Virus record (IMG/VR): IMGVR_UViG_3300042564_001469 | Location: 1 to 64,000 of that record | Direction: 5' to 3' (one strand) | DNA: 64,000 nucleotides | DNA from: a virus | Made by a program: the position numbers and the translations under genes | Shown: positions 1-64,000 of the stretch, piece by piece | How the letters are laid out: each line of letters begins with the position of its first letter | Numbering within the stretch: position 1 is the first letter of the stretch | The notes under the pieces: model-generated | The model's input: the letters and a program-made list of their open reading frames with translations, nothing else | Database searches by the model: none | What the model was told of the DNA's origin: nothing

Positions 1-708
1 ATAATTATTATCATTAACTAAAATAGTAATAACCGGTTCGTATTTTATATTCACAATTGATGTGATCTTAAAATCCATCACTGGGTAAATATCAACACTA
101 TTTGAATCCATAAAATCTATTGTCCAATTAGTACTACCACTAACACTACCGACAGTTTTATTTGTCCAAACAGACTCATCGGTGTCCCAAGTTAATACAT
201 CACCATTAGTTGGGTTGGTTATTTTTATGTTATGTAATTCTTCAAGTTCAAAGCCAAGATTAATATCAACATTTAAAATACCATTAACACCAGATTTAAT
301 TACAGTTCCAAGGTAAACCTCTGGAAGTGGTGCAATCGGTTTAGTTGTCGTAAATGTTCCACCTGTATACAAGTAAATTTCATTACCATCTGAAAAATTA
401 CTTAAATCAACATTTCTCAAGATCCCTTTTGTTACAACGTAACCATCGGTATTACCACTCATATTATGTGCAACAAATCCTAACGTTCCTTCAGATGTTA
501 GATAGGAAGAGTAATCAGCAATTTCCAAAGTGGGGAATGTTTGAGAACCATTTAAATAAACAACAGTACTAGGTGGGATTAAATTTTCCGTATCGTTTTT
601 AACTCTAATCACCATTTGTTGTCCAAACTCAATGAAAAAACCCGGAACATCTGTCCTTATTTTCATCGTTTTAGTATCCTCCGTCCAATGTATTGTTCTT
701 GTTGACAT
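1..708 (-). CDS. Fiber/tail structural protein, 3' end cut by window edge
   Basis: The frame opens with ATG at 708 (MSTRTIHWTEDTKTMKIRTD) and stays open for 236 codons to the left window edge, so the C-terminus is missing. The middle is beta-rich (for example YLNGSQTFPTLEIAD). The last visible part, TNWTIDFMDSNSVDIYP with TILVN further on, matches the C-terminal end of the next gene upstream (YTQWTLDFMDSLDLEIY ... TTILVNN), so the two share a terminal domain. It begins 4 nt after the stop of that gene and is probably cotranscribed from the promoter near 4283. Virion fiber or tail role is inferred from context and the shared domain; exact function unknown. Confidence 0.75.
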   Translation of the reverse strand, partial: MSTRTIHWTEDTKTMKIRTDVPGFFIEFGQQMVIRVKNDTENLIPPSTVVYLNGSQTFPTLEIADYSSYLTSEGTLGFVAHNMSGNTDGYVVTKGILRNVDLSNFSDGNEIYLYTGGTFTTTKPIAPLPEVYLGTVIKSGVNGILNVDINLGFELEELHNIKITNPTNGDVLTWDTDESVWTNKTVGSVSGSTNWTIDFMDSNSVDIYPVMDFKITSIVNIKYEPVITILVNDNNY

Positions 709-711
709 ATA

Positions 712-3468
712 TTATAAATAGTTTGTTATATTAAATTGAATAACCGAGTTAATATCGGTTGTCACATTAATTTTATCACCACTAGTAATTAACGTTGTCG
801 GTGTGTACGGTAAATTATTAACTAATATTGTTGTTGTTGGACTATTAACCAAATTAATAATACTATCAATTGAAATATCATTAGGTGCGTAAATCTCAAG
901 ATCCAATGAATCCATAAAATCCAACGTCCATTGTGTGTATATAATAAATGCTGTTGTTGCTGTTAACCCACTCTCAATAATAATGTCACCTTGAAAAGTT
1001 CTTGTGTTACCACTACCTGGTGCAACAACATCCTTTAATCTTATTTTATTTGTTGTAATATCTAACTCAATTGTTAGTTCATCGGTTTCGGCAAGACCAG
1101 CGATTGCGATATTAAGATCTTCAGTTAAACCTGATACAGGAAAATTACCGATTGTATTATAATCAAAAATAATTGTACCACCAGTGTAATATGTTCCACC
1201 AGTAACATAAGTATCACCGGTAATATTAACACCATTAACGTTTAGTGTTGTAGCACTAAGTGAATTAACAGTTGTGTTACCAGTAACTATTAAATCACCG
1301 TTTATTGTTTGATTAGTTGTGAAATTATTATTAACATCAACAAACGCCAAATTTGAATATTCGTTTGATGATAAATGTAAATATTCGTTTGGTGCACCAC
1401 CCTGTAAACCTAGTAGATCATTATGAAATGTTACTTGTGTTGATTGGAACACCGTAACAAAAGCACTTTGTGTCAACCCTGTTGTTTGACCAACACCAAT
1501 AATAATTCTACCAACTAAAAATGCGTGAGAAGTAACCAGTTCTGGTAATATAGGCTCTACAGATAACTCGGCTTCAGCAACATTAGTATAACCACTCGTA
1601 CCAAAAACCTCATAAATATGATCCTCATATTCTTGACCTCTAAAATACCAATTTACTAAATAGGTTCCAGTGTTTGCCGAAACTAAATTAGTACCATCGT
1701 CATAATAGGTATTATTAATTGTTGTTGCTGTTGTGTCATACACCCAATTACCACCAATATGGTAATTTTGAAAAAAGATGTCATCATATGAATTGATAGC
1801 AATTAATTGTTGTTGATAAACACCATTCCATACAACACCACTTGAAATCTCAACAATTCCTGTGGATCCGCTTAAACTTAACTGACACCCACTTTCGTGA
1901 GCAAACCTATCTGTTGATAATATTCTATCATTAATTTTATTTGGTAAACCCGATCCGTAATTACCAAACTCTAATACGTGTATAAAATTATTTGCCCTAT
2001 AGACAATTAAATACAACACGATATCACTATCGTTTATTGTTGTGTCGTTATTTAATATTACATAATTTGGGGAACCACCACTATAATTAACTGCAATATA
2101 GTTAGTATCGTTATTCGCCAAACCATACACACCACCAACAACATTATATAAATTTAAAGGACCTTCAAAATCTGGATTTTTAAATAGAGCAACTTGTGTT
2201 GTTGGTAACGTTATTGTTCCGTCACCATTGTCAACCCAATTTGTCGCACCACTTGTTATACCAGCATAATATTGTGGTAAATTTTGATATGTCGTTGCGG
2301 ATATTACATTAACATTTAAATCCTGAGTAAATAATGTATTTCCAGTTACAGTACCACCACTTAAAGGTAAATAATCAAATGTTGTTTGACCAGTATAATC
2401 AATACCGAAATTTGGATAAGACCCATTAATTTCTATATTTGTACCCCCAGTTATCGTTACAATTTGATCTGTAACACCGGTCACAACTTGATTTGTATTA
2501 TCTAAACCTAAATTAATTATAGGTATTCCAGAACCAATTGTGTTTATGTTTAATAAACCATCAATAACAATATCACCTTGAAACGTTCTAGTACCACCAC
2601 TACCTGCTGCGACAATATCTTTTAATCTTATTTTATTTGTTAAAACGTCTAACTCAATTGTCAATTCATCGGTCTCAGCAAGTCCAGCAATTGCGTTGTT
2701 AAGATCTTCGGTTAAACCTGTTACAGGAAAATCACCCCCTGTGTTATAATCAAAAATAATAGTACCCCCAGTATAGTAAGTACCCCCAGTAACATAAGTA
2801 TCACCAGTAATATTAACACCATTAACGTTTAGTGTGTTTGCGGTTAAACCCGATGTAAATATTGTATCACCTTGAAAAGTCCTTGTACCACCACTACCTG
2901 GTGCGACAATATCCTTTAATCTAATTTTATTTGTTGAAACATCTAACTCAATAGTTAACTCGTCGGCTTCAGCAAGTCCAGCAATAGCATTGTTAAGATC
3001 TTCAGTTAAACCTGATACAGGAAAATTACCAATTGTGTTATAATCAAACACAATCGTACCTCCAGTATAGTAAGTACCACCAGTAACATATGTGTCACCA
3101 GTAATGTTAATACCATTAACGTTTAATGTTGTCGCTGTAACACCTTGTGTAAAAATTGTGTTGCCAGTTACGGTTCCACCAGTAAACGTACCACTACCAC
3201 CACCAGTTTGAAATAATGACCAATCTGAAATATTACCACTCCAAGGAGATGGGTTTAGTTTGTAATACGTAGTACCACCACTAACTCCGACGACCATTCC
3301 GGCACGTCTTCTTAGGTTTGGTATTGAATTTAAATCAGATAATGTGTTAACGTTTCTAAATCCGTCAATACCATATAACGGATCTATCACCGGATATTGA
3401 TCTGTAATATCGGTTGGTGATATAAAACCATACACCTCAACTCCACCAGAAAAAGAAAAACTCATCAT
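712..3468 (-). CDS. Modular tail fiber protein with three repeated 100-residue modules
   Basis: 918 residues. Residues 1-75 form an N-terminal domain (EVYGFISPTD, YPVIDPLYGIDGFRNV, RRRAGMVVGVSGG) that recurs in the 163-residue protein at 16195-16686, so it is probably an attachment or base domain. A module of about 100 residues (NVNGVNITGDTYVTGGTYY, FDYNT, GLTEDLNNAIAGLAE, DELTIELD, TNKIRLKDIVA, RTFQGD) occurs at about 101-200, 201-300 and 775-875. The C-terminus (WTLDFMDS) matches the following gene. Gly/Thr-rich beta composition is typical of trimeric phage fibers. No enzymatic motif seen. It starts 9 nt after the stop of the PT-rich protein, in one operon. Tail fiber is a confident class; the exact fiber is not known. 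Confidence 0.85.
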   Translation of the reverse strand: MMSFSFSGGVEVYGFISPTDITDQYPVIDPLYGIDGFRNVNTLSDLNSIPNLRRRAGMVVGVSGGTTYYKLNPSPWSGNISDWSLFQTGGGSGTFTGGTVTGNTIFTQGVTATTLNVNGINITGDTYVTGGTYYTGGTIVFDYNTIGNFPVSGLTEDLNNAIAGLAEADELTIELDVSTNKIRLKDIVAPGSGGTRTFQGDTIFTSGLTANTLNVNGVNITGDTYVTGGTYYTGGTIIFDYNTGGDFPVTGLTEDLNNAIAGLAETDELTIELDVLTNKIRLKDIVAAGSGGTRTFQGDIVIDGLLNINTIGSGIPIINLGLDNTNQVVTGVTDQIVTITGGTNIEINGSYPNFGIDYTGQTTFDYLPLSGGTVTGNTLFTQDLNVNVISATTYQNLPQYYAGITSGATNWVDNGDGTITLPTTQVALFKNPDFEGPLNLYNVVGGVYGLANNDTNYIAVNYSGGSPNYVILNNDTTINDSDIVLYLIVYRANNFIHVLEFGNYGSGLPNKINDRILSTDRFAHESGCQLSLSGSTGIVEISSGVVWNGVYQQQLIAINSYDDIFFQNYHIGGNWVYDTTATTINNTYYDDGTNLVSANTGTYLVNWYFRGQEYEDHIYEVFGTSGYTNVAEAELSVEPILPELVTSHAFLVGRIIIGVGQTTGLTQSAFVTVFQSTQVTFHNDLLGLQGGAPNEYLHLSSNEYSNLAFVDVNNNFTTNQTINGDLIVTGNTTVNSLSATTLNVNGVNITGDTYVTGGTYYTGGTIIFDYNTIGNFPVSGLTEDLNIAIAGLAETDELTIELDITTNKIRLKDVVAPGSGNTRTFQGDIIIESGLTATTAFIIYTQWTLDFMDSLDLEIYAPNDISIDSIINLVNSPTTTILVNNLPYTPTTLITSGDKINVTTDINSVIQFNITNYL
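985..1285 (-). repeat. Fiber module, third copy
   Basis: Codes residues about 775-875 of the 918-residue fiber protein and repeats the TGDTYVTGGTYYTGG / TNKIRLKD / TRTFQGD module at DNA and protein level. Limits are approximate. Confidence 0.8.
2569..2868 (-). repeat. Fiber module, second copy
   Basis: Codes residues about 201-300 of the fiber protein. It lies directly in tandem with the copy at 2869-3168. Confidence 0.8.
2869..3168 (-). repeat. Fiber module, first copy
   Basis: Codes residues about 101-200. A fourth copy lies 57 kb away in the gene at 59980-60993, and a partial copy in the gene at 13099-15663. Confidence 0.8.
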
Positions 3469-3477
3469 ATCTATTTT

Positions 3478-4266
3478 TTAATTACATAACCAACAATCTG
3501 TATCACCAAAGAATGGATAGAATGTTCTATATATATTGTATGTTATTGGGAAACCATTTCCGTCTATAATAATTATTGTCCCAATATTATTTATTGGTAT
3601 ATTAAACCCACTACAACCGGCATCACTATCTCTAAATCCTGTTGGTTGTGATAATAATATTGGTATTAAAATATAACCATACGCACTTCCAGTTTGAAAT
3701 GTAACATATGAATTTGTTGGGTTGTTTGTTAAAACAAAAGTAAACGTTGACACATCACCACTTGTTATTGTTGAACCACTAAATTTACCAAAATAAATAC
3801 CAGACGGTGACGGTAACAAACTTGTTGTTGGTGTCGGTGTTGGCGTAGGTGTTTTACACGGACTTGACGTTGGTGTCGGTGTTGGTGTCCTTGTGGGGGT
3901 TCTTGTTGGTTGTGGTGTCTTAGTAGGTGTGGGTGTCGGTGTCTTTGTTGGACACGGATCGTTTGTTGGTGTTGGTGTCGGTGTTGTCGTAGGTGTTGGG
4001 GTAACAGTCCTAGTGGGTGTTACAGTTGGTGTTGGTGTCGGTGTTGGTCTAGGTACATTCATAATTTTTGAACAATCTGAACCATCAACCAATATTGTAT
4101 AACTACCGTAAACATCCCTTGGTGGTGTTAATAACCCTGAATTAAATACAAACGGTAATGTAACAACACCAAAATTAATAACATCATTTGAATTGTCTGG
4201 TTTAAATAAAATTGTTGCCAACTCACCATCATATGATACACTATTTATTGTTATTAATTGACTCAT
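3478..4266 (-). CDS. Virion protein with Pro/Thr-rich linker and Cys-containing tip domain
   Basis: 262 residues. Residues 1-70 are a compact beta-rich domain ending near [12 protein letters not shown]. Residues about 72-150 are a Pro/Thr-rich linker ([12 protein letters not shown], broken by DPCPTKT and SSPCKT). Residues about 157-262 are a C-terminal domain ([45 protein letters not shown]). The same tip domain ends the 1006-residue protein at 16707-19727 (YYGKYLK, YMLIPNTMQQPTIFRNSN, GCSGFIIP, YYVYRSF, VWICD). Linker plus tip suggests a surface-exposed virion adhesin or decoration. No signal peptide. First gene of a three-gene unit with a promoter-like motif 13 nt before its ATG. Confidence 0.75.
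3815..4060 (-). repeat. Low-complexity Pro/Thr-coding tract
   Basis: The plus strand reads as GGTGTTGGTGTCGGTGTT-like units, giving PTPTPT on the minus strand. Similar tracts lie at about 17040-17150, 17505-17560 and 18600-18655 in the 1006-residue gene. The long plus-strand reading frame across it (valine/glycine only) is an artefact of this composition. Confidence 0.85.
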
Positions 4267-4279
4267 CTACGTTTTATTT

Positions 4280-4286
4280 ATAAATA
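4280..4286 (-). promoter_or_regulatory. TATTTAT promoter-like motif for the 3478-4266 unit
   Basis: Sense sequence GTTGTATTTATAAATAAAAC, core 13 nt before the ATG. Confidence 0.55.
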
Positions 4287-4300
4287 CAACAAAAAGATTA

Positions 4301-4684
4301 TTAATCCTCAAATATCTTAAAAAACAAAGTAAAAGAAAGACCGAACAAAATTCTAGCGATAATAACAAACATTAAACACACATATTTGGTCGCACAAGGA
4401 ATAAACAAAAAATAAATACCAGCGAATATTGTTAAGGTTCTAAATAGTTTAAATAAGTGCCAAGCATCAGTAAAACCAACAAATAGTGATTTTGATAAAA
4501 AAAATCGTTCACCTTTCATTGGATCACCATCCTCATACTTATTCTTCCAGGAAACATCTGGATTCCAGAACAATTGATTTTTAAAATTTTTAAATATAGA
4601 TTGACCATAATGAAATTGTAACTTATCCATTACCGCCTCAAACATCCCTGATAGTATGAACAATAAAAAACCGATATATATCAT
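4301..4684 (-). CDS. Small membrane protein of unknown function
   Basis: 127 residues. A hydrophobic N-terminal segment (IYIGFLLFILSGMFEAV), a hydrophilic middle with aromatic and basic residues (QLFWNPDVSWKNKYEDG, MKGERFF), then two hydrophobic segments (TIFAGIYFLFIPC and YVCLMFVIIARILFGLSFT). This predicts about three membrane spans. The start overlaps the stop of the upstream gene by ATGA, which indicates translational coupling with the other small membrane protein. I do not recognise the family; a host-envelope role is only a guess from the topology. Confidence 0.7.
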   Translation of the reverse strand: MIYIGFLLFILSGMFEAVMDKLQFHYGQSIFKNFKNQLFWNPDVSWKNKYEDGDPMKGERFFLSKSLFVGFTDAWHLFKLFRTLTIFAGIYFLFIPCATKYVCLMFVIIARILFGLSFTLFFKIFED

Positions 4685-4878
4685 TTATTGTTTTTAATAA
4701 AATTTTTATACCAAACAATATTCCCAATTAAACCACCATAACAAGCGATAAAAACAGAAATAATTAAATACCAATTTTCTAAATAACCCTTAACAACCCA
4801 ATACGGATATAAAATAGAACCTGTTAACAATAGAAGTATTGCAACCCAAGATGTTATATGTGTACCAAAATTTTTCAT
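4681..4878 (-). CDS. Small two-span membrane protein of unknown function
   Basis: 65 residues with two hydrophobic segments (WVAILLLLTGSILYPYWVV and WYLIISVFIACYGGLIGNIVW) and a basic C-terminus (YKNFIKNNK). Coupled by ATGA overlap to the 127-residue membrane protein downstream. A TATTTAT motif lies 15 nt before the ATG, so this is probably the first gene of a two-gene unit divergent from the J-domain gene. No family recognised. Holin-like size, but nothing else supports a holin. Confidence 0.7.
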   Translation of the reverse strand: MKNFGTHITSWVAILLLLTGSILYPYWVVKGYLENWYLIISVFIACYGGLIGNIVWYKNFIKNNK

Positions 4879-4893
4879 AATCTATTTTTATTT

Positions 4894-4900
4894 ATAAATA
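4894..4900 (-). promoter_or_regulatory. TATTTAT promoter-like motif for the 4301-4878 unit
   Basis: Sense sequence GTGATATTTATAAATAAAAA, core 15 nt before the ATG at 4878. Confidence 0.55.
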
Positions 4901-4915
4901 TCACAAGATTCAAAC

Positions 4916-4922
4916 TATTTAT
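4916..4922 (+). promoter_or_regulatory. TATTTAT promoter-like motif for the J-domain gene
   Basis: Sense sequence CAAACTATTTATATACGTGA; core 4 nt before the proposed GTG start at 4927. Faces the opposite motif at 4894-4900. Confidence 0.5.
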
Positions 4923-4926
4923 ATAC

Positions 4927-5484
4927 GTGAGCGAAAAATTAAAAAATCTAAAATTAGACCTTTTACTTAAAGAATTAAAGTTATTGGATTCAGAAAAAGA
5001 TTATATTGATGAATTTACGACATATTATTCACCAGTGTTTATGGAAGAATTATCTAATAACGGATACATCGCCGAAACACCAACGGGCGAAACAAATAAT
5101 CACAATATAAAAAATTCACAAAAAAATATCATTGACGTTAACGATGATGATAAGAAGTTGATTAAAAATATTTTTAGATCAATAGCAAAAGCGTCACATC
5201 CAGACAAAACACCAAACCAATATAAAAATAAATTATATGATGAAGCACAAATCGCATATGATGAAAATAATTTATTAGTGTTATATAAGATTGCAAAAAA
5301 ATTAAATATTGAAATTGAAATAAATATTAATACGCTTACATTATTAGAAAAAATTGTGGAAGATAAGAAGAAGCAATTAAAATCAGTTGAGACCTCATTT
5401 TTGTGGTTATGGGCAAATTCCGACACACAAGAAAAGAAAGATCAACTTATAAACCAATTTTTAAATAAACATAATAAAAAATGA
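4927..5484 (+). CDS. J-domain (DnaJ-like) protein
   Basis: About 185 residues from a GTG start at 4927 (VSEKLKNLKLDLLLKEL). An earlier in-frame ATG at 4858 would run back into the divergent membrane gene and its promoter, so GTG is preferred. Residues about 77-130 carry a J-domain-like segment: two helices around the signature HPDK at 91-94 (RSIAKASHPDKTPN), then YDEAQIAYDENN. J domains stimulate Hsp70/DnaK ATPase, so a role in recruiting host DnaK is inferred. The C-terminal part is helical and lysine-rich, with no zinc-finger or client-binding domain of full-length DnaJ. It overlaps the next gene by ATGA, so the two are coupled. The start site is the main uncertainty. Confidence 0.75.
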   Translation: MSEKLKNLKLDLLLKELKLLDSEKDYIDEFTTYYSPVFMEELSNNGYIAETPTGETNNHNIKNSQKNIIDVNDDDKKLIKNIFRSIAKASHPDKTPNQYKNKLYDEAQIAYDENNLLVLYKIAKKLNIEIEININTLTLLEKIVEDKKKQLKSVETSFLWLWANSDTQEKKDQLINQFLNKHNKK

Positions 5485-6677
5485 AAATAGGTATTACATT
5501 AGGTCTAAAAGACAACAAAGAATCCATCTGGACAAATGGTATTAAACAAAATGTATTGATGTTGGTTGAACTATTAAAAAAATCAACCAAAAATTATGAT
5601 GTCTGTATATTAAACTCTACGAATGTTGATTTTACAGAAAAACCATCTTATTTAACGGATATTGATGTGCATTACTTCAATGATAAATTTATGGAAATGG
5701 ATTTAATTATTGTTATGGGTGCTCAAATATTTGACCATCAATTGGAAACCTTTAAAAAATCTGGAAAAAATAAAAAAGTTGTATCTTATAAGTGTGGAAA
5801 TAACTATGTAATCCATATGGAAAATATTTTATTTAAACCAAGTGAAAGTAAAAAATTCCAATATGAAAAACAATATGATGAGGTATGGTATGTGCCACAA
5901 CAACACGAGGTAAATTCTGGTTTATATAAAACACTATATCGTGTTAATTCAATTCCAGTACCCTTTATTTGGTCTGAAAAATATTTACACGAATCTGTTG
6001 TTGAAATACATAAAGGCTTTAAAGATGGGAAATATAAAAAGGATTGGCAATATGATAATACCAAAGAAAAGAAAATTTTGGGTATTATGGAACCAAACTT
6101 AAATATTGTTAAGTTTTGTTTAATTCCAGCGATGATTGCTGAAGAATCATATAGAACACCTGAAGGAAGAAAACGTATTGAAAAATTAAGAATAACAAAT
6201 GCTACCACCGTATCAAAACATAGGGAATTTATGTCAATCATTGAAACCTTTGATTTATATAAAGAAGGAAAGATTAGCGCTGAATCAAGATATCAAACAG
6301 CATTTATGTTAACACAACATTTGGATGTTTTAATATGTCACCAATTATTAAACCCATTAAATTATTTATATTTGGATGCTGTATACTTGGGTTATCCTGT
6401 ATTACATAACGCTCCTATGTGTAAAGATTTGGGTTATTATTATGAGGGTTCTGATACCGTTGAGGCTGCTAAATTATTAAATCAAGTATTGGTTGAGCAT
6501 GACGCAGATATTGACCGTTATAATCAACGAAACGATAAGGTATTACAAAGATATCATATAAGTAATGAAGACGTTATTAAAACTTATGATATGTTAATTG
6601 AGGGTTTATTTAATGGGGGGAATGGTGAATTGGTTTATAATCCTAAAACTAACTTGTATAATGATTTTAAAATCTAA
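5481..6677 (+). CDS. DUF2827-like glycosyltransferase family protein
   Basis: 398 residues. The N-terminus KIGITLGLKDNKESIWTNGI is typical of the DUF2827 family, which has a GT-B-like fold and is found in surface-polysaccharide loci. Supporting signatures are MDLIIVMGAQIFDHQ, YDEVWYVPQQHEV, and a C-terminal donor-site-like part (HQLLNPLNYLYLDAVYLGYP, KDLGYYYEGSD). Activity is inferred from family; donor and acceptor are unknown. Coupled by ATGA overlap to the J-domain gene. Its 3' end overlaps the convergent DUF2061 gene by 11 bp. Family assignment is from memory of the signature and could be checked by profile search. Confidence 0.75.
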   Translation: MKIGITLGLKDNKESIWTNGIKQNVLMLVELLKKSTKNYDVCILNSTNVDFTEKPSYLTDIDVHYFNDKFMEMDLIIVMGAQIFDHQLETFKKSGKNKKVVSYKCGNNYVIHMENILFKPSESKKFQYEKQYDEVWYVPQQHEVNSGLYKTLYRVNSIPVPFIWSEKYLHESVVEIHKGFKDGKYKKDWQYDNTKEKKILGIMEPNLNIVKFCLIPAMIAEESYRTPEGRKRIEKLRITNATTVSKHREFMSIIETFDLYKEGKISAESRYQTAFMLTQHLDVLICHQLLNPLNYLYLDAVYLGYPVLHNAPMCKDLGYYYEGSDTVEAAKLLNQVLVEHDADIDRYNQRNDKVLQRYHISNEDVIKTYDMLIEGLFNGGNGELVYNPKTNLYNDFKI

Positions 6678-6864
6678 TATATCTAAACCAAATTCTTTCA
6701 TGTAGAAAGTAGAATATTGGTTTTAAAATAAGTTCGCCTAATCCAAGTAAAGATGATATCTCAATTGAAGCACCTAATAAATATGCAACAATAACGGTTG
6801 TTAATGTACCAATAATTCTATATGATATTGTTTTTAATATGTGTCTTTTTACGTCTAAATTCAT
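6667..6864 (-). CDS. DUF2061 small membrane protein
   Basis: 65 residues: basic N-terminus (VKRHILKTISYRIIGT), a span around LTTVIVAYLLGASI, a second hydrophobic stretch (ISSLLGLGELILKPIFYFL) and the terminal HERIWFRYIRF. KTxSxRxxGTxxT followed by HERIW is the DUF2061 signature. In bacteria DUF2061 genes often sit beside sulfate-assimilation genes such as cysC, cysD and cysN; here it is two genes downstream of an APS kinase, matching that pattern. Biochemical role unknown. Convergent with, and overlapping by 11 bp, the DUF2827 gene. Confidence 0.85.
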   Translation of the reverse strand: MNLDVKRHILKTISYRIIGTLTTVIVAYLLGASIEISSLLGLGELILKPIFYFLHERIWFRYIRF

Positions 6865-6882
6865 TTTAAGTTAATTTTTTTT

Positions 6883-6960
6883 TTAAACCATTAAGACATC
6901 TTCTTGTATAGTTTTACTCGTTGTTGGATTTCCTCCGTGGTTTTTCTTTTCCCAATTCAT
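6883..6960 (-). CDS. Very small ORF coupled to the APS kinase gene
   Basis: 25 codons (starts MNWEKKNHGGNPTTSKTIQE, ends DVLMV). Its ATG overlaps the APS kinase stop as ATGA, the same coupling used by several real genes here, and it fills most of the 92-nt gap before DUF2061. No family recognised. It could be a genuine small protein or the remnant start of a longer gene. Confidence is limited by length. Confidence 0.4.
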   Translation of the reverse strand: MNWEKKNHGGNPTTSKTIQEDVLMV

Positions 6961-7415
6961 ATGTTTTTTATTATTTCGTTTAATGAACTATTAGGTTTAA
7001 TATTTGTTGTATCAACATCAATATAATTTTCAGTTGGTCTTTCATAATCTTCGCTATGAAAATGTTCTCTACCTCTAATATCTGTTGTGTGAACATAAAT
7101 CTCTACTACTTCAGTATCTATTTCTGTTTTAAAATTCTCTCTCATTTCTTTGTATGGTGCTACTAAACTCACGATAACATCATATCCTTGCGAATGAATG
7201 AATTTTGAAATATCCTGTGCTCGTTTGATATTTTCTTCTCTACCTTCCCTACCATAATTAATATTTTTAAATAGTAATCGTAGTTCATCACCATCAATGT
7301 GGAAAACTTTTTTATTTGTACTATCTTCCAAATGTGTTTTTAGATTTGTTGCTAAAACTGTTTTTCCAGAACCAGGTTGACCAGTAAACCAATATATTTT
7401 ATGTTTTTTTGACAT
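6957..7415 (-). CDS. cysC: Adenylylsulfate (APS) kinase, CysC-like
   Basis: 152 residues, at the short end for the family. P-loop GQPGSGKT at 12-19, then HIDGDELRLLF, the APS-kinase motif NYGREGREENIKRA and the strand VIVSLVAPYKEMR; a cut-down lid region includes RGREHFH. The reaction is ATP plus adenosine 5'-phosphosulfate to PAPS, in the cytoplasm. It lies directly downstream of two sulfotransferase genes that would use PAPS, so the likely role is to supply sulfate donor for them. ATP sulfurylase is absent from this window, so APS would come from the host. The C-terminal half is shorter than usual, so a related nucleotide kinase cannot be fully excluded. Confidence 0.85.
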   Translation of the reverse strand: MSKKHKIYWFTGQPGSGKTVLATNLKTHLEDSTNKKVFHIDGDELRLLFKNINYGREGREENIKRAQDISKFIHSQGYDVIVSLVAPYKEMRENFKTEIDTEVVEIYVHTTDIRGREHFHSEDYERPTENYIDVDTTNIKPNSSLNEIIKNI

Positions 7416-7446
7416 ATTGTATCATTTTTTTTTGTTAATTTAATAA

Positions 7447-8100
7447 TTAAAATTCGTAATTAAATAAATCAAAATAAAATTTAAAATGAGTCTCAACTAA
7501 ATTTTTAGTTTCGGATGAATACATTTTTTCCCAATTTTTATCTGGTCTCCTTTTATTTTTTTTATATTCAGATAATACCCTTGTTGGATTTGGAAGATTT
7601 AATTTAATCAATAAGTTATTTATATCTGATTCTAAATTTTCAAATCTCACAACTTCATCAATAATAAATTGACCATCAACATACATTAAATCCCAATATT
7701 TTTTTGACAAGTCTTTAACCACATTTGTTTTTAGTAAATAATCTTCAAAGGTCATTTCTCCACTTGCGTATAAATCAAAAGTTGGTTTAAAATAATAATG
7801 ACTAACCATCATATCAAATGGGTTTCTAACATTTATTATTTTGGTGTATGAATCAAAAATATCTTTACCAATACTATCTATTATTTTTTTGGGCGGCATA
7901 TGGTTATAAAATTCTGATTTTTCAGCCAATACCTGATTCATTCTAGTTCCTACAATACCTTCTTTTGTTTGAATCATTTCTCTACCGTGACTTTCTACAA
8001 TATTAGAAATACAATAAGGCTCTAAATATATTTCAGTACTTGTTCCAGCCGTTTTAATACTCTTGATATAGATAAATTTATATTTGTGTGATACTAACAT
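7447..8100 (-). CDS. Sulfotransferase family protein (PAPS-dependent)
   Basis: 217 residues. The N-terminus YKFIYIKSIKTAGTSTEIYL contains the 5'-phosphosulfate loop KTAGTS at 16-21. Residues about 92-103 (RNPFDMMVSHYY) match the 3'-phosphate-binding motif (R-P-x(n)-S-H) of the Sulfotransfer_2-like group. These enzymes move sulfate from PAPS to hydroxyl groups, usually of carbohydrates. Overlaps the other sulfotransferase gene by 7 bp; APS kinase follows 31 bp downstream. No signal peptide or membrane anchor, so it would act in the host cytoplasm on a phage-made or host glycan. Substrate unknown. Confidence 0.85.
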   Translation of the reverse strand: MLVSHKYKFIYIKSIKTAGTSTEIYLEPYCISNIVESHGREMIQTKEGIVGTRMNQVLAEKSEFYNHMPPKKIIDSIGKDIFDSYTKIINVRNPFDMMVSHYYFKPTFDLYASGEMTFEDYLLKTNVVKDLSKKYWDLMYVDGQFIIDEVVRFENLESDINNLLIKLNLPNPTRVLSEYKKNKRRPDKNWEKMYSSETKNLVETHFKFYFDLFNYEF

Positions 8101-8666
8101 AGTTTTTTAGTTTTATTGTGGTGACCAAATTCGGTCTTTTTTATTTCAATATATTTGGAAAAGAAATCATTTAATTTATGTGTCTCAGTTTCAATATCAA
8201 AAATAAGTAGGTCATTCGGCCTCACTTTAAAATATTCTTTAACTGATGTCATATGTTCATTCCATTGATTTTTCCAATATTGAATAACTTCATCATCGTT
8301 CATACCTAATATTCTTTTATTGGTGTTAAGGTAATTTGGGTGATTAAGTCTAGATTTAATCCAATTATCAATTGGTCTTAAATTCAAAATAAATTTTGAG
8401 TTTGGATATTGTATATCAAATTCTTTATAGTATGTTAAATGGGCGTAATTGTTGTTATTGACATTTTCCATATCAGTAAAACAATCATATTGTTCATAAC
8501 CATTTAATATTGGTAAATTTGAATCATAGTTTCTTTTAATTGTATCGGCCAACCTACCCATATCCCAATGAATGGGTTTTAATCCATTATTTTCAAAAAA
8601 ATGATAAACAGATACGGTTCCGCATTTATTAAATCCTATTTGAAATATCTTATTTATTTTTTCCAT
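8094..8666 (-). CDS. Second sulfotransferase-like protein
   Basis: 190 residues. The loop GFNKCGTVSVYHFFENN at 11-27 matches the 5'-phosphosulfate loop of the family (usually PKTGTTSL), and LNLRPIDNWIKSR at 95-106 the 3'-phosphate site; the serine usually following it is replaced by the SR pair. FDIETETHKLNDFF near the end resembles the C-terminal part of Sulfotransfer-type proteins. It differs from the first sulfotransferase, so a different acceptor is likely. It overlaps the GT25 gene (17 bp) and the other sulfotransferase gene (7 bp), so the genes are tightly coupled. Confidence 0.8.
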   Translation of the reverse strand: MEKINKIFQIGFNKCGTVSVYHFFENNGLKPIHWDMGRLADTIKRNYDSNLPILNGYEQYDCFTDMENVNNNNYAHLTYYKEFDIQYPNSKFILNLRPIDNWIKSRLNHPNYLNTNKRILGMNDDEVIQYWKNQWNEHMTSVKEYFKVRPNDLLIFDIETETHKLNDFFSKYIEIKKTEFGHHNKTKKLC

Positions 8667-9270
8667 TTTTTAAAAGGTCCCTTGCTTTTGGTATTTGAGA
8701 TTTAAAATCCCAATTATTTTGTCTAAATATATTTTTCCTTGTAAATATACCAATAATACCATCTTGAGCAATTAATTCTGAAATTCTATAATCAATATGT
8801 GTAATTGGTTCACCTAATTGTGTAACTATTTTATCAACACTTGATGGGTTTATAATATATGAGTGCATACCAATAAATTTATCTAAATTCATAAATGTAT
8901 CACAAATATTTAATGGACGTGACATTGATTTTGGGTCAGGAAAATGTCCAATAATCATTATATCCCATTGATGTTGAGTTAATAAAAGAAGATTTATTTC
9001 ATTTATATAATTGGTACCAATCGGTGTTGAATCGTCCTCTAAAATTAATAAAGGTACATCTTTACAAGAACTAATTATATTTCTATGTGATTCAAATGTA
9101 GCAACCGCCTCAACAGATAAAAAATCTGGTTTATTATTAAATAAAGATTGGTCAATATCATTTGGTGATAAAGCATCAAAAAAAGAGAACGGAGTCCCAG
9201 ATAACTGGGACTCCATATATTCTCTCCTTTTTTTTGCGGATTTAAGACTTAATACTTTTATATCCATCAT
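8650..9270 (-). CDS. Glycosyltransferase family 25 protein
   Basis: 206 residues. GT25 features: KVLSLKSAKKRREYMESQL at the N-terminus, FSFFDA, the conserved acidic motif LLILEDDS at 74-81 in the usual place, WDIMIIGH, and AHSY-like MHSYIINPSS. GT25 enzymes add sugars, often galactose, in LPS or glycan synthesis. It sits next to two sulfotransferases and an APS kinase, which suggests a sulfated sugar product. It overlaps the sulfotransferase downstream by 17 bp and begins 5 bp after the LRR gene stop. An alternative start is the next codon (second Met). Confidence 0.85.
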   Translation of the reverse strand: MMDIKVLSLKSAKKRREYMESQLSGTPFSFFDALSPNDIDQSLFNNKPDFLSVEAVATFESHRNIISSCKDVPLLILEDDSTPIGTNYINEINLLLLTQHQWDIMIIGHFPDPKSMSRPLNICDTFMNLDKFIGMHSYIINPSSVDKIVTQLGEPITHIDYRISELIAQDGIIGIFTRKNIFRQNNWDFKSQIPKARDLLKNGKNK

Positions 9271-9275
9271 TTCAA

Positions 9276-10562
9276 TTATTGATTTATTTGTCCAACACCT
9301 TTAACTCTAAGTTTACCAGATGATGTAATTACCAAATCAAGACCAAGTAAATTCCACCCTTCACCAATTAATGTATCATAATCAGCTGTCCCAGCAGCAG
9401 TTCTACCACCTGATGTGTAGAAATTACCATTGGTAAGACCATTAGTTACTAAATCTGATAAAATAGTATTATTAGCAGTAGCTGTCATTGGATTACCATT
9501 TAAACCGTAGGGGTCAGTTAATAACAAATATACTAAAGATGTCATCGGTAAAACGTCTAATGATGTTAATCCATTATTATATAAATACAAATCAGTTAAA
9601 CCAGATAAACCAGTTCCATCAAATGAGGTTAGTTGGTTACCAGCTAAATCCAAATTAACTAATCCAGATAATCCAGTTCCATCAAATGATTGTAATTGGT
9701 TATTAGTCGAAGTCAATACAATTAAAGTTACTGGTAAATTACTAAATGATGTTAATTGGTTATCATATAAATACAACGTAGCTAATCCAGATAATCCAGT
9801 TCCATCAAATGATTGTAATTGGTTATTATTTAAATCCAAAAAAGTTAAACTAGATAATCCAGTTCCATCAAATGATGTTAGTTGGTTACTACCTAATTCC
9901 AAATCAGTTAAACCAGATAAATCAGTTCCAACAAATGATGTTAATTGGTTATTACTTAAACCCAATTGAGTTAATCCAGATAATCCAGTTCCATCAAATG
10001 ATGTTAAGAGGTTATTACTTAAATACAAAGTAGTTAAACCAGATAAACCAGTTCCATCAAATGATGTTAACGTAGTTATACCCCAATCAGCAAAATTCAA
10101 CTCAGTTATTAGACCCATATCACCACCAATGAAAGTAGTTAAAGGGTTACCACCTAAACCCAACTCAGTTAAACCAGATAATCCAGTTCCATCAAATGAT
10201 GTTAGTTGGTTATTACCTAAATACAACTCAGTTAAACCAGATAATCCAGTTCCATCAAATGATGTTAATTGGTTATCTCGTAAAAACAAATAAGTTAAAC
10301 TAGATAATCCAGTTCCATCAAATGTTGTTAGTTGGTTACCACCTATTTCCAAAGTAGTTATATCTCCACTAACAGTACCTTCATCATCACAAGATATAAT
10401 TGTGAATTCACCATTTGCGTTTGCTACGGTGATTGTTTGTGAACCATTTGAAAATACACTTGAATCTGTACTGTTGTGATTGTATTTCCAATAACCAGTT
10501 GATGTATTAACATTAATGTAAATTTCTTCACCAATGGATTTGGATGTTATAAATGTTGCCAT
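9276..10562 (-). CDS. 21-residue leucine-rich-repeat protein
   Basis: 428 residues. Residues 1-70 are a unique head (TFITSKSIGEEIYINVNTST, YWKYNHN, NANGEFTIIS). From about residue 75, about 13 LRR units of 21 residues follow, consensus LTSFDGTGLSGLTELYLGNNQ-like. The end has an LDVLPMTSLVYLLLTD cap, a GGRTAAGTADYDTLI segment and the terminal LRVKGVGQINQ. No signal peptide. The same layout occurs twice in the next gene upstream. Bacteroidota LRR proteins of this kind are often surface or adhesion proteins; here it sits between fiber genes and glycan genes, so a receptor-binding or virion decoration role is inferred, not shown. Confidence 0.8.
   Translation of the reverse strand: MATFITSKSIGEEIYINVNTSTGYWKYNHNSTDSSVFSNGSQTITVANANGEFTIISCDDEGTVSGDITTLEIGGNQLTTFDGTGLSSLTYLFLRDNQLTSFDGTGLSGLTELYLGNNQLTSFDGTGLSGLTELGLGGNPLTTFIGGDMGLITELNFADWGITTLTSFDGTGLSGLTTLYLSNNLLTSFDGTGLSGLTQLGLSNNQLTSFVGTDLSGLTDLELGSNQLTSFDGTGLSSLTFLDLNNNQLQSFDGTGLSGLATLYLYDNQLTSFSNLPVTLIVLTSTNNQLQSFDGTGLSGLVNLDLAGNQLTSFDGTGLSGLTDLYLYNNGLTSLDVLPMTSLVYLLLTDPYGLNGNPMTATANNTILSDLVTNGLTNGNFYTSGGRTAAGTADYDTLIGEGWNLLGLDLVITSSGKLRVKGVGQINQ
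9560..10355 (-). repeat. Tandem 63-bp LRR repeats, smaller gene
   Basis: Repeated 63-bp units (sense core TCATTTGATGGAACTGGAT) code the LRRs, with a few divergent units. Nearly identical units give scope for slippage and unequal recombination. Confidence 0.85.
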
Positions 10563-10594
10563 AATTTTTTATTTTTTTTTAAATTGTTATTTTG

Positions 10595-12997
10595 TTATTG
10601 ATTTATTTGTCCAACACCTTTAACTCTTAATTTTCTAACCGCAGATACCAAATCAGCACCTAGAATATTCCAATTATTTGCAATTAATGTATCATAATCA
10701 GATGTTCCAGCAGCAGTTCTACCACCTGATGTGTAGAAATTACCATTTGAATTACCATTTGTTACTAAACCTGATAAAATAGTATTATTAGCAGTAGCTG
10801 TCATTGGATTACCATTTAAACCGTATGGGTCAGTTAAAAATAAATCACTTAAACTTGTCATAGGTAAAACATCTAATGATGTTAGTTGGTTACCAGCCAC
10901 TTGCAAAGTAAATAAACTTGTTAAATCAGTCCCATCAAATGATGTTAGTTGGTTACCAGCCAATTGCAAATAAGTTAAACTAAATAATCCAGTTCCATCA
11001 AATGATGTTAGTTGGTTATTATTTAAATACAACTCATTTAATGAAGATAAACCACTTCCATCAAATGATGTTAGTTGGTTATTATTTAAATACAATTCAG
11101 TTAAACCAGATAATCCAGTTCCATCAAATGATTGTAATTGGTTAGTATTTAAATCCAAATAAGTTAAACCAGATAAACCAGTTCCATCAAATGATGTTAG
11201 TTGGTTTTCACCTAAATTCAAATTAGTTAAACCAGACAATCCAGTTCCATCAAATGATGTTAGTCCATTATTATATAAATACAAAGTAGTTAAACCAGAT
11301 AAACCAGTTCCATCAAATGATGTTAAGAGGTTACCCTGTAAATACAAAACAGTCAATGAAGATAAACCAGTTCCATCAAATGATGTTAGTTGGTTAATAT
11401 CTAAATACAAAGTAGTTAAACCAGATAATCCATTTCCATCAAATGATGTTAGTTGGTTAACTTGTAAATTCAAATAAGTTAAACCAGATAATCCAGTTCC
11501 ATCAAATGATGTTAGTTGGTTATTTTCCAAATACAAATAAGTTAAACCAGATAATCCAGTTCCATCAAATGATGTTAGTTGGTTACCACCTAAATTCAAT
11601 TGAATTATATTACCACTAACTGTACCATCAGATAAACAAGGTATAATTGTGAATTCACCATTTGCGTTTGTTACAGTGATTGTTTGTGAACCATCCGCAA
11701 ATACACTTGAATCAGTTCCATCGTGATTGTATTTCCAAAATTCAGTTGTTGTTTTAACACCAATGCTGATTGTTTGTCCAGTTAATTTGGATGTTATAAA
11801 TGTTGGATTAACTACCAAATCAAGACCAAGTAAATTCCAACCATTTGCAATTAATACATCATAATCAGCTGTTCCAGCGGATGTTCTACCACCTGATGTA
11901 TAGAAATTACCACCACTATTACCATTAGTTACTAAACCTGATAAAATGTTATTATTAGCAGTAGCTGTCATTGGATTACCATTTAAACCGTAGGGGTCAG
12001 TTAAAGTTAAATAAGTTAAACTCACCATAGGTAAAACATCTAACGATGTTAATTGGTTATCACCTAAATATAATTCAGTTAAACCAGATAATCCAGTTCC
12101 ATCAAATGATGTTAATTGGTTATCACCTAAATATAATTGAATTAAACTTGTTAATCCAGTTCCATCAAATGATGTTAATTGGTTATTAGTTAAATCCAAA
12201 TAAGTTAAACTAGTCATATTACCACCATCAAATGTTTCTAATGTTGTAATATTCCAACTTGGGAAATTTAATGATATAATTAATCCCATATCACCACCAA
12301 TGAATGTTATAAGTGGATTATTTTGTAATTCCAAATAAGTTAAACTAGATAATCCAGTTCCAGTAAATCCTGTTAGTTGGTTAGTACCTAAATATAATTG
12401 AATTAAACTTGTTAATCCAGTTCCATCAAATGATGTTAGTTGGTTATTAGATAAACCCAAAGTAGTTAAACCAGATAATCCAGTTCCATCAAATGATGTT
12501 AATTGGTTATTATTTAAATACAAGTCAGTTAATGTTACTGGTAAATTACTAACTGATGTTAAAGAACCAACACCCGATTTAGGTCCATCTAATCTCAATT
12601 CAGTTAAACCAGATAAACCAGTTCCATTAAATGATGTTAGTTGGTTTTCATTTAAATACAAATAAGTTAAACTAGATAACCCATTTCCATTAAATGATGT
12701 TAGTTGGTTACCATTTAAATTCAAATAAGTTAAACCAGATAACCCATTTCCATCAAATGAAGTTAATTGGTTATTACTTAAATTCAATTGAGTTATATCT
12801 CCACTAACTGTACCATCAGATAAACAAGGTATAATAGTGAATTCACCATTTGCGTTTGATACAGTGATTGTTTGATCACCATTTGAAAATACACTTGAAT
12901 CAGTTCCATTATGATTATATTTCCAATAACTAGTTGATGTAATAACACTAATTTTAATTGTTTGACCAGTTAATTTGGACGTTATAAATGTTGCCAT
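10595..12997 (-). CDS. Double leucine-rich-repeat protein, fusion of two tandem copies
   Basis: 800 residues. Two complete copies of the architecture seen in the 428-residue neighbour. Copy 1 begins TFITSKLTGQTIKISV, has YWKYNHNGTD and LRRs, and ends SAGTADYDVLIANGWNLLGLD. Copy 2 begins at about residue 400 with TFITSKLTGQTISIGV, WKYNHDGTD and more LRRs, and ends with the C-terminal LRVKGVGQINQ. Copy 1 lacks that tail, so the fusion removed its end and the intergenic spacer. Leaders of this gene and the 428-residue gene are near-identical (AATTTTTTATTTTTTTTTAA), as are the end segments. Function probably recognition or surface binding; inferred. Confidence 0.8.
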   Translation of the reverse strand: MATFITSKLTGQTIKISVITSTSYWKYNHNGTDSSVFSNGDQTITVSNANGEFTIIPCLSDGTVSGDITQLNLSNNQLTSFDGNGLSGLTYLNLNGNQLTSFNGNGLSSLTYLYLNENQLTSFNGTGLSGLTELRLDGPKSGVGSLTSVSNLPVTLTDLYLNNNQLTSFDGTGLSGLTTLGLSNNQLTSFDGTGLTSLIQLYLGTNQLTGFTGTGLSSLTYLELQNNPLITFIGGDMGLIISLNFPSWNITTLETFDGGNMTSLTYLDLTNNQLTSFDGTGLTSLIQLYLGDNQLTSFDGTGLSGLTELYLGDNQLTSLDVLPMVSLTYLTLTDPYGLNGNPMTATANNNILSGLVTNGNSGGNFYTSGGRTSAGTADYDVLIANGWNLLGLDLVVNPTFITSKLTGQTISIGVKTTTEFWKYNHDGTDSSVFADGSQTITVTNANGEFTIIPCLSDGTVSGNIIQLNLGGNQLTSFDGTGLSGLTYLYLENNQLTSFDGTGLSGLTYLNLQVNQLTSFDGNGLSGLTTLYLDINQLTSFDGTGLSSLTVLYLQGNLLTSFDGTGLSGLTTLYLYNNGLTSFDGTGLSGLTNLNLGENQLTSFDGTGLSGLTYLDLNTNQLQSFDGTGLSGLTELYLNNNQLTSFDGSGLSSLNELYLNNNQLTSFDGTGLFSLTYLQLAGNQLTSFDGTDLTSLFTLQVAGNQLTSLDVLPMTSLSDLFLTDPYGLNGNPMTATANNTILSGLVTNGNSNGNFYTSGGRTAAGTSDYDTLIANNWNILGADLVSAVRKLRVKGVGQINQ
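10860..11600 (-). repeat. Tandem 63-bp LRR repeats, second copy of the double gene
   Basis: About eleven or twelve units of 63 bp in the distal half of the 800-residue gene. Confidence 0.8.
12030..12790 (-). repeat. Tandem 63-bp LRR repeats, first copy of the double gene
   Basis: LRR units in the proximal half of the gene, more divergent than the distal set and broken by non-repeat segments near 12230-12300 and 12540-12600. Confidence 0.8.
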
Positions 12998-13039
12998 AAT
13001 TTTTTATTTTTTTTTTAAATTGTTATTTTGTTATTTATT

Positions 13040-13076
13040 AAAAAAAGGTTGAGAGGTTTTACTCTCCCAACCTTTT
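13040..13076 (-). terminator. Intrinsic terminator after the coiled-repeat fiber gene
   Basis: On the minus strand AAAAGGTTGGGAGAG pairs with CTCTCAACCTTTT around the loop TAAAAC, with one mismatch, followed by seven T. It lies 23 nt after the stop of 13099-15663. Confidence 0.8.
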
Positions 13077-13098
13077 AAATATACTTACAGATTACTGA

Positions 13099-15663
13099 TT
13101 AGTACATACCATATGCGGCAACTTTATCACCAGCTTCAGGAGCAGCAACAAAAGTTAATGTTGTACCAGCAACAGTATAATCATCACCAACAACTTGTAA
13201 CAAACCGTTCAAGTAGATTGCTTCAGAACCAGTTCTAACAGCACTTGCAAGTGTAAACTCGTCATTTGTACCATCAACCGTTCCAGTTAAAGCAACTTTC
13301 TTGAAGTAGATATTTGTGAAGTCATCTGCCAAACTTAATTCAGCACTTTCAGCTCTTGCAACTTCAGTTGATAGATTCTCAACGATTTCAGAGAATGAAT
13401 CAATTTCAGTTACATCAATGTTAGAGATTAAGTAAGAAACTTGAGTTGACAATTCCGTAGCGATTGAATCTTCAGCAGCTTCAGCACGAGAAATTTCTGA
13501 ACTAATTTCAGCCATTACATCAACACCATCAACAGTAAGAATACCACCTACTTCAATGTTACCTTCAAAAGTTCTTAAACCTTCAGAACCAGCAACAACA
13601 ACATCCTTCAATTGGATTTTATTCGTTGCAGTATTAAGTTCAATTGTTAATTCATCAGTATCAGCCAAACTTTCAATTTCAGAAGATAAATCAGCAGCTA
13701 AAGATGCGTCAGCAGATTCTCTAGTTGAAAGTTCATTATTTAAACTAGCCGTCAATTCGTCCATAACTGAAGCGTCACCAGTACTTATATTAGTAGAAAG
13801 TTCTTCACCTAATGAAATTCTTGCTGAGTTTTGATATGCGTTACTATTAGTAATTACGTCTTCTACTGAAAAATCTCCGTTCTGTCTATTTAGAACCTCA
13901 GAAGATAAATCAGCGGTTAATACCGCTTCAGCACTCATTGCACGAGATTCTTCAGCATCTAAATCAGCACCGAAAGATGTCATTGCAGACAACAATGCGT
14001 TATCATTCTCTAAATCAATTCCGTTAACGAAATCAACGATTTCAGCGAATTGGTCTAAATCAACATCAGAACCATCAAGGATAACATCAATACGAGACGC
14101 TTCAGCAGAAATGTTAGCAGCCAAAGATTGGTCAGCAGCCAAACGGATTGACGCTTCGTTATCCATAGCAACACCTCTATCAGAAACTTCAGAACTTAAA
14201 TCAGCAGTTAATACCGCTTCAGCACTCATTGCTCTTGACTCTTCAGCATCAACATCAGCAGTTCTGTTAGAAACTTCAGCACTTACAGCGTTAGTCAATA
14301 CTAACTCAGCACTCATTGCTCTACTTTCTTCAGCATCAACATCAGCAATACGGTTAGAAACTTCAGTAGATAAGTCATTAGTCAATACTAATTCAGCACT
14401 CATTGCTCTACTTTCTTCAGCATTAACATCAGCGATACGGTTAGAAACTTCAGCACTTAAATCATTAGTTAATACTAATTCAGCACTTGTTGCACGAGAC
14501 TCTTCAGCATTCAAATCATTAGTTAATACTAATTCAACACTCATTGCTCTTTCTTTTTCAGCGTCACCTTCAGCACTTAATTCTGCTTCAAAACTCATTG
14601 CACGAGATTCTTCAGCATCAACATCAGCAGTTCTTTCAGAAATTTCAGTTGATAAAGCAGCCTCAACAGATGCGTTAGCAGTTGACAAGTCAGTAGAAAT
14701 TTTAGCATCCAAAGAAACATCAGCAGACAAACGAGTTGATGCTTCAACAGATACCGCACTCTCACGATTAACAATTTCAGTTGATAAATCAGAAGCTAAA
14801 GAAGCATCACCAGATACTCTTGCAGAAGCCTCAGCACTTACAGCAACTTCTCTGTTGTAAGTTTCAGTTGACAAATCAGCAACAACAGAAGCATCACCAG
14901 AAATTCTAGCAGCCTCCTCTAAAGATACACCAGCAACTCTATCAACGATTTCAGTTGATAAATCAGACGCTAAAGACTGGTCAGCGGCCAAACGAGTTGA
15001 TGCTTCAGCAGATGTTGCGATAGATGCGTTAGTTGCAAGTTCAGTAATAGTACCTTCTAAATCACCATCCATTGATTGAAAAGCATTAACGATTTCTGTT
15101 AATGAATCCAAAGCAGCTGGGTCAGTGTTAGAGATAACGTACTCAATTTTTGTGTTTAATGACTCATCAGCAGCCAAACGAGTTGATGCTTCAGCGTTTA
15201 GGTCATTAACCAATGCTTCATCAGCAGCCTCCATTGCAGCTTCCAAACTTTCATCACCAACAACTCTTAAAGATGCTTCAGCAGTAATGTTGTTTTGTAA
15301 TGAAGTTTCAGCAACGATTGAACGAGATTCTTCAGCGTCAACATCAGCCTCTCTATTAGCAACTTCAGAAGATAAATTTGCAGCAAGTGATTCATCACCA
15401 GCAACTCTCAAAGATGCTTCAGCAGATACAGCAATAGTTCTATCACTGATTTCTGTTGATAATTTAGTATCTACTGATTCATCACCAGAAATACGACTAG
15501 AAACTTCACGAGATGTTTCAGTTGCAATGTTTGTATCGATTGACGTAATAGCCGATTGCAAACCATCAATATCGGCAACAACGATACCAACTGGTGCTGT
15601 TATTTGTGCGTTGTCCAAAATTAAATCGGACTGTCTATTTAATACAATTTTAGTTGTAGACAT
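13099..15663 (-). CDS. Long repetitive tail fiber protein
   Basis: 854 residues. Almost the whole length is a repeat of about 28 residues (EVSNRIADVDAEESRAMSAE and variants), alpha-helical and probably coiled-coil or triple-helical. It also has three copies of a typical phage-fiber element (DSLTEIVNAF, DQFAEIVDFV, DSFSEIVENL). Residues about 665-705 hold a partial fiber module (DELTIELN, TNKIQLKDVVVAGS, RTFEGN). The C-terminal 70 residues (DGTNDEFTLASAV, GSEAIYLNGLLQVVGDDYTV, FVAAPEAGDKVA) match the C-terminus of the 163-residue protein at 16195-16686. Base use is less AT-rich than neighbours. Promoter motif about 200 nt upstream; terminator after the stop. Long fiber is confident; the exact fiber is not. 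Confidence 0.85.
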   Translation of the reverse strand: MSTTKIVLNRQSDLILDNAQITAPVGIVVADIDGLQSAITSIDTNIATETSREVSSRISGDESVDTKLSTEISDRTIAVSAEASLRVAGDESLAANLSSEVANREADVDAEESRSIVAETSLQNNITAEASLRVVGDESLEAAMEAADEALVNDLNAEASTRLAADESLNTKIEYVISNTDPAALDSLTEIVNAFQSMDGDLEGTITELATNASIATSAEASTRLAADQSLASDLSTEIVDRVAGVSLEEAARISGDASVVADLSTETYNREVAVSAEASARVSGDASLASDLSTEIVNRESAVSVEASTRLSADVSLDAKISTDLSTANASVEAALSTEISERTADVDAEESRAMSFEAELSAEGDAEKERAMSVELVLTNDLNAEESRATSAELVLTNDLSAEVSNRIADVNAEESRAMSAELVLTNDLSTEVSNRIADVDAEESRAMSAELVLTNAVSAEVSNRTADVDAEESRAMSAEAVLTADLSSEVSDRGVAMDNEASIRLAADQSLAANISAEASRIDVILDGSDVDLDQFAEIVDFVNGIDLENDNALLSAMTSFGADLDAEESRAMSAEAVLTADLSSEVLNRQNGDFSVEDVITNSNAYQNSARISLGEELSTNISTGDASVMDELTASLNNELSTRESADASLAADLSSEIESLADTDELTIELNTATNKIQLKDVVVAGSEGLRTFEGNIEVGGILTVDGVDVMAEISSEISRAEAAEDSIATELSTQVSYLISNIDVTEIDSFSEIVENLSTEVARAESAELSLADDFTNIYFKKVALTGTVDGTNDEFTLASAVRTGSEAIYLNGLLQVVGDDYTVAGTTLTFVAAPEAGDKVAAYGMY
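13545..13670 (-). repeat. Partial fiber module shared with two other fiber genes
   Basis: Codes DELTIELN / TNKIQLKD / RTFEGN, matching the 100-residue module of the genes at 712-3468 and 59980-60993. Confidence 0.75.
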
Positions 15664-15863
15664 AAAAAAATTATTTTTTTTTGTTTATTATATGTGTTCG
15701 TTACACCGATAAAAATCAATTTGATTTTTTATTTTGACCGATAAATTTAAATACAAATTTAGACCTGATTTAAAGAAACTAAATCACGTAATAATAGACA
15801 AATGTAAATAAGATGATAAATATAAGATATTAATATATACTGGGTTTAACCAGTTTGTTATAT

Positions 15864-15870
15864 ATAAATA
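15864..15870 (-). promoter_or_regulatory. TATTTAT promoter-like motif, long leader
   Basis: Sense sequence GTGATATTTATATATAACAA. The next minus ATG is 200 nt away (15663), giving the longest leader in the window. On the plus strand, hairpins CTGG/CCAG at 15839-15852 and GAACTTTA/TAAAGTTC at 15874-15890 lie nearby. Region 15664-15898 has no gene. Confidence 0.45.
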
Positions 15871-15873
15871 TCA

Positions 15874-15890
15874 CGAACTTTAGTAAAGTT
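15874..15890. other. Perfect inverted repeat beside a promoter
   Basis: GAACTTTAGTAAAGTTC: 8-bp arms around one base, immediately upstream (3 nt) of the TATTTAT core on the minus strand. It could be an operator or a terminator stem of the preceding gene; on the minus strand no U-run follows, so a terminator is less likely. Confidence 0.4.
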
Positions 15891-15898
15891 CAAAAAAA

Positions 15899-16129
15899 TT
15901 ATAAATTATATATTAAATTTTTTAAATTTTTAATAGAATTTGTATAAAGTAATGGTGAACAAGAACCGTCTTCATTTAGGTAATCGTTAATTAACACCAT
16001 CAAATCATCAGTTTTTTCAAAAACAAAGATTGCTTTACTTTTATTTTTCTCAACCAACATTTTATTCCCTTTTAATCGTAAAAACGCCGCTAAATATAAA
16101 TCTGATGTTGTATATTTTTCTTGTTCCAT
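15899..16129 (-). CDS. DUF5659-like small phage protein
   Basis: 76 residues. TTSDLYLAAFLRLKGNKML, KAIFVFEKTDDLMVLINDYL and a final NSIKNLKNLIYNL match the DUF5659 pattern (TSDLYLAA...KAIFVF...IKxLKxxIY), a small family common in phages. Function unknown. Own promoter motif 20 nt upstream and only it in the unit. Confidence 0.7.
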   Translation of the reverse strand: MEQEKYTTSDLYLAAFLRLKGNKMLVEKNKSKAIFVFEKTDDLMVLINDYLNEDGSCSPLLYTNSIKNLKNLIYNL

Positions 16130-16149
16130 TTTATTTTTCCTTTTATTAG

Positions 16150-16156
16150 ATAAATA
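16150..16156 (-). promoter_or_regulatory. TATTTAT promoter-like motif for the DUF5659 gene
   Basis: Sense sequence AACGATATTTATCTAATAAA, core 20 nt before the ATG at 16129; the hairpin GTTGTTT/AAACAAC (16159-16177) abuts it upstream. Confidence 0.55.
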
Positions 16157-16158
16157 TC

Positions 16159-16177
16159 GTTGTTTCTTAAAAACAAC
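16159..16177. other. Hairpin GTTGTTT/AAACAAC between two units
   Basis: A 7-bp stem with a five-base loop. Followed by a T-rich run on the plus strand only, so it would terminate plus transcription, where no gene ends. On the minus strand it sits between the stop of the 16195 gene and the next promoter. Confidence 0.45.
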
Positions 16178-16194
16178 ATTTTTTTTTATTTTTT

Positions 16195-16686
16195 TTATGA
16201 TGTTCTATATGAACATTTAATTTTCATGCCAATACTCGGTGGGTCATTAAAAATTATTGTGTTATACTCAATTTGGTAGTCATCTTCGTCATCTTGTAAT
16301 AACCCATTTAAATAGACATGCTCGGATCCTGGTATTGGATTATTGTTTAGAATAAAATTGTTGTTTATACCATCAATAACACCATTCGGTTTTTCTTTGT
16401 CAATATGTGTTATTTTTGATAAATCTAACTCTAACCAATCATCAATATCAAACGACCAGTCGTCCAATCTTTTTAATTTATAGTAAACCTCACCCCCATT
16501 TACACCAACAATCATCCCTGGTCGTCTTCGTTCAACGGAAATTAGATTCAAATCTTCAACCGCTGACACATTTCTCAATCCATCAACACCATATATTGGG
16601 TCTATAACTGCATAGGTATCTTCTGTATTCATAGGGCTTATAAAACCCATAATACCAATACCACCTATTAGTTCAAAATTTGACAT
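16195..16686 (-). CDS. Short fiber protein (base domain plus fiber C-terminal domain)
   Basis: 163 residues. Residues 1-75 (GIMGFISPMNTEDTYAVIDP, YGVDGLRNVS, RRRPGMIVGVNGG, YYKLKRL) match the N-terminal domain of the 918-residue fiber protein. Residues about 98-163 (DGINNNFILNN, GSEHVYLNGLLQ, IIFNDPPSIGMKIKCSYRTS) match the C-terminal domain of the 854-residue fiber. It is therefore a minimal two-domain combination of parts used in longer fibers, with no shaft. It lies 20 nt downstream of the large tail protein gene and shares its unit. Confidence 0.8.
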   Translation of the reverse strand: MSNFELIGGIGIMGFISPMNTEDTYAVIDPIYGVDGLRNVSAVEDLNLISVERRRPGMIVGVNGGEVYYKLKRLDDWSFDIDDWLELDLSKITHIDKEKPNGVIDGINNNFILNNNPIPGSEHVYLNGLLQDDEDDYQIEYNTIIFNDPPSIGMKIKCSYRTS

Positions 16687-16706
16687 TTACATATAATTTT
16701 TTTTTA

Positions 16707-19700
16707 TCAATCACAGATCCATACATCAACATTTGCTTTTGTTGATACAAAAGATCTATATACATAATATATAATATTTTGTCCGTGAGAATCAATGATT
16801 GTTATTTCATCAACTTTTACGAACGGTATAATAAATCCACTACAACCATCATTACTATTTCTAAATATTGTTGGTTGTTGCATTGTATTTGGTATTAACA
16901 TATAACAATAACCGTTAACTGCCGCGTACATTAAATAATTATTCACAATCTCGTTTGTTTCAACAGTACCCAATAAATTTAAATCATCAACATCAAAATT
17001 TTGTTTTAAATATTTACCATAATAAACAATTGGTAACACAACAACAGACGTACTTGTTGGTGTTGGTGTGTTTGTCGGTATTGGTGTACTTGTCGGTGTA
17101 CTTGTTGGTGTTGTGGTTGGTGTATTAGTCGGTGTTGGGGTTGGAGTTGCCTTACCAGGTTTAACAGGTATCTCATAATGTATTTGTCTAGTCTCAGTAA
17201 TAACAATTTGTTCATTATCAATACCGTGGACATCAATTACTGGTATACCAATATTTGTATCTTCTGTTAATTTATCATAATCTTCATCAATAATGATTTG
17301 TTTCGTTATTGATGTTTGTCCTTGTGGTATTAATACTGTAATATTAATAGGTGCAATCCTATCATCTTCAAACACTAAGTTCTTCACAAAACTAACGGTT
17401 GTATCACGAATTACTGGTGTATTATTTGTTACGACAACATTAGCAATAACACTACCTGATGTTATTGTCACGTCAATTGTAAGGTCTAATTCAAACATTG
17501 GTATTGACGGTGTTGGTGTTGGTGTAACAGTTGGTGTTACACTAGGTGTTGGTGTTGGAAGTTGTGTGGTTGTTGTTGTAACTATCTCAAAAGTGAAATC
17601 ATCTACCTCACAGAAATCATCACCACAATCTGGACAATCTGGATCAAACATCCCAAATTTATTTTTTAAAATATTAAAATTATGTTTAACCTCATCCCCA
17701 CTTAATGGTTCAACATACATTCTAAATTGTGATATTGCACCCTCAAACGTACCCCCAAATTCCTTTTCCAATAAGATATTTGTTGTTAACCCTGAGAATG
17801 TTGTCCCGCTTAATGTTGATGTTGGAAACAATTCTGGGTCTTGTGTGTAACCACTTGTTAATCCAGAACAAGATGAAAATGTTAAATTTTCGTGAAGTCC
17901 TTGTGTTCCACCACCCCAAGAAATGTTAAATGGTACACCTAATTGTTTTTCTTTATCTGTGTTTAACGCTCTCGGTATTACTTCCTCAAAATTCTCTAAG
18001 GTATAAATCGGTTTACCATTAACATAAATTTTTAACCTACCTAATCTATATTTTTTTTCTTCTAACCATTTTTGATTTAAATTAACAATCTCAATTGTCT
18101 CACCAAACTCATTTATATGTGTTAATGGTGGTTGTATTAAATTAACGGTGTTATTGGCTAATGAATCCAAAGGTCTTATTTCTGTGATATCCGCAAGACC
18201 ACCAAAGTATTTTAAGTCACAATAATCAAAATCGGTATAACGTGACCAAGTAACGTCCACTTGAAACCAATGTTCCAAATCTAACCAAGACGGATTTTCT
18301 TTTTGACACCTTGGGTAAATTGGTGGTGAACAATATTCATCAATTGTGTAACCTGTTAAATATGTTTGTCCTGATGTGCAAGTTCCAGTTGTTTCGCAAC
18401 CACCAGTAAAACGTAAAACTTTAACACCAATTGATGGGTTCTTTGGGTCACCACATAATTTAAACGCAATATTATTTGACATTAAATCAAATAACGGATC
18501 TTTTTCACAAGTATCCTCAATTGATGTAAAACCACTTGTACTACAATCAATACAATCGGTACACGTTTCACAAGTGGTACAACTTGGTGTACAAACGGGT
18601 GTTGTGTTTTCACAACTCGGTGTTGAGGTTGGTACGGGTGTTGGTGTCGGTGTTGGTTCAATAATTACAGGACAATTATGTGTTTGACATTCCCAACCGC
18701 AAGTATCACAAGGTGAATCACCACATTCACAACCACAAGTTAATTTTTTTTCATTATCACCGTTACAAGTGTTACAACCATAGTTTAAATGGGGGTCGTG
18801 TTGGTTGTTTTTTGATCTTGGTGGATATAAATAAACACATCTACTATTTGTTATGTTTCTATCACAACAAGCACAGGTTTGAACACAACTTGCTAATGGT
18901 GTTGTTATTCTTGTGTAACCAGTAAAACATTTTGGTGAACCATCCGCATAATGATAAAATTTATTCTCGGCTCTAGTACCCAAATAAAAAAACATATTTT
19001 TATTTTGTGGGTATAACATATTTAATGTTGTTTCACCCGAATTTGGTTGATATTCATTTTGTAACCTAGGTTTTAAAACCATTTCAATAGTCCAACCTTT
19101 TGTTACCCGTTCAGGTAATATTTCATAATCATAACCAAATAATTTATAAAACCCTTGATAAAAACCACCATATAATTCGTGATACCTACCAATTGTTGGA
19201 TCGTTTTTACTAACAACCTCATATAATGTCTGACCAGTTATACCTGAAAATTGTTCATACATTCCAGTGTATCCTGTTACTTGAATCATTTTAAATCTTC
19301 TGTCATAATGTAACCTATCAAATTTAACAGAATCCTCAAATATACCTTCAGTAAAATTTAACGTTTCTCCTGTCATTTTATTGACTAAACCATTATCAAT
19401 ACCCGTTAAACCAATATCACAAACAGTGTCTGCTGTTAAACAATTTAAAACTTCGTTTGTTGGATTATAATAATTTTGGGATACAAAAATATTATTTTGG
19501 TTATAATTTTTATAGGTAAGATTTAAAGGTTGTACGGTCAAAAAATTACCAATATCTATATTAATTGGTAATTTTTTACCATATGTTTGTGCGATAAGGT
19601 AAGGTGAGAAAACTACCTCCTCACTATAATCTTTTTCATCTGAAGTTAATGACATATCCATACTATCATATTCTAGGTTTAATCTAGATTTTTGATAAGC

Positions 19701-19727
19701 ATATTGATTAATATTCTGTTGTGCCAT
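16707..19727 (-). CDS. Large multi-domain tail/virion protein with Cys-rich region and PT linkers
   Basis: 1006 residues. The N-terminal half carries beta-sandwich (LamG/concanavalin-like) segments around KGWTIEMVLKPRLQNEYQ, FFYLGTRAENKFYHY and later GTFEGAISQFRMYVEPLSG. Residues about 275-395 are Cys-rich (CVQTCACCDRN, CNTCNGDNEKKLTCGCECG, CDTCGWEC, CTPSCTTCETCTDCIDC), possibly metal- or disulfide-stabilised. Residues about 740-840 look Calx-beta-like (FELDLTIDVTITSGSVIANV, IIIDEDYDKLTEDTNIGI). A PT linker and the tip domain (GCSGFIIP, YYVYRSF, WICD) end the protein. No signal peptide. Probably a tail or baseplate-associated adhesin; exact place unknown. Confidence 0.75.
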   Translation of the reverse strand: MAQQNINQYAYQKSRLNLEYDSMDMSLTSDEKDYSEEVVFSPYLIAQTYGKKLPINIDIGNFLTVQPLNLTYKNYNQNNIFVSQNYYNPTNEVLNCLTADTVCDIGLTGIDNGLVNKMTGETLNFTEGIFEDSVKFDRLHYDRRFKMIQVTGYTGMYEQFSGITGQTLYEVVSKNDPTIGRYHELYGGFYQGFYKLFGYDYEILPERVTKGWTIEMVLKPRLQNEYQPNSGETTLNMLYPQNKNMFFYLGTRAENKFYHYADGSPKCFTGYTRITTPLASCVQTCACCDRNITNSRCVYLYPPRSKNNQHDPHLNYGCNTCNGDNEKKLTCGCECGDSPCDTCGWECQTHNCPVIIEPTPTPTPVPTSTPSCENTTPVCTPSCTTCETCTDCIDCSTSGFTSIEDTCEKDPLFDLMSNNIAFKLCGDPKNPSIGVKVLRFTGGCETTGTCTSGQTYLTGYTIDEYCSPPIYPRCQKENPSWLDLEHWFQVDVTWSRYTDFDYCDLKYFGGLADITEIRPLDSLANNTVNLIQPPLTHINEFGETIEIVNLNQKWLEEKKYRLGRLKIYVNGKPIYTLENFEEVIPRALNTDKEKQLGVPFNISWGGGTQGLHENLTFSSCSGLTSGYTQDPELFPTSTLSGTTFSGLTTNILLEKEFGGTFEGAISQFRMYVEPLSGDEVKHNFNILKNKFGMFDPDCPDCGDDFCEVDDFTFEIVTTTTTQLPTPTPSVTPTVTPTPTPSIPMFELDLTIDVTITSGSVIANVVVTNNTPVIRDTTVSFVKNLVFEDDRIAPINITVLIPQGQTSITKQIIIDEDYDKLTEDTNIGIPVIDVHGIDNEQIVITETRQIHYEIPVKPGKATPTPTPTNTPTTTPTSTPTSTPIPTNTPTPTSTSVVVLPIVYYGKYLKQNFDVDDLNLLGTVETNEIVNNYLMYAAVNGYCYMLIPNTMQQPTIFRNSNDGCSGFIIPFVKVDEITIIDSHGQNIIYYVYRSFVSTKANVDVWICD

Positions 19728-19738
19728 TTCTTTTATAG

Positions 19739-19745
19739 ATAAATA
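19739..19745 (-). promoter_or_regulatory. TATTTAT promoter-like motif for the 16195-19727 unit
   Basis: Sense sequence GTAGTATTTATCTATAAAAG, core 11 nt before the ATG. Back-to-back with the plus motif at 19759. Confidence 0.55.
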
Positions 19746-19758
19746 CTACATATCAAAG

Positions 19759-19765
19759 TATTTAT
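19759..19765 (+). promoter_or_regulatory. TATTTAT promoter-like motif for the 19798-22717 unit
   Basis: Sense sequence CAAAGTATTTATATAAAAAA, core 32 nt before the ATG. Confidence 0.55.
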
Positions 19766-19797
19766 ATAAAAAAATCAAAAATAGAATTCACGATAAA

Positions 19798-20778
19798 ATG
19801 GAAAAGAAAAATTTGACACAACTAAAAAATACTCGCATTGACGAAGTGACTTCGCAAATTAAACAGTATAAAGATACCGCGGTAAAGGAATTTAAGGAAA
19901 CTAGGTTACTTGTTAAACTTATTATTTCGGCAGCAAAACAATATTTAAAAAATAGAAATATTGAGTTAGCTGACGATGAAAAAAAATTCATTAAAGACCA
20001 ATCAAAAGATGTGTTAAAATTAATACCAATAATTGTTATCCAGGTATTTCCAGGGTCAACATTAGCAACACCTTTTTTGGTAATGTTAGGTAAGAAATTA
20101 GGAATTAAATTAACAAGTGAATTGCCTGAAAAACACAAAGAAGTTGAAAGTCAAGGTGGTGAACTTGAAGAGTTAGTTGGTCCTGATGGTGCTTTTTTAA
20201 ATGATTTCACACCGATCCTTCAACAAAATATGCACCCCCATAAAACAACAGATCAAACTGTTAGAATGACTAGAGTAAGTCAGTTTCCGTTTGTTAGAGT
20301 TTATTATGGTGAATCTGAAGAAAAAGAAGGTAATATTCTTGACGAAGAAGATATGTCAGGTACATTTGGTGATGAAGAAACAGAAAATGATAGTACGTAT
20401 AGAGAATGTATGGAAACAATGGAAGAGTTGGGTGTTAGTGAATTTTCAGAAAGAGATGAGAGATGTAAGACATTTGGTTTTGATAAAAGTTTGGATAAAC
20501 AATTAATTAATCAAAAAAAGAATGGTCATTGTAAAAATTGTTTCACAAAAAAAAGATTGACAGAATTGGAAAAAGAAAAAATGGAAACAATGATTGATGA
20601 AATTTTATTATCAAAAAAGAAAAACGATTCAGATATTGTTGACAAAGAAAGTGAGAACGAAAACAACCCTATTGAAAAAATATTAGTTAGGAATTTACAG
20701 TCAGTAAAAAAGATTGCGGATAAAGAGGGGATCAATATAAATAAGTTATTAAAAACGTTAAAAGATAATGAACAGTAA
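19798..20778 (+). CDS. Hypothetical protein with LETM1-like N-terminal segment
   Basis: 326 residues. N-terminal 60 residues are charged and helical. Residues about 58-110 (DDEKKFIKDQSKDVLKLIPI, VFPGSTLATPFLVMLGKKLG) resemble the LETM1/ribosome-binding-like motif of bacterial proteins (K-x-P-x-PG-x-LP-x-LG). The remainder is acidic and hydrophilic, with a small CKNC pair at about 243-246 and a lysine-rich helical C-terminus (NLQSVKKIADKEGI). First gene of the plus unit with the promoter at 19759; overlaps the next gene by 11 bp. Function unknown; the LETM1-like call is weak. Confidence 0.55.
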   Translation: MEKKNLTQLKNTRIDEVTSQIKQYKDTAVKEFKETRLLVKLIISAAKQYLKNRNIELADDEKKFIKDQSKDVLKLIPIIVIQVFPGSTLATPFLVMLGKKLGIKLTSELPEKHKEVESQGGELEELVGPDGAFLNDFTPILQQNMHPHKTTDQTVRMTRVSQFPFVRVYYGESEEKEGNILDEEDMSGTFGDEETENDSTYRECMETMEELGVSEFSERDERCKTFGFDKSLDKQLINQKKNGHCKNCFTKKRLTELEKEKMETMIDEILLSKKKNDSDIVDKESENENNPIEKILVRNLQSVKKIADKEGININKLLKTLKDNEQ

Positions 20779-21238
20779 TCTATACGATAAACAAATACAA
20801 ATACCAAAAGAGATTTTAGATCATCTTTACCTTTGTTTTATTAAAGTACCGAACTCCGACTCAAATAGTGAAGGTCATAATCGTAATTTAGATTTACGAA
20901 CTAATGGTTATGCAACCTACCAACAATTAGGTAGAATTAAAAATTACTTTGATAATTATGGTGGTGATAAAACTGACGCAACATATATTTTAAATGGGTC
21001 GGACACAATGCTAGCATGGGTTAATAACACATTAGAATCGTTGAGAAATGGTGATAAGTTAGATCAAACGATTAAAAAAGAATATGCGAACCAAGAATTG
21101 GATCCGAGTTTAACAAAAGATCTTGGTTGGTTGGCCAATTTACCAAACCAAACAGATCCACATAAAGGACCTATTGATGATTTAAAAATAACAGAAAGTC
21201 TAAATAGGATAAACGAAATAATAAAAAAAATAATTTAA
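20768..21238 (+). CDS. Hypothetical phage protein
   Basis: 156 residues. No family recognised. Hydrophilic with polar turns (NSDSNSEGHNRNLDLRTNGY, YQQLGRIKNYFDNYGGDKTD, LNGSDTMLAWVNNTLESL) and a helical C-terminus. It starts 11 bp inside the previous gene, so translation is probably coupled; the next gene follows after 1 nt. Context between unknown genes and a WYL gene gives no function. A structural or DNA-binding role is not supported by any motif seen. Confidence 0.65.
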   Translation: MNSNLYDKQIQIPKEILDHLYLCFIKVPNSDSNSEGHNRNLDLRTNGYATYQQLGRIKNYFDNYGGDKTDATYILNGSDTMLAWVNNTLESLRNGDKLDQTIKKEYANQELDPSLTKDLGWLANLPNQTDPHKGPIDDLKITESLNRINEIIKKII

Positions 21239-21239
21239 G

Positions 21240-21527
21240 ATGCCAGTAAGTGAAAGATTAGATTTTAGTCAACCTATGAATCAATTAGGTGAAGTTGGTG
21301 AACAACAAAGAAATAGATTGTTCCCAAAAAACGATTATAAACCAACAAATGAATATTCATCAACTAATAAAGACGCGATTGCCGATGGTGATGAAAAAGG
21401 TAAAGGTACGGGTTCGTTTCTTGATACAACCAATGGTGGTTCATCAATTGACAATGTTGAACGAATTAGTGAAATAAAAACTAACCAATACCAAAAAAAC
21501 AAACCATATACAACACCTAGTGCATAA
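21240..21527 (+). CDS. Small disordered hypothetical protein
   Basis: 95 residues, rich in Asn, Gly, Lys and Thr, with few hydrophobic positions (LFPKNDYKPTNEYSSTNKDA, GKGTGSFLDTTNGGSSIDN). Predicted largely disordered. Starts 1 nt after the previous stop and its stop overlaps the next start by 1 base (TAATG), so it is part of a tight unit. No family recognised. Confidence 0.6.
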   Translation: MPVSERLDFSQPMNQLGEVGEQQRNRLFPKNDYKPTNEYSSTNKDAIADGDEKGKGTGSFLDTTNGGSSIDNVERISEIKTNQYQKNKPYTTPSA

Positions 21528-22132
21528 TGAAGTTATATAACACATATAAAAACCTTATAGTTGAGGTTGCATCAGTTGATGAAATTGTTAGAACAATCAA
21601 ACAACGTAAACGTGTTATTATTTATTATGATGGTGACGAACCTGGGGGAAAGGGATTAAGGATTGTTGAACCAGTTTGTTATGGTTATAGTAAAGCAGAT
21701 AATCCTGTGTTACGAGCGTGGGACGTTGAGGGTGCATCACATAGGGCTTACTTGGGTGAAAAACCATTACCTAGTTGGAGAATGTTTAGGGTTGACAAAA
21801 TTATAAATTATAAACCGACCTTAGAAGACTTTAATGAGGTGCGACCAGGGTATAACCCAAATGGTGACAAAAGTATGACAAGGGTTATTATTAATGCGGT
21901 ATTTGACCAACAATCACCAATATCACAAGATGCGATTATTGATAGAATGATTGATACGTTGTTAGATGAATACAGAGAAAATTATGGTGATAATTTTGAT
22001 TTATCAAAAGCGGCCGATGCCTACAGAAGGATTTACCAAGAAATAGAAAAAGAAACAAATAAAACCCTAAGTAGTGTTGAAAAATCATCATTAAGGTCTA
22101 TTATTAGTAATAAAATATTACAAAAACAATAA
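21527..22132 (+). CDS. WYL-domain-like protein
   Basis: 201 residues. Residues about 20-110 resemble a WYL domain: VDEIVRTIKQRKRVIIYYDG, RIVEPVCYGYSKAD, LRAWDVEGASH, SWRMFRVDKI, matching the basic-strand / EP-x-x-Y / aromatic / FRxDRI layout. WYL domains bind nucleic acids or nucleotides and serve in regulators of phage defence and DNA repair in bacteria. The C-terminal 90 residues are hydrophilic helices. No helix-turn-helix is evident. Its start overlaps the previous stop (TAATG). A regulatory or sensor role is inferred. Confidence 0.65.
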   Translation: MKLYNTYKNLIVEVASVDEIVRTIKQRKRVIIYYDGDEPGGKGLRIVEPVCYGYSKADNPVLRAWDVEGASHRAYLGEKPLPSWRMFRVDKIINYKPTLEDFNEVRPGYNPNGDKSMTRVIINAVFDQQSPISQDAIIDRMIDTLLDEYRENYGDNFDLSKAADAYRRIYQEIEKETNKTLSSVEKSSLRSIISNKILQKQ

Positions 22133-22135
22133 CAT

Positions 22136-22717
22136 ATGAATTCAGAACAAGATTTACTTAATAAATTATTAATCTCCAAAAAAATAATGGAGAAACACAA
22201 TACAATTGGTAGGGGACAAACAGGTAGTTTACCTTCAGCACCAATGGTTGAGGAATTTCAACCAGTAAACGCGACGTATAATTTACCAGATAATCTTATG
22301 GAGGAAACAAAACCAAAGACGTATAGTAGTGAAATACCGAGCGAAGATCGTATTAAAAGTTCAAGATTACCTGACGAAATAAAACGTTTAATGATTGAAC
22401 ATCCAATTGACAAACCTACAATGGGTGTTAATACGGGTACTGGGTTAAGTGACGAATTAATTGAGAAGGCATCTAGATTGATGGGTAACAATACAATTAA
22501 AGAACAAACATCACAACCTCAACCTAGTGTAAAACAAACTGTATTACCACAAACAAATGACATTAAACAAATTGTTAAAGAGACCGTTGAAGAAGTTTTG
22601 AGAGAAAACGGATTACTTGTTGAGTCTGAATCAAAATCAAATGATTTATTTAAATTTAGAGTTGGTCAACATATCTTTGAAGGTAGATTAACAAACGTAA
22701 AAAAAGTTGTAAAATAA
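22136..22717 (+). CDS. Hypothetical protein with disordered N-terminus
   Basis: 193 residues. The N-terminal 160 residues are low in hydrophobics and rich in Gly/Pro/Ser/Thr/Gln (GRGQTGSLPSAPMVEEFQPV, ending QPQPSVKQTVLPQTN). The C-terminal part forms a short helix and strands (IKQIVKETVEEVLRENGLLV, FKFRVGQHIFEGRLTNVKKV). No family recognised. Last gene of the plus unit, followed by a terminator at 22744. Confidence 0.65.
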   Translation: MNSEQDLLNKLLISKKIMEKHNTIGRGQTGSLPSAPMVEEFQPVNATYNLPDNLMEETKPKTYSSEIPSEDRIKSSRLPDEIKRLMIEHPIDKPTMGVNTGTGLSDELIEKASRLMGNNTIKEQTSQPQPSVKQTVLPQTNDIKQIVKETVEEVLRENGLLVESESKSNDLFKFRVGQHIFEGRLTNVKKVVK

Positions 22718-22743
22718 TTTGCGTATCATCAAATTAAAGTAAG

Positions 22744-22775
22744 ATCCTCTCTAAATTTTAGGGGGGATTTTTTTT
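22744..22775 (+). terminator. Intrinsic terminator
   Basis: ATCCTCTCTAAA pairs with TTTAGGGGGGAT (12 pairs, three G-U) and is followed by eight T. It closes the 19798-22717 unit. Confidence 0.85.
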
Positions 22776-22811
22776 AATGTTTATTTTTCTTGTTGATTAT
22801 ATTTAAATTTT

Positions 22812-22818
22812 TATTTAT
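22812..22818 (+). promoter_or_regulatory. TATTTAT promoter-like motif for the glycan/dUTPase unit
   Basis: Sense sequence TTTTTATTTATAATTAATGT; core 9 nt before the ATG at 22828. No other motif was seen until the one at 25434, so it may drive a long transcript. Confidence 0.55.
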
Positions 22819-22827
22819 AATTAATGT

Positions 22828-24042
22828 ATGGAAAAAATTAATGTATTAACAATCGCGTCGGATACCTCTGGGGTATCAAAATTTCGTACTGTTGATCCAC
22901 ACGTTAAACTACAAAATATGTACCCAGATGAATTTCACGTAGATATTGAGTATAGTGTTGACACAACGAATATAAGTTTTTGGAAAAAGTATCAAATTGT
23001 TCATTTTCACCGTAATATCGGAAACGACTATGACTATTGTCCACAATTTATAAAATATTTACAATCAATTGGGATTGTTGTAATTATGGATATTGATGAC
23101 TATTGGTTACCAACAAAAGAACATCCAATACAACAAATTATATTACAAAACAAAATTCACGAAAAAATTATCGCAAACATAAAAGTTTCAGATTATATAA
23201 CAACAACAACTGAGATTTTTGCAAACGAGATTAGAAAATACAATAAAAACGTTATTGTATTACCAAACGCTATTGATCCGAATGAAGGTCAGTTTAATGA
23301 ACCGACATTACCATCAGAAAAAATTCGTGTTGGTTGGTTGGGTGGATCCTCACATTTACACGATTTAAAATTATTAGATGGTATGGTATCAAAGTTGTCA
23401 CCAATACAAGACAAATTACAATACTATGTTTGTGGTTTTGATACTCGTGGTTCTGTTACGGAAATTAACCAACAAACAGGAGAAAAAACACAACGACCGA
23501 TTACCCCTAGTGAAACAGTGTGGGTTAAATATGAAGAAATTTTTACAAGTAAATATAAAATCATAACACCAAAATATAAGGAATTTTTAGATACCTTTAT
23601 TGAAGGTAATTACCCTAGTGTTGAGAAAGAAAATTACGTTAGGGTTTGGACGAGACCTGTTAATAGTTACGCTAAGAACTACTCAAAGTTTGACATATCT
23701 TTAGCACCAATCCAAAACCATATTTTTAACAGAATGAAATCACAATTAAAGGTTATTGAAGCCGGGTTTTATAAAAAAGCATTAATTGCATCAAATGTTG
23801 GTCCATATACGATTGATTTAAAACACGCTTTAGATAAAGGTCAATTTACAGATGGGAACGCATTACTTGTAAATGAGAACAACAACCATAGTGATTGGGC
23901 TAAGTTTGTTAAAAAATTAGTTGACAATCCAAATTTTATTACCGATCTTGGTGAAAGACTATACGAAACAGTTAATGTGAAATACAATTTACAAAATGTT
24001 ACCGAATTGCGAAAAGAATTTTACAAATCCTTAATTAAATAA
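22828..24042 (+). CDS. GT-B-type glycosyltransferase (GT4-like)
   Basis: 404 residues. The N-terminal Rossmann half begins with MEKINVLTIASDTSGVSKFR and includes YQIVHFHRN and a strand VVIMDIDDYWLP. The linking segment (TTEIFANEIRKYNKNVIVL, PNAIDP) and the C-terminal donor half (IRVGWLGGSSHLHDLKLLD, LAPIQNHIFNRMKSQLKVIEAGFYKKALIAS) follow the GT4 pattern. It would transfer a nucleotide sugar to an unknown acceptor in the cytoplasm. First gene of a long plus operon. Donor and acceptor cannot be read from sequence. Confidence 0.8.
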   Translation: MEKINVLTIASDTSGVSKFRTVDPHVKLQNMYPDEFHVDIEYSVDTTNISFWKKYQIVHFHRNIGNDYDYCPQFIKYLQSIGIVVIMDIDDYWLPTKEHPIQQIILQNKIHEKIIANIKVSDYITTTTEIFANEIRKYNKNVIVLPNAIDPNEGQFNEPTLPSEKIRVGWLGGSSHLHDLKLLDGMVSKLSPIQDKLQYYVCGFDTRGSVTEINQQTGEKTQRPITPSETVWVKYEEIFTSKYKIITPKYKEFLDTFIEGNYPSVEKENYVRVWTRPVNSYAKNYSKFDISLAPIQNHIFNRMKSQLKVIEAGFYKKALIASNVGPYTIDLKHALDKGQFTDGNALLVNENNNHSDWAKFVKKLVDNPNFITDLGERLYETVNVKYNLQNVTELRKEFYKSLIK

Positions 24043-24045
24043 TTT

Positions 24046-24765
24046 ATGATAAATATACCTATAACAAAAATTTTATTTTTAGACATTGAAACAGTTGGTG
24101 GTTATCCTGACTACGACGCGTGTCAAAAATTCAGTCCTATTATTGCTGAACAATTTGATAAATATTACGATTGGTTTTTAAAACGTTTTCCCGAAGACGC
24201 AACAAAAGGATCGGATGAAAACGAAAGAAAAAACATTGTGTTCTCAACAAGAACCGCGTTAGTTCCAGAATTCGCAAAAATTGTTTGTGTATCCGTTGCT
24301 TTTGTCCTTGAGAATGGTGAGACAAAAAAACAATCATTTGTTGGTAATGATGAAAAAATCTTATTAAAAGATGTTAGATCGTTATTAGATAGATGTGAAA
24401 AACTTGGATTTTTCTTATGTGGACACAATTTAAAGAATTTTGATATTCCAATGTTGGCAAAAAGAATGATTATTAATGGTATTAGACCATCAAAAATTTT
24501 ACCATCATACGATACTAAACCTTGGGAGATTAAAGCAATTGACACCAAAGAAATTTGGCAATACGGTGCTTATACATCAATAGGTTCTTTAGACTTATTG
24601 TGTTCTTGTTTAGAAATACCAACACCAAAAGGTGGTGAGGTTACCGGTGCAACAGTACATAAAGCGTATTGGGAAGATCAAAAATTAAAAGAGATTGGCG
24701 AATATTGTGAAAGAGATGTTGATGTTTTAGTTGATGCAATAATGAAATTAAAAAGTTTAGAATAA
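24046..24765 (+). CDS. DEDD-type 3'-5' exonuclease (PolB-like)
   Basis: 239 residues. Exo I FLDIET at 11-16, Exo II GHNLKNFDIPML at 126-137, Exo III YCERDVDVL at 220-228, the layout of a DEDDy 3'-5' exonuclease close to predicted PolB-like exonucleases. The acidic residues and His/Asn are all present. Likely degrades single-stranded DNA with metal ions, in replication, repair or host DNA scavenging. It starts 3 nt after the glycosyltransferase stop and its TAATG overlap couples it to the split dUTPase gene. A polymerase domain is absent. Confidence 0.85.
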   Translation: MINIPITKILFLDIETVGGYPDYDACQKFSPIIAEQFDKYYDWFLKRFPEDATKGSDENERKNIVFSTRTALVPEFAKIVCVSVAFVLENGETKKQSFVGNDEKILLKDVRSLLDRCEKLGFFLCGHNLKNFDIPMLAKRMIINGIRPSKILPSYDTKPWEIKAIDTKEIWQYGAYTSIGSLDLLCSCLEIPTPKGGEVTGATVHKAYWEDQKLKEIGEYCERDVDVLVDAIMKLKSLE

Positions 24766-25424
24766 TGAATGATAATAAATTTGACGAGTTAAAAAACGTT
24801 TTGAATACAGATTTTGATGATATTGATATTAACAGTATTGTTGGAGAACTAGGGATTGATTTTAATGAATTAGAAAAAACTTTAGATGAGTATCAACCAA
24901 AGATTGGGTTATATTACACTAACACTAATGAAACACTACCCCAACCAGAATACGCGTACATTACGGATTCAGGATTTGATTTGAGATCAACAGAAGAATT
25001 GGTAATTAAAGCCGGTGAACGAGCGTTGATTGGTACTGGGTTAAGTTTTGATATTCCAGACGGATATGAAATACAGGTTAGAAGTAAAAGTGGTTTAGCG
25101 TTAAAACAAGGTTTAATGGTGTTAAATTCACCAGGAACTGTAGATTGTTTTTCTGAAGATATGAAAATTTTAACTGTGGATGGTGAAAAATTAATTAGTG
25201 AAATTAAAATGGGGGAATTAGTTTATTCTTTTAACGAAGAAACTTTAGAAATTGAAAAAAACATAATTACCCAATTATTTGATACTGAAACACAAGAAAT
25301 TCTAATCATAGAAACTGAAACAGGTGTATTAGAAGTAACACCAAATAGTGAAGTCTACACAACGAATGGTATTATTTTAGCAAAAAATTTAAAAAAAAAT
25401 GATGAGGTTATAAACTTTTTTTAA
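24765..25424 (+). CDS. dut: dUTPase N-terminal half fused to N-terminal split intein
   Basis: 219 residues. Residues 1-127 are the N-extein: a 45-residue acidic extension, dUTPase motif I (AYITDSGFDLRST), motif II (VRSKSGLALKQG) and motif III up to the catalytic Asp (NSPGTVD). Residue 128 is the intein Cys1 (CFSEDMKILT), and 128-219 form an N-intein of 92 residues with block A and block B-like segments, ending in a stop. The rest of dUTPase is on a separate gene at 26332. Splicing in trans would give VD-CGYTSE, restoring motif III and a 191-residue enzyme (dUTP to dUMP plus PPi). The block B histidine is replaced (TPNS instead of TxxH). Overlaps the exonuclease stop by TAATG. Confidence 0.9.
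   Translation: MNDNKFDELKNVLNTDFDDIDINSIVGELGIDFNELEKTLDEYQPKIGLYYTNTNETLPQPEYAYITDSGFDLRSTEELVIKAGERALIGTGLSFDIPDGYEIQVRSKSGLALKQGLMVLNSPGTVDCFSEDMKILTVDGEKLISEIKMGELVYSFNEETLEIEKNIITQLFDTETQEILIIETETGVLEVTPNSEVYTTNGIILAKNLKKNDEVINFF
25146..25421 (+). other. N-terminal split intein (IntN) within dUTPase
   Basis: Codes residues 128-219. Cys1 at 25146. Hallmarks are CFSEDMKILTVDGEKLISEI, KMGELVYSF and EVTPNSEVYTTNG. Length and end-of-gene position match the N-halves of phage split inteins such as gp41-1 and NrdJ-1 (about 88-105 residues). The matching C-half lies at 26332-26439. Confidence 0.85.
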
Positions 25425-25433
25425 CCACCATAC

Positions 25434-25440
25434 TATTTAT
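25434..25440 (+). promoter_or_regulatory. TATTTAT promoter-like motif for the free-standing endonuclease
   Basis: Sense sequence ATACTATTTATCAATAAAGA, core 20 nt before the ATG at 25461. A strong Shine-Dalgarno-like AAGGAG (25451-25456) lies between them, unlike most genes here. The endonuclease gene thus seems to carry its own expression signals. Confidence 0.6.
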
Positions 25441-25460
25441 CAATAAAGATAAGGAGTATT

Positions 25461-26345
25461 ATGGTAAAATGTTTAATTTGTGGTATTGAAAAACCGTCGT
25501 CTATTGTGGAACATATTAAATATGACCACAAAATCAAATCTGCTGATTATAAGGAGTTATATCCTGGGGCAAATGTTAAAAGTGAAGAATTTTTATTAAA
25601 ACTAAAGACCAATGCGAAGGAATTATGGAATAATCCGGAATATAGGGAAAAACAGATAAAAATAAGAAATATCACACATAAAGACCCAGAATTCAAAAAA
25701 AAGATGTCAGAAAAAATTAAAAAAATACATAAAGAAACACCTGAAGTTTTTTCAGGACTCACTAATTGGCATAAAACAGATGAATTTAAAGTTTGGGTGG
25801 TTTCTGAGGAAAGGAAGAATAAAATAAAAAAAACGACCAAGGAAAGATGGGAAAATGATGATTATAGAAATAAAACTATAGCGTCAATTAAAAAAGCCCT
25901 TAATGATGGTAGATGTAAAAAAAGTGTTGAATTTAGAGAAAAAATGTCAAAAAAAATATCAGAATTATATAGTTTAGGTATTTTAAAGAATGAAAAAAAC
26001 AAATATAAAACAGGAATATACACATCTAAAAAAAATGAAAATTTTATTTACGCATCTTCCTACGAATTAGATGCTATGAAATTGTTTGACGAATCCGAAC
26101 ACATTAAAGAATGGACAAACAAACATGGTATTAGAATAAAGTACTATTATAATGATTTAAATAGACATTATGTTCCCGATTTTTTAGTTGACTTCAAAAA
26201 CGGAAAATCGTATATTATTGAAATGAAAGGATGGCACACTGAAGAGGTGGATGTTAAAAAATATTACACATTAAAAGTCTACCCTAACTATAAAATTTTC
26301 TATAATTTAGAAGAATTAAAAAACTTTATAAATGAAAACAAGTAA
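25461..26345 (+). CDS. Homing endonuclease between split-intein halves (PD-(D/E)XK, NUMOD, zinc-finger)
   Basis: 294 residues. The N-terminus (VKCLICGIEKPSSIVEHIKY) is a MucR-like C2-type zinc finger with CxxC and HxxxxH. Residues about 50-150 have NUMOD3-like helices (EYREKQIKIRNITHK, EFKKKMSEKIKKIH). The C-terminal nuclease core has SSYELDAMKLFD, YVPDFLVDFKNGK and IIEMKGWHTEE, the PD-(D/E)XK motif (Vsr-like group). Its position between IntN and IntC with its own promoter and ribosome site fits an intein-associated homing endonuclease that has separated. Its stop overlaps the C-half start (14 bp). Related zinc-finger/nuclease proteins occur at 47604 and 49871. Confidence 0.85.
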   Translation: MVKCLICGIEKPSSIVEHIKYDHKIKSADYKELYPGANVKSEEFLLKLKTNAKELWNNPEYREKQIKIRNITHKDPEFKKKMSEKIKKIHKETPEVFSGLTNWHKTDEFKVWVVSEERKNKIKKTTKERWENDDYRNKTIASIKKALNDGRCKKSVEFREKMSKKISELYSLGILKNEKNKYKTGIYTSKKNENFIYASSYELDAMKLFDESEHIKEWTNKHGIRIKYYYNDLNRHYVPDFLVDFKNGKSYIIEMKGWHTEEVDVKKYYTLKVYPNYKIFYNLEELKNFINENK

Positions 26346-26439
26346 GATAAAAAAAATTACAAAAACAGTTAAACAAACATATGACATTACTGTGTCTAAT
26401 AATCATAATTTTTTTTGTAATAATCATTTAATACATAAT
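26332..26439 (+). other. C-terminal split intein (IntC)
   Basis: Codes residues 1-36; splice residue Asn36 preceded by His35, extein +1 is Cys37 (26440). Confidence 0.85.
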
Positions 26440-26634
26440 TGTGGATACACTTCGGAAATTAAAGTTATATTGTTTAATACAAGTAAAGAAGATGTTACGA
26501 TAAGTTTAGGTCAGAAAATTGCTCAAGCGGTGTTATGTCCTGTTGTAAGTGGAAAATGGGTTAACTTAGTTAAAACAGATAAGATTGACGATAAAGATCG
26601 TAATAATAATGGATTTGGATCAACAGGAATATAA
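26332..26634 (+). CDS. dut: C-terminal split intein fused to dUTPase C-terminal half
   Basis: 100 residues. Residues 1-36 are an IntC (MKTSKIKKITKTVKQTYDIT, VSNNHNFFCNNHLIHN) with block F (HNFF) and block G (IHN); its length matches known split IntC pieces. The +1 residue is Cys37, then the C-extein: rest of motif III (GYTSEIKVILFN), motif IV (GQKIAQAVLCPV) and motif V (RNNNGFGSTGI). These complete the dUTPase begun in the 24765 gene. The pieces need trans-splicing to give an active enzyme. Start overlaps the endonuclease stop by 14 bp. Confidence 0.9.
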   Translation: MKTSKIKKITKTVKQTYDITVSNNHNFFCNNHLIHNCGYTSEIKVILFNTSKEDVTISLGQKIAQAVLCPVVSGKWVNLVKTDKIDDKDRNNNGFGSTGI

Positions 26635-26637
26635 AAT

Positions 26638-27186
26638 ATGGAACATTTTTATCAAAATTTAGACGGCTTCTCCGCCGAATCAGAACAAGGAGAGTTATTA
26701 AAAACTATTTTACAAAACTTAATAGTTGATGAGGAATTAAAAATTGCGGAGATTGGAGTTTACAAAGGTAGAGGTACAGCAATGTGGAATGTCATATTAA
26801 TCAACGAAGGTTTAAACTATGATTATTATGCGATTGATCACTTCTTAGGTTCGTCAGAACATAATAGGACTTTTGACTATTACGGTACAACTTTAGAAAA
26901 TTTGAAACCAATTATTGATAAAATAAAAAAAAAAAAACACGACTCCACTTCCGAATCACAAAAATACCCTAACGAGTATTTTGATATTGTGTATATTGAT
27001 GCGTCACACGAATATGAATATGTTAAGCAAGATATTCTAAATTGGTTACCTAAAGTTAAACTAGGTGGGATAATTTGTGGTGATGATTATACTAGGGGTT
27101 GGCCTGGAGTTGTATTGGCGGTTAATGAGATCTTCGGAGATAATGTTAATATTGTTGGTAATCAACAATGGTGGTTAAAAAAATAA
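26638..27186 (+). CDS. Class I SAM-dependent methyltransferase
   Basis: 182 residues. Methyltransf_24-like: motif I LKIAEIGVYKGRGTAMW, motif II region YDYYAIDHFLG, and the core strand EYFDIVYIDASHEYEYVKQD then LGGIICGDDY. The ending WWLKK is short. Likely methylates a small molecule, probably a sugar, given the surrounding glycan enzymes. Starts 3 nt after the dUTPase C-half. Acceptor unknown. Confidence 0.8.
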   Translation: MEHFYQNLDGFSAESEQGELLKTILQNLIVDEELKIAEIGVYKGRGTAMWNVILINEGLNYDYYAIDHFLGSSEHNRTFDYYGTTLENLKPIIDKIKKKKHDSTSESQKYPNEYFDIVYIDASHEYEYVKQDILNWLPKVKLGGIICGDDYTRGWPGVVLAVNEIFGDNVNIVGNQQWWLKK

Positions 27187-27193
27187 TAATTAA

Positions 27194-27904
27194 ATGAAAG
27201 TTGCGTTAGTTTGTATTGCAAAAAATGAAGATCCATACATCCAAGAATGGATTGACTATAATAAAAAATTAGGGTTTGACGATATCTTTATTTATCAAAA
27301 TGACTGGAGATGGGATGGTGAGTCGGAAAACGTACATAAGTTTGAGATTGATGGTATTAATAAACAACGTGAGGCTTATACTCACTTCATAAAAAAACAC
27401 AAAAACGAGTATGAATGGGCTGCGTTTTTTGATGTTGATGAGTTTTTAGTATTAAAAAAACACGAAAACATACATTCATTTATTAATGACTATTCAGATT
27501 ACCCAGCAATTGGTATTAACTGGTTTTTATTTGGTGATAGTGGTGTTAAAACAATTAATAACGAATATAGTGTTGTTAAAAGATTTACAATGCGAAAATC
27601 AACAATTGATCAACACGTTAAATGTATTGTTAAATTATCCGATGGTCTTACAATGGACATACATAATCCAAACCATAGTTGGTACGACACAGAAGGGAAC
27701 ATACATACTGGACCATTCAATAAAGTCGGAAAAAATGACGTTGCACAAATAAATCATTATTTTATTAAAACTGAAGAAGAATTTTCACTAAAATGTGATA
27801 GAGGTAGAGCAGATACTACTAATAAACGAACAATAAATGAATTTCCACACCATAACTTTAATGAGGTTGAGGATCTTACAGCATATAATTTTTTTATCAA
27901 ATGA
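27194..27904 (+). CDS. GT92-like glycosyltransferase
   Basis: 236 residues. MKVALVCIAKNEDPYIQEWI, FIYQNDWRWDG and the metal-binding motif AFFDVDEFLVLK (DxD) are typical of the GT92 / DUF23-like GT-A fold; a late QINHYFIKTEEEF matches the family C-terminus. Adds a sugar from a nucleotide donor. Its ATGA overlaps the start of the next GT gene, so the two are coupled. Confidence 0.85.
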   Translation: MKVALVCIAKNEDPYIQEWIDYNKKLGFDDIFIYQNDWRWDGESENVHKFEIDGINKQREAYTHFIKKHKNEYEWAAFFDVDEFLVLKKHENIHSFINDYSDYPAIGINWFLFGDSGVKTINNEYSVVKRFTMRKSTIDQHVKCIVKLSDGLTMDIHNPNHSWYDTEGNIHTGPFNKVGKNDVAQINHYFIKTEEEFSLKCDRGRADTTNKRTINEFPHHNFNEVEDLTAYNFFIK

Positions 27905-29412
27905 TTACAATAATATACTCAACACATAAGGGCAAAGAGTATAACGATAAGTTTAACGACCATCTTATACTAACATCAGGACTCCAACACGTACAGGTAT
28001 TACCGTATGAAAATTACAACCAACACTCATTAACAGAACTTTACAACAAAGGTATTGGTGAATCAAAATATGACATCGTAGTATGCTGTCATAATGATAT
28101 AAAACTTGAGAAAGGGTGGGGTGTAAAATTACTTGAGGATTTTAACAACAACCCAGAGTTTGGTATTATTGGTAAAGCCGGATCCTGCTATTTTCCAGAG
28201 TCAGGTGTTTATTGGGAAAAACTAACACAAACGATGGTTGGTCAAGTTTACCACCACCCACCAGGTGAGAAAAAGTTTTTAAGTCGGTTTTCTCCAAAAT
28301 TACCATTTATTGTCCCAGTCGTTACAATTGATGGATTATTCATTTCTTTTAATAAGACAAAAGTTAAGTATACCTTTGATGAAACATACGGTAAATTTCA
28401 TTTTTATGATCACGGATTTTGTATGCCGAACTATCTTGATGGTGTTAAAATTGGTGTAACATCTTCGTTTGAAATAACACACGAATCTGTTGGAAGACCG
28501 AATGAGGAGTTCTACGAATCAAAAGAAAAATTCTTGGAAAAATGGAAACAACACCTACCTTTGGATTTAAAGCCAACTGAACCATATGTACCAGAAATAA
28601 AAAGAAAAACTTTTAAAAAATTTGGTAAAGTTGCGGTTATTATACCAACAAAAGGTAAGGTTGATATGTTATTAGATTGTGTTAATTCATTTTATGATCA
28701 TTGTGATACTAATGTTTTTAATTTATTTATTGCCGACACAGGTTCATCAGAAGATGAAAAAAAAGAAATTCGTGATAACACATCAAAATATGATAATATA
28801 AAATTAATTGAGTATGATTACTATAATTTTGCCAAGATAAATAATGATGTTGTTAAAAACCACATAACAGATGAATATGAGTTTTTATTATTTTGTAATA
28901 ATGACATTAAATTATTAAATGATGTTATTAGTGGGATGTTAGGTGTTTTTGAAAAAGATAAAAAAACGGGTACTGTTGGCGTAAGATTACATTTTGAGGA
29001 TAATACAATCCAACACGATGGTGTGTTAATACTACTAGAAAAACAATACAACAGAATACACGTTGGACACTTAAATTTAAAAAACTACTACAACTATTAT
29101 AATCAATTAAAAGATGTTATTGGGAATACTGGTGGTTTAATGATGGTTCGTAAAAATTTATTTATTAAGTCCAATATGTTTAACGAAAACTACACAACTT
29201 GTTTTGAAGATGTTGAGTTAAATGTAATTATTAAATCTAGTGGTTTTACGAATTATGTATGTGGTGATTGTGTTGCATATCATTATGAATCACAAACAAG
29301 AAAAGAAGATTCTGAAGATTTGATAAAATTAAATAATGATTACAAAAATCATTTGTTCCCTATTATTAGTCAAAAATGGGAGCAAATAAAAAATAAAGTT
29401 TTAATAAAATAA
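27901..29412 (+). CDS. Two-domain GT2-type glycosyltransferase
   Basis: 503 residues. Residues 1-215 form one GT-A-like domain (TIIYSTHKGKEYN, YDIVVCCHNDIKLEKGW, GKFHFYDHGFCM). Residues about 243-503 form a second with canonical GT2 motifs (VAVIIPTKGKVDMLLDCVNS, FIADTGSSEDE, YEFLLFCNNDIKLL, NTGGLMMVRKNLF, CFEDVELNVI). Such tandem enzymes often make alternating linkages in surface polysaccharide. Coupled by ATGA to the GT92 gene. Substrates unknown. Confidence 0.85.
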   Translation: MITIIYSTHKGKEYNDKFNDHLILTSGLQHVQVLPYENYNQHSLTELYNKGIGESKYDIVVCCHNDIKLEKGWGVKLLEDFNNNPEFGIIGKAGSCYFPESGVYWEKLTQTMVGQVYHHPPGEKKFLSRFSPKLPFIVPVVTIDGLFISFNKTKVKYTFDETYGKFHFYDHGFCMPNYLDGVKIGVTSSFEITHESVGRPNEEFYESKEKFLEKWKQHLPLDLKPTEPYVPEIKRKTFKKFGKVAVIIPTKGKVDMLLDCVNSFYDHCDTNVFNLFIADTGSSEDEKKEIRDNTSKYDNIKLIEYDYYNFAKINNDVVKNHITDEYEFLLFCNNDIKLLNDVISGMLGVFEKDKKTGTVGVRLHFEDNTIQHDGVLILLEKQYNRIHVGHLNLKNYYNYYNQLKDVIGNTGGLMMVRKNLFIKSNMFNENYTTCFEDVELNVIIKSSGFTNYVCGDCVAYHYESQTRKEDSEDLIKLNNDYKNHLFPIISQKWEQIKNKVLIK

Positions 29413-29414
29413 TT

Positions 29415-30065
29415 ATGGCTAATGGTGTTTATAAAATAACAGAAGACTTTGAGAGATCCCTATCTGATTATACAGGTGCTCCGTATGTCATCACACTTGA
29501 TAATCAAAGTAATGGTCTTTTTTTATCGTTATATTATGAAAAAAATATAAAAAAATCATTAAGTGGTAACACAATTACAATACCATCAAGAACCTACCCG
29601 TCAGTTCCGTGTGAAATAATACATACCGGATTAAAGGTTGAATTCTATCCTGTTGAAGGTAAAACAATTAAGGGTTCATATAATTTGGTAGGTAGTAACG
29701 TTTGGGATTCAGCATTAAGTTTTACACACAATATGTATAAACCAAACACACATATGTGTATCTCGTTTACTGGCCCATATAAACACTTTAAACTATCTAA
29801 AGGTGGTGCAATATTAACTGACGATTACGAAGCATATTTATGGTTTAAAAGAGCCAGATATAGTGGTAGACGAGAATGTTCATATCACGACGATCATTTT
29901 GATATGATTGGTTGGAATTATTATATGATGCCAGAATTGGCTAGTAGGGGGTTACTATTGATGGGTCAATTTTACAATATTGACGGAACCCCAAAACATA
30001 ATGAAGATCTAGAATTACCTTACCCTGACTTATCTAAATTTGAAGTATATGGAAAAAATGGCTGA
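29415..30065 (+). CDS. DegT/DnrJ/EryC1-type aminotransferase, short form
   Basis: 216 residues, roughly half the usual length. N-terminal region SDYTGAPYVITLDNQSNG and TITIPSRTYPSVPCEI, then the PLP-lysine segment SFTGPYKHFKLSKGGAILTD with Lys in the expected place. Full-length members make amino sugars from keto sugars. The missing C-terminal domain suggests either a partner-dependent or degenerate enzyme. Neighbours include a NeuD-type acyltransferase, which would acetylate an amino sugar, so a role in a bacillosamine- or Quip4NAc-like sugar is plausible but inferred. Confidence 0.75.
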   Translation: MANGVYKITEDFERSLSDYTGAPYVITLDNQSNGLFLSLYYEKNIKKSLSGNTITIPSRTYPSVPCEIIHTGLKVEFYPVEGKTIKGSYNLVGSNVWDSALSFTHNMYKPNTHMCISFTGPYKHFKLSKGGAILTDDYEAYLWFKRARYSGRRECSYHDDHFDMIGWNYYMMPELASRGLLLMGQFYNIDGTPKHNEDLELPYPDLSKFEVYGKNG

Positions 30066-30780
30066 TTATTTTTTTGTTAAAAATTTATATAACTACGAAA
30101 AAGTTATACCACCACCATCTAATTTATCAAAAAATTTAAAAACTGTATACATAACAGATACTGAAGAAAATAAATTAAAAGCATTAGATTTGGGTTGGGA
30201 TATAGTTAAAAAAACAGATATTTTTAATGGTGTTGATAATAAGTTTGATAGGAGAAAATCTATTGCATTTATAAATTCATACCCATTACGAGTTGTTCCA
30301 GAAATAACTGACGCTAGGTTTGTTTTTATATGTGATAGTAATATCATTAATCTTTGGAATTTTTATAATAACTTTGTTATGTCGTGTAGTGAAGATTTTA
30401 CACTATTTGTAACATCTGGTTGTTATACTGGACATAGGGACACAATAACATCTGAATGTGACCATTCTTGTGTTACAAATAGGTGGTCGTATAATCATTA
30501 CGAAATAAAAAATAGTACTAATCGGTATATTAAGGATTTAAACGAAAAAAATGTAGATATTAACAAATTAAGTATAGTGTCAGCAAAATATATTGGATGG
30601 AATGTTAATCATCCCGATTATAATTATTTATCTGATTTTTTATATAAAGAATACTCAGAAAATTTACAAGGTAATATTATTTTAACATATATGTCGGGAA
30701 TTTTTAATGAAAAAATTTATAATTTCTACACAAATGACTATACTGGTGCTAGTCTAAATAATCATAATTATGACGCCTAA
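30058..30780 (+). CDS. Hypothetical protein in the glycan island
   Basis: About 240 residues from ATG 30058 (MADYFFVKN), which overlaps the aminotransferase stop by 8 nt; in-frame ATGs at 30040 and 30049 are also possible. Contents: SLSKNLKTVYITDTEENK, FDRRKSIAFINSYPLRVVPE, ARFVFICDSNIINLW, SGCYTGHRDTITSECDHSC, then NIILTYMSGIFNEKIYNFY. The strand FVFICDSN resembles a sugar-transferase core, but I cannot assign a family. Its position suggests a glycan-related role. Confidence 0.55.
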   Translation: MADYFFVKNLYNYEKVIPPPSNLSKNLKTVYITDTEENKLKALDLGWDIVKKTDIFNGVDNKFDRRKSIAFINSYPLRVVPEITDARFVFICDSNIINLWNFYNNFVMSCSEDFTLFVTSGCYTGHRDTITSECDHSCVTNRWSYNHYEIKNSTNRYIKDLNEKNVDINKLSIVSAKYIGWNVNHPDYNYLSDFLYKEYSENLQGNIILTYMSGIFNEKIYNFYTNDYTGASLNNHNYDA

Positions 30781-30793
30781 AAAAAATAAAATA

Positions 30794-31387
30794 ATGAAGA
30801 AAGCGATAATTGGTAACGGTGGCTTCGGAAGGGAAGTTAAAGCGTTACTACTGGATAATAATCCGTATGAAAATATTGTGTTTTTTGTTGATGATCAATA
30901 CGTTAAAGAAGATTTACGACCGATATCAAAATTAGACATTAATGAATATGAGGTGGTTGTTGCTATTGGTGACCCATTGGTGAGAAAAAAAATTATAAAT
31001 AACTTACCGAAAAACACAAAATTCTTTAGTGCTATCCATAAAAGTGTTCAGATTTTAGACACAAATATTGAAATCGGTGAAGGTAGTATTATTTGTTCTA
31101 ATTGTGTTTTAACAACAAATATTAAAATAGGTAGACACACACATTTAAACCTACAAACAACAATTGGTCACGACACACAAATTGGTGACTACTTAACAAC
31201 AGCACCTGGTGTTAAAATTTCTGGAAATTGTAACATCGGTGATTGTGTTTACATTGGGACAAACGCATCAATTCGTGAAAAAATAAACATATGTAACGAC
31301 GTTACAATTGGGTTAAATGGTGGTGTTGTAAAACACATAAATGAATCGGGAACATATGTTGGTGTTCCTGTTAAAAAGTTAATTTAG
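30794..31387 (+). CDS. NeuD/PglD-type sugar O/N-acyltransferase
   Basis: About 197 residues from ATG 30794 (MKKAIIGNGGFGREVKALLL); an earlier ATG at 30770 overlaps the previous gene. The N-terminus is a Rossmann segment typical of NeuD/PglD (GNGGFGREV). The C-terminal half is a left-handed beta-helix with hexapeptide repeats (IGEGSIICSNCVLTTNIKIG, IGDYLTTAPGVKISG, IGDCVYIGTNASI, ending GVPVKKLI). Acetylates a nucleotide-activated sugar with acetyl-CoA. Follows the aminotransferase gene, consistent with N-acetylation of an amino sugar. Confidence 0.85.
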   Translation: MKKAIIGNGGFGREVKALLLDNNPYENIVFFVDDQYVKEDLRPISKLDINEYEVVVAIGDPLVRKKIINNLPKNTKFFSAIHKSVQILDTNIEIGEGSIICSNCVLTTNIKIGRHTHLNLQTTIGHDTQIGDYLTTAPGVKISGNCNIGDCVYIGTNASIREKINICNDVTIGLNGGVVKHINESGTYVGVPVKKLI

Positions 31388-31388
31388 T

Positions 31389-32006
31389 ATGTTTAAAATA
31401 ACGAAGGAATCTTTAGATTTAACCAAAAAAATTTCACACGAAATAAACAACCAAACATTTCACCATCATTACCATATTCTATATGATATCGCACAATCAT
31501 ATGTTCCAGACTACGAATTAAACTATTTAGAGATAGGGTGTTATGCCGGTGGTTCAGCATGTTTGTTACTACAAAGACCAAAAACAAATGTTATATCAAT
31601 TGATTTAGGGCGACCAATCTCAAAAAATATTGTCTTTAATAATATTAATAAACTAAATGTTCATAATAATAGTTATAATTATATTGAAGGAAGTTCTTTT
31701 GATATAGAAACGATAACTAAGTTAGATACTATTCTAAAAGATAGAAAAGTAGATATTCTTTTTATAGATGGGGATCATTCATACGACGGGGTAAAAAAAG
31801 ACTTTGACTTATACAATAAATATGTAAAAGAGGGTGGATACATAGTATTTGACGATTATAACGACACAATACATTCACCTGAAGTTAAACCATCGGTTGA
31901 CAATTTAGAGTTGTTAGGATATGATATTTTAGGTGAGTTTGGTAACGAGTTTGGTGCTAGACCAGAAAAACATAAACCAAATGAATTTGTTATAAGAAAA
32001 AAATGA
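31389..32006 (+). CDS. Class I SAM-dependent methyltransferase
   Basis: 205 residues. Methyltransf_24 features: LEIGCYAGGSACLLL (motif I), VISIDLGRPIS, VDILFIDGDHSYDGVKKD, EGGYIVFDDYND. A second methyltransferase in the island, different from that at 26638. Probably modifies a sugar. Starts 1 nt after the NeuD gene and overlaps the next gene by ATGA. Confidence 0.8.
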   Translation: MFKITKESLDLTKKISHEINNQTFHHHYHILYDIAQSYVPDYELNYLEIGCYAGGSACLLLQRPKTNVISIDLGRPISKNIVFNNINKLNVHNNSYNYIEGSSFDIETITKLDTILKDRKVDILFIDGDHSYDGVKKDFDLYNKYVKEGGYIVFDDYNDTIHSPEVKPSVDNLELLGYDILGEFGNEFGARPEKHKPNEFVIRKK

Positions 32007-32707
32007 ATAAATTAGGAATTGTAATATCCACATACCAAAGAAATGACGGATCAACCCCAAAGTATTTAACTAGAACATTAGATTCAGTTTTTAATCAAAC
32101 ATACAAAAACTTTAAAATATATTTAATTGGGGATAAATATGAGGATAATGAAGAAATAAACAATATCGTATCAAAATACGATAATGCAAAATTAATGTTT
32201 AAAAATTTACCCGTAGCTAAAGAACGAGATTTTTATACTAATAAGTGGGCTTTATGGTCGTATGGTGGGGTTAACGCAACAAATTATGGTATTGATCTGT
32301 CTATGTCTGAAGGTAACCACTATATTTGTCATTTAGATCACGATGATTATTGGGGTGAAAAACATTTAGAGAATATCTATGATTGTATTGTTGGTGTCAA
32401 GTCAGATTGGATTTGCACAAAAGCACAATATACAAATTTTGTTTTACCAAGAATAAATAGTGACCAAAAATACATAGATTACCAACCTAAAAAAGAATCA
32501 TTAATACACTCGTCTGTTTGTATGAATTTTAATACAATACCATTAAGGTATCGTGACATTTTTGGTGAAACTGGAAGTGTTGGTTTACCAGCAGATGCTG
32601 ACTTATGGGAAAGATGTCGTATGTTTATTTCAGACCATAAATTAAAAAGTACACTCATTAATGAATTAACTTGTTATCATCTTGAAGAAGGTTTTGAGAG
32701 AAGATAA
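32003..32707 (+). CDS. GT2-type glycosyltransferase
   Basis: 234 residues. GT-A/GT2 hallmarks: LGIVISTYQRNDGSTPKYLT, FNQTYKNFKIYLIGD, DxD-like HYICHLDHDDYWGEKHLE, and FGETGSVGLPADADLWER near the end. Starts with ATGA overlap on the methyltransferase. Last gene of the glycan island; a short gap then leads to phoH. Confidence 0.85.
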   Translation: MNKLGIVISTYQRNDGSTPKYLTRTLDSVFNQTYKNFKIYLIGDKYEDNEEINNIVSKYDNAKLMFKNLPVAKERDFYTNKWALWSYGGVNATNYGIDLSMSEGNHYICHLDHDDYWGEKHLENIYDCIVGVKSDWICTKAQYTNFVLPRINSDQKYIDYQPKKESLIHSSVCMNFNTIPLRYRDIFGETGSVGLPADADLWERCRMFISDHKLKSTLINELTCYHLEEGFERR

Positions 32708-32725
32708 TATAAAAAAAACTAAATT

Positions 32726-33445
32726 ATGACAAGTAGAAAAAAAACAAGTGAAGAAACAACACAACCAATATCAAAAAAAGATTTTATTAATTCAGTTATA
32801 AAAAAACGACAAAAAAATAAGTTTTTAACTGAAAGTCAAAAAGTTTATTATGACAAATTAATGGAGAACGAAATTACCATTTGTTCTGGGCCTGCTGGTA
32901 CAGGAAAAAGTTATATCTCACTAAAAGCAGCCATTGACCTATTATTAGACCCAACAAACTCATATGAGAAACTTATGATTGTGAGACCGGCGGTTGAAAG
33001 TAGTTCATCGTCTTTAGGTAGTTTACCTGGTGATTTAAGGGAAAAAATGGGTCCATATGTTTATTCGTCATTATCTCTATTAGACAAATTGATTGGTAAG
33101 GAAGCAACAACCAAACTAGAAGAGAGTGGTGTTTTAGAAATTATGTCATTATCATTTCTTAGAGGGTTTAACGCGGACAATATGATCCTAATTTTTGAAG
33201 AAAGTCAGAACTCAACACCCGCCGAAATGAAAATGCTACTAACTAGAATTGGTTTTAATTCTAAATTTTTTATATCTGGTGATGTTGAACAATCTGATAA
33301 ATTTAGAAAAAAAGAATTATCTGGTCTATATGACGCAATAATTAGACTTAATGATGTTAATAAAATTGGTATGTTTGAATTTCACATTAATGATGTTGTT
33401 AGAAACCCAATTATTAAAGAAATCCTCAAACGATACGAAGAATAA
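32726..33445 (+). CDS. phoH: PhoH-family P-loop ATPase
   Basis: 239 residues. Walker A ICSGPAGTGKSYISL at 52-66, then VRPAVESSSSSLGSLPGDLR, Walker B MILIFEESQNSTPAEMKMLL (usually DEAQN; here EESQN) and SGDVEQSDK. PhoH proteins are cytoplasmic ATPases/helicase-like enzymes frequent in marine and Bacteroidota phages; role unclear, often linked to phosphate stress or RNA handling. Standing between the glycan island and a HAD-like gene. Confidence 0.85.
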   Translation: MTSRKKTSEETTQPISKKDFINSVIKKRQKNKFLTESQKVYYDKLMENEITICSGPAGTGKSYISLKAAIDLLLDPTNSYEKLMIVRPAVESSSSSLGSLPGDLREKMGPYVYSSLSLLDKLIGKEATTKLEESGVLEIMSLSFLRGFNADNMILIFEESQNSTPAEMKMLLTRIGFNSKFFISGDVEQSDKFRKKELSGLYDAIIRLNDVNKIGMFEFHINDVVRNPIIKEILKRYEE

Positions 33446-33479
33446 TTCACTTTATTGGTTATTTTGATATAATTTTAAT

Positions 33480-34139
33480 ATGAAGAAATTAGGAATTGAA
33501 GTTAATGGCGTTTTACGTGACACCATTGAAAAGTTTACACAAATTTATCAAAAAAATTTAATTGATAACAATCAGAACGAGTTTGTTGGTCAAACTTTTA
33601 AAATTGATATATCTGGTAATACAGAGGAAATTACAAAAGTAGAACCACACAATTATGAAATATTAAGTGATGTGACATCATTAGATTTAACATCACATTT
33701 TTCATTTAAAAATCAAGATGAACTATATTCGTTTATGTATGAAGATTATACGATGGAATTATTTGGTCATGCACCATCAACAGAACTTAATACTTTTAAT
33801 TTATTAAATGAAATTTATTATGATTTAAGAGATAAATATGACTTGACAATACTATCTGATGAAATCGGTAAATCAAAACCAGCGACATTATTTTTCTTAT
33901 CAAAATTTGGTTGTTTATTAGAAAAAATAGTTTTTTATAGTGAATCAACAAAAAATATCATTTGGGATGAAATTGACATTTTACTTACAGCGAATCCTAC
34001 CTTATTATTAACTAAACCAGTAGATAAAATTTTAATTAAATTTAATACTGAATACAATAAACACATAGATTCAGAATATGAAATAAATTCATTGTCTGAA
34101 TTTAAAGGAGTACTTGAAAAAATAACACAATATGTTTAA
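33480..34139 (+). CDS. HAD-like phosphatase fold protein with altered catalytic motif
   Basis: 219 residues. The start KKLGIEVNGVLRDTIEKF lines up with HAD motif I (DxDGVLRD), but both acidic positions are changed (E and N). A later strand KYDLTILSDEIGKSKPATLF and LTANPTLLLTK match HAD motifs II-IV. The fold is HAD-like; the missing Asp nucleophile suggests it is not an ordinary phosphatase. T4-like phages carry related 5'-nucleotidase-like HADs. Overlaps the next gene by 8 bp. Confidence 0.7.
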   Translation: MKKLGIEVNGVLRDTIEKFTQIYQKNLIDNNQNEFVGQTFKIDISGNTEEITKVEPHNYEILSDVTSLDLTSHFSFKNQDELYSFMYEDYTMELFGHAPSTELNTFNLLNEIYYDLRDKYDLTILSDEIGKSKPATLFFLSKFGCLLEKIVFYSESTKNIIWDEIDILLTANPTLLLTKPVDKILIKFNTEYNKHIDSEYEINSLSEFKGVLEKITQYV

Positions 34140-34386
34140 AGTCATTAATGAAAATTACTACGTGGATCTAGACAAAATTGAAGAATACACTAGTTTAAAA
34201 TCTGTTTCAGGAGAAACACAAGTTCATTTCGTGAAATACGAAACAATAAAATTAATGTTGGAGATTATCCTTAGTGAACCAGAAGAAATTGACGAACAAA
34301 TGGGTTTTAAATCAGCAAGCACACCAATACCATTTAAATTAGCATTCAACACCCTATTAATGAAGGGTATAATTAATAAACTATAA
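34132..34386 (+). CDS. Small hypothetical protein
   Basis: 84 residues. No family recognised. Short strands then a helix (ETIKLMLEIILSEPEEID) and a hydrophobic-capped helix near the end (PFKLAFNTLLMKGIIN). Overlaps the HAD-like gene by 8 bp and precedes a glycosyltransferase gene by 5 nt, so part of the operon. Confidence 0.65.
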   Translation: MFKVINENYYVDLDKIEEYTSLKSVSGETQVHFVKYETIKLMLEIILSEPEEIDEQMGFKSASTPIPFKLAFNTLLMKGIINKL

Positions 34387-34391
34387 AAAAT

Positions 34392-35453
34392 ATGAATCAA
34401 GAACAAATTTCAAAAGTAGAACGTTCTATTGAGAACATGCGAAACAAACAAAATCGGATTTATTTTTTGGTACAAGACACTAAAGGAAACGCTAAGGCTT
34501 CTGTTAGATATATTTACCAAATGGCGATGTCCTTAAAAGAATCTGGATATAATTCCATTATATTACACGAAAAACCAGATTACCAAGGTGTGTCTGAGTG
34601 GTTAGGTGAACACTATATGACAGAGTTACCACATAAATCAATTGACGGTACTAGTCTTGAGATTTCACCAGAAGATTTATTGGTTATACCAGAAATCTAT
34701 GGTTTTGTTATGGAACAAATTAAAAACGCACCTTGTGGTAAAATCGTTCTTTGTCAATCATACGATTATATTTTTGATGGTTTACAACCAGGTGAGAATT
34801 GGTCAAATTTTGGTTTTTTAAAATGTATTACAACATCACAAAGACAAAAAGAATGGGTAGAAAAAACAATGAGAAATGTTTCTGTTGATGTTGTTGAACC
34901 AGTAATTACTGACAACTTCAAAAAACAAGCATTACCTCCTAAAACAATTATTAATATCCATACAAGAGATCATAGAGATACTACAAACACAATTAAAGCG
35001 TTTTATTCTAGGTTTCCACAATATAGATGGTTTACCTTTAGAGATTTAAGAGGATTGTCTGAAGAAGAATTTGCACAAAGAATGTCTGAAAGTTTTGTTT
35101 CAGTTTGGGTTGATGATAATTCCGCTTATGGTACGTTTCCACTAGAATCAATTAAAATGGGAATTCCTGTTGTTGGTGTAGTACCAAATATGATTCCAGA
35201 ATGGATGAACGAAAACAATGGTATTTGGATTAACAATAAAAATATTTTAGTTGATGTTATCGCAGACTACATCCAAAATTGGTTAGAGGATAATGTTAGT
35301 CCCGAATTATACACTGAAATGGATAAAACAGCGGAGTCATTAATAACAAGTGAAACATTCACAGAAAACGTAGTATCAACGTTTGATAAAATGATTACAA
35401 CAAGATTAACTAGTTTTGAAGAACAATTAAATAAATTAGAAACAATTGAATAA
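34392..35453 (+). CDS. GT-B-type glycosyltransferase
   Basis: 353 residues. N-terminal half QNRIYFLVQDTKGNAKASVR and YNSIILHEKPDYQGVSEWLG, then acceptor-side segments; C-terminal half has the donor pattern STESFVSVWVDDNSAYGTFP and LESIKMGIPVVGVVPN. Looks like a GT4-family member with a weak donor site. Followed 1 nt later by a GT-A gene. Confidence 0.75.
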   Translation: MNQEQISKVERSIENMRNKQNRIYFLVQDTKGNAKASVRYIYQMAMSLKESGYNSIILHEKPDYQGVSEWLGEHYMTELPHKSIDGTSLEISPEDLLVIPEIYGFVMEQIKNAPCGKIVLCQSYDYIFDGLQPGENWSNFGFLKCITTSQRQKEWVEKTMRNVSVDVVEPVITDNFKKQALPPKTIINIHTRDHRDTTNTIKAFYSRFPQYRWFTFRDLRGLSEEEFAQRMSESFVSVWVDDNSAYGTFPLESIKMGIPVVGVVPNMIPEWMNENNGIWINNKNILVDVIADYIQNWLEDNVSPELYTEMDKTAESLITSETFTENVVSTFDKMITTRLTSFEEQLNKLETIE

Positions 35454-35454
35454 T

Positions 35455-36255
35455 ATGGAAAATAAAATATCAGTAGTATTACCAATTAAAAGTGGTAAAT
35501 TAGCACAATTTGATGAATACTTCGCAAAAAGTGTGTTGTCAGTTAAAAATCAAGAATCATATGTTAATGAATTAGTGATAGTTCATACTGATGAGGATTT
35601 GTTAGTTAATTTTTTAGACAAATTTGACTTTAGTGGTTTAACAGTTAATCGTGTTTTATGGACAGAAAGTCCTAGTTTTGCAGAACAAGTTAACGAAGGT
35701 GTTAAACAATCAACAAGTAAATGGGTGTCGTTATTAGAATTTGACGATGAATATTCAAATATTTGGTTTAAAAACGTTAAAAATTATATGGATATTTACA
35801 AATCTGTTGATGCGTTTTTACCAATTGTTGTTGATGTTGATGAAAAAGGTGTTTTCGCAGGGTTTACAAACGAAGCAACTTTTGCTGCAAACTTTACAAC
35901 TGAGATGGGTATCTTAACAAACGAAACATTACAGACATATCAAAACTTCCAAATATCGGGTCTTGTTATCAGTAAGGATAAATTTTTAGAATATGGTGGA
36001 TTTAAATCAAATATGAAATTAACATTTGGTTATGAGTTCTTTTTACGAATGACAAATTCATCAGTTAACTTTATGACAATACCAAAAATCGGTTACAAAC
36101 ATATGAATATGCGTGAAGGATCTATATTTTGGAATTACAAGTATAGTGAAGACAGATTGGTTGAGGATGAGGTAAAATTTTGGATTGATTCAGCAAGAAA
36201 GGAATATTTATTTATTACTCAACGAGAGATAAATTATGACCCCCAAGAAGTTTAA
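35455..36255 (+). CDS. GT2-like (GT-A) glycosyltransferase
   Basis: 266 residues from ATG 35455. ISVVLPIKSGKLAQFDEYFA and QESYVNELVIVHTDE are GT2 N-terminus; acidic motif at KWVSLLEFDDEYSN; YEFFLRMTNSSVNF and GYKHMNMREGS toward the end. Shares its stop with the start of the sigma-factor gene (TAATG). Substrate unknown. Confidence 0.75.
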   Translation: MENKISVVLPIKSGKLAQFDEYFAKSVLSVKNQESYVNELVIVHTDEDLLVNFLDKFDFSGLTVNRVLWTESPSFAEQVNEGVKQSTSKWVSLLEFDDEYSNIWFKNVKNYMDIYKSVDAFLPIVVDVDEKGVFAGFTNEATFAANFTTEMGILTNETLQTYQNFQISGLVISKDKFLEYGGFKSNMKLTFGYEFFLRMTNSSVNFMTIPKIGYKHMNMREGSIFWNYKYSEDRLVEDEVKFWIDSARKEYLFITQREINYDPQEV

Positions 36256-37004
36256 TGTCAGAAAATGAAGGATCACTAGAACAAGGAATTGAAAAGAAAA
36301 AGAAAGGTCGTAAACCAACTCAAAAAAATTATTTTGATGAACCAGAAGAAAATGCTGTTAGAGAGTTTCTAATAACAACTTCAGTTGATGAAAAAAATAA
36401 AATCTATAATGAGTTTTTAAAAGAACCTTTAGACAAAATGATTTCGTCAATAATTAGACGATACAAATTATATAGGAAAGATATGGACTTCAATGAAGTC
36501 CATATGGATACACATTCGTTTTTGATGACTAAAATTGATAAATTTAAACCATCAAAAGAAAAAAAAGCATATTCTTATTTTGGTACTATTTGTAAAAACT
36601 ATCTAATGGGTCAAATACAAAAAGACCAAAAAGAAACAAATAGAAAAATTTCGTATGAAGATATATCTAGTGATTTAGATGGGTTACCTAGTATGGTTTA
36701 TTATATTGATAATGATGATGTGACGACAGAACAAGTCATTATCAAATTTTTAGATGAACTTAAAACTATGTTAGATGATGAGTCAATGATTGATGAAGAA
36801 AGAAGACTAGGAGCTGCGTTGTATGACATATTCTCAAATTATACAAATATATTCCAGGAAACGACAAATAACAATAAGTTCAATAAAAATATTATATTGT
36901 TTGAATTACGTGAAATGACAAATCTTTCAACAAAGGAAATTAGAGTTTCAATTAAAAAATACAAAAAAATATACACAAAAATAATTAACGAAATATATAA
37001 ATAA
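36255..37004 (+). CDS. Late transcription sigma-like factor (gp55-like)
   Basis: 249 residues. Residues about 60-135 (DKMISSIIRRYKLYRKDMDF, SFLMTKIDKFKPSKEKKAYS, YFGTICKNYLMGQIQKDQKE) match the sigma-region-2-like core of T4 gp55-type late sigma factors. A later helix pair (FELREMTNLSTKEIRVSIKKY) could be a region-4-like HTH. gp55 directs host RNA polymerase to late promoters and contacts the sliding clamp. The TATTTAT motif found here is the obvious candidate for its target. Follows the GT-A gene (TAATG overlap). Confidence 0.8.
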   Translation: MSENEGSLEQGIEKKKKGRKPTQKNYFDEPEENAVREFLITTSVDEKNKIYNEFLKEPLDKMISSIIRRYKLYRKDMDFNEVHMDTHSFLMTKIDKFKPSKEKKAYSYFGTICKNYLMGQIQKDQKETNRKISYEDISSDLDGLPSMVYYIDNDDVTTEQVIIKFLDELKTMLDDESMIDEERRLGAALYDIFSNYTNIFQETTNNNKFNKNIILFELREMTNLSTKEIRVSIKKYKKIYTKIINEIYK

Positions 37005-37005
37005 C

Positions 37006-37012
37006 TATTTAT
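37006..37012 (+). promoter_or_regulatory. TATTTAT promoter-like motif after the sigma-like gene
   Basis: Sense sequence ATAACTATTTATTGTTATGG; core 4 nt before the ATG at 37017, so the transcript would be leaderless or nearly so. Confidence 0.5.
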
Positions 37013-37016
37013 TGTT

Positions 37017-37385
37017 ATGGGTAGACCGGCAAAAAAAGAAATAACAACATCAAAAGAATCGATAATCTCGTTAATGCAAGAAATCTATAATGAACTTGTT
37101 GAACAACGTAATACTGCAATTCGTATACAAAATAAAATGTTAACAATGATGAAAGAACCTGAAGATATGACATTGATTGGTCCCGTTATTGAAAAACAAC
37201 AAAAGATTATTAACGATTGTGTTGAAAAAAAATTATCGTTATCTAAATTACAAACACAAATTTGGCAAAAATCGTCAATGAAAGAAGAAGATAATTTCAC
37301 ATTATCAGATTTAGATTTAGATGACGAAATAATGAAATCGTTAATAGATAAAGACACATCAACAAATTATAAATTAAATAAATAA
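37017..37385 (+). CDS. Small helical hypothetical protein
   Basis: 122 residues. Nearly all helical: SIISLMQEIYNELVEQRNTA, QNKMLTMMKEPEDM, IGPVIEKQQKIINDCVEK, ending in an acidic stretch SDLDLDDEIMKSLID. The acidic/hydrophobic tail resembles a clamp-binding tail, but this alone does not identify it. Neighbours: gp55-like factor and a large virion protein. Own promoter-like motif. Could be a coactivator such as gp33 or a structural helper; unknown. Confidence 0.55.
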   Translation: MGRPAKKEITTSKESIISLMQEIYNELVEQRNTAIRIQNKMLTMMKEPEDMTLIGPVIEKQQKIINDCVEKKLSLSKLQTQIWQKSSMKEEDNFTLSDLDLDDEIMKSLIDKDTSTNYKLNK

Positions 37386-37386
37386 A

Positions 37387-39297
37387 ATGCCAGTACCAGA
37401 TATTAATGATGGGTTTAAATCAATTTCTGACAAAGTTACAACAAACAAAAAATATAAAAAAATAAAAGATGATGTTGATAACTTAAAAAAGAAAGCGGGT
37501 TCGTCGTTTGAAAAAGCGAGCGACAAAACCTCAACGACTTTATCTGAAGCGTCTAATTTAAAAAAGAAATACCAAAAAAATTTAAAAACCCAATTAGACA
37601 ATTTACTTGAATTAAAGTTTTTATCAACAGGGTCTGGTAATAATACAAAACAATATTTAAAAAAATCGTTTGTCAAAGCGATTAAAGAATTACAACCAAA
37701 AATAATTGAATTATTAAATCAGGAAGTTATTAAAACCATTGGTTGTTCTCAAGATCAAACATACATTAATCAAACATTATATATTCGTGTAAAGGCGATT
37801 GATTTACAGAATTTATTACGAGAAGACCCAGCAAGTGATATTGGTAAGGTTTTATATGAAAAGGAAGATGTTCAATTTTTTAACTATCCGTTTGCGATGA
37901 ATAAAGAATTATATAACAGAATCCAAAATATTAATCAACCATTTTCAACTGTAGCGGGACAGTCATATAAAGGAAAATCAGGTCAAGAACTTTTTGACAT
38001 AACATATGTTGAGAGTTATGTTGACACAACAACACTTCAAACAATACAAGGAAGTTTTTTTAAAATAGACTTAAAAAATAGAGTTAGTGTTAACAAAATT
38101 ACTGAATTCTTAAAAGATTATTATTCAACTATAACATTTATTGAATATAAAAACTTTTTCGCAAACTTAATGAATCAATTAAGTGGTGCGATATCAATAC
38201 AAAAGGGTGATGGTAAATTAGATCTTGGTGATTTCCAAAAAGTATTGTTGATATTACAAAGAATACTTGGACTATGTTTTGATAAAACAAAAGAAATTGA
38301 CGTTTCAGGTACTGCTAAATTATCTGAAAGCGACGGTATTGATGAATCGTTTTTTGAATTTACCGAAATTGACTTACGTATTATTGATCAAACAATATCT
38401 GATATTAAACTTGGTGTTGTTGAATTTGAAGAATGTGACACCGTTAAATTACCAGTGAATTCTAGTGATATTTTGACAGCGATAAACAATTTAAATTTTG
38501 AAGGTGATGATAATAACAACGCGATAGACCAGTCAAGTAATATTACTGATGTTTTAACTGAAAATCCAGGTTGGTTTCCACTTAAAATTAATATTGATTT
38601 GTCCTTCTTAAAGGAATTCCCAAAGGCGGTTGTTATGACATTATTATCACCAAAAGTTTTATTACCATTATTTATTGCAATTAAAGCATTAGGTGAAAAT
38701 GTTGATAATCAAATAAATTCTTTTATGGATTTTGTAAAACAATTTAAGTCATTTATAGTTAGTCTAACATCTAAAATCAGTGCATTATTTATTGAGATAC
38801 TTGTTGATATAATTAAAAAAGATATCAAAAATTTAATAAGATCTATTATTTCTGACATAACAAATGAGAAATTAAGATTACGTTTAGAGGTTATTCGTTC
38901 ATTAACAGAGGTGTTATTAGCGGTTTTAAATTTGGTTAAAGATTTTAGAGAATGTAAAAGTGTTATTGATGAATTACTTGGGTTATTAAAATTGGCAAAT
39001 AAAGGTTTTGGTAATAGTATACCATATCCATTATTATTGAGTTCGGAATTACTGGATGGTTATTCATCAACAAGAGCATTTTTGAACGTTATTGGTGAGT
39101 TTGAGAAATTAGGCTTACCTACTGGTCCTATGCCTGATGGTAGTCCAAACCTAATGTTAGCGTCAATTAAAGGGATGATGGACGGAATGGATAAAGAAGA
39201 AGCACAAAATGGTAAGTACGCAATTGCGGTTAAACCTTTAGCCGTATTACCAATTGGTATAACACAAGGACAAACTGTTTATGGAAAAAAAATATAA
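37387..39297 (+). CDS. Large virion/baseplate protein of unknown function
   Basis: 636 residues. The N-terminal part (SISDKVTTNKKYKKIKDDVD, KASDKTSTTLSEASNLKKKY) is helical. The middle has beta segments (VNKITEFLKDYY, FQKVLLILQRILGLC). The C-terminal 220 residues are long hydrophobic helices (FPKAVVMTLLSPKVLLPLFI, LTSKISALFIEILVDIIK, TEVLLAVLNLVKDFRE), ending GPMPDGSPNLMLASIKG. Located directly before the OB-fold baseplate-like protein. It may be a baseplate hub or tail-assembly protein; no family recognised. Confidence 0.6.
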   Translation: MPVPDINDGFKSISDKVTTNKKYKKIKDDVDNLKKKAGSSFEKASDKTSTTLSEASNLKKKYQKNLKTQLDNLLELKFLSTGSGNNTKQYLKKSFVKAIKELQPKIIELLNQEVIKTIGCSQDQTYINQTLYIRVKAIDLQNLLREDPASDIGKVLYEKEDVQFFNYPFAMNKELYNRIQNINQPFSTVAGQSYKGKSGQELFDITYVESYVDTTTLQTIQGSFFKIDLKNRVSVNKITEFLKDYYSTITFIEYKNFFANLMNQLSGAISIQKGDGKLDLGDFQKVLLILQRILGLCFDKTKEIDVSGTAKLSESDGIDESFFEFTEIDLRIIDQTISDIKLGVVEFEECDTVKLPVNSSDILTAINNLNFEGDDNNNAIDQSSNITDVLTENPGWFPLKINIDLSFLKEFPKAVVMTLLSPKVLLPLFIAIKALGENVDNQINSFMDFVKQFKSFIVSLTSKISALFIEILVDIIKKDIKNLIRSIISDITNEKLRLRLEVIRSLTEVLLAVLNLVKDFRECKSVIDELLGLLKLANKGFGNSIPYPLLLSSELLDGYSSTRAFLNVIGEFEKLGLPTGPMPDGSPNLMLASIKGMMDGMDKEEAQNGKYAIAVKPLAVLPIGITQGQTVYGKKI

Positions 39298-39298
39298 T

Positions 39299-39514
39299 AT
39301 GGATAAAGTTGAATCAACAAAAGTTATTGAAATTATTAAAGATTATAAATCTAGGTCAAATAAAGATTTAGTTTTGGTGTTAGAATTTGTTAAAAAAGAT
39401 TATGAACTAACCAAAGAAAGTTTATTAAAATTAACAGAACACTTAGATAAGTTAGAAATAACATATAATACAATATTAAAAGAATATGAGTCTAGAAACG
39501 TGGTTCCAAAATAA
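39299..39514 (+). CDS. Small helical hypothetical protein
   Basis: About 71 residues from ATG 39299 (MDKVESTKVIEIIKDYKSRS). An earlier ATG at 39281 would overlap the previous gene by 17 bp. One long helix (DLVLVLEFVKKDYELTKE, LLKLTEHLDKLEITYNTILK). No family. Its 3' end overlaps the next gene start by 29 bp. Confidence 0.55.
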   Translation: MDKVESTKVIEIIKDYKSRSNKDLVLVLEFVKKDYELTKESLLKLTEHLDKLEITYNTILKEYESRNVVPK

Positions 39515-41015
39515 GGTATTATTTCAAGGATATGTAAATGACAATAAAGACCCAAAAATGTTGGGTAGAATTCGTGTTGTTCCAACATTTGAAAGGTATA
39601 CTGATGGTTTACCCGAAAATTGGGACGAAACTAAAGATAAATGGACTGCTAGAGACCCATATATCTGTTTACCACTTTTACCATATTATATTAATCAAGT
39701 ACCAAAAGAACAAGAATATGTTAATATTTTGTTTTATGATAAACGAGAGCGTTTAGATAACAGTAAATTCTATATTCAAGGACCAATCACAAAACCACAA
39801 AATAATTTTTTTGAGTTATATAGTAACTCACAATCAATGTTAGCCAGTGGTGAATTTTTAAAACAAACCGATGATTTAAAAAATCGTGAAACAGGTGTTA
39901 CAAAACCCCAAATTTTTGGGATATATCCAGAACCAGGTGATAACGCATTACTTGGACGTGGGACATCAGATCTTGTTGTTCGTGAGGATTATGTATTGAT
40001 GAGGTCTGGTAAAATTGTACAAGGGAATAATGAGTTACCAATACCTAATGATAAACGAGCGTTTGTCCAAGTGTCAACGTTTGGTTTGGAAAAAGTTCAA
40101 AGTGGTACAACTAAAGTTACAAATGTAATTCAAGAAGTTAAATATGTTAAGAATTTTGTTGAGTGGGAAATAGATAATTTATCCACAACTGGGAATACAT
40201 TTGATGGGACAATAAAATTATATAGTTTAGTTGAAGATGAAAATACAAAACATTTTAGACTATTTCTAACAACAGATTTAACAAATTATATTTCAAACAC
40301 ACTGTATGAATTAAAGTTCACGGGTAAAACAAGTGATGAAACAATTTCATTAATTAATCAATTTATACAAGGTGTTAATAATGGTAAAATCAATATTAAT
40401 GGTTACACAACATATCCAGCACAAGATGGTTTAACATTAGAAAATCAATTTCCGTTTTACTATAGACCAACAATAACAAACACAAATATTACAAATTTAG
40501 CGAGTACGACAGGACAAACTGACGAACAAAATTTTACAATAATATATGATAATGTCAAATTAATTCAATCGGTACCAAATGGTGGTTATGGTTTAGTTTG
40601 GTCAAAAGACGTGTTTGGTGAACAACCAACAATTAAAACAGATACGATTGATGTTACAGGGTTTAAACAAACACCAGTGACATATAGTACAATGGGTGGT
40701 GATTTCCTATATCTGTTGTCGCATAAATCAAAAATACCATCAAAAGGTGAAATTGATTTGAAAGAAACTTTATATGGTATAAATCAAGAAAGATTTACAA
40801 ACGAAATTCAATTAAAAACGGATCCGATGGTAAGAGGTGATCAATTAATGGAGTTAATAACTTTAATTGTTGATTACTTAGCATCACACGTCCACCCCTT
40901 TCCAGGTATTGCTCCAATATCAATTTCAACAGATGGCACATCAATAGAAACTATTAGACAAAAACTTTTAGATAAAGATAATACGATTTTAAATCAAAAT
41001 ATTCGGATTAATTGA
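39486..41015 (+). CDS. Baseplate protein with OB-fold N-terminus (gp5/gpV-like)
   Basis: 509 residues. N-terminal SLETWFQNKVLFQGYVNDNK, KMLGRIRVVPTFERYTDG is an OB-fold entry like T4 gp5 and VgrG-type baseplate hub/spike proteins, with the glycine-Arg-Ile-Arg signature. Later beta-rich segments (KVTNVIQEVKYVKNFVEWEI, YPAQDGLTLENQFPFYYR) and MELITLIVDYLASHVHPF near the end. No lysozyme motif visible. Likely a central baseplate or hub component. Followed by a promoter-like motif and another virion gene. Confidence 0.75.
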   Translation: MSLETWFQNKVLFQGYVNDNKDPKMLGRIRVVPTFERYTDGLPENWDETKDKWTARDPYICLPLLPYYINQVPKEQEYVNILFYDKRERLDNSKFYIQGPITKPQNNFFELYSNSQSMLASGEFLKQTDDLKNRETGVTKPQIFGIYPEPGDNALLGRGTSDLVVREDYVLMRSGKIVQGNNELPIPNDKRAFVQVSTFGLEKVQSGTTKVTNVIQEVKYVKNFVEWEIDNLSTTGNTFDGTIKLYSLVEDENTKHFRLFLTTDLTNYISNTLYELKFTGKTSDETISLINQFIQGVNNGKININGYTTYPAQDGLTLENQFPFYYRPTITNTNITNLASTTGQTDEQNFTIIYDNVKLIQSVPNGGYGLVWSKDVFGEQPTIKTDTIDVTGFKQTPVTYSTMGGDFLYLLSHKSKIPSKGEIDLKETLYGINQERFTNEIQLKTDPMVRGDQLMELITLIVDYLASHVHPFPGIAPISISTDGTSIETIRQKLLDKDNTILNQNIRIN

Positions 41016-41022
41016 TATTTAT
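41016..41022 (+). promoter_or_regulatory. TATTTAT promoter-like motif
   Basis: Sense sequence TTGATATTTATTAAAAAAAA, core 13 nt before the ATG at 41036; it begins at the last base of the baseplate gene stop codon. Confidence 0.55.
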
Positions 41023-41035
41023 TAAAAAAAAGTAA

Positions 41036-42496
41036 ATGTCAATTAATAATTCATATTTTAGTAGAAATAATACATTAATCTCAAATAGTTTTGTAAACAC
41101 TGGTAGAAATCCAGTTGTTGATTTATTTTATGGCGATAGTGGTATCTCAAAACCAGTTGGTTTTAGTCGTTTTATTTTTGATTTAGACTTAACGTTATTA
41201 CGTGAAAAAACAACTCAAGGTATTATATCTACTGGTTGTACATCAAATATGAAACATATTTTGAGAATGACAAACACAAGTTATTTTGATAAAGACTCTT
41301 TAAATGGTACAACGTCACAACAACGATTACGAGCAACATCTTTTGATTTAATTTTATTTAGAATACCATATGCTGATTTTGATTCGGATCAACCACAAAT
41401 TTGGGACGAAGGTGTTGGTTATGATTATTACGATGTTAATACTGAAGTACCTAACGATAAAAATTATTCAGACAGACCATCAAATTGGTATCAAACAACA
41501 ACAATTGGTACTTGGGAACAACCAGGTATTTATGATAACAATAATGGTGGTTCATTCCCATATTCGGGTCTTACAATTGTTGATACACAACATTTTGAAT
41601 TCGGTGACGAAAACGTTGAATTTGATATGACAAATGAAATTAATAACTTACTACAAGGTGGAATACCAAATTGTGTTGGTTGGGGAGTTGCGTATTTACC
41701 ACAAGTTGAGAATTTGAATGGTACCACTAACGCATATTCTGTTGGGTTTTTTACAAGACACACGCAAACATTTTACGAACCATTTTTGGAAACGACATAT
41801 GATGATCTAATTGAAGATGATCGTAATTCATTTTCACTTGGTAAAACAAATAAATTATATTTATACGTTTATGAGGATGGTGACTTTAAAAATTTAGACA
41901 CACCACCAAAAGTAACAATAACAGATTCTTCTGGTGACCCAATCGCAGGTTTAATTAATCTAACCGCGTGTACAAGAACAAAAGGTATTTACGAAATTAC
42001 AATACCACCATTAATCGGATACAAAACACCTTGTACGTTTCAAGACATATGGTCTGACTTAACGATAAATGGATTTTCATTACCCAATGTTTATAATGAT
42101 TTTGTTTTATACCCAATACAGAAAAACATTCAGATCGGTACCTCAACTAACGATCCGTCAATATATGGTTTTGACTTTTTTGGTATTAAACAAGATGAAA
42201 AAATATTAAACACAGATTTAAGAAAAGTTGGTGTGATTATCAAACAAGCCTATACAACAAATAAAATGTTACCAAAGGTTGAAGGATTTTATCGTGTTTA
42301 TGTTAGAGAAGGAAATACTGAAGTACAAGTACAAGATTGGTCAAAACTAAACCGATCACCAAATGAATATTATTTTATGTTTGATACTAGAGATAAAATA
42401 CCAAACGAATATTATATAGATTTAAAAGTGATTTCTTCTGGTGAAGTAAATACTTATAAAAGAACAATAAAATTTCAAATAGTTAATAAAAAATAA
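41036..42496 (+). CDS. Beta-rich virion structural protein
   Basis: 486 residues. Residues 1-250 read like a beta-jelly fold related to DNRLRE-type domains (FSRFIFDLDLTLLREKTTQG, ATSFDLILFRIPYADFDSDQ, FDMTNEINNLLQG). C-terminal half has Ig-like strands (KLYLYVYEDGDFKNLDTPPK, GFYRVYVREGNTEVQVQDWS). Cytoplasmic (no signal). Located beside baseplate genes, so probably a structural protein such as a baseplate or fiber connector. Family not certain. Confidence 0.65.
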   Translation: MSINNSYFSRNNTLISNSFVNTGRNPVVDLFYGDSGISKPVGFSRFIFDLDLTLLREKTTQGIISTGCTSNMKHILRMTNTSYFDKDSLNGTTSQQRLRATSFDLILFRIPYADFDSDQPQIWDEGVGYDYYDVNTEVPNDKNYSDRPSNWYQTTTIGTWEQPGIYDNNNGGSFPYSGLTIVDTQHFEFGDENVEFDMTNEINNLLQGGIPNCVGWGVAYLPQVENLNGTTNAYSVGFFTRHTQTFYEPFLETTYDDLIEDDRNSFSLGKTNKLYLYVYEDGDFKNLDTPPKVTITDSSGDPIAGLINLTACTRTKGIYEITIPPLIGYKTPCTFQDIWSDLTINGFSLPNVYNDFVLYPIQKNIQIGTSTNDPSIYGFDFFGIKQDEKILNTDLRKVGVIIKQAYTTNKMLPKVEGFYRVYVREGNTEVQVQDWSKLNRSPNEYYFMFDTRDKIPNEYYIDLKVISSGEVNTYKRTIKFQIVNKK

Positions 42497-42500
42497 AATT

Positions 42501-42683
42501 ATGGAAGAACCAAGAAGTGCAAATACAGAAACAATCATATGTCAAGAGGTGTGTGATTTAAGTGGGGGTACACGAACTGTATCAGTAATACCACCACACC
42601 CAGAATGGACAGATGGATATGGAACACAAGTAACACAATTAAATATGGTTGTGATTGGTGGTGTAAACGGTTTAAACTCTTAA
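42501..42683 (+). CDS. Small hypothetical protein
   Basis: 60 residues with two Cys (ICQEVCDL). The middle SGGTRTVSVIPPHPEWTDGY and the end QLNMVVIGGVNGLNS are beta-like. No family. Starts 4 nt after the structural gene and ends 2 nt before the DUF5872 gene; tight packing supports expression. Confidence 0.5.
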   Translation: MEEPRSANTETIICQEVCDLSGGTRTVSVIPPHPEWTDGYGTQVTQLNMVVIGGVNGLNS

Positions 42684-42685
42684 TT

Positions 42686-43114
42686 ATGAATATAAATAAT
42701 ATAATCAAAAAAGTACTAAAGGAAGAATCTAAATCTGGTAGATATATGTTTTTTTCTAATTTAGAACAAATGAAACGACAATGTGAAATTCTTTTAGAAA
42801 AAGACGAAGATGAGATTAATTCTATTTTAGAAAATGGTCACGACTGGGCTCAAGATCATATTGCCGAAGCAAAAAACAATATGGATCAGGTATTTGATTT
42901 TATTATGAATGAATTTGAAGGTGAAGACTCTGATGTTATGTTAGAAAACGAAATAACTGAAAAGAAAAAAAAGAACACACCGACAAACCCCGAATTATGG
43001 AAAAAATCATTAGCGTGGGCTAGAGCAAGATATGATGTTTGTCCAAGTGCGTATTGTAATGGTGCCGCGGCAAAACATTATAAAGGTAAAGGTGGTAAGT
43101 GGACAAAAAAATAA
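42686..43114 (+). CDS. DUF5872-like protein
   Basis: 142 residues from ATG 42686; a longer upstream frame would overlap the small gene. Start MNINNIIKKVLKEESKSGRY, then an acidic helical middle, then a conserved C-terminal segment PELWKKSLAWARARYDVCPS and GAAAKHYKGKGGKW, which is the DUF5872 N-terminal-type motif (LWxxxxxxARxxxDVxPSAYxNG). The gene at 43581-44306 carries the other part of that family (CGR, YPKC, QKKRxxEK). Role unknown. Confidence 0.65.
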   Translation: MNINNIIKKVLKEESKSGRYMFFSNLEQMKRQCEILLEKDEDEINSILENGHDWAQDHIAEAKNNMDQVFDFIMNEFEGEDSDVMLENEITEKKKKNTPTNPELWKKSLAWARARYDVCPSAYCNGAAAKHYKGKGGKWTKK

Positions 43115-43158
43115 TTGTAAAAAAATTGTAGTTAATTAAAATAAAATACATATCTTTG
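43115..43158 (+). promoter_or_regulatory. Bacteroidota-type promoter (TTG / TAnnTTTG)
   Basis: TATCTTTG at 43151-43158 matches the Bacteroidota -7 element TAnnTTTG. Candidate -33 TTG at 43126-43128 (22 nt gap) or 43115-43117. The gene starts at 43182, 23 nt after the element. This is unlike the TATTTAT motif used by most units here, so it may be read by host primary sigma. Confidence 0.55.
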
Positions 43159-43181
43159 TCAAACATAAAAAAAATGAAGAT

Positions 43182-43604
43182 ATGAAAAGAATGATTAATT
43201 TTTTTAGACGATTTAAACTGAACATTTATTTAATGTCCAGAAAAAAGAATGGTATTGTTACGACATACGAAGAACAACCAACGTCCTACGAAAAAACCTG
43301 TTTCCAAATTTGTTTAAAAGCAATTAAACATGTGGATTCAAAATTTATGATAGCACCAAAATCTGAAAAAAGATATGTTGAGAATAAAATGATGGATCTT
43401 TTTATTACAATTGATGGTGGTAGGGTAGATTTAACAAATCACGTTTATCATTATAGTGTTAAACTAACAGAAAGAGATCAAGAACGAATTACGTACATTT
43501 TTGATACTGAGACTGAAAAACGTAGATTGTCGTATGAAGATTTAATTAACTCACAAATTAAAAACTCATTACATAACGTATTAGAACGTATTACGAATCT
43601 CTAA
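43182..43604 (+). CDS. Hypothetical protein under a host-type promoter
   Basis: 140 residues. Basic N-terminus (KRMINFFRRFKLNIYLMSRK), then KTCFQICLKAIKHVDSKF, KRYVENKMMDLFITIDGGRV and TERDQERITYIFDTETEKRR. Helix/strand mixture; no family recognised. Its own TAnnTTTG promoter and terminator hairpin (43621-43644) make it a single-gene unit, possibly early-expressed. The 3' end overlaps the convergent DUF5872 gene by 24 bp. Confidence 0.6.
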   Translation: MKRMINFFRRFKLNIYLMSRKKNGIVTTYEEQPTSYEKTCFQICLKAIKHVDSKFMIAPKSEKRYVENKMMDLFITIDGGRVDLTNHVYHYSVKLTERDQERITYIFDTETEKRRLSYEDLINSQIKNSLHNVLERITNL

Positions 43605-44306
43605 AATTATTTTAGAAACCAAGGAGTCAGTTGACTCCTTTTTTACTTTATATGAGGTCATAATCGGTTTTTGACCTTTACCGGTTTGAGTGTCTTTTTT
43701 TTCTGCACGTCTTTTTTGTTGACAAGCGTTCTTTTTCTCAGAATCTGACATCTTACCAGCAACACCTGCGGTTCTACATTTAGGATATGAACCACTATCA
43801 GCGTCTTTTCTACCACACGGGGGATGTTTACCATCAACTTTACGACAAATGTCAACCCAAGGTCCTTTTGGTTGTGAAGATCCTTTTGGTTTTTTCTTTT
43901 TACCGAACCAAACCGCCAAATCCTCATTGATTGTTAATTTATTATCTTTTTCCCAAGTCTCAATAACTTTCTTAACACTATTTTTTAAGTTTTTACCAAA
44001 TGTTGGATTAATTATACCCCCATCATCATCATTGAGTTCTGGATTATTTTTAGCATATTTAGATGATTTTTTCGCAATGTTCTCAATTTTCTTTGTTTGT
44101 TTTTTTGTGGTATCTAATTTACCGTCATAACTATCAAATGATAATAACGGACTATCATATTTAGAAACAGAAATATTAAATGGGTCTAATTGTGATTTAT
44201 CAAAAATTCTTAAACCTGGTCTAAGAGGTGCGACATACGAACCCCTACCACCACCATCCGATGTTGCTTCTTTTAATATTTTCTTTAATAATTTCTCATT
44301 TATCAT
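43581..44306 (-). CDS. DUF5872-like protein with disordered middle
   Basis: About 241 residues from ATG 44306 (MINEKLLKKILKEATSDGGG); an upstream ATG at 44417 would overlap the divergent gene. Middle is Lys/Asn/Asp-rich. C-terminal region carries PWVDICRKVDGKHPPCGRKD, YPKCRTAGVAGKMSDSEK and ACQQKRRAEKK, which is the DUF5872 Cys/Arg signature. Matches the preceding DUF5872-like protein at N-terminus style and motif halves. Possibly nucleic-acid binding; not known. Promoter-like motif 7 nt upstream of its ATG. Confidence 0.7.
   Translation of the reverse strand: MINEKLLKKILKEATSDGGGRGSYVAPLRPGLRIFDKSQLDPFNISVSKYDSPLLSFDSYDGKLDTTKKQTKKIENIAKKSSKYAKNNPELNDDDGGIINPTFGKNLKNSVKKVIETWEKDNKLTINEDLAVWFGKKKKPKGSSQPKGPWVDICRKVDGKHPPCGRKDADSGSYPKCRTAGVAGKMSDSEKKNACQQKRRAEKKDTQTGKGQKPIMTSYKVKKESTDSLVSKIILEIRNTF
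43621..43644 (+). terminator. Intrinsic terminator located inside the convergent gene
   Basis: AAGGAGTCA / TGACTCCTT with a two-base loop, then six T. It serves the plus gene ending at 43604 and lies inside the coding end of the minus gene 43581-44306. Confidence 0.8.
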
Positions 44307-44313
44307 TACACAT

Positions 44314-44320
44314 ATAAATA
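44314..44320 (-). promoter_or_regulatory. TATTTAT promoter-like motif
   Basis: Sense sequence AAGATATTTATATGTGTAAT; core 7 nt before the minus ATG at 44306. Confidence 0.5.
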
Positions 44321-44329
44321 TCTTAATAT

Positions 44330-44542
44330 ATGGAAAACGAAAATAAAGAATTTGGTAATTTATTTGGGACAATACCATTAATCTCTGAAGAACATTTGGA
44401 TGCAATATTATCGGCAATGACGAAAGAAGATTCTACATACTATTTAGTTGAAGCAATAAAAGCCGCATATAATAGGGGTGCATTTACAATTGGTGAAGTT
44501 GAGGTTATATCAAAGGCTATTAGATGTACTACTAAACAATAA
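44330..44542 (+). CDS. Small hypothetical protein
   Basis: 70 residues: MENENKEFGNLFGTIPLISE, HLDAILSAMTKEDSTYYLVE, AIKAAYNRGAFTIGEVEVIS. Helical. No family recognised. Its start lies 10 nt from the TATTTAT motif of the opposite strand, with no clear motif of its own. Its stop abuts the stop of the convergent secreted protein. Confidence 0.6.
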   Translation: MENENKEFGNLFGTIPLISEEHLDAILSAMTKEDSTYYLVEAIKAAYNRGAFTIGEVEVISKAIRCTTKQ

Positions 44543-45856
44543 TTATTTAATTATTTTTTGAGATGTACCATCGTCGTAAACCTCAATAATAACACCAGTC
44601 GTATTATGGGGGTTTATTTTTTGACCTAATAAATTAATATACCCAACAATTTTTTTATCTTTTACAATTTTAGAAATTACAATTGGACCATATGTTTTAC
44701 TTTCACCATCATTATCAAATTGTTGTAACCTATAATATGATATTTCGTTAAGATTAAAATCAATATACGAATATTTTAATTCTTCTGTTGAGTTTCCAGC
44801 CGCTAATATTGTCGTAATTTTTTTCCAATTCTCACCATCCTCACTCATTTCTAAATCAAAATAATTTGAGTTTTGTTCAGATTCGGTTTTCCAGTTTATA
44901 ACATTCCATTGTGGGTAAGGTAGTCCATCAAATTCCGTTAATTCTACTGGTAATGGGTTATTATTTTGACTACCAAAATTAAACCAACTAAACCCAGTAA
45001 CATTTGTACTAGTTATTGTGAAATCACTATCTGAAGACCCATTAATAGAGGAATGTGAACCACAAGGTACCCATGTTGTATGTGTTGGACCAGGACTTTT
45101 AATTAATCTTACAATAGACCTATCATTCATATCAACCAATTGATATGCACGTATTGTTAATGTGTATTGTTTTGTGTTTAATGAACTATTGTAATCAAAT
45201 GGTGTTATATCAAAGTAACCTTGATTTTCGTAATTTTGAATAAGTTGTCCATCTGATGTCCATAATGGTAAACCACTGTATGTATCTGTCATTGAAGGAA
45301 TACCATTTTTATATTCAACAACAATATAACCACCATCTGTTGGTGCTTGAGTATAGTTTATAACTACGTTTCTGTTTGTAGCATCGTTCCCAATTGGAAA
45401 TATCCCAGATGATTGTGTTGAGTTAGTTGAAGGTGCAAACCATCTTTTTAAAGGACCAATGATTGTACCACTTGTCCAATTAATTTCGCCAGGATTTGAT
45501 GGACTTGACCCAATCTCTAAAGTATGTCCGTTTAAATCAACATTACCATTAACCATTTCTAAACGATTTGTTATAGTTGTGTTTGTGGTTAAAGTTAACC
45601 CATTTGAGTTGTTTAAAATTAAACCATAAAATTTGGACATTTCATTCCCATCTAAATCAGAATTACCTAAAAATTTCCAAATTACTCCATTACTAAAATC
45701 ACCTATGGATGAATTATTGATTAGATTTGTATTGTACAAGTTTATAATTGGATTTGATGTACCAACAATTTGAGTGTTGGACCCAATTACGAACTTACCT
45801 TGCCCAAATATAACAATGGGTAAAAAACAAATTAGATAAAATAAAATATTTTTCAT
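44543..45856 (-). CDS. Secreted protein with T9SS type A-like sorting domain
   Basis: About 437 residues from ATG 45856 (MKNILFYLICFLPIVIFGQG); another ATG at 45871 overlaps the previous gene. Residues 1-19 form a signal peptide (cleavage after FG-Q). Middle is a beta-rich extracellular region. A C-terminal Fn3-like stretch (LPVELTEFDGLPYPQWNVIN, YFDLEMSEDGENWKKITTIL, YYRLQQFDNDGES) is typical of Bacteroidota secreted proteins. The end, VGYINLLGQKINPHNTTGVI and EVYDDGTSQKIIK, matches the T9SS type A sorting domain. A phage protein with a host export and sorting signal is unusual and may act at the host surface or have been picked up from a host. The gene follows the adhesin gene by 1 nt. Confidence 0.85.
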   Translation of the reverse strand: MKNILFYLICFLPIVIFGQGKFVIGSNTQIVGTSNPIINLYNTNLINNSSIGDFSNGVIWKFLGNSDLDGNEMSKFYGLILNNSNGLTLTTNTTITNRLEMVNGNVDLNGHTLEIGSSPSNPGEINWTSGTIIGPLKRWFAPSTNSTQSSGIFPIGNDATNRNVVINYTQAPTDGGYIVVEYKNGIPSMTDTYSGLPLWTSDGQLIQNYENQGYFDITPFDYNSSLNTKQYTLTIRAYQLVDMNDRSIVRLIKSPGPTHTTWVPCGSHSSINGSSDSDFTITSTNVTGFSWFNFGSQNNNPLPVELTEFDGLPYPQWNVINWKTESEQNSNYFDLEMSEDGENWKKITTILAAGNSTEELKYSYIDFNLNEISYYRLQQFDNDGESKTYGPIVISKIVKDKKIVGYINLLGQKINPHNTTGVIIEVYDDGTSQKIIK

Positions 45857-45857
45857 A

Positions 45858-47507
45858 TTATTTAAATTCATAAATTATTATATAACCATTTGCACCCGCA
45901 CCACCAGAACAAGACCCGGATGTAGAACTTCTACAACCACCACCCCCAGCACCTTGAAAATATGACGCACCACTATTTCCAACAGCATTACTTGTTGTTG
46001 TTCCAGGTGCTCCATTATAATTACGATAACCTTCAGGCCAAAAATAACTACCCCCAACACCTCCAGCGGTAGATGTTGAAGTACCGCCGGCACCACCTGT
46101 AACATTTCTATAACCACCACTAGCAGTTCCACCAGCACCACCTAATTGTGATGATGAATTCCCCGCTTTTCCTCCAGCACCACCATTTGCTGTAAATGTG
46201 CTAAATGTTGTGTTACCACCAGCCGTTCCCCCAGTAGGGCAACCACTTGAATACACACCACTTCCCCCAGTACCAACAGCATAAGAATATGAAGCACCAA
46301 CAGAAGTAATAAACCCTTCACAATACCCACCGCCACCGCCGCCACCACCAGATTGATTTGACCCAGCGCAGTTTGAATATGACGCTTGTCCACCGCCACC
46401 ACCAGCACCCCATATTTTGATTAAAATACTTTTTGTGCCTGATGTTGGGGTATATGTTCCTGAACCTGAAGTAAAGACCTGAATTCCATTTGGTATGAAA
46501 CTTCCAAACGTACTCCATATTGGAACTCCCGTTCCTGTTGAGGTTAAAACTTGTCCGCTTGTCCCAGCAGATGTTGATCCCATTACAGTAGTTGAAACAC
46601 CATATATAACACCACCTTGTGTTAAATTTGACGCTTGACCCGTTCCTCCTTTTGACACAGGAAGGGTACCAGTAACTATACCATTTGTTAAGTTTATTGC
46701 ACCTGTTGCAATGTCTCCAGTTGCGATTGTAGCATCAGTGATATTACTGGATGTTACAGTACCTGTTGCAATGTCTGTTCCAGTTATTGTTGCGTCTAAT
46801 ATATGAGTTGAGGTAACTTTTCCAGTCCCTATAGTTGGATTTGGGTATGTTCCCGTTAAATCACCCCCAGCCGAACCTCCAGGTGTTGTTCCAGTAATTA
46901 TTGTATTTGTAACGGCCGTTACTCTACCTTGATTATCTGTTGTTAATACAGGTGTTTGAGTTGCCGAACCATACGTTCCTGCAGTTCCCACATTTGGCAT
47001 CGATATCGTCCCTGTAGATGTTATAGTACCACCATTTAAACCACTACCAGCGGCAATACTTGTAACTGTTCCACCACTATTATTATCCGTTGATGATATT
47101 GTAAAGTTAGGGTAAGTTCCAGTTATTGTTGTCGCACCACCACTTGTTAATGATACTGTTTGATCGGGGGATGTGTTAGTTACAACATTATTTGTAATAT
47201 CAATACCAGTACCTTCAGTATATAAAGATTCGGTACCTGTTGCTAATCTCACCCATCCAGATCCATCATAGAAATAAAAACCAAATGTTCCGTTAGTTTG
47301 ATACACCAATAACCCATTTGCTGGTGTTGATATTGAACTTCTTTCAGATTGTGTCATTCTTGGTATTAAAACACCCTTAGAGGTTGATTTGACATCCAAC
47401 ATTGAAGAGTTATCGGGATTACTTCCATCAGTATTTATTGAAACTCCTTGTGAAAATAAATTAAACGATAGAAATGTTGTGATTAAAAATATAAATAAAT
47501 TTTTCAT
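45858..47507 (-). CDS. Secreted Bacteroidota-type adhesin with glycine-rich tip
   Basis: 549 residues. Signal peptide ([20 protein letters not shown]). N-terminal domain [52 protein letters not shown] is typical of Bacteroidota cell-surface adhesin starts. The middle is a series of short Thr/Gly repeats ([36 protein letters not shown]) as in fibers. The C-terminal 170 residues are glycine-rich ([21 protein letters not shown]), resembling phage tip domains that bind receptors. Presence of a signal peptide is unusual for a virion fiber. Promoter-like motif 36 nt upstream. GC-rich relative to neighbours. Confidence 0.8.
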
Positions 47508-47543
47508 AAGTTTTGGTTTTAAAGTTAATATTTCTTTTATCTA

Positions 47544-47550
47544 ATAAATA
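47544..47550 (-). promoter_or_regulatory. TATTTAT promoter-like motif
   Basis: Sense sequence TTACTATTTATTAGATAAAA; core 36 nt before the ATG at 47507. Confidence 0.45.
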
Positions 47551-47603
47551 GTAAAAAAAATACAAATAATCTTTAGTAATGAATATTTACCATTGTTTCT
47601 TTA

Positions 47604-49220
47604 TCAAATGTGTAACCTCATTGAATATAATAAATGACCACAATCATAGATTTTATAAAAACCCCTTTCTTCCATAATTTGAGATTCACTTTTTGTCACA
47701 TCAAAACCCTCTTTAACTAAAATATCTTTCCGATATTTAAAACGATATTCTCGTTTTTTATTCTTAATGTAGAAATAATTGGGTTCGGTTTTTTTTATAA
47801 AATCAAAACCGATTTTTTGATATAGATTACCAACACTCCAGCGTCTATCAGCGTAACTAATTATTTGTGTTGGATTATAATCAGAAATGAACTTTTTTAA
47901 TAATTTAGAAGCACCCCCAATAACATTATGATTTAACTTATTACAAAATCTAAGTAATTCATATTCATTGTTATTGATATTTTTATTTCCCATACTTCTC
48001 CGTTTTTGACCAAACGTCATTAGTGATACCAAAATATTATTATGGTACAGACCAATATTTACTGAACTACCAACACAACCTTGAATGTGATTTTGATCAA
48101 GAAATGTTGTTTTTGTTTTGGTGTCAACATATCTTAACTCACATTTCCTACCATATATTCGGACATCTGATAAACCCAATAAACTTTTTAATCTACTTTT
48201 AACGTGTTCTTGTTTAAACATCCATTCATCCTCAAAGATTTGAATTAATCTAATGTCACTTTTTTCACACAATTCAGTTTTATTTAGGTGGTAGTTTTTA
48301 TCTTTAAATATTGTTGAATGATAATAAAGACCATTAAATTCAATTGCAAGATTATGGGTTGGGATATAAATATCTAATTCCTGACCATTAAGTACACCTC
48401 GGTCATTTCTAATATATGGAATATTAATACTATCCAAAAATAAACAAATCTCATTCTCCTTAATTGATCTTAACTCATTTATGGGATTACAAGTGGTACA
48501 AGGATTTAAATTTTCACCGAACCTAAAATATAGTAAACTACGATTAATTTCATAGTTGGAATTACAAACATCACATAATATCGTTATATTATTACCGGTA
48601 TAATCAATAATATTTAACTCTTTGTATTTCACAAAAAACGAACTACGCTTAATGTCTGAAACCTGTTTTCTAGAAGATTCCAAAATCAACGGTGTTGTAA
48701 CTCCATACCTTAATGTATTTGTTTGTTTAACCTTATCTTTTGTTGTCTGTAATTTTGAAATATGATCAACACCATATTTATCAAATGTTCTTTGTTTTAT
48801 TAATTCCGAATTTTTAAACGGATTATCAAACCCAGTTTTTTTAATGTTTGTTTGTTTAACCTTTTCTTTTATAATATCAGAAGACAATGGTACGATACCG
48901 CCGTATCTTTCAGTATTTGTTGTTTTAATATCGTTTATCCTATCAACACACGTATTAGTACATACTAATGAACAATACTTACCATAACCCTCAGTAAGTG
49001 ATCGTTTAAACGTTAATTCACCACCACAATTCTTACACGTTGGTATTGTCGGTGTATTGAAAATGTAGTGCCAAACTTTCTGTTTAAACGTCACATTTTT
49101 TAAATCATTTGTGTAAGAAATAATATCATCATATAAATCAATATGATGTTTTTTTAAATGACTTTCTTTACATTTTGATCCGTTACTATTTTTTTTAATA
49201 AAAAATTCTATTAAGTCCAT
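47604..49220 (-). CDS. Homing endonuclease-like protein with zinc ribbon and NUMOD repeats
   Basis: 538 residues. A zinc-ribbon-like region (PTCKNCGGELTFKR ... YCSLVC) at about 62-88, then repeated units of ERYGGIVPLSS / FDKYGVDHISKLQT / LRYGVTTPL, then a second CxxC pair. From about residue 265, a nuclease core (GQELDIYIPTHNLAIEFNGL, YYHSTIFKDKNYHL, IQIFEDEW) with acidic/His residues like Vsr-type PD-(D/E)XK. C-terminal 200 residues have a GNAT-like look (NHIQGCVGSSVNIGLYHNNI, YADRRWSVGNLYQKIGFDFI). Shares the C-terminal half with the protein at 49871. Stands next to tail tube. Confidence 0.8.
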   Translation of the reverse strand: MDLIEFFIKKNSNGSKCKESHLKKHHIDLYDDIISYTNDLKNVTFKQKVWHYIFNTPTIPTCKNCGGELTFKRSLTEGYGKYCSLVCTNTCVDRINDIKTTNTERYGGIVPLSSDIIKEKVKQTNIKKTGFDNPFKNSELIKQRTFDKYGVDHISKLQTTKDKVKQTNTLRYGVTTPLILESSRKQVSDIKRSSFFVKYKELNIIDYTGNNITILCDVCNSNYEINRSLLYFRFGENLNPCTTCNPINELRSIKENEICLFLDSINIPYIRNDRGVLNGQELDIYIPTHNLAIEFNGLYYHSTIFKDKNYHLNKTELCEKSDIRLIQIFEDEWMFKQEHVKSRLKSLLGLSDVRIYGRKCELRYVDTKTKTTFLDQNHIQGCVGSSVNIGLYHNNILVSLMTFGQKRRSMGNKNINNNEYELLRFCNKLNHNVIGGASKLLKKFISDYNPTQIISYADRRWSVGNLYQKIGFDFIKKTEPNYFYIKNKKREYRFKYRKDILVKEGFDVTKSESQIMEERGFYKIYDCGHLLYSMRLHI

Positions 49221-49238
49221 ATTTTTTTAATTATGTGA

Positions 49239-49245
49239 TATTTAT
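49239..49245 (+). promoter_or_regulatory. TATTTAT promoter-like motif for the tail tube gene
   Basis: Sense sequence TGTGATATTTATGTATGATG; core 61 nt before the ATG at 49307. Confidence 0.5.
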
Positions 49246-49306
49246 GTATGATGCAAAGATAATTATTATTGCAAATATAAACATAAAAATTTAAAAAACA
49301 AGAAAA

Positions 49307-49795
49307 ATGGCTGATTTATTAATGAAAATGCCCATACCTTACGAACCTAAACGTAATAACCGATGGATTTTAAGATTCCCATCATCATTGGGGTTAAACG
49401 AGTGGTACGTTGAAAGTACATCAAGACCGAAATTAAAAATTAATTCCGTTGCGATACCATTTTTGAACACTGAGGTTTATGTTGCTGGTAAATTTAACTG
49501 GGAAGCATTACCAGTTACATTTAGAGATCCAATTGGACCATCTGCAACACAAGCGGTTATGGAGTGGATAAGAACTTGTGCGGAGTCAGTAACGGGTAGA
49601 ATGGGTTACGCGGCAGGATATAAGAAAAATGTTGATCTTGAAATGTTAGACCCAACTGGTGTTGTTGTTGAGAAATGGATTCTTGAAGGTGCTTTCTTAA
49701 CAGGATATGATGGGGGTGCTTTAAAATATGGTTCAGATGAGGTATCAACAATATCAACAACAATTGTAATGGATCGTTGTATATTGGTTTATTGA
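49307..49795 (+). CDS. Tail tube protein, T4 gp19-like
   Basis: 162 residues, typical of the family. NNRWILRFPSSLGLNEWYVE, STSRPKLKI and TEVYVAGKFNWEALPVTFRD match gp19-like tail tube proteins, with LEMLDPTGVVVEKWILEGAF and ISTTIVMDRCILVY near the end. Polymerises into the tube inside the contractile sheath. It stands alone on the plus strand between two homing endonuclease genes and upstream of the capsid gene on the opposite strand. Followed by its own terminator at 49834. Confidence 0.9.
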   Translation: MADLLMKMPIPYEPKRNNRWILRFPSSLGLNEWYVESTSRPKLKINSVAIPFLNTEVYVAGKFNWEALPVTFRDPIGPSATQAVMEWIRTCAESVTGRMGYAAGYKKNVDLEMLDPTGVVVEKWILEGAFLTGYDGGALKYGSDEVSTISTTIVMDRCILVY

Positions 49796-49833
49796 TTTTT
49801 ACTAAAAAACATCTGTCCAAACTCAACTTTGTT

Positions 49834-49869
49834 AAATTCCCGTATATTAATATGTATGGGAATTTTTTT
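49834..49869 (+). terminator. Intrinsic terminator of the tail tube gene
   Basis: AAATTCCCGTA pairs with TATGGGAATTT around TATTAATATG, then seven T. Confidence 0.85.
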
Positions 49870-49870
49870 A

Positions 49871-51595
49871 TTATAGGCTAAAGTTTTTAATGTTTAATTG
49901 ATATTTAAATAACCCACAATCCCATATACGGTCATAGCCCAACTCTTCAGTTAATTCTTTTTCCGTTTTAGTATAATCCAAATTGGGGAATCTTTTTTTA
50001 AGGTTATTTTTACCAAAACCAAATTTATGGAAACGTTTATACCTACTAATTTTTGAACTATAATAATAATATGTTGGTTTTACTATTGAGACCAAAGAAA
50101 AACCCAATTTAGTGTATAAATTATTATCACCATCTATTGTCCATCTCCTATCAGCAAAACTGATAATAGTATTTGGGTTATAGTCGTTTATAAATCGTTT
50201 TAACATTTTTGATGCTAACCCTGTAACAATATAATCTTGTTTTGTTGCATATCTACTTAATTCAAATTCACCGTCAGAATTTTTAGTCATATTACGTTTT
50301 TCATTGAATGTCATAACACCAACTAACACATCGTTGTAATATGCACCATATGATATGTTAGATTTATCAGTCCCCTGGATATGGTTGTTTTTTAAAAAAT
50401 GTGATTTATCTTCAGTATTAATTTTTTTAATTACGACATTTCTACCACCAATTCTAATACCGTCATTAATCTTTAATAAGTGTTTTAATTTTGATTTAAC
50501 TAACGATTCGTTGGTTTTCCACTCATCTTCATAAATGTGGAATAACTTATACCCAATTTTGTTACAATCAATAGTTTTATTCAAATGGTATGTACTTGTT
50601 TTACCCATTTTTTCTGTGTGGTAATACAACCCATTATATTCAATACATATATTTGTTCCCTCAATAATCAAATCAATTTCTTTTCCATCTAATAATTTAC
50701 GATTCTTACCTTTATTAGTAATAAAACCAAAACTCTCAATAAATTCTTTTATTTCATTCTCACCTTTTGATGTCCAAGTTGGTGTCATATTAATATTAAC
50801 AATCTTGACCAATTCACTTAATTTTTCAGATGTTGTTGTTGATACTATTTTCTCATTTGGAAATTTTAACTTATACTCTAACGTTGTTATATTATGTTTT
50901 TCTTTTAAATGTGTATTTGTGATACTTTTCATTTTTTCACCACATATCTTACATATAATATAATTTTTATCTTTAGATAAAAAAACAGAATGATTTATAT
51001 TATTTACGTAATTTGGGTGATAAACAATATCTTCAGGAAATGTGGTTAGATATTCAGATAGTTTTTGATTATGAACTTTACCTATATGACTCTCAAAACA
51101 ACCAGTTTTATTATTTATATCCATTGTTTCCCAATCACATAATTTACAGGTTCTTTTTGATTGTTTATCAATCTCAATTATATTGAAATATTCCTCAAAC
51201 CACTTTTTACCATTGTGATGTTCATATTTTTTTCTCTGGTAAGTATTTGTCGGGATCCAAACGTCACCATAAACATCAACTATATGTTTTGTTAGTTTAC
51301 CAGATAAATTATTTGGATCTTTTACAATGGTATTAGTTCTCTTACATTGTGCAACTAATTCCCGTGTTTCCGACGACACATACATTTTACTTTTAGTTGA
51401 CTCAATATTATAACTATTACCATCTTGAGTTTGACCACCTTTTTTATTAATCACAATATTATTTTCTTTTAAGATCTGACTAATTTTTTTATGACCAACT
51501 TTAAATTTTACACCTAACTTATGTGTACTTGGTATTTCCGATTGATATAACTCAACAATACTTACAATATCTTCAGGTGTTAATTTAGTTTTCAT
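49871..51595 (-). CDS. Homing endonuclease-like protein with MucR-type zinc fingers
   Basis: 574 residues. N-terminal HTH-like segment (STHKLGVKFKVGHKKISQIL). Two MucR-like zinc fingers: CKLCDWETMDINNKTGCFES ... HIGKVH and CKICGEKMKSITNTHLKEKH, each followed by LSEYL or LEYKLKFP. Nuclease core GKEIDLIIEGTNICIEYNGL, YYHTEKMGKTSTYHL, FHIYEDEW. The C-terminal half (NHIQGTDKSNISYGAYYNDV, FADRRWTIDGDNNLYTKLGF) matches the protein at 47604. The same zinc finger type starts the endonuclease in the dUTPase intein. Promoter-like motif 14 nt upstream. Confidence 0.8.
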   Translation of the reverse strand: MKTKLTPEDIVSIVELYQSEIPSTHKLGVKFKVGHKKISQILKENNIVINKKGGQTQDGNSYNIESTKSKMYVSSETRELVAQCKRTNTIVKDPNNLSGKLTKHIVDVYGDVWIPTNTYQRKKYEHHNGKKWFEEYFNIIEIDKQSKRTCKLCDWETMDINNKTGCFESHIGKVHNQKLSEYLTTFPEDIVYHPNYVNNINHSVFLSKDKNYIICKICGEKMKSITNTHLKEKHNITTLEYKLKFPNEKIVSTTTSEKLSELVKIVNINMTPTWTSKGENEIKEFIESFGFITNKGKNRKLLDGKEIDLIIEGTNICIEYNGLYYHTEKMGKTSTYHLNKTIDCNKIGYKLFHIYEDEWKTNESLVKSKLKHLLKINDGIRIGGRNVVIKKINTEDKSHFLKNNHIQGTDKSNISYGAYYNDVLVGVMTFNEKRNMTKNSDGEFELSRYATKQDYIVTGLASKMLKRFINDYNPNTIISFADRRWTIDGDNNLYTKLGFSLVSIVKPTYYYYSSKISRYKRFHKFGFGKNNLKKRFPNLDYTKTEKELTEELGYDRIWDCGLFKYQLNIKNFSL

Positions 51596-51609
51596 TGTGA
51601 TTTTTTTAT

Positions 51610-51616
51610 ATAAATA
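51610..51616 (-). promoter_or_regulatory. TATTTAT promoter-like motif
   Basis: Sense sequence AATATATTTATATAAAAAAA; core 14 nt before the ATG at 51595. Confidence 0.5.
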
Positions 51617-51667
51617 TATTATAAAACATTAAAAAGTAAAATTATAACCCATTTATTTTTAACCCAT

Positions 51668-51704
51668 AAAAAAAAGGAGACAATTTCTTGTCTCCTTTTT
51701 TTTT
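51668..51704 (-). terminator. Intrinsic terminator of the major capsid gene
   Basis: Minus-strand GGAGACAA/TTGTCTCC around GAAA, then eight T. It lies 22 nt after the capsid stop. Confidence 0.9.
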
Positions 51705-51725
51705 CATATTCTGTTAAGATTTTGA

Positions 51726-53555
51726 TTATCTCAATTCTCTCAAATCAAATGTACGAACACCATCAACAGTGATACGTGCATAGAAACGGTTGTTCACCAT
51801 CTTTTTCGCGTATCTTGTCATTATCCCTTTAATAGGTGTAAAGTTAAATGGATTGTACATTGTAGGTGTTAATTGTAGAGGAACGTACGGTGCATAGATG
51901 TAACCAGTGTCCAATAGAGAAGTACCTTTGTGACCAATCAAGATTTGATTTGGTGGGAAGTAAGGATCTCTATAAACTTGGTAACGACCTTGTAATGTAC
52001 CAACTCTCTCAATACCCATATTGAACTGGTCTTGCTCAGGTGAAGCATTAGATACGTGGAAGTATTCTAAGTCATCAAAAATTGCAGAAACCTCAGATGA
52101 AACAACAATCCAGTTAGCACCACCTCTCAAAGTAGATTTGTGGATTTGTGCTGACAATTGGTTGATTGCTGTAATCAAAGTTTGATTCCAGTCTTTTTGA
52201 GTGTAAGAAGTTGTTAAGTTCAATCTTCTCCATCCGTTGTAATCCCAACGTAAGTCCCAAGCAGCACCTTTACGTAAGTCACGTAAAATTTCACGGTCAA
52301 TTTCTGCGGCAACTTGTTCTGACAATAATGCTGTTAATTCAGCTTCAGCGTCAATATTATGGAATGCAGCAACGTCTTGTGCTAATTCTGGAGACCATTG
52401 TGCTCTCAATTTTCTTTCAGTTACAGAAACAGTTACTGATTCTAAATCAAAAGAAACTTCACCAATTTGGTCTTCAAATTCCAAGTTTTTATATCTTCTA
52501 AATACAGCTGTGAATGAATCACCAGATGCAATAGCATCAATTGTTGTACCGGTGTAACCATCTAATGAGTCAGCACCACAATCAAAACATGCTGGGCAAG
52601 AAAGATCAACTTCTAAATAGATACAACCAGTTGCATCACAGATATCGTAATATGAACCACCATTTCCTGTTGAAGGGAATGAAGTTTGTGTTCTTTCACC
52701 ATATTTAACAATACCTTTACCATATTGTTGTGTAACAACTCTAAATAGTAATGGTGTTCCAGCAGGAACTTTACAAGGTGAATCAGCGTTAACCACTAAA
52801 CCACTATCTGCAATAATTTTAAGATCTGACAAGAAAGTTTCAGTATCCATTTCATTACCATCAGGACCGATTAATTTACCAGCACCAGAATTTGCAAAAC
52901 CACATAAAGAAACAATAACTTTTCTTGTGTTACCTGTGTAACCAGAGAAATTATTACCAGCGTTAACTAATTCACTACCTGACCAACGTTGTACAGTAGT
53001 ACCTTCTGTTACAGCTGTCCATTGACCTTTTGAATAGTCAAACAATCCTGGAGGATCCAAACCAGCCTCACCACCTTCATAAAATAAATCATAAAGATTT
53101 TTAGCGTACGGTGTGCCTTGAGATGAACCTGGGTAACCAGCGTCTTTCTCAGTAGCGTTAGAGTTTGGTGCTCCATATGGTGCGAAATGTTCACCACCAT
53201 TAGCGGTTAAATTGTTATATCCTTGGATACGAGGTACGAAGAAAAACAATTTACCGATTGGTAAATTCATCGCTTGTACTGATACGATGTCATTTGCTAA
53301 CAATTTAGAGAAAACTCGTCTTACGATAGGAAATACAACTGTTTCAAAAGCTCCGTTAGAACCTTCACCTGTTGCTTCGTTAATCAAAAAAGACGCTTGG
53401 TTTTCATACAACTGCGCTACATTTTCTTTTTGGTGACCTTTAAGGCCTTCTAGGAATCCTAATTTATCCCATTTGTTAATTGTGTCTTCTTTGATAACTT
53501 TAAGGTGTTTTAACCCGATGTTACCTACAAGACCTGATTCTAATAATGCTCCCAT
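51726..53555 (-). CDS. Major capsid protein, T4 gp23-like
   Basis: 609 residues, slightly longer than T4 gp23. The conserved N-terminal motif KENVAQLYENQASFLINEAT at about 42-61, then VVFPIVRRVFSKLLANDIVS, VQAMNLPIGKLFFFVPRI. SVTVSVTERKLRAQWSPELA, QDVAAFHNIDAEAELTALLS and the end ITVDGVRTFDLREL fit the family. Forms the head shell after cleavage by the prohead protease. Sits directly after the scaffold-like gene as in T4. Terminator follows the stop. Confidence 0.95.
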   Translation of the reverse strand: MGALLESGLVGNIGLKHLKVIKEDTINKWDKLGFLEGLKGHQKENVAQLYENQASFLINEATGEGSNGAFETVVFPIVRRVFSKLLANDIVSVQAMNLPIGKLFFFVPRIQGYNNLTANGGEHFAPYGAPNSNATEKDAGYPGSSQGTPYAKNLYDLFYEGGEAGLDPPGLFDYSKGQWTAVTEGTTVQRWSGSELVNAGNNFSGYTGNTRKVIVSLCGFANSGAGKLIGPDGNEMDTETFLSDLKIIADSGLVVNADSPCKVPAGTPLLFRVVTQQYGKGIVKYGERTQTSFPSTGNGGSYYDICDATGCIYLEVDLSCPACFDCGADSLDGYTGTTIDAIASGDSFTAVFRRYKNLEFEDQIGEVSFDLESVTVSVTERKLRAQWSPELAQDVAAFHNIDAEAELTALLSEQVAAEIDREILRDLRKGAAWDLRWDYNGWRRLNLTTSYTQKDWNQTLITAINQLSAQIHKSTLRGGANWIVVSSEVSAIFDDLEYFHVSNASPEQDQFNMGIERVGTLQGRYQVYRDPYFPPNQILIGHKGTSLLDTGYIYAPYVPLQLTPTMYNPFNFTPIKGIMTRYAKKMVNNRFYARITVDGVRTFDLRELR

Positions 53556-53595
53556 TTTTATTTTTTTTTAGTTTTATTTTTGGTTTATTATACAA

Positions 53596-53602
53596 ATAAA
53601 TA
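53596..53602 (-). promoter_or_regulatory. TATTTAT promoter-like motif for the major capsid gene
   Basis: Sense sequence GAAGTATTTATTTGTATAAT; core 40 nt before the ATG at 53555. Confidence 0.55.
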
Positions 53603-53621
53603 CTTCTATTTGTTAAAAAGT

Positions 53622-55127
53622 TTATTTTATTTTTGACATTAAGTCTTTCATTCTCAAAAATTGAGGATTTTCATATGTTTTTGACTCAATTAAATTAACG
53701 GCAGATCCAGATGAAACTGTTTTATTTACCGTTCTATCAATTGATTCATTAATTGAAGTACTCTCATTTATTGAACTAGATGATACTTCATCTTTAATAA
53801 TTCTGTAAAGATTTTTTGATTCTTTTAAAGTTTCAACATTGTCAAATCTTCGTAAGATGTTTATCTTTTCTTGTTTTGTTGTTGAGTGTTCAGTAAACAA
53901 TCTTGTTGCATACGCTAAATTTGAATTAAATACAGCAACTTCGTCTAATTTAGTTCTAAATAAGTGTAATGCTTTTCTGTATTCTTCATTTTTAGTACGT
54001 AACATCTCAACTTCTTCTTTGATTTGTTTTGGTGCGGCCATTAAACCACTCTTAACTTTTCTATCAATTGATTTTACAAATCTTGATGCTTCCTTTGCTT
54101 CAACTTTTTTTGGTTTAACTTTAAATTCACCATCAAGGTTTTCACCATCTTTATATGTGAATTTCGCTTTACCAGTACCTTCGGCTTTTTCTTTTTTACC
54201 ACCGAATGCTTCTTTTCTTTTTTCGCTGAAACCACCTTGAGTATTTGATTTAAAGTCAACTTTTTTTACTTTACCAACAAGACCTTTAGGTTTGAAGTTT
54301 TTAGTTTCTAACATAAACTCGTCTTCTTCGCTATCCATTTCATCTTCTTCTTCTAACTCAAAATCCATTTCGTCTTCTTCTTCATCATCCATTTCAATTT
54401 CATAGATAGTTTCAAAATCCATTTCTTCTTCATCTTCTTCATCTTCTTCTTCATTAAATTTTGAAAAATCAAAATCCATTTCATCTTCTTCCTCATCTTC
54501 GTCGTTAAATTTTGAAAAATCAAAATCTTTGTCCCAATTTTTATCGGCACCACTCAAGAAGTCTTCATCTTCCATTTCAGAAAGTTCATCATCGTGGAAC
54601 ATTTCTTCTAATTCGTCATATTCTAACATATCTGTTACTTCTTCTTCTTCTTCTTCGTTTATTTTAATCATGTATTCATTGTCACCATCATTTAATGATA
54701 TTATATTATCGTTTTTTGTAACAACAATACCATCACTATCACTCATAGCTTTAAATACTTTTAGAACTTCCGCGTCTGATGCACCAGTCATATCGATTGT
54801 TTCATCATCCATAGAAAATTCGTCAACACCACTAGTCTCATCATCAAAACCAATCATTTCAACATCATCCATTTCTTCACCATCCATGTCAATATCTTCC
54901 ATGTCTTCGTCATCCATTTCAGTGTCATCAATCACTGTTTCTTCATCATCAACATCAAGTGTTTCTGGGTCTTCAATCTCGTCTTGTTCTTTAAGAGATT
55001 CTTTTACTAATGAACTGATTTCTTCCTTCATCGTTGAAGCAAGTATTCCTTGTGCATTCTTATTGATCGCGTCTTCCACATTTTTAATTTGGATCAAAGC
55101 GTCTTCTACTGTCGATTTTTTATTCAT
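53622..55127 (-). CDS. Prohead scaffold/core protein, gp22-like
   Basis: 501 residues. Middle 40-280 is extremely acidic (DDEETVIDDTEMDDEDMEDI, EEDEEDEEEMDFETIYEIEM). C-terminal 200 residues are Lys-rich helices (KVEAKEASRFVKSIDRKVKS, GLMAAPKQIKEEVEMLRTK), ending LRMKDLMSKIK. Charged, helical, with N-terminal helix. Position between protease and major capsid protein equals T4 gene 22, and composition fits a scaffolding core that is cleaved. Sequence similarity to gp22 itself is not obvious. Promoter-like motif 20 nt upstream. Confidence 0.7.
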   Translation of the reverse strand: MNKKSTVEDALIQIKNVEDAINKNAQGILASTMKEEISSLVKESLKEQDEIEDPETLDVDDEETVIDDTEMDDEDMEDIDMDGEEMDDVEMIGFDDETSGVDEFSMDDETIDMTGASDAEVLKVFKAMSDSDGIVVTKNDNIISLNDGDNEYMIKINEEEEEEVTDMLEYDELEEMFHDDELSEMEDEDFLSGADKNWDKDFDFSKFNDEDEEEDEMDFDFSKFNEEEDEEDEEEMDFETIYEIEMDDEEEDEMDFELEEEDEMDSEEDEFMLETKNFKPKGLVGKVKKVDFKSNTQGGFSEKRKEAFGGKKEKAEGTGKAKFTYKDGENLDGEFKVKPKKVEAKEASRFVKSIDRKVKSGLMAAPKQIKEEVEMLRTKNEEYRKALHLFRTKLDEVAVFNSNLAYATRLFTEHSTTKQEKINILRRFDNVETLKESKNLYRIIKDEVSSSSINESTSINESIDRTVNKTVSSGSAVNLIESKTYENPQFLRMKDLMSKIK

Positions 55128-55147
55128 TTATCGTTTTATATTTGTTT

Positions 55148-55154
55148 ATAAATA
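55148..55154 (-). promoter_or_regulatory. TATTTAT promoter-like motif for the scaffold gene
   Basis: Sense sequence AACATATTTATAAACAAATA; core 20 nt before the ATG at 55127. Confidence 0.5.
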
Positions 55155-55187
55155 TGTTATGTTTTGAAAAAAATCGTTTTTACACAT

Positions 55188-55223
55188 AAAAAAAGGAGAA
55201 TATTATAAAATACTCTCCTTTTT
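55188..55223 (-). terminator. Intrinsic terminator after the DUF4494 gene
   Basis: Minus-strand GGAGAGTATT/AATATTCTCC around TTAT, followed by seven T. Confidence 0.85.
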
Positions 55224-55244
55224 AATCATTTTTTGATAAATTCG

Positions 55245-55460
55245 TTATTCAATAACTTCATCAATCTTACTTTCTGTTATCGCAGTAATGCGCCAATCAA
55301 ATGAATATGTTTCATAGATTTTTGTAATTTTAGCCTCAACATCGGTTGGTGAATACGCCAAGACCAATTTTTCCTCTTTAACTTTTTTTACTCTACCAGA
55401 TTCGTTATCAACAGAATCAGACGCGATTTTCGCCACAAAATATTTTTCTCCTTGTTCCAT
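55245..55460 (-). CDS. DUF4494-like small phage protein
   Basis: 71 residues. KYFVAKIASDSVDNESGRVK, KVKEEKLVLAYSPTDVEAKI and ITAITESKID follow the DUF4494 pattern (VK..V....E.G.EKKVKExYLVxA.SxTEAEA.I). The family is common in Bacteroidota phages; function unknown. Sits between protease and scaffold genes, terminator after it. Confidence 0.75.
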   Translation of the reverse strand: MEQGEKYFVAKIASDSVDNESGRVKKVKEEKLVLAYSPTDVEAKITKIYETYSFDWRITAITESKIDEVIE

Positions 55461-55499
55461 AATTAATTATTTTTTTTTATAATAATAAATTAAATATTT

Positions 55500-56225
55500 T
55501 TATTTATCAAGGAACGAAGACAATCTATTCATTAAATTTTTTGTTTTATCCAAACTATTTGACTCCATACCAGATAAACGAACATCTTTCATCTTATTTT
55601 CTTCATCTAAACTTTCTTCAAATTTATGACGATCCTCTTTATTTAAAAATAAATAAGCACCAGGTGTTGATGGTGATGAAACCAAGTCAAAACAAATTAA
55701 TTCAAAATCGTCTTGAACTTCATTTTGTTCGCCAACTTTTTTTAAGGATCCGACACCACGAGATGAAATACCCAAAGTAACACCTTGTCTTAAATAATTG
55801 GCCGCCATATCACCTTTTGTTGAAACAATACCTCTCTCGTGAAAACCAGGACTTGTTAATAATTTTAATTTTCCAATTAATACAGGCCCATCCCACCAAA
55901 TTTCAGTAATCATATGTGAAACTCTATCAAGATCTATTAATGATGATTCTGGGTGATTTAGTTCTGATAACGCAATACCCTTCTCAATCATTTTTTTATA
56001 ATTGTCGGCTTCACGTTTTAATATTTTTTCGGGGTATATACGACCATTTCTATTTGGTGTGTTATATTTCTGTAGTACGGCGTAAAATTCAAAAGGTTTT
56101 GAATGATCTAAAGTGTTTGTAGATTCCATTATAAATCTATTGTTTTCACTTTTTGGGTTTATATAACCAGCGTCATACTCAACAAGAATTCCCTTCCCTA
56201 TTTCATTTGGTCCTAATATCTTCAT
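55500..56225 (-). CDS. Prohead core protease, gp21-like
   Basis: 241 residues. Catalytic elements: ALSELNHPESS with His91, LGISSRGVGSL with Ser154 or Ser155, FDLVSSPSTPGA with Asp180, the layout of T4 gp21 (S80-type serine protease). Cleaves scaffold and capsid proteins during maturation. Flanked by portal-side and capsid-side genes in T4-like order. Promoter-like motif 14 nt upstream. Confidence 0.9.
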   Translation of the reverse strand: MKILGPNEIGKGILVEYDAGYINPKSENNRFIMESTNTLDHSKPFEFYAVLQKYNTPNRNGRIYPEKILKREADNYKKMIEKGIALSELNHPESSLIDLDRVSHMITEIWWDGPVLIGKLKLLTSPGFHERGIVSTKGDMAANYLRQGVTLGISSRGVGSLKKVGEQNEVQDDFELICFDLVSSPSTPGAYLFLNKEDRHKFEESLDEENKMKDVRLSGMESNSLDKTKNLMNRLSSFLDK

Positions 56226-56239
56226 TTTAAATTTTTTAT

Positions 56240-56246
56240 ATAAATA
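56240..56246 (-). promoter_or_regulatory. TATTTAT promoter-like motif for the protease gene
   Basis: Sense sequence CTTGATATTTATATAAAAAA; core 14 nt before the ATG at 56225, one base after the previous stop codon. Confidence 0.6.
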
Positions 56247-56714
56247 TCAAGATAATTCGGTTTTTACTTTTGTTGGTTTAATATTTCCGTTTTTGGTTAA
56301 GTAACATTTAAAATACTGATTGTCTGTTAATACTTCACCGTAAACATCTTTAACGAATTTTTTTATTATTTTTTTTAGTTTTGGTGATTTAAAATCAATA
56401 GGATCGTTGACAAATAATGTTGTTTCTAAATTTAAAAAAGATTTCTTTTTCAGTTGTATACCACTCATTCTTAAATCTAAATCCACGATAAATTTTTCAT
56501 CAAATATTGTTTTATCAATATTATTATATACCGAGTGTTTAAATGACCGATTCATATTTAACACAATACGATTCCAGTTCTCACTGTCTATTTTGGGTTC
56601 AACCCAAGTTTGTAAATTGATGTAAATTGTTTTTAACTCTTTGGAATCTACAGTACCGAATTGTACCTTACAACTCCTAAAACCTGTTAATTTTACGTTT
56701 TTACCTTTTTTCAT
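56247..56714 (-). CDS. Hypothetical protein in head cluster
   Basis: 155 residues. Basic: KLTGFRSCKVQFGTVDSKEL, KTIYINLQTWVEPKIDSENW, NIDKTIFDEKFIVDLDLRMS, KSFLNLETTLFVNDPIDFKS. Beta-rich with a basic end. No family recognised. T4 places gp67/gp68 near here, but length and composition do not match. Next to a partial gene duplication at 56811-56912. Confidence 0.6.
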   Translation of the reverse strand: MKKGKNVKLTGFRSCKVQFGTVDSKELKTIYINLQTWVEPKIDSENWNRIVLNMNRSFKHSVYNNIDKTIFDEKFIVDLDLRMSGIQLKKKSFLNLETTLFVNDPIDFKSPKLKKIIKKFVKDVYGEVLTDNQYFKCYLTKNGNIKPTKVKTELS

Positions 56715-56810
56715 AAATGTTCTTCATACTAATTGTTTATTTTACTTAATTTTACATAATTTTTAACTATATATCAAATAAAATAAGAATATGTTGATCA
56801 TTAATGTTAA

Positions 56811-56848
56811 GTGATGTGACTCCCCTTAAATTGTAGACCTCATCCAAC
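56811..56848 (-). repeat. Degenerate direct repeat, distal copy
   Basis: About 38 bp similar to 56875-56912 with few differences; a frame-shifted duplicate of the C-terminal codons of the 148-residue gene (LDEVYNLRGVTSLN). Confidence 0.75.
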
Positions 56849-57286
56849 ACGGTAGTTCAAATACCAGTCATTTAGTGGTGTGATTCCCCTTAAATTATAG
56901 GTCTCATCTAACCAAATCTCTGTAAGTTCCTTAATTTCAGTAAGTTTAAGTCCAAATTTATTTTCTAAAACTGACCAAATATCATCATAATTAATAAAAA
57001 CGTAGTCATTTTTTCTATCGTAAATCATTAAATTATGACCTTTTTTATAACGATATAACATAAAGGAAGGGTTTTCTTCACTCTGAACAACATCCAAATC
57101 ATTAAATAAGTTTAAGAAATCCATCGGTTCTTTAATACCAAAAATTTTAAATAAATTATCCAAGGATCTAACAACTCTTACGGTTGATTCAAAATCAACC
57201 TTTTTGATTAAACCCTTTAATTTTTCTTTTAAAGAAATATTTTCTTTAATTAACTTGTATTGATTTTCGGTTATTATTATTTTCAT
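56840..57286 (-). CDS. Hypothetical protein in head cluster
   Basis: 148 residues. Helical N-terminus (MKIIITENQYKLIKENISLK), then LFKIFGIKEPMDFLNLFNDL, a beta stretch (RYKKGHNLMIYDRKNDYVFI) and EIWLDETYNLRGITPLNDWY. The starting pattern (ITENQYKLIKE) is common in T4-like phages of marine and Bacteroidota hosts. No function known. A duplicated copy of its 3' coding end continues past its stop. Confidence 0.6.
   Translation of the reverse strand: MKIIITENQYKLIKENISLKEKLKGLIKKVDFESTVRVVRSLDNLFKIFGIKEPMDFLNLFNDLDVVQSEENPSFMLYRYKKGHNLMIYDRKNDYVFINYDDIWSVLENKFGLKLTEIKELTEIWLDETYNLRGITPLNDWYLNYRVG
56875..56912 (-). repeat. Degenerate direct repeat, proximal copy
   Basis: The in-frame copy that codes LDETYNLRGITPLN in the 148-residue gene. 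Confidence 0.75.
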
Positions 57287-57289
57287 AAA

Positions 57290-58006
57290 TTATAAATCTT
57301 TATCTAATTCTCGTAGTTTTAGATATGTTATTTTATCAAAATTTTCTGATTGTATTTTTTCTGTCGTCTCAACAATCTTAGTGATAATTTCCGAATCTGT
57401 CTCATTAACCTTTAATTCTGTTAATTTTTCAAGAACATTTTCTTTTAAAATTTCATATTTTAATTGTAACTTATCATCAGATTCTTTTAGAATATTTTTA
57501 ACTTTTAATTGGTCAGATTCACTTAATGTTTTTAAATAATCACCAATTGTTTTATTAGCAATATTAACCAAATCGTTTAATTCTACACTTTCTGATACAA
57601 CCAACTCTTTTGGTAATTGTTGTAATGTCTCAACGATACTATGTTTAGATTTAATTTTTTCTTCTAAAAGTGTGATATTATCTGAAAATAGATTATCAAT
57701 ATCTGAATAATTATTAGTTACTACAACTGGTTTTAACCACTCGTTCAATTCTAACCAATTTTGTTTTGTAATATTATTTATTGTGTTACTATAAATAATA
57801 AGACTTTCATTAATAAAGTTTTCGGCAAGTTGTTTATCTAACCCTTTATTTTGTGACAACTCGTCATATAAATAATAAAGTTTCTTTACATTTTTATCTT
57901 TAAGGACTAACTCCTCAAAAACAAAAAGTTGATCTTTAAATTTATTATTTGAATAACTTTCAACAAATAATTTTTCAATTTTACTTTTAATTATACCGAA
58001 TTTCAT
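57290..58006 (-). CDS. Helical hypothetical protein next to portal
   Basis: About 238 residues from ATG 58006 (MKFGIIKSKIEKLFVESYSN); an upstream ATG at 58033 would overlap the portal gene and its promoter. Nearly all helix, with Leu, Lys, Glu: VKKLYYLYDELSQNKGLDKQ, LKPVVVTNNYSDIDNLF, LSESDQLKVKNILKESDDKL. Its position beside portal suits a head-assembly helper. No family recognised. Confidence 0.6.
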   Translation of the reverse strand: MKFGIIKSKIEKLFVESYSNNKFKDQLFVFEELVLKDKNVKKLYYLYDELSQNKGLDKQLAENFINESLIIYSNTINNITKQNWLELNEWLKPVVVTNNYSDIDNLFSDNITLLEEKIKSKHSIVETLQQLPKELVVSESVELNDLVNIANKTIGDYLKTLSESDQLKVKNILKESDDKLQLKYEILKENVLEKLTELKVNETDSEIITKIVETTEKIQSENFDKITYLKLRELDKDL

Positions 58007-58022
58007 TTTAAATAGTTTTAAT

Positions 58023-58029
58023 ATAAATA
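58023..58029 (-). promoter_or_regulatory. TATTTAT promoter-like motif
   Basis: Sense sequence GTTGATATTTATATTAAAAC; core 16 nt before the ATG at 58006; abuts the portal stop. Confidence 0.55.
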
Positions 58030-59850
58030 TCAACCATTTAGTAATTTGTCCAATTCTTTTTCAATTAATCCTAATGAATTACGTCCTTTAGATAAATCAA
58101 TGAAATCATCCTCTTCTAAATTACTACTTTCAACTAATATATCATAATTTGATTTCTCAACACTATCCATCAAAGGTGCCTCACCCCCACTTGGTGGCGG
58201 TGGTGGCATTTCACCCATTCCTCCTTCTGCTGGTGGCGGTGGTGGCGGCGCTCCTCCTTCTGCTGGTGGAGTTGTTGTATCACCCGTTGTTGTTTTGTAT
58301 AATTTATCAACATTATCAAACATACCTGTATGTGTAATAATTGTTGGTGTATTCGTTAATTCAGCAGCAACAGCACGTTCTAATCTAATTTGTTGGATTT
58401 CAAGTTTAATATCTTCATCAGAAAATCCAAAGATGTGTTTTTTAGCCCAAGTTGCTGAGGTTGGTTGTAATGTGTTTGGTATTTCAGTAACTAAATCTTT
58501 ATATAGTAAAACTTTTTCTTTCCATACTGACACCATTAATAAATCCGCTTGTTTTGATGGGTTTGTTAATCCTAATGTGAAGTTATTTAACTCGTCTTCA
58601 AATCCTAGTATAAATAAATGGATAATTGCAATTTTATTTAATTCGGCAATCATACTTTTTTGGATTTTATTGATTGTTCTAGCAAATCTAATATCCATTA
58701 AAGATAAGTTATCACCACTACCAACAGGTTCTTCAAAACCTAAAAATGCTTTTGGTATTCTTAGTGCTGTAAGTAATTTCTTTTGTATATACTCAATATC
58801 CGCGATTTCTGATAGGTTTTGAGCACCAGGTAAGGTTTCAATCGGCATGGTTTGTCCTGGATCTCGTACTGGAATAAAATAATCTTGATCAACCGCCATT
58901 TGATTGTATCTCATATCAACATTACCGGTTTTACTATCAACAACTTGGTCTCGTTTGAATTTATTCGCAACACGTTGTACGTAAGGTTCAACGTCCTTAT
59001 CGTCCATATTTCCAACAAATACTTTAAATACTCTTCGTTCTGGTGCTCGTGACGTTCTGTAAATTAACATCGCGTCTTCCGCTAATACTAACTGTTTCCA
59101 AACACGACGTGCTTTCTCTAACATTGATGTACCATAAGGTAATTTTCTATCATCACCAAGTAGTCTAAAATGTGCCATTTCCCACGTATTAAACTCCATA
59201 TCTTTGGTTTTCCAGACAAACCTTAACCCTTTACTGTTTACATCGGATGGGGTGGGGGAACTAACAACAGCGTTCATTGTTCTTACCGACATTCCTCTCT
59301 CTAATCGTTCAATCTCAATATTAGGTAGTTGTAAACAACCAGTAATCCCTTTTTCTTCGTCTAATTTTAGGTATACGAAATTATCGCCATACTTGCATGT
59401 GTTTCTAATCCACATTGGTAGATTGATATTAATGTCTAAAATGTTATTAAATAAATCGGCCAAAATTGATTTAATTCTTTTTGATTCAGAATATATCTGT
59501 AACACATAACCATCTTGATTTGGTGTTGTTGATTCTTCTGAATAAATGTCTAATGCTGTTGATATTTCCGGAGTAAATTCCATCGATTCGTAATCATAAA
59601 AAGCGGCAATTCTATTTGGTTCATAATATATCGCTTGGGCGTATAAGTTGTTTTCTATTTTTTGCCATTGATTACTTAAAAATAAACTTTGTTGATATTC
59701 TAATTTTTCTTTATCGTATTGTGCTTTATCTGTTGTTTTTAATAAAACATTTTTATCCAATGTCACTGACGCTTGATCCATACCCAAAAGAGAGTTTGGT
59801 CCAAATGTTTTGGACAATTTTTGCCATATCGTTAGATTTTGTTTTTCCAT
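58030..59850 (-). CDS. Portal protein, T4 gp20-like
   Basis: 606 residues. Motifs: AAFYDYESMEFTPEISTALD, KAFLGFEEPVGSGDNLSLMD, IRFARTINKIQKSMIAELNK and FTLGLTNPSKQADLLMVSVW match gp20-type portals, as does KYGDNFVYLKLDEEKGITGC. The C-terminal 60 residues include poly-Pro/Gly stretches (GAPPPPPPAEGG) not usual for T4. Forms the dodecameric portal ring at the head vertex. Adjacent to capsid genes in expected order. Promoter-like motif 29 nt upstream. Confidence 0.9.
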   Translation of the reverse strand: MEKQNLTIWQKLSKTFGPNSLLGMDQASVTLDKNVLLKTTDKAQYDKEKLEYQQSLFLSNQWQKIENNLYAQAIYYEPNRIAAFYDYESMEFTPEISTALDIYSEESTTPNQDGYVLQIYSESKRIKSILADLFNNILDININLPMWIRNTCKYGDNFVYLKLDEEKGITGCLQLPNIEIERLERGMSVRTMNAVVSSPTPSDVNSKGLRFVWKTKDMEFNTWEMAHFRLLGDDRKLPYGTSMLEKARRVWKQLVLAEDAMLIYRTSRAPERRVFKVFVGNMDDKDVEPYVQRVANKFKRDQVVDSKTGNVDMRYNQMAVDQDYFIPVRDPGQTMPIETLPGAQNLSEIADIEYIQKKLLTALRIPKAFLGFEEPVGSGDNLSLMDIRFARTINKIQKSMIAELNKIAIIHLFILGFEDELNNFTLGLTNPSKQADLLMVSVWKEKVLLYKDLVTEIPNTLQPTSATWAKKHIFGFSDEDIKLEIQQIRLERAVAAELTNTPTIITHTGMFDNVDKLYKTTTGDTTTPPAEGGAPPPPPPAEGGMGEMPPPPPSGGEAPLMDSVEKSNYDILVESSNLEEDDFIDLSKGRNSLGLIEKELDKLLNG

Positions 59851-59879
59851 ATTATAAGTTTAATAATAGTTTTTTATTA

Positions 59880-59886
59880 ATAAATA
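59880..59886 (-). promoter_or_regulatory. TATTTAT promoter-like motif for the portal gene
   Basis: Sense sequence CAAATATTTATTAATAAAAA; core 29 nt before the ATG at 59850. Confidence 0.5.
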
Positions 59887-59906
59887 TTTGAAACATTGGA
59901 ATAAAT

Positions 59907-59940
59907 AAAAACCGAAGGATTATTCACATCTTTCGGTTTT
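59907..59940 (-). terminator. Intrinsic terminator after the DGR-like fiber gene
   Basis: Minus strand AAAACCGAAAGAT pairs with ATCCTTCGGTTTT around GTGAATA, 13 pairs with one G-U, then T-run. Confidence 0.85.
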
Positions 59941-59979
59941 TGTTGTTTTATAGTTAAATTTAATGTTTTATGGTTAAAA

Positions 59980-60993
59980 TTATATACTAAATTTTCTTAC
60001 TGCACGAACATAGAAGCCGGAGTTCTTAACGCCGATGCTGGTAACCCCAATGTCGAAGGTGAAGTACCACGCGCGGTTGCTGACGAGCTCCGTACTACTC
60101 CAATAAATATTAGTAGAAACTATAGTAGCACCAACAATAGGTCCTAAACTAGAATTACCAGACAAAGTTCTATTTACATTAAATCTATTTTGCCAAAGTA
60201 AACTTAATTCATCAATAGCTGGTAGATACCAGTCTGTTTGTCCACCATTACTACTTGCATCACACAAAAACGCAGCTCCTGTAGTAGCACCTGACTGTGT
60301 TATTATGGCAGTTGTATTAGAAGAGCCATCCCATGTAGTTCCAGCAGTTGACCCAATTACTACATTATCTATGTTTGACCAAACAGATGACGTTGATATA
60401 TTAGTTATATCAACTACTAAATAATTTTCATTTGCACCATCTTTATATCTATGAAATATTACACCACCTTGTGATGCAACATATTGACCAATTTGATATG
60501 TAAACCCACCAGTTGTTCCAGTTACAACCTCACCACTTGAATCCAATCCCAAGTTAATAACTGGTGAACCTGAACCAATTGTATCCAAATTCAATGTACC
60601 CCCACTTATTGCGAAATCACCCTGGAATGTTCTTGTCCCACCAGTTGTTTCAGCAACGATTTCCTTTAATTCAATTTTATTTGTATCTAAATTTAATGTG
60701 ATTGTTTGTTCATCAGTTTCAGCAAGTCCCGCAATTTCATTATTTAAATCTTCGGTTAATCCACTAACTTCAAAATTACTACCAGTATTATAATCAAAAA
60801 TAATTGTTCCACCAGTAAAATATGTTCCACCAGTTACGTAAGTATCAGTAACACCAGAGTTAACATAATTTTTTATCTGGTCTATTGTTATTTTATTGGT
60901 GTCATCAGTACTAATATTAACAATCGGTAACACATCATTAGCGGTTATCGCACTAAATTGTATTTGTGTTAAATCGGTTATTCTTTTGTCCAT
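59980..60993 (-). CDS. Fiber protein with DUF1566/C-lectin-type variable C-terminus
   Basis: 337 residues. N-terminal attachment domain (DKRITDLTQIQFSAITANDV, TNKITIDQIKNYVNSG). Residues about 45-125 hold a copy of the fiber module (TYVTGGTYFTGGTIIFDYNT, GLTEDLNNEIAGLAE, TNKIELKEIVAE, TRTFQGD). The C-terminal domain (WYLPAIDELSLLWQNR, IYWSSTELVSNRAWYFT, FYVRAVRKFSI) has the DUF1566/Lcl fold used as a target by diversity-generating retroelements. The last part of the gene is strikingly GC-rich with NNC codons (see 60001-60096). Promoter motif 17 nt upstream. Confidence 0.85.
   Translation of the reverse strand: MDKRITDLTQIQFSAITANDVLPIVNISTDDTNKITIDQIKNYVNSGVTDTYVTGGTYFTGGTIIFDYNTGSNFEVSGLTEDLNNEIAGLAETDEQTITLNLDTNKIELKEIVAETTGGTRTFQGDFAISGGTLNLDTIGSGSPVINLGLDSSGEVVTGTTGGFTYQIGQYVASQGGVIFHRYKDGANENYLVVDITNISTSSVWSNIDNVVIGSTAGTTWDGSSNTTAIITQSGATTGAAFLCDASSNGGQTDWYLPAIDELSLLWQNRFNVNRTLSGNSSLGPIVGATIVSTNIYWSSTELVSNRAWYFTFDIGVTSIGVKNSGFYVRAVRKFSI
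60001..60096 (-). other. Putative DGR variable region (VR)
   Basis: By hand count about 56% G+C over 90 bases inside an AT-rich genome. Sense codons run CTC GTC AGC AAC CGC, then TAC TTC ACC TTC GAC, ACC AGC ATC GGC and AAC TCC GGC TTC: third base C almost throughout with variable first and second bases, as expected when AAC codons of a template are mutated at adenines. Ends with the family-conserved YVRAVR segment. No template repeat or reverse transcriptase seen in this window. Confidence 0.7.
60618..60860 (-). repeat. Fiber module, distant copy
   Basis: Codes TDTYVTGGTYFTGG / DEQTITLN / TNKIELKE / TRTFQGD, the same module as at 2569-3168. Confidence 0.8.
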
Positions 60994-61010
60994 TATTGTT
61001 AGTTTTATAT

Positions 61011-61017
61011 ATAAATA
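61011..61017 (-). promoter_or_regulatory. TATTTAT promoter-like motif for the DGR-like fiber gene
   Basis: Sense sequence TAGACTATTTATATATAAAA; core 17 nt before the ATG at 60993; overlaps no gene. Confidence 0.55.
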
Positions 61018-61030
61018 GTCTAATTAGTTT

Positions 61031-61309
61031 TTAAAGACAAAAAACTAAATTATCACCATTTTGTGTTATTAAATTTCCATATTGTTGTGTTACAAGGTTA
61101 CAAGAAATTGTTGTCGTTGTTGTAGTTGTTGGCGATATTGTGGTTGTTGTTGTTGTTACAAATTCATTACCCTCAACAAAGAAATCTGTTTTAGATTGTT
61201 TTCTTAAATCAGGTGTGTATTTTATAACGGTAAAAATTGGTTGACCATCAACTATTAATCGTGAACCACCAATTGTTCTACCTGACTTTTTTCTTCTATT
61301 TAAACCCAT
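61031..61309 (-). CDS. Small Thr-rich virion protein
   Basis: 92 residues. Basic N-terminus (GLNRRKKSGRTIGGSRLIVD), short domain, a poly-Thr linker (TTTTTTISPTTTTTTT) and a C-terminal piece with two Cys (SCNLVTQQYGNLITQNGDNL). Resembles a small surface or fiber-tip protein. Family not recognised. Promoter-like motif 4 nt before the start. Confidence 0.55.
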   Translation of the reverse strand: MGLNRRKKSGRTIGGSRLIVDGQPIFTVIKYTPDLRKQSKTDFFVEGNEFVTTTTTTISPTTTTTTTISCNLVTQQYGNLITQNGDNLVFCL

Positions 61310-61313
61310 ACCT

Positions 61314-61320
61314 ATAAATA
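61314..61320 (-). promoter_or_regulatory. TATTTAT promoter-like motif abutting the start codon
   Basis: Sense sequence GTTAATATTTATAGGTATGG; core 4 nt before the ATG at 61309, directly after the terminase stop. Confidence 0.5.
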
Positions 61321-63093
61321 TTAACGTTTACCAAATAACCAACTATATTCAATATAATCATTTCTTGTTGGGTTATTATGTGTTCCACCAAACCTATCAT
61401 TCATAACATTTGTATTTGGTATTGCAGGATCAAAGTGAATTTGTTTAGATATATTATTATTATCGGCAACAGTCCAAGACTCAATCATTATTTTTGTTTT
61501 TTCTGTTACTTTTTCTAGTTTTTGGAATGCGGATTCACCAACGTAAATTGCCATTGATATACCCATTATAAGGTCATCGTGTTGTCCTTTTTGATGATCT
61601 GGTCTACCATTCACATAGACAAACGTATTCATTTCATTGTATAGACGTACACTTTTTATTTTAAACTTATGTCTAACATATTCTTCAAACGCCGCAATAA
61701 TTTGAACTCGTTTATTATTAAAATTAATACCAGGAATTTTATCAACACTAGTTTTATTGACAGCCCAAATATTCATTGAATCAACACCTTCAATATAAAA
61801 CCCACTATAACCCAATTCTTGCATTTTCCTTACCGTAGTAATACCCATACCACCAGTAATATCTACAACACAAAACGCATTATATATTATTCCCCACTTA
61901 TATGCGATTTCAGCTAAAGCGTCTGGGGGTATTTTTCCGACATATTCTAAAACTTGTTCTCGTTCATCAAAATCTACAATTTGAATAGATGAGAAATCCT
62001 CACTATCACCTCTACTAACGTCTATACCAATAATATACTTATGTCCTGGTACTGGATCTTTCCAAATCCATAAAGCATTACCCATTAATTTAGTTGGTGC
62101 GTCTTCAAGTGTGTTTGTTTTTATATAGTCCAATTGTTTTGAATCAAATACGTTATCACCGGATCCTAAAAACTCACAATTTAACTCTTGGTTAATTTTT
62201 CGTTTATCATATTTTAATTTTTTAACCATTTTTTCATACCAAGATGAACAAGGTTTGTAACCCTCTTTGAATAGTTCCTTAATCTTATCATAATCTCTAT
62301 TGTACGGATTTAAATCTTCAAAAGATATATTCTTTGTTTGATCTCTTTCTTCTTTATTTAATAAAAAATCAACAAGATCGTCTGTTGGTACCAAATATAA
62401 ATCTTTTGAGTATCTTGGATCTTTCCACCAAAACATCTCAGAGATTTTAAAATTATTCATCCCTTTTGTTGCTTGGTTATATATTTCATAATAAATTGCA
62501 TCATAACCATTTGGTGTTGATACAACAATAACCTTACCACCTGTTGATAAGGATGCCATACATGCTGCCCAGAAATCACCATCCGCCTCAATAAAGGCAG
62601 CCTCATCAAATACAAGTATTGTTGGTGTATAACCCCTTAACGCATCTCGTGATGTTGCAACGGCTTTAACCTCACAACCATTTGTTAGTTTATAGTGTCG
62701 TTGTGAATTCTTATCCGCGGAAAATCCAGTACCAACCCAATTCGGCCATTGATCAACAAAACCTCTAATTTTATTTGCCATCTCCATTGATGTATCAAGT
62801 TTGTTGGCGATAATTAGGATTTTTTCTGGACGTTCTTTTTTTGCGAAAACTAATCTTTTTGACATCCATGCTGCTGTCACAGTAGAAACTCCAGCCTGAC
62901 GATATTTTAATGCAATATTTTCTTCGTAATTTTCATAATCATCTAGTAATGAAATTTGATCTGGAAATAGTTCTAATGGTACATATTTTGAAACGGTATT
63001 ATCGTATGTTTGTAAATATGTCCTTAATGCGTATGGTGTATCTTTCATACACTTAACATACTCTAACATTAATTGTTCTTTTGTTAATCCCAT
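61321..63093 (-). CDS. Terminase large subunit, T4 gp17-like
   Basis: 590 residues. ATPase: Walker A-like ALKYRQAGVSTVTAAW (63-71), Walker B TILVFDEAAFIEADGDFW (159-176), with VIVVSTPNGYDAIYYE. Nuclease domain: KYIIGIDVSRGDSEDFSSIQ, FYIEGVDSMNIWAVNKTSVD and HQKGQHDDLIMGISMAIYVG. Packages DNA through the portal with ATP. No small subunit seen in the window; the neighbouring 63171 gene does not look like one. Promoter motif 13 nt upstream. Confidence 0.95.
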   Translation of the reverse strand: MGLTKEQLMLEYVKCMKDTPYALRTYLQTYDNTVSKYVPLELFPDQISLLDDYENYEENIALKYRQAGVSTVTAAWMSKRLVFAKKERPEKILIIANKLDTSMEMANKIRGFVDQWPNWVGTGFSADKNSQRHYKLTNGCEVKAVATSRDALRGYTPTILVFDEAAFIEADGDFWAACMASLSTGGKVIVVSTPNGYDAIYYEIYNQATKGMNNFKISEMFWWKDPRYSKDLYLVPTDDLVDFLLNKEERDQTKNISFEDLNPYNRDYDKIKELFKEGYKPCSSWYEKMVKKLKYDKRKINQELNCEFLGSGDNVFDSKQLDYIKTNTLEDAPTKLMGNALWIWKDPVPGHKYIIGIDVSRGDSEDFSSIQIVDFDEREQVLEYVGKIPPDALAEIAYKWGIIYNAFCVVDITGGMGITTVRKMQELGYSGFYIEGVDSMNIWAVNKTSVDKIPGINFNNKRVQIIAAFEEYVRHKFKIKSVRLYNEMNTFVYVNGRPDHQKGQHDDLIMGISMAIYVGESAFQKLEKVTEKTKIMIESWTVADNNNISKQIHFDPAIPNTNVMNDRFGGTHNNPTRNDYIEYSWLFGKR

Positions 63094-63106
63094 AAAGATT
63101 TTTTAT

Positions 63107-63113
63107 ATAAATA
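63107..63113 (-). promoter_or_regulatory. TATTTAT promoter-like motif for the terminase gene
   Basis: Sense sequence TTTGATATTTATATAAAAAA; core 13 nt before the ATG at 63093; the upstream terminator hairpin abuts it. Confidence 0.6.
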
Positions 63114-63115
63114 TC

Positions 63116-63150
63116 AAAACCCCCAGTTATTTTCATAAAAGGGGGTTTTT
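63116..63150 (-). terminator. Terminator hairpin after the 63171 gene
   Basis: AAAACCCCC (minus sense) pairs with GGGGGTTTT around a 16-base loop; the T-run after it is short (four T), then the next promoter follows. Confidence 0.65.
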
Positions 63151-63170
63151 AACTATTTTTTAATAAACTC

Positions 63171-64000
63171 TTATAGTCCTAGTTGTGATAAAATATCATC
63201 ATCTTCGTCCTCTTCTTTGTTTTCGTCATCCTCTTCTAATTCTTTAACAATCTCATTAACCATTCTTTGTATTTTTTCTCTACCTGCTGGTTTTTCTTCT
63301 AATACTTCTCTGAACAATTCAAAAAAATCATCTGCCGGCATAGCACTAATTCGCATAAATAAGTAATGTTGAATGTATTTCATATCTTCCTCACTTAATA
63401 TCTCTATTGGATATGATTTTTGTAACAATTCCCAAAATACTGGTCCTAATTTTAAATCCCACGCTTCTGCTGGTACCGTATCTTGTGACCCCATAATCAT
63501 TTCTGCTTGTCTTGGGTCGTCTGGTAAACCGTGTGTACCAAAAACCTCGTAAACACCCTTGATTAATTCGTGTACTAATGTTGGAAAATTTATACCTCTA
63601 GCAATAACGGTTGGGGGATCTGTTTCATTATTAATTTCAGATGTCCCTGCTTCACTACCACCACGACCAGACATTGCTTCAATGGTTTCTTCTGGATATA
63701 ACCAATATAAGTGATCAATTATCGCCGTTGTGATTGTGTACAATTCAATTAAGTCTGGGTGAATTTCATTTAATTTTTCAGAAACTAAATGATACATATA
63801 TTGACCCTTTTTTGCTGCACCACCAATTAACGAGTTAATCAAACGACGTTTTGCTTTTTCTTTATCAAAAGTATCCATAGCATCAAGAAATGCTTCAATA
63901 TCATTTTCGTGATTTGCAGCATCTTTAAACAAATCTGTCATTTCCTCTCTTGATGGTTCTTCACTTTGTCTTCTCATATTTTGAGTAGACTCACTCTCAC
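63171..64000 (-). CDS. Conserved phage protein next to terminase, 5' end beyond window
   Basis: At least 268 residues. An ATG lies at 63977 (MRRQSEEPSREEMTDLFKDA), but the frame stays open to the right edge with plausible codons (ESESTQNMRRQ), so the true start is probably outside the window. Conserved-looking core GGAAKKGQYMYHLVSEKLNE, LYTITTAIIDHLYWLYPEET, ARGINFPTLVHELIKGVYEV, FGTHGLPDDPRQAEMIMGSQ. Acidic C-terminus (ELEEDDENKEEDEDDD). Similar proteins occur beside terminase in T4-like phages; function unknown. Confidence 0.65.
   Translation of the reverse strand, partial: ESESTQNMRRQSEEPSREEMTDLFKDAANHENDIEAFLDAMDTFDKEKAKRRLINSLIGGAAKKGQYMYHLVSEKLNEIHPDLIELYTITTAIIDHLYWLYPEETIEAMSGRGGSEAGTSEINNETDPPTVIARGINFPTLVHELIKGVYEVFGTHGLPDDPRQAEMIMGSQDTVPAEAWDLKLGPVFWELLQKSYPIEILSEEDMKYIQHYLFMRISAMPADDFFELFREVLEEKPAGREKIQRMVNEIVKELEEDDENKEEDEDDDILSQLGL

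Follow-up and report, generated by a model that had tools for sequence, protein, structure and literature searches.

A probable orphan DGR variable region in the adhesin gene of a T4-like phage matches a template repeat in a Bacteroidota bacterium and may be diversified in trans

In the DGR of Bordetella phage BPP-1 (mtd VR, avd, TR, brt) the end of a phage binding-protein gene is rewritten at positions corresponding to template adenines. BPP-1 encodes its cassette beside the variable region (VR) and requires a hairpin after the VR, although a cassette-deleted BPP-1 can be diversified in trans by plasmid-borne avd/TR/brt during infection (PMC3240598). Bacteroidota phages of the gut (Quimbyvirus, Hankyvirus, B. 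uniformis phages) also have hypervariable binding domains, some with distal VRs (PMC12629997), and encode their own reverse transcriptase (RT) and template repeat (TR). Trans action within one bacterial genome has been proposed for Thiohalocapsa PB-PSB1 (PMC10907252), where donor and target are in the same bacterium. Cellular Lcl_C-type DGRs of Bacteroidota have as their target a secreted bacterial protein in cis with Avd, TR and RT. The large survey of DGRs, which starts from the RT, states that remote targets are not detected by its method (PMC8144416), and phages carrying only a target would be invisible to such surveys. Here a VR of this type was characterized in a T4-like phage. It resembles BPP-1 in the adenine-biased change at the end of an adhesin-type gene but differs in that no cassette was found in a near-complete relative. 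It shares with the cellular systems the Lcl_C domain and, for the Chitinophagaceae cassette described below, the TR skeleton outside adenines apart from a few mismatches, but the target is on a phage. Unlike the Thiohalocapsa case, donor and target are in bacterium and phage, respectively. Among the open-access literature searched, which left out subscription papers and most preprints, trans action from a plasmid and within one genome was found but no case of a host DGR acting on phages.

The DNA analyzed (the window) comprised positions 1 to 64,000 of virus record IMGVR_UViG_3300042564_001469, a 68,617-base contig. A sequence-only reading had proposed that positions 60001–60096 are a DGR VR at the end of a fiber gene, on the basis of high G+C content and C-ending codons, and had inferred that RT and template lie elsewhere in the phage genome. 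The compositional observation was confirmed. The 60001–60096 segment is 55.2% G+C compared with 30.5% for the window and 33.4% for the rest of the gene, and only 88 of 63,904 96-base segments reach that value. Similarly, 18 of 30 codons near the end of the gene finish in C compared with 18 of 302 in the rest of the gene. The gene (59980–60993, minus strand) encodes a 337 aa adhesin/fibre-like protein with a Pfam Lcl_C domain at residues 212–333 (E 6e-12). An AlphaFold model of this domain had a pLDDT of only 43, which does not establish a fold of the C-type lectin kind typical of DGR targets, and was not used for a fold search, and a PDB sequence search returned nothing. The gene lies between ORFs encoding a T4-type terminase large subunit (61321–63093, minus strand; Terminase_6N, E 1e-11) and a T4-type gp20 portal protein (58030–59850, minus strand; Portal_T4, E 5e-76), with a Gp23-type capsid gene at 51726–53555, placing the adhesin in the virion-structure block. 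G+C content alone would not prove a VR, as the most G+C-rich 96 bases of the window (66%) are in a Pro/Gly-rich C-terminal part of the portal gene near 58165–58270, which is not a VR.

To identify related sequences and a template, a search for relatives was carried out and gave 18 loci, and a degenerate pattern fixing only non-adenine template bases then identified 32 IMG/VR contigs with one match each and about 22 distinct VRs. None of the 32 contigs had a TR beside the VR, and no stand-alone TR was found in IMG/VR with this adenine-ignoring pattern. All share the frame TATTGGAGTAGTACGGAG-(NNY)5-GCGTGG-NNC..., with changes where a template would have AAC/AAT codons. A DNA search of annotated phages with the end of the gene gave no match. 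The template was inferred from these VRs, and a search of the genomes of 84,980 species with a 36-base piece of it gave one exact hit, a 4.5-kb contig of a Chitinophagaceae genome (locus L070). This contig contains a complete cassette consisting of a secreted Lcl_C protein with a VR (799–1764), Avd (1823–2167; bAvd, E 1e-21), TR (about 2286–2395) and RT (2458–3726; RVT_1, E 3e-18), next to a protein with a type IX secretion sorting domain. A search of IMG/VR for the exact TR start GGAGTAGTACGGAGAACAACA gave no match, but the L070 TR has GAACGACA at this position and would have been missed by that pattern alone. A template made of AAC codons, as anticipated by the sequence-only reading, therefore exists.

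Comparison with the L070 TR demonstrated that the end of the adhesin gene is a genuine VR. The VR spans approximately 105 bases (60105–60001, minus strand), beginning a little outside the segment initially proposed, and differs from the TR at 24 of 43 template adenines but at only 4 of 61 other positions (Fisher p 3.5e-8). The 4 non-adenine mismatches indicate that the actual template of the window VR is a relative of this TR. All other phage VRs but one differ at 0–5 non-adenine bases, six of them at none. To test whether protein-level conservation could account for this match, the same peptide was recoded 20,000 times with phage codon usage, giving 33 matches on average and 43 at most out of 62 non-adenine positions, compared with 58 observed. 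At third positions 32 of 34 matched compared with 9.5 expected. Thus, although YWSSTE...YVRAVR is conserved in protein and other G+C-rich islands exist in the window, a chance island or conservation of an Lcl_C motif alone is excluded, and the DNA itself, not only the protein, comes from such a template. The 5' anchor of the VR, TATTGGAGTAGTACGGAG (60088–60105, minus strand), is identical or has 1 mismatch in 13 records and is unmutated although it holds template adenines (0 of 5 changed), and is presumed to be a homology arm for cDNA integration. The 3' end, GTTCGTGCA (60001–60010, minus strand; GTGCGTGCG in the TR), is G+C-rich and lies at the end of TR/VR homology, where an IMH-like site would be. 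No conserved G+C-rich stem resembling the BPP-1 hairpin was found downstream of the phage VRs.

To determine whether the phage encodes its own machinery, the window record and its relatives were examined for RT, Avd and TR. The window record has no RVT_1 match, but as it is a 68.6-kb fragment, and as distal VRs within DGR-bearing phages are known, a cassette in the unassembled remainder of the genome was considered. A 296-kb contig of a relative with an orthologous adhesin (G005) covers 82% of the window, mostly collinear in long blocks of about 82–95% identity. Its ends overlap by 174 bases with one mismatch and an ORF of 1010 aa runs through the join, so it is probably a complete genome, although this rests on the end overlap and not on reads. 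This contig contains one VR and no RT detectable by Pfam even at E<=1, whereas two cassette-bearing bacterial genomes were detected in the same search. No bAvd match at E<=1 was found in the window record, G005 or two further records (G030, a 79-kb viral record, and G033). Searches for RT motifs and by tblastn gave only a weak RT-like hit at 35500–35706 of the window (E 0.003) and its counterpart in the 296-kb contig, and this was rejected as it lies in a glycosyltransferase-like ORF (window 35446–36255) conserved in the relative. When the VR core of the 296-kb contig was slid along its whole length the best other place had 16 mismatches not explained by a template adenine, which is noise, and the best in the window record had 19, whereas the same scan found the L070 TR with 0; this template scan did not cover the last 123 bases of G033 and 1130 bases of G021. 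No RT was found in any VR contig tested, and in 15 of 19 examined records the VR has at least 3 kb on either side without RT. Close relatives of the L070 RT were not found in IMG/VR, but the L070 RT used as a probe does find DGR-type RTs in 104 annotated phage records, so the absence is meaningful. These data make a cis cassette elsewhere in this phage unlikely. The interpretation of the sequence-only reading was therefore partly supported, being right as to a VR in an adhesin-type gene, and as to the lack of RT and template in this record, but probably wrong in placing RT and template elsewhere in the phage genome. Absence of template and RT from a complete genome had been named beforehand as evidence against a VR; this is what was found in the relative, yet the VR is real, and the result points to diversification in trans.

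Variation among close relatives was next examined. Phage loci L057 and L059 have flanks 98.5–99% identical over 2.6 kb and differ at 21 VR bases, 20 of them at template adenines, with the variation confined to the VR rather than spread over the gene, the latter having been named beforehand as further evidence against a VR. L069 is a third, slightly more distant member with 19–28 adenine differences. By contrast, at L017 (1674–2540) flanks are 84% identical to those of its close relative L007 but the VR is AT-rich (38% G+C) with 25 non-adenine mismatches, which looks like a target that has lost access to its template, as expected if VRs must be refreshed from outside. In the window phage itself the same VR was present in four contigs, so turnover is not seen in this phage. 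An alternative is that phages import already diversified VRs from bacterial DGR target genes by homologous recombination, without retrohoming onto phage DNA. The phage Lcl_C domain is 51% identical over 174 aa to the bacterial DGR target in L070, so the domain has probably moved between the two, and imported VRs would also differ only at template adenines. However, in L057/L059 the exchanged tract ends within about 15 bases of the VR borders with phage-specific flanks kept at 99% on both sides, whereas recombination should often carry variable lengths of bacterial flank. Import therefore appears unlikely, although short exchanges are not excluded.

The source of the RT and TR could also be another mobile element in the same cell (prophage, plasmid or coinfecting phage) rather than the chromosome, and phage and prophage DGRs with RTs up to 46% identical to the L070 RT do exist. 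However, no TR match was found in 50,697 phage or 72,556 plasmid records. Related cassettes occur in several Bacteroidota genomes (including G144, G467, G536 and G1073), and the cassettes of this family found here lie in chromosomal-type neighbourhoods such as HMG-CoA synthase, MoaE, ABC transporter and TonB receptor genes, making a mobile source unlikely. With regard to the host, only 2 of 57 window ORFs had a Shine-Dalgarno motif, and Bacteroidota are generally known to lack such motifs. Portal relatives were found in Flavobacterium and Rhodothermus phages, though also in a Microcystis phage. Both are consistent with a Bacteroidota host but constitute only indirect evidence, and a search of the window for the Bacteroidota promoter motif showed no clear excess.

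Taken together, the interpretation favoured, with reasonable though not full confidence, is that this is an orphan VR in a T4-like phage of Bacteroidota diversified in trans by host-encoded DGRs. In this view the phage supplies only the target, an Lcl_C domain whose last codons keep DNA-level homology to a bacterial TR, and during infection the RT, Avd and TR transcript of a chromosomal DGR would make adenine-mutated cDNA that homes into the phage VR, so that progeny carry variants of the adhesin binding surface without the phage encoding a retroelement. The analysis itself demonstrates adenine-biased derivation from a TR that exists in a bacterium, absence of RT, Avd and TR from a near-complete relative, and VR-confined differences, nearly all at template adenines, between near-identical phages; that a TR-bearing lineage is the host, in the absence of any direct link between this phage and such a host, that its RT acts and homing happens on phage DNA during infection, and that the protein sits on the virion and binds a receptor are inferred. 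Trans diversification of BPP-1 from a plasmid shows that the mechanism is physically possible. If hosts do diversify phage adhesins, a bacterial device for surface diversity is also a resource for its viruses, phage tropism can change without a phage-encoded mutator, and the phage depends on infecting DGR-bearing cells, such that phage VR diversity should vanish on hosts without the RT. The VR skeleton would also be a host-linking signature for uncultivated phages.

A broader possibility, considered somewhat more likely than not, is a widespread strategy in which unrelated Bacteroidota phages carry only the VR-bearing target and use their hosts' chromosomal DGRs as a shared diversification service. 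Record G030 contains two adjacent small Lcl_C ORFs, each with a VR (locus L115, 15668–16336), of which the second matches the L070 template (2/65 non-adenine mismatches) and the first a different bacterial template type (7/63 against G1073, 17/65 against L070). A VR of this second template type (5/62 non-adenine mismatches to the G144 TR) was also present in the 29.9-kb viral contig IMGVR_UViG_3300037110_000098 (locus L125, 380–640), with the end of another Lcl_C ORF just upstream. Loci L046, L049, L054, L057, L059, L061, L062 and L069 are small stand-alone Lcl_C ORFs (107–143 aa) with fresh VRs, and in L069 the ORF is near uracil-DNA-glycosylase-like and helicase-like ORFs, so some targets may not be virion proteins. 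Bacteroidota genomes (loci L127, L130 and L139–L143) also hold Lcl_C VR-like stretches with no RT in the approximately 3 kb retrieved, and these may represent remote cellular targets or phage-derived contigs.
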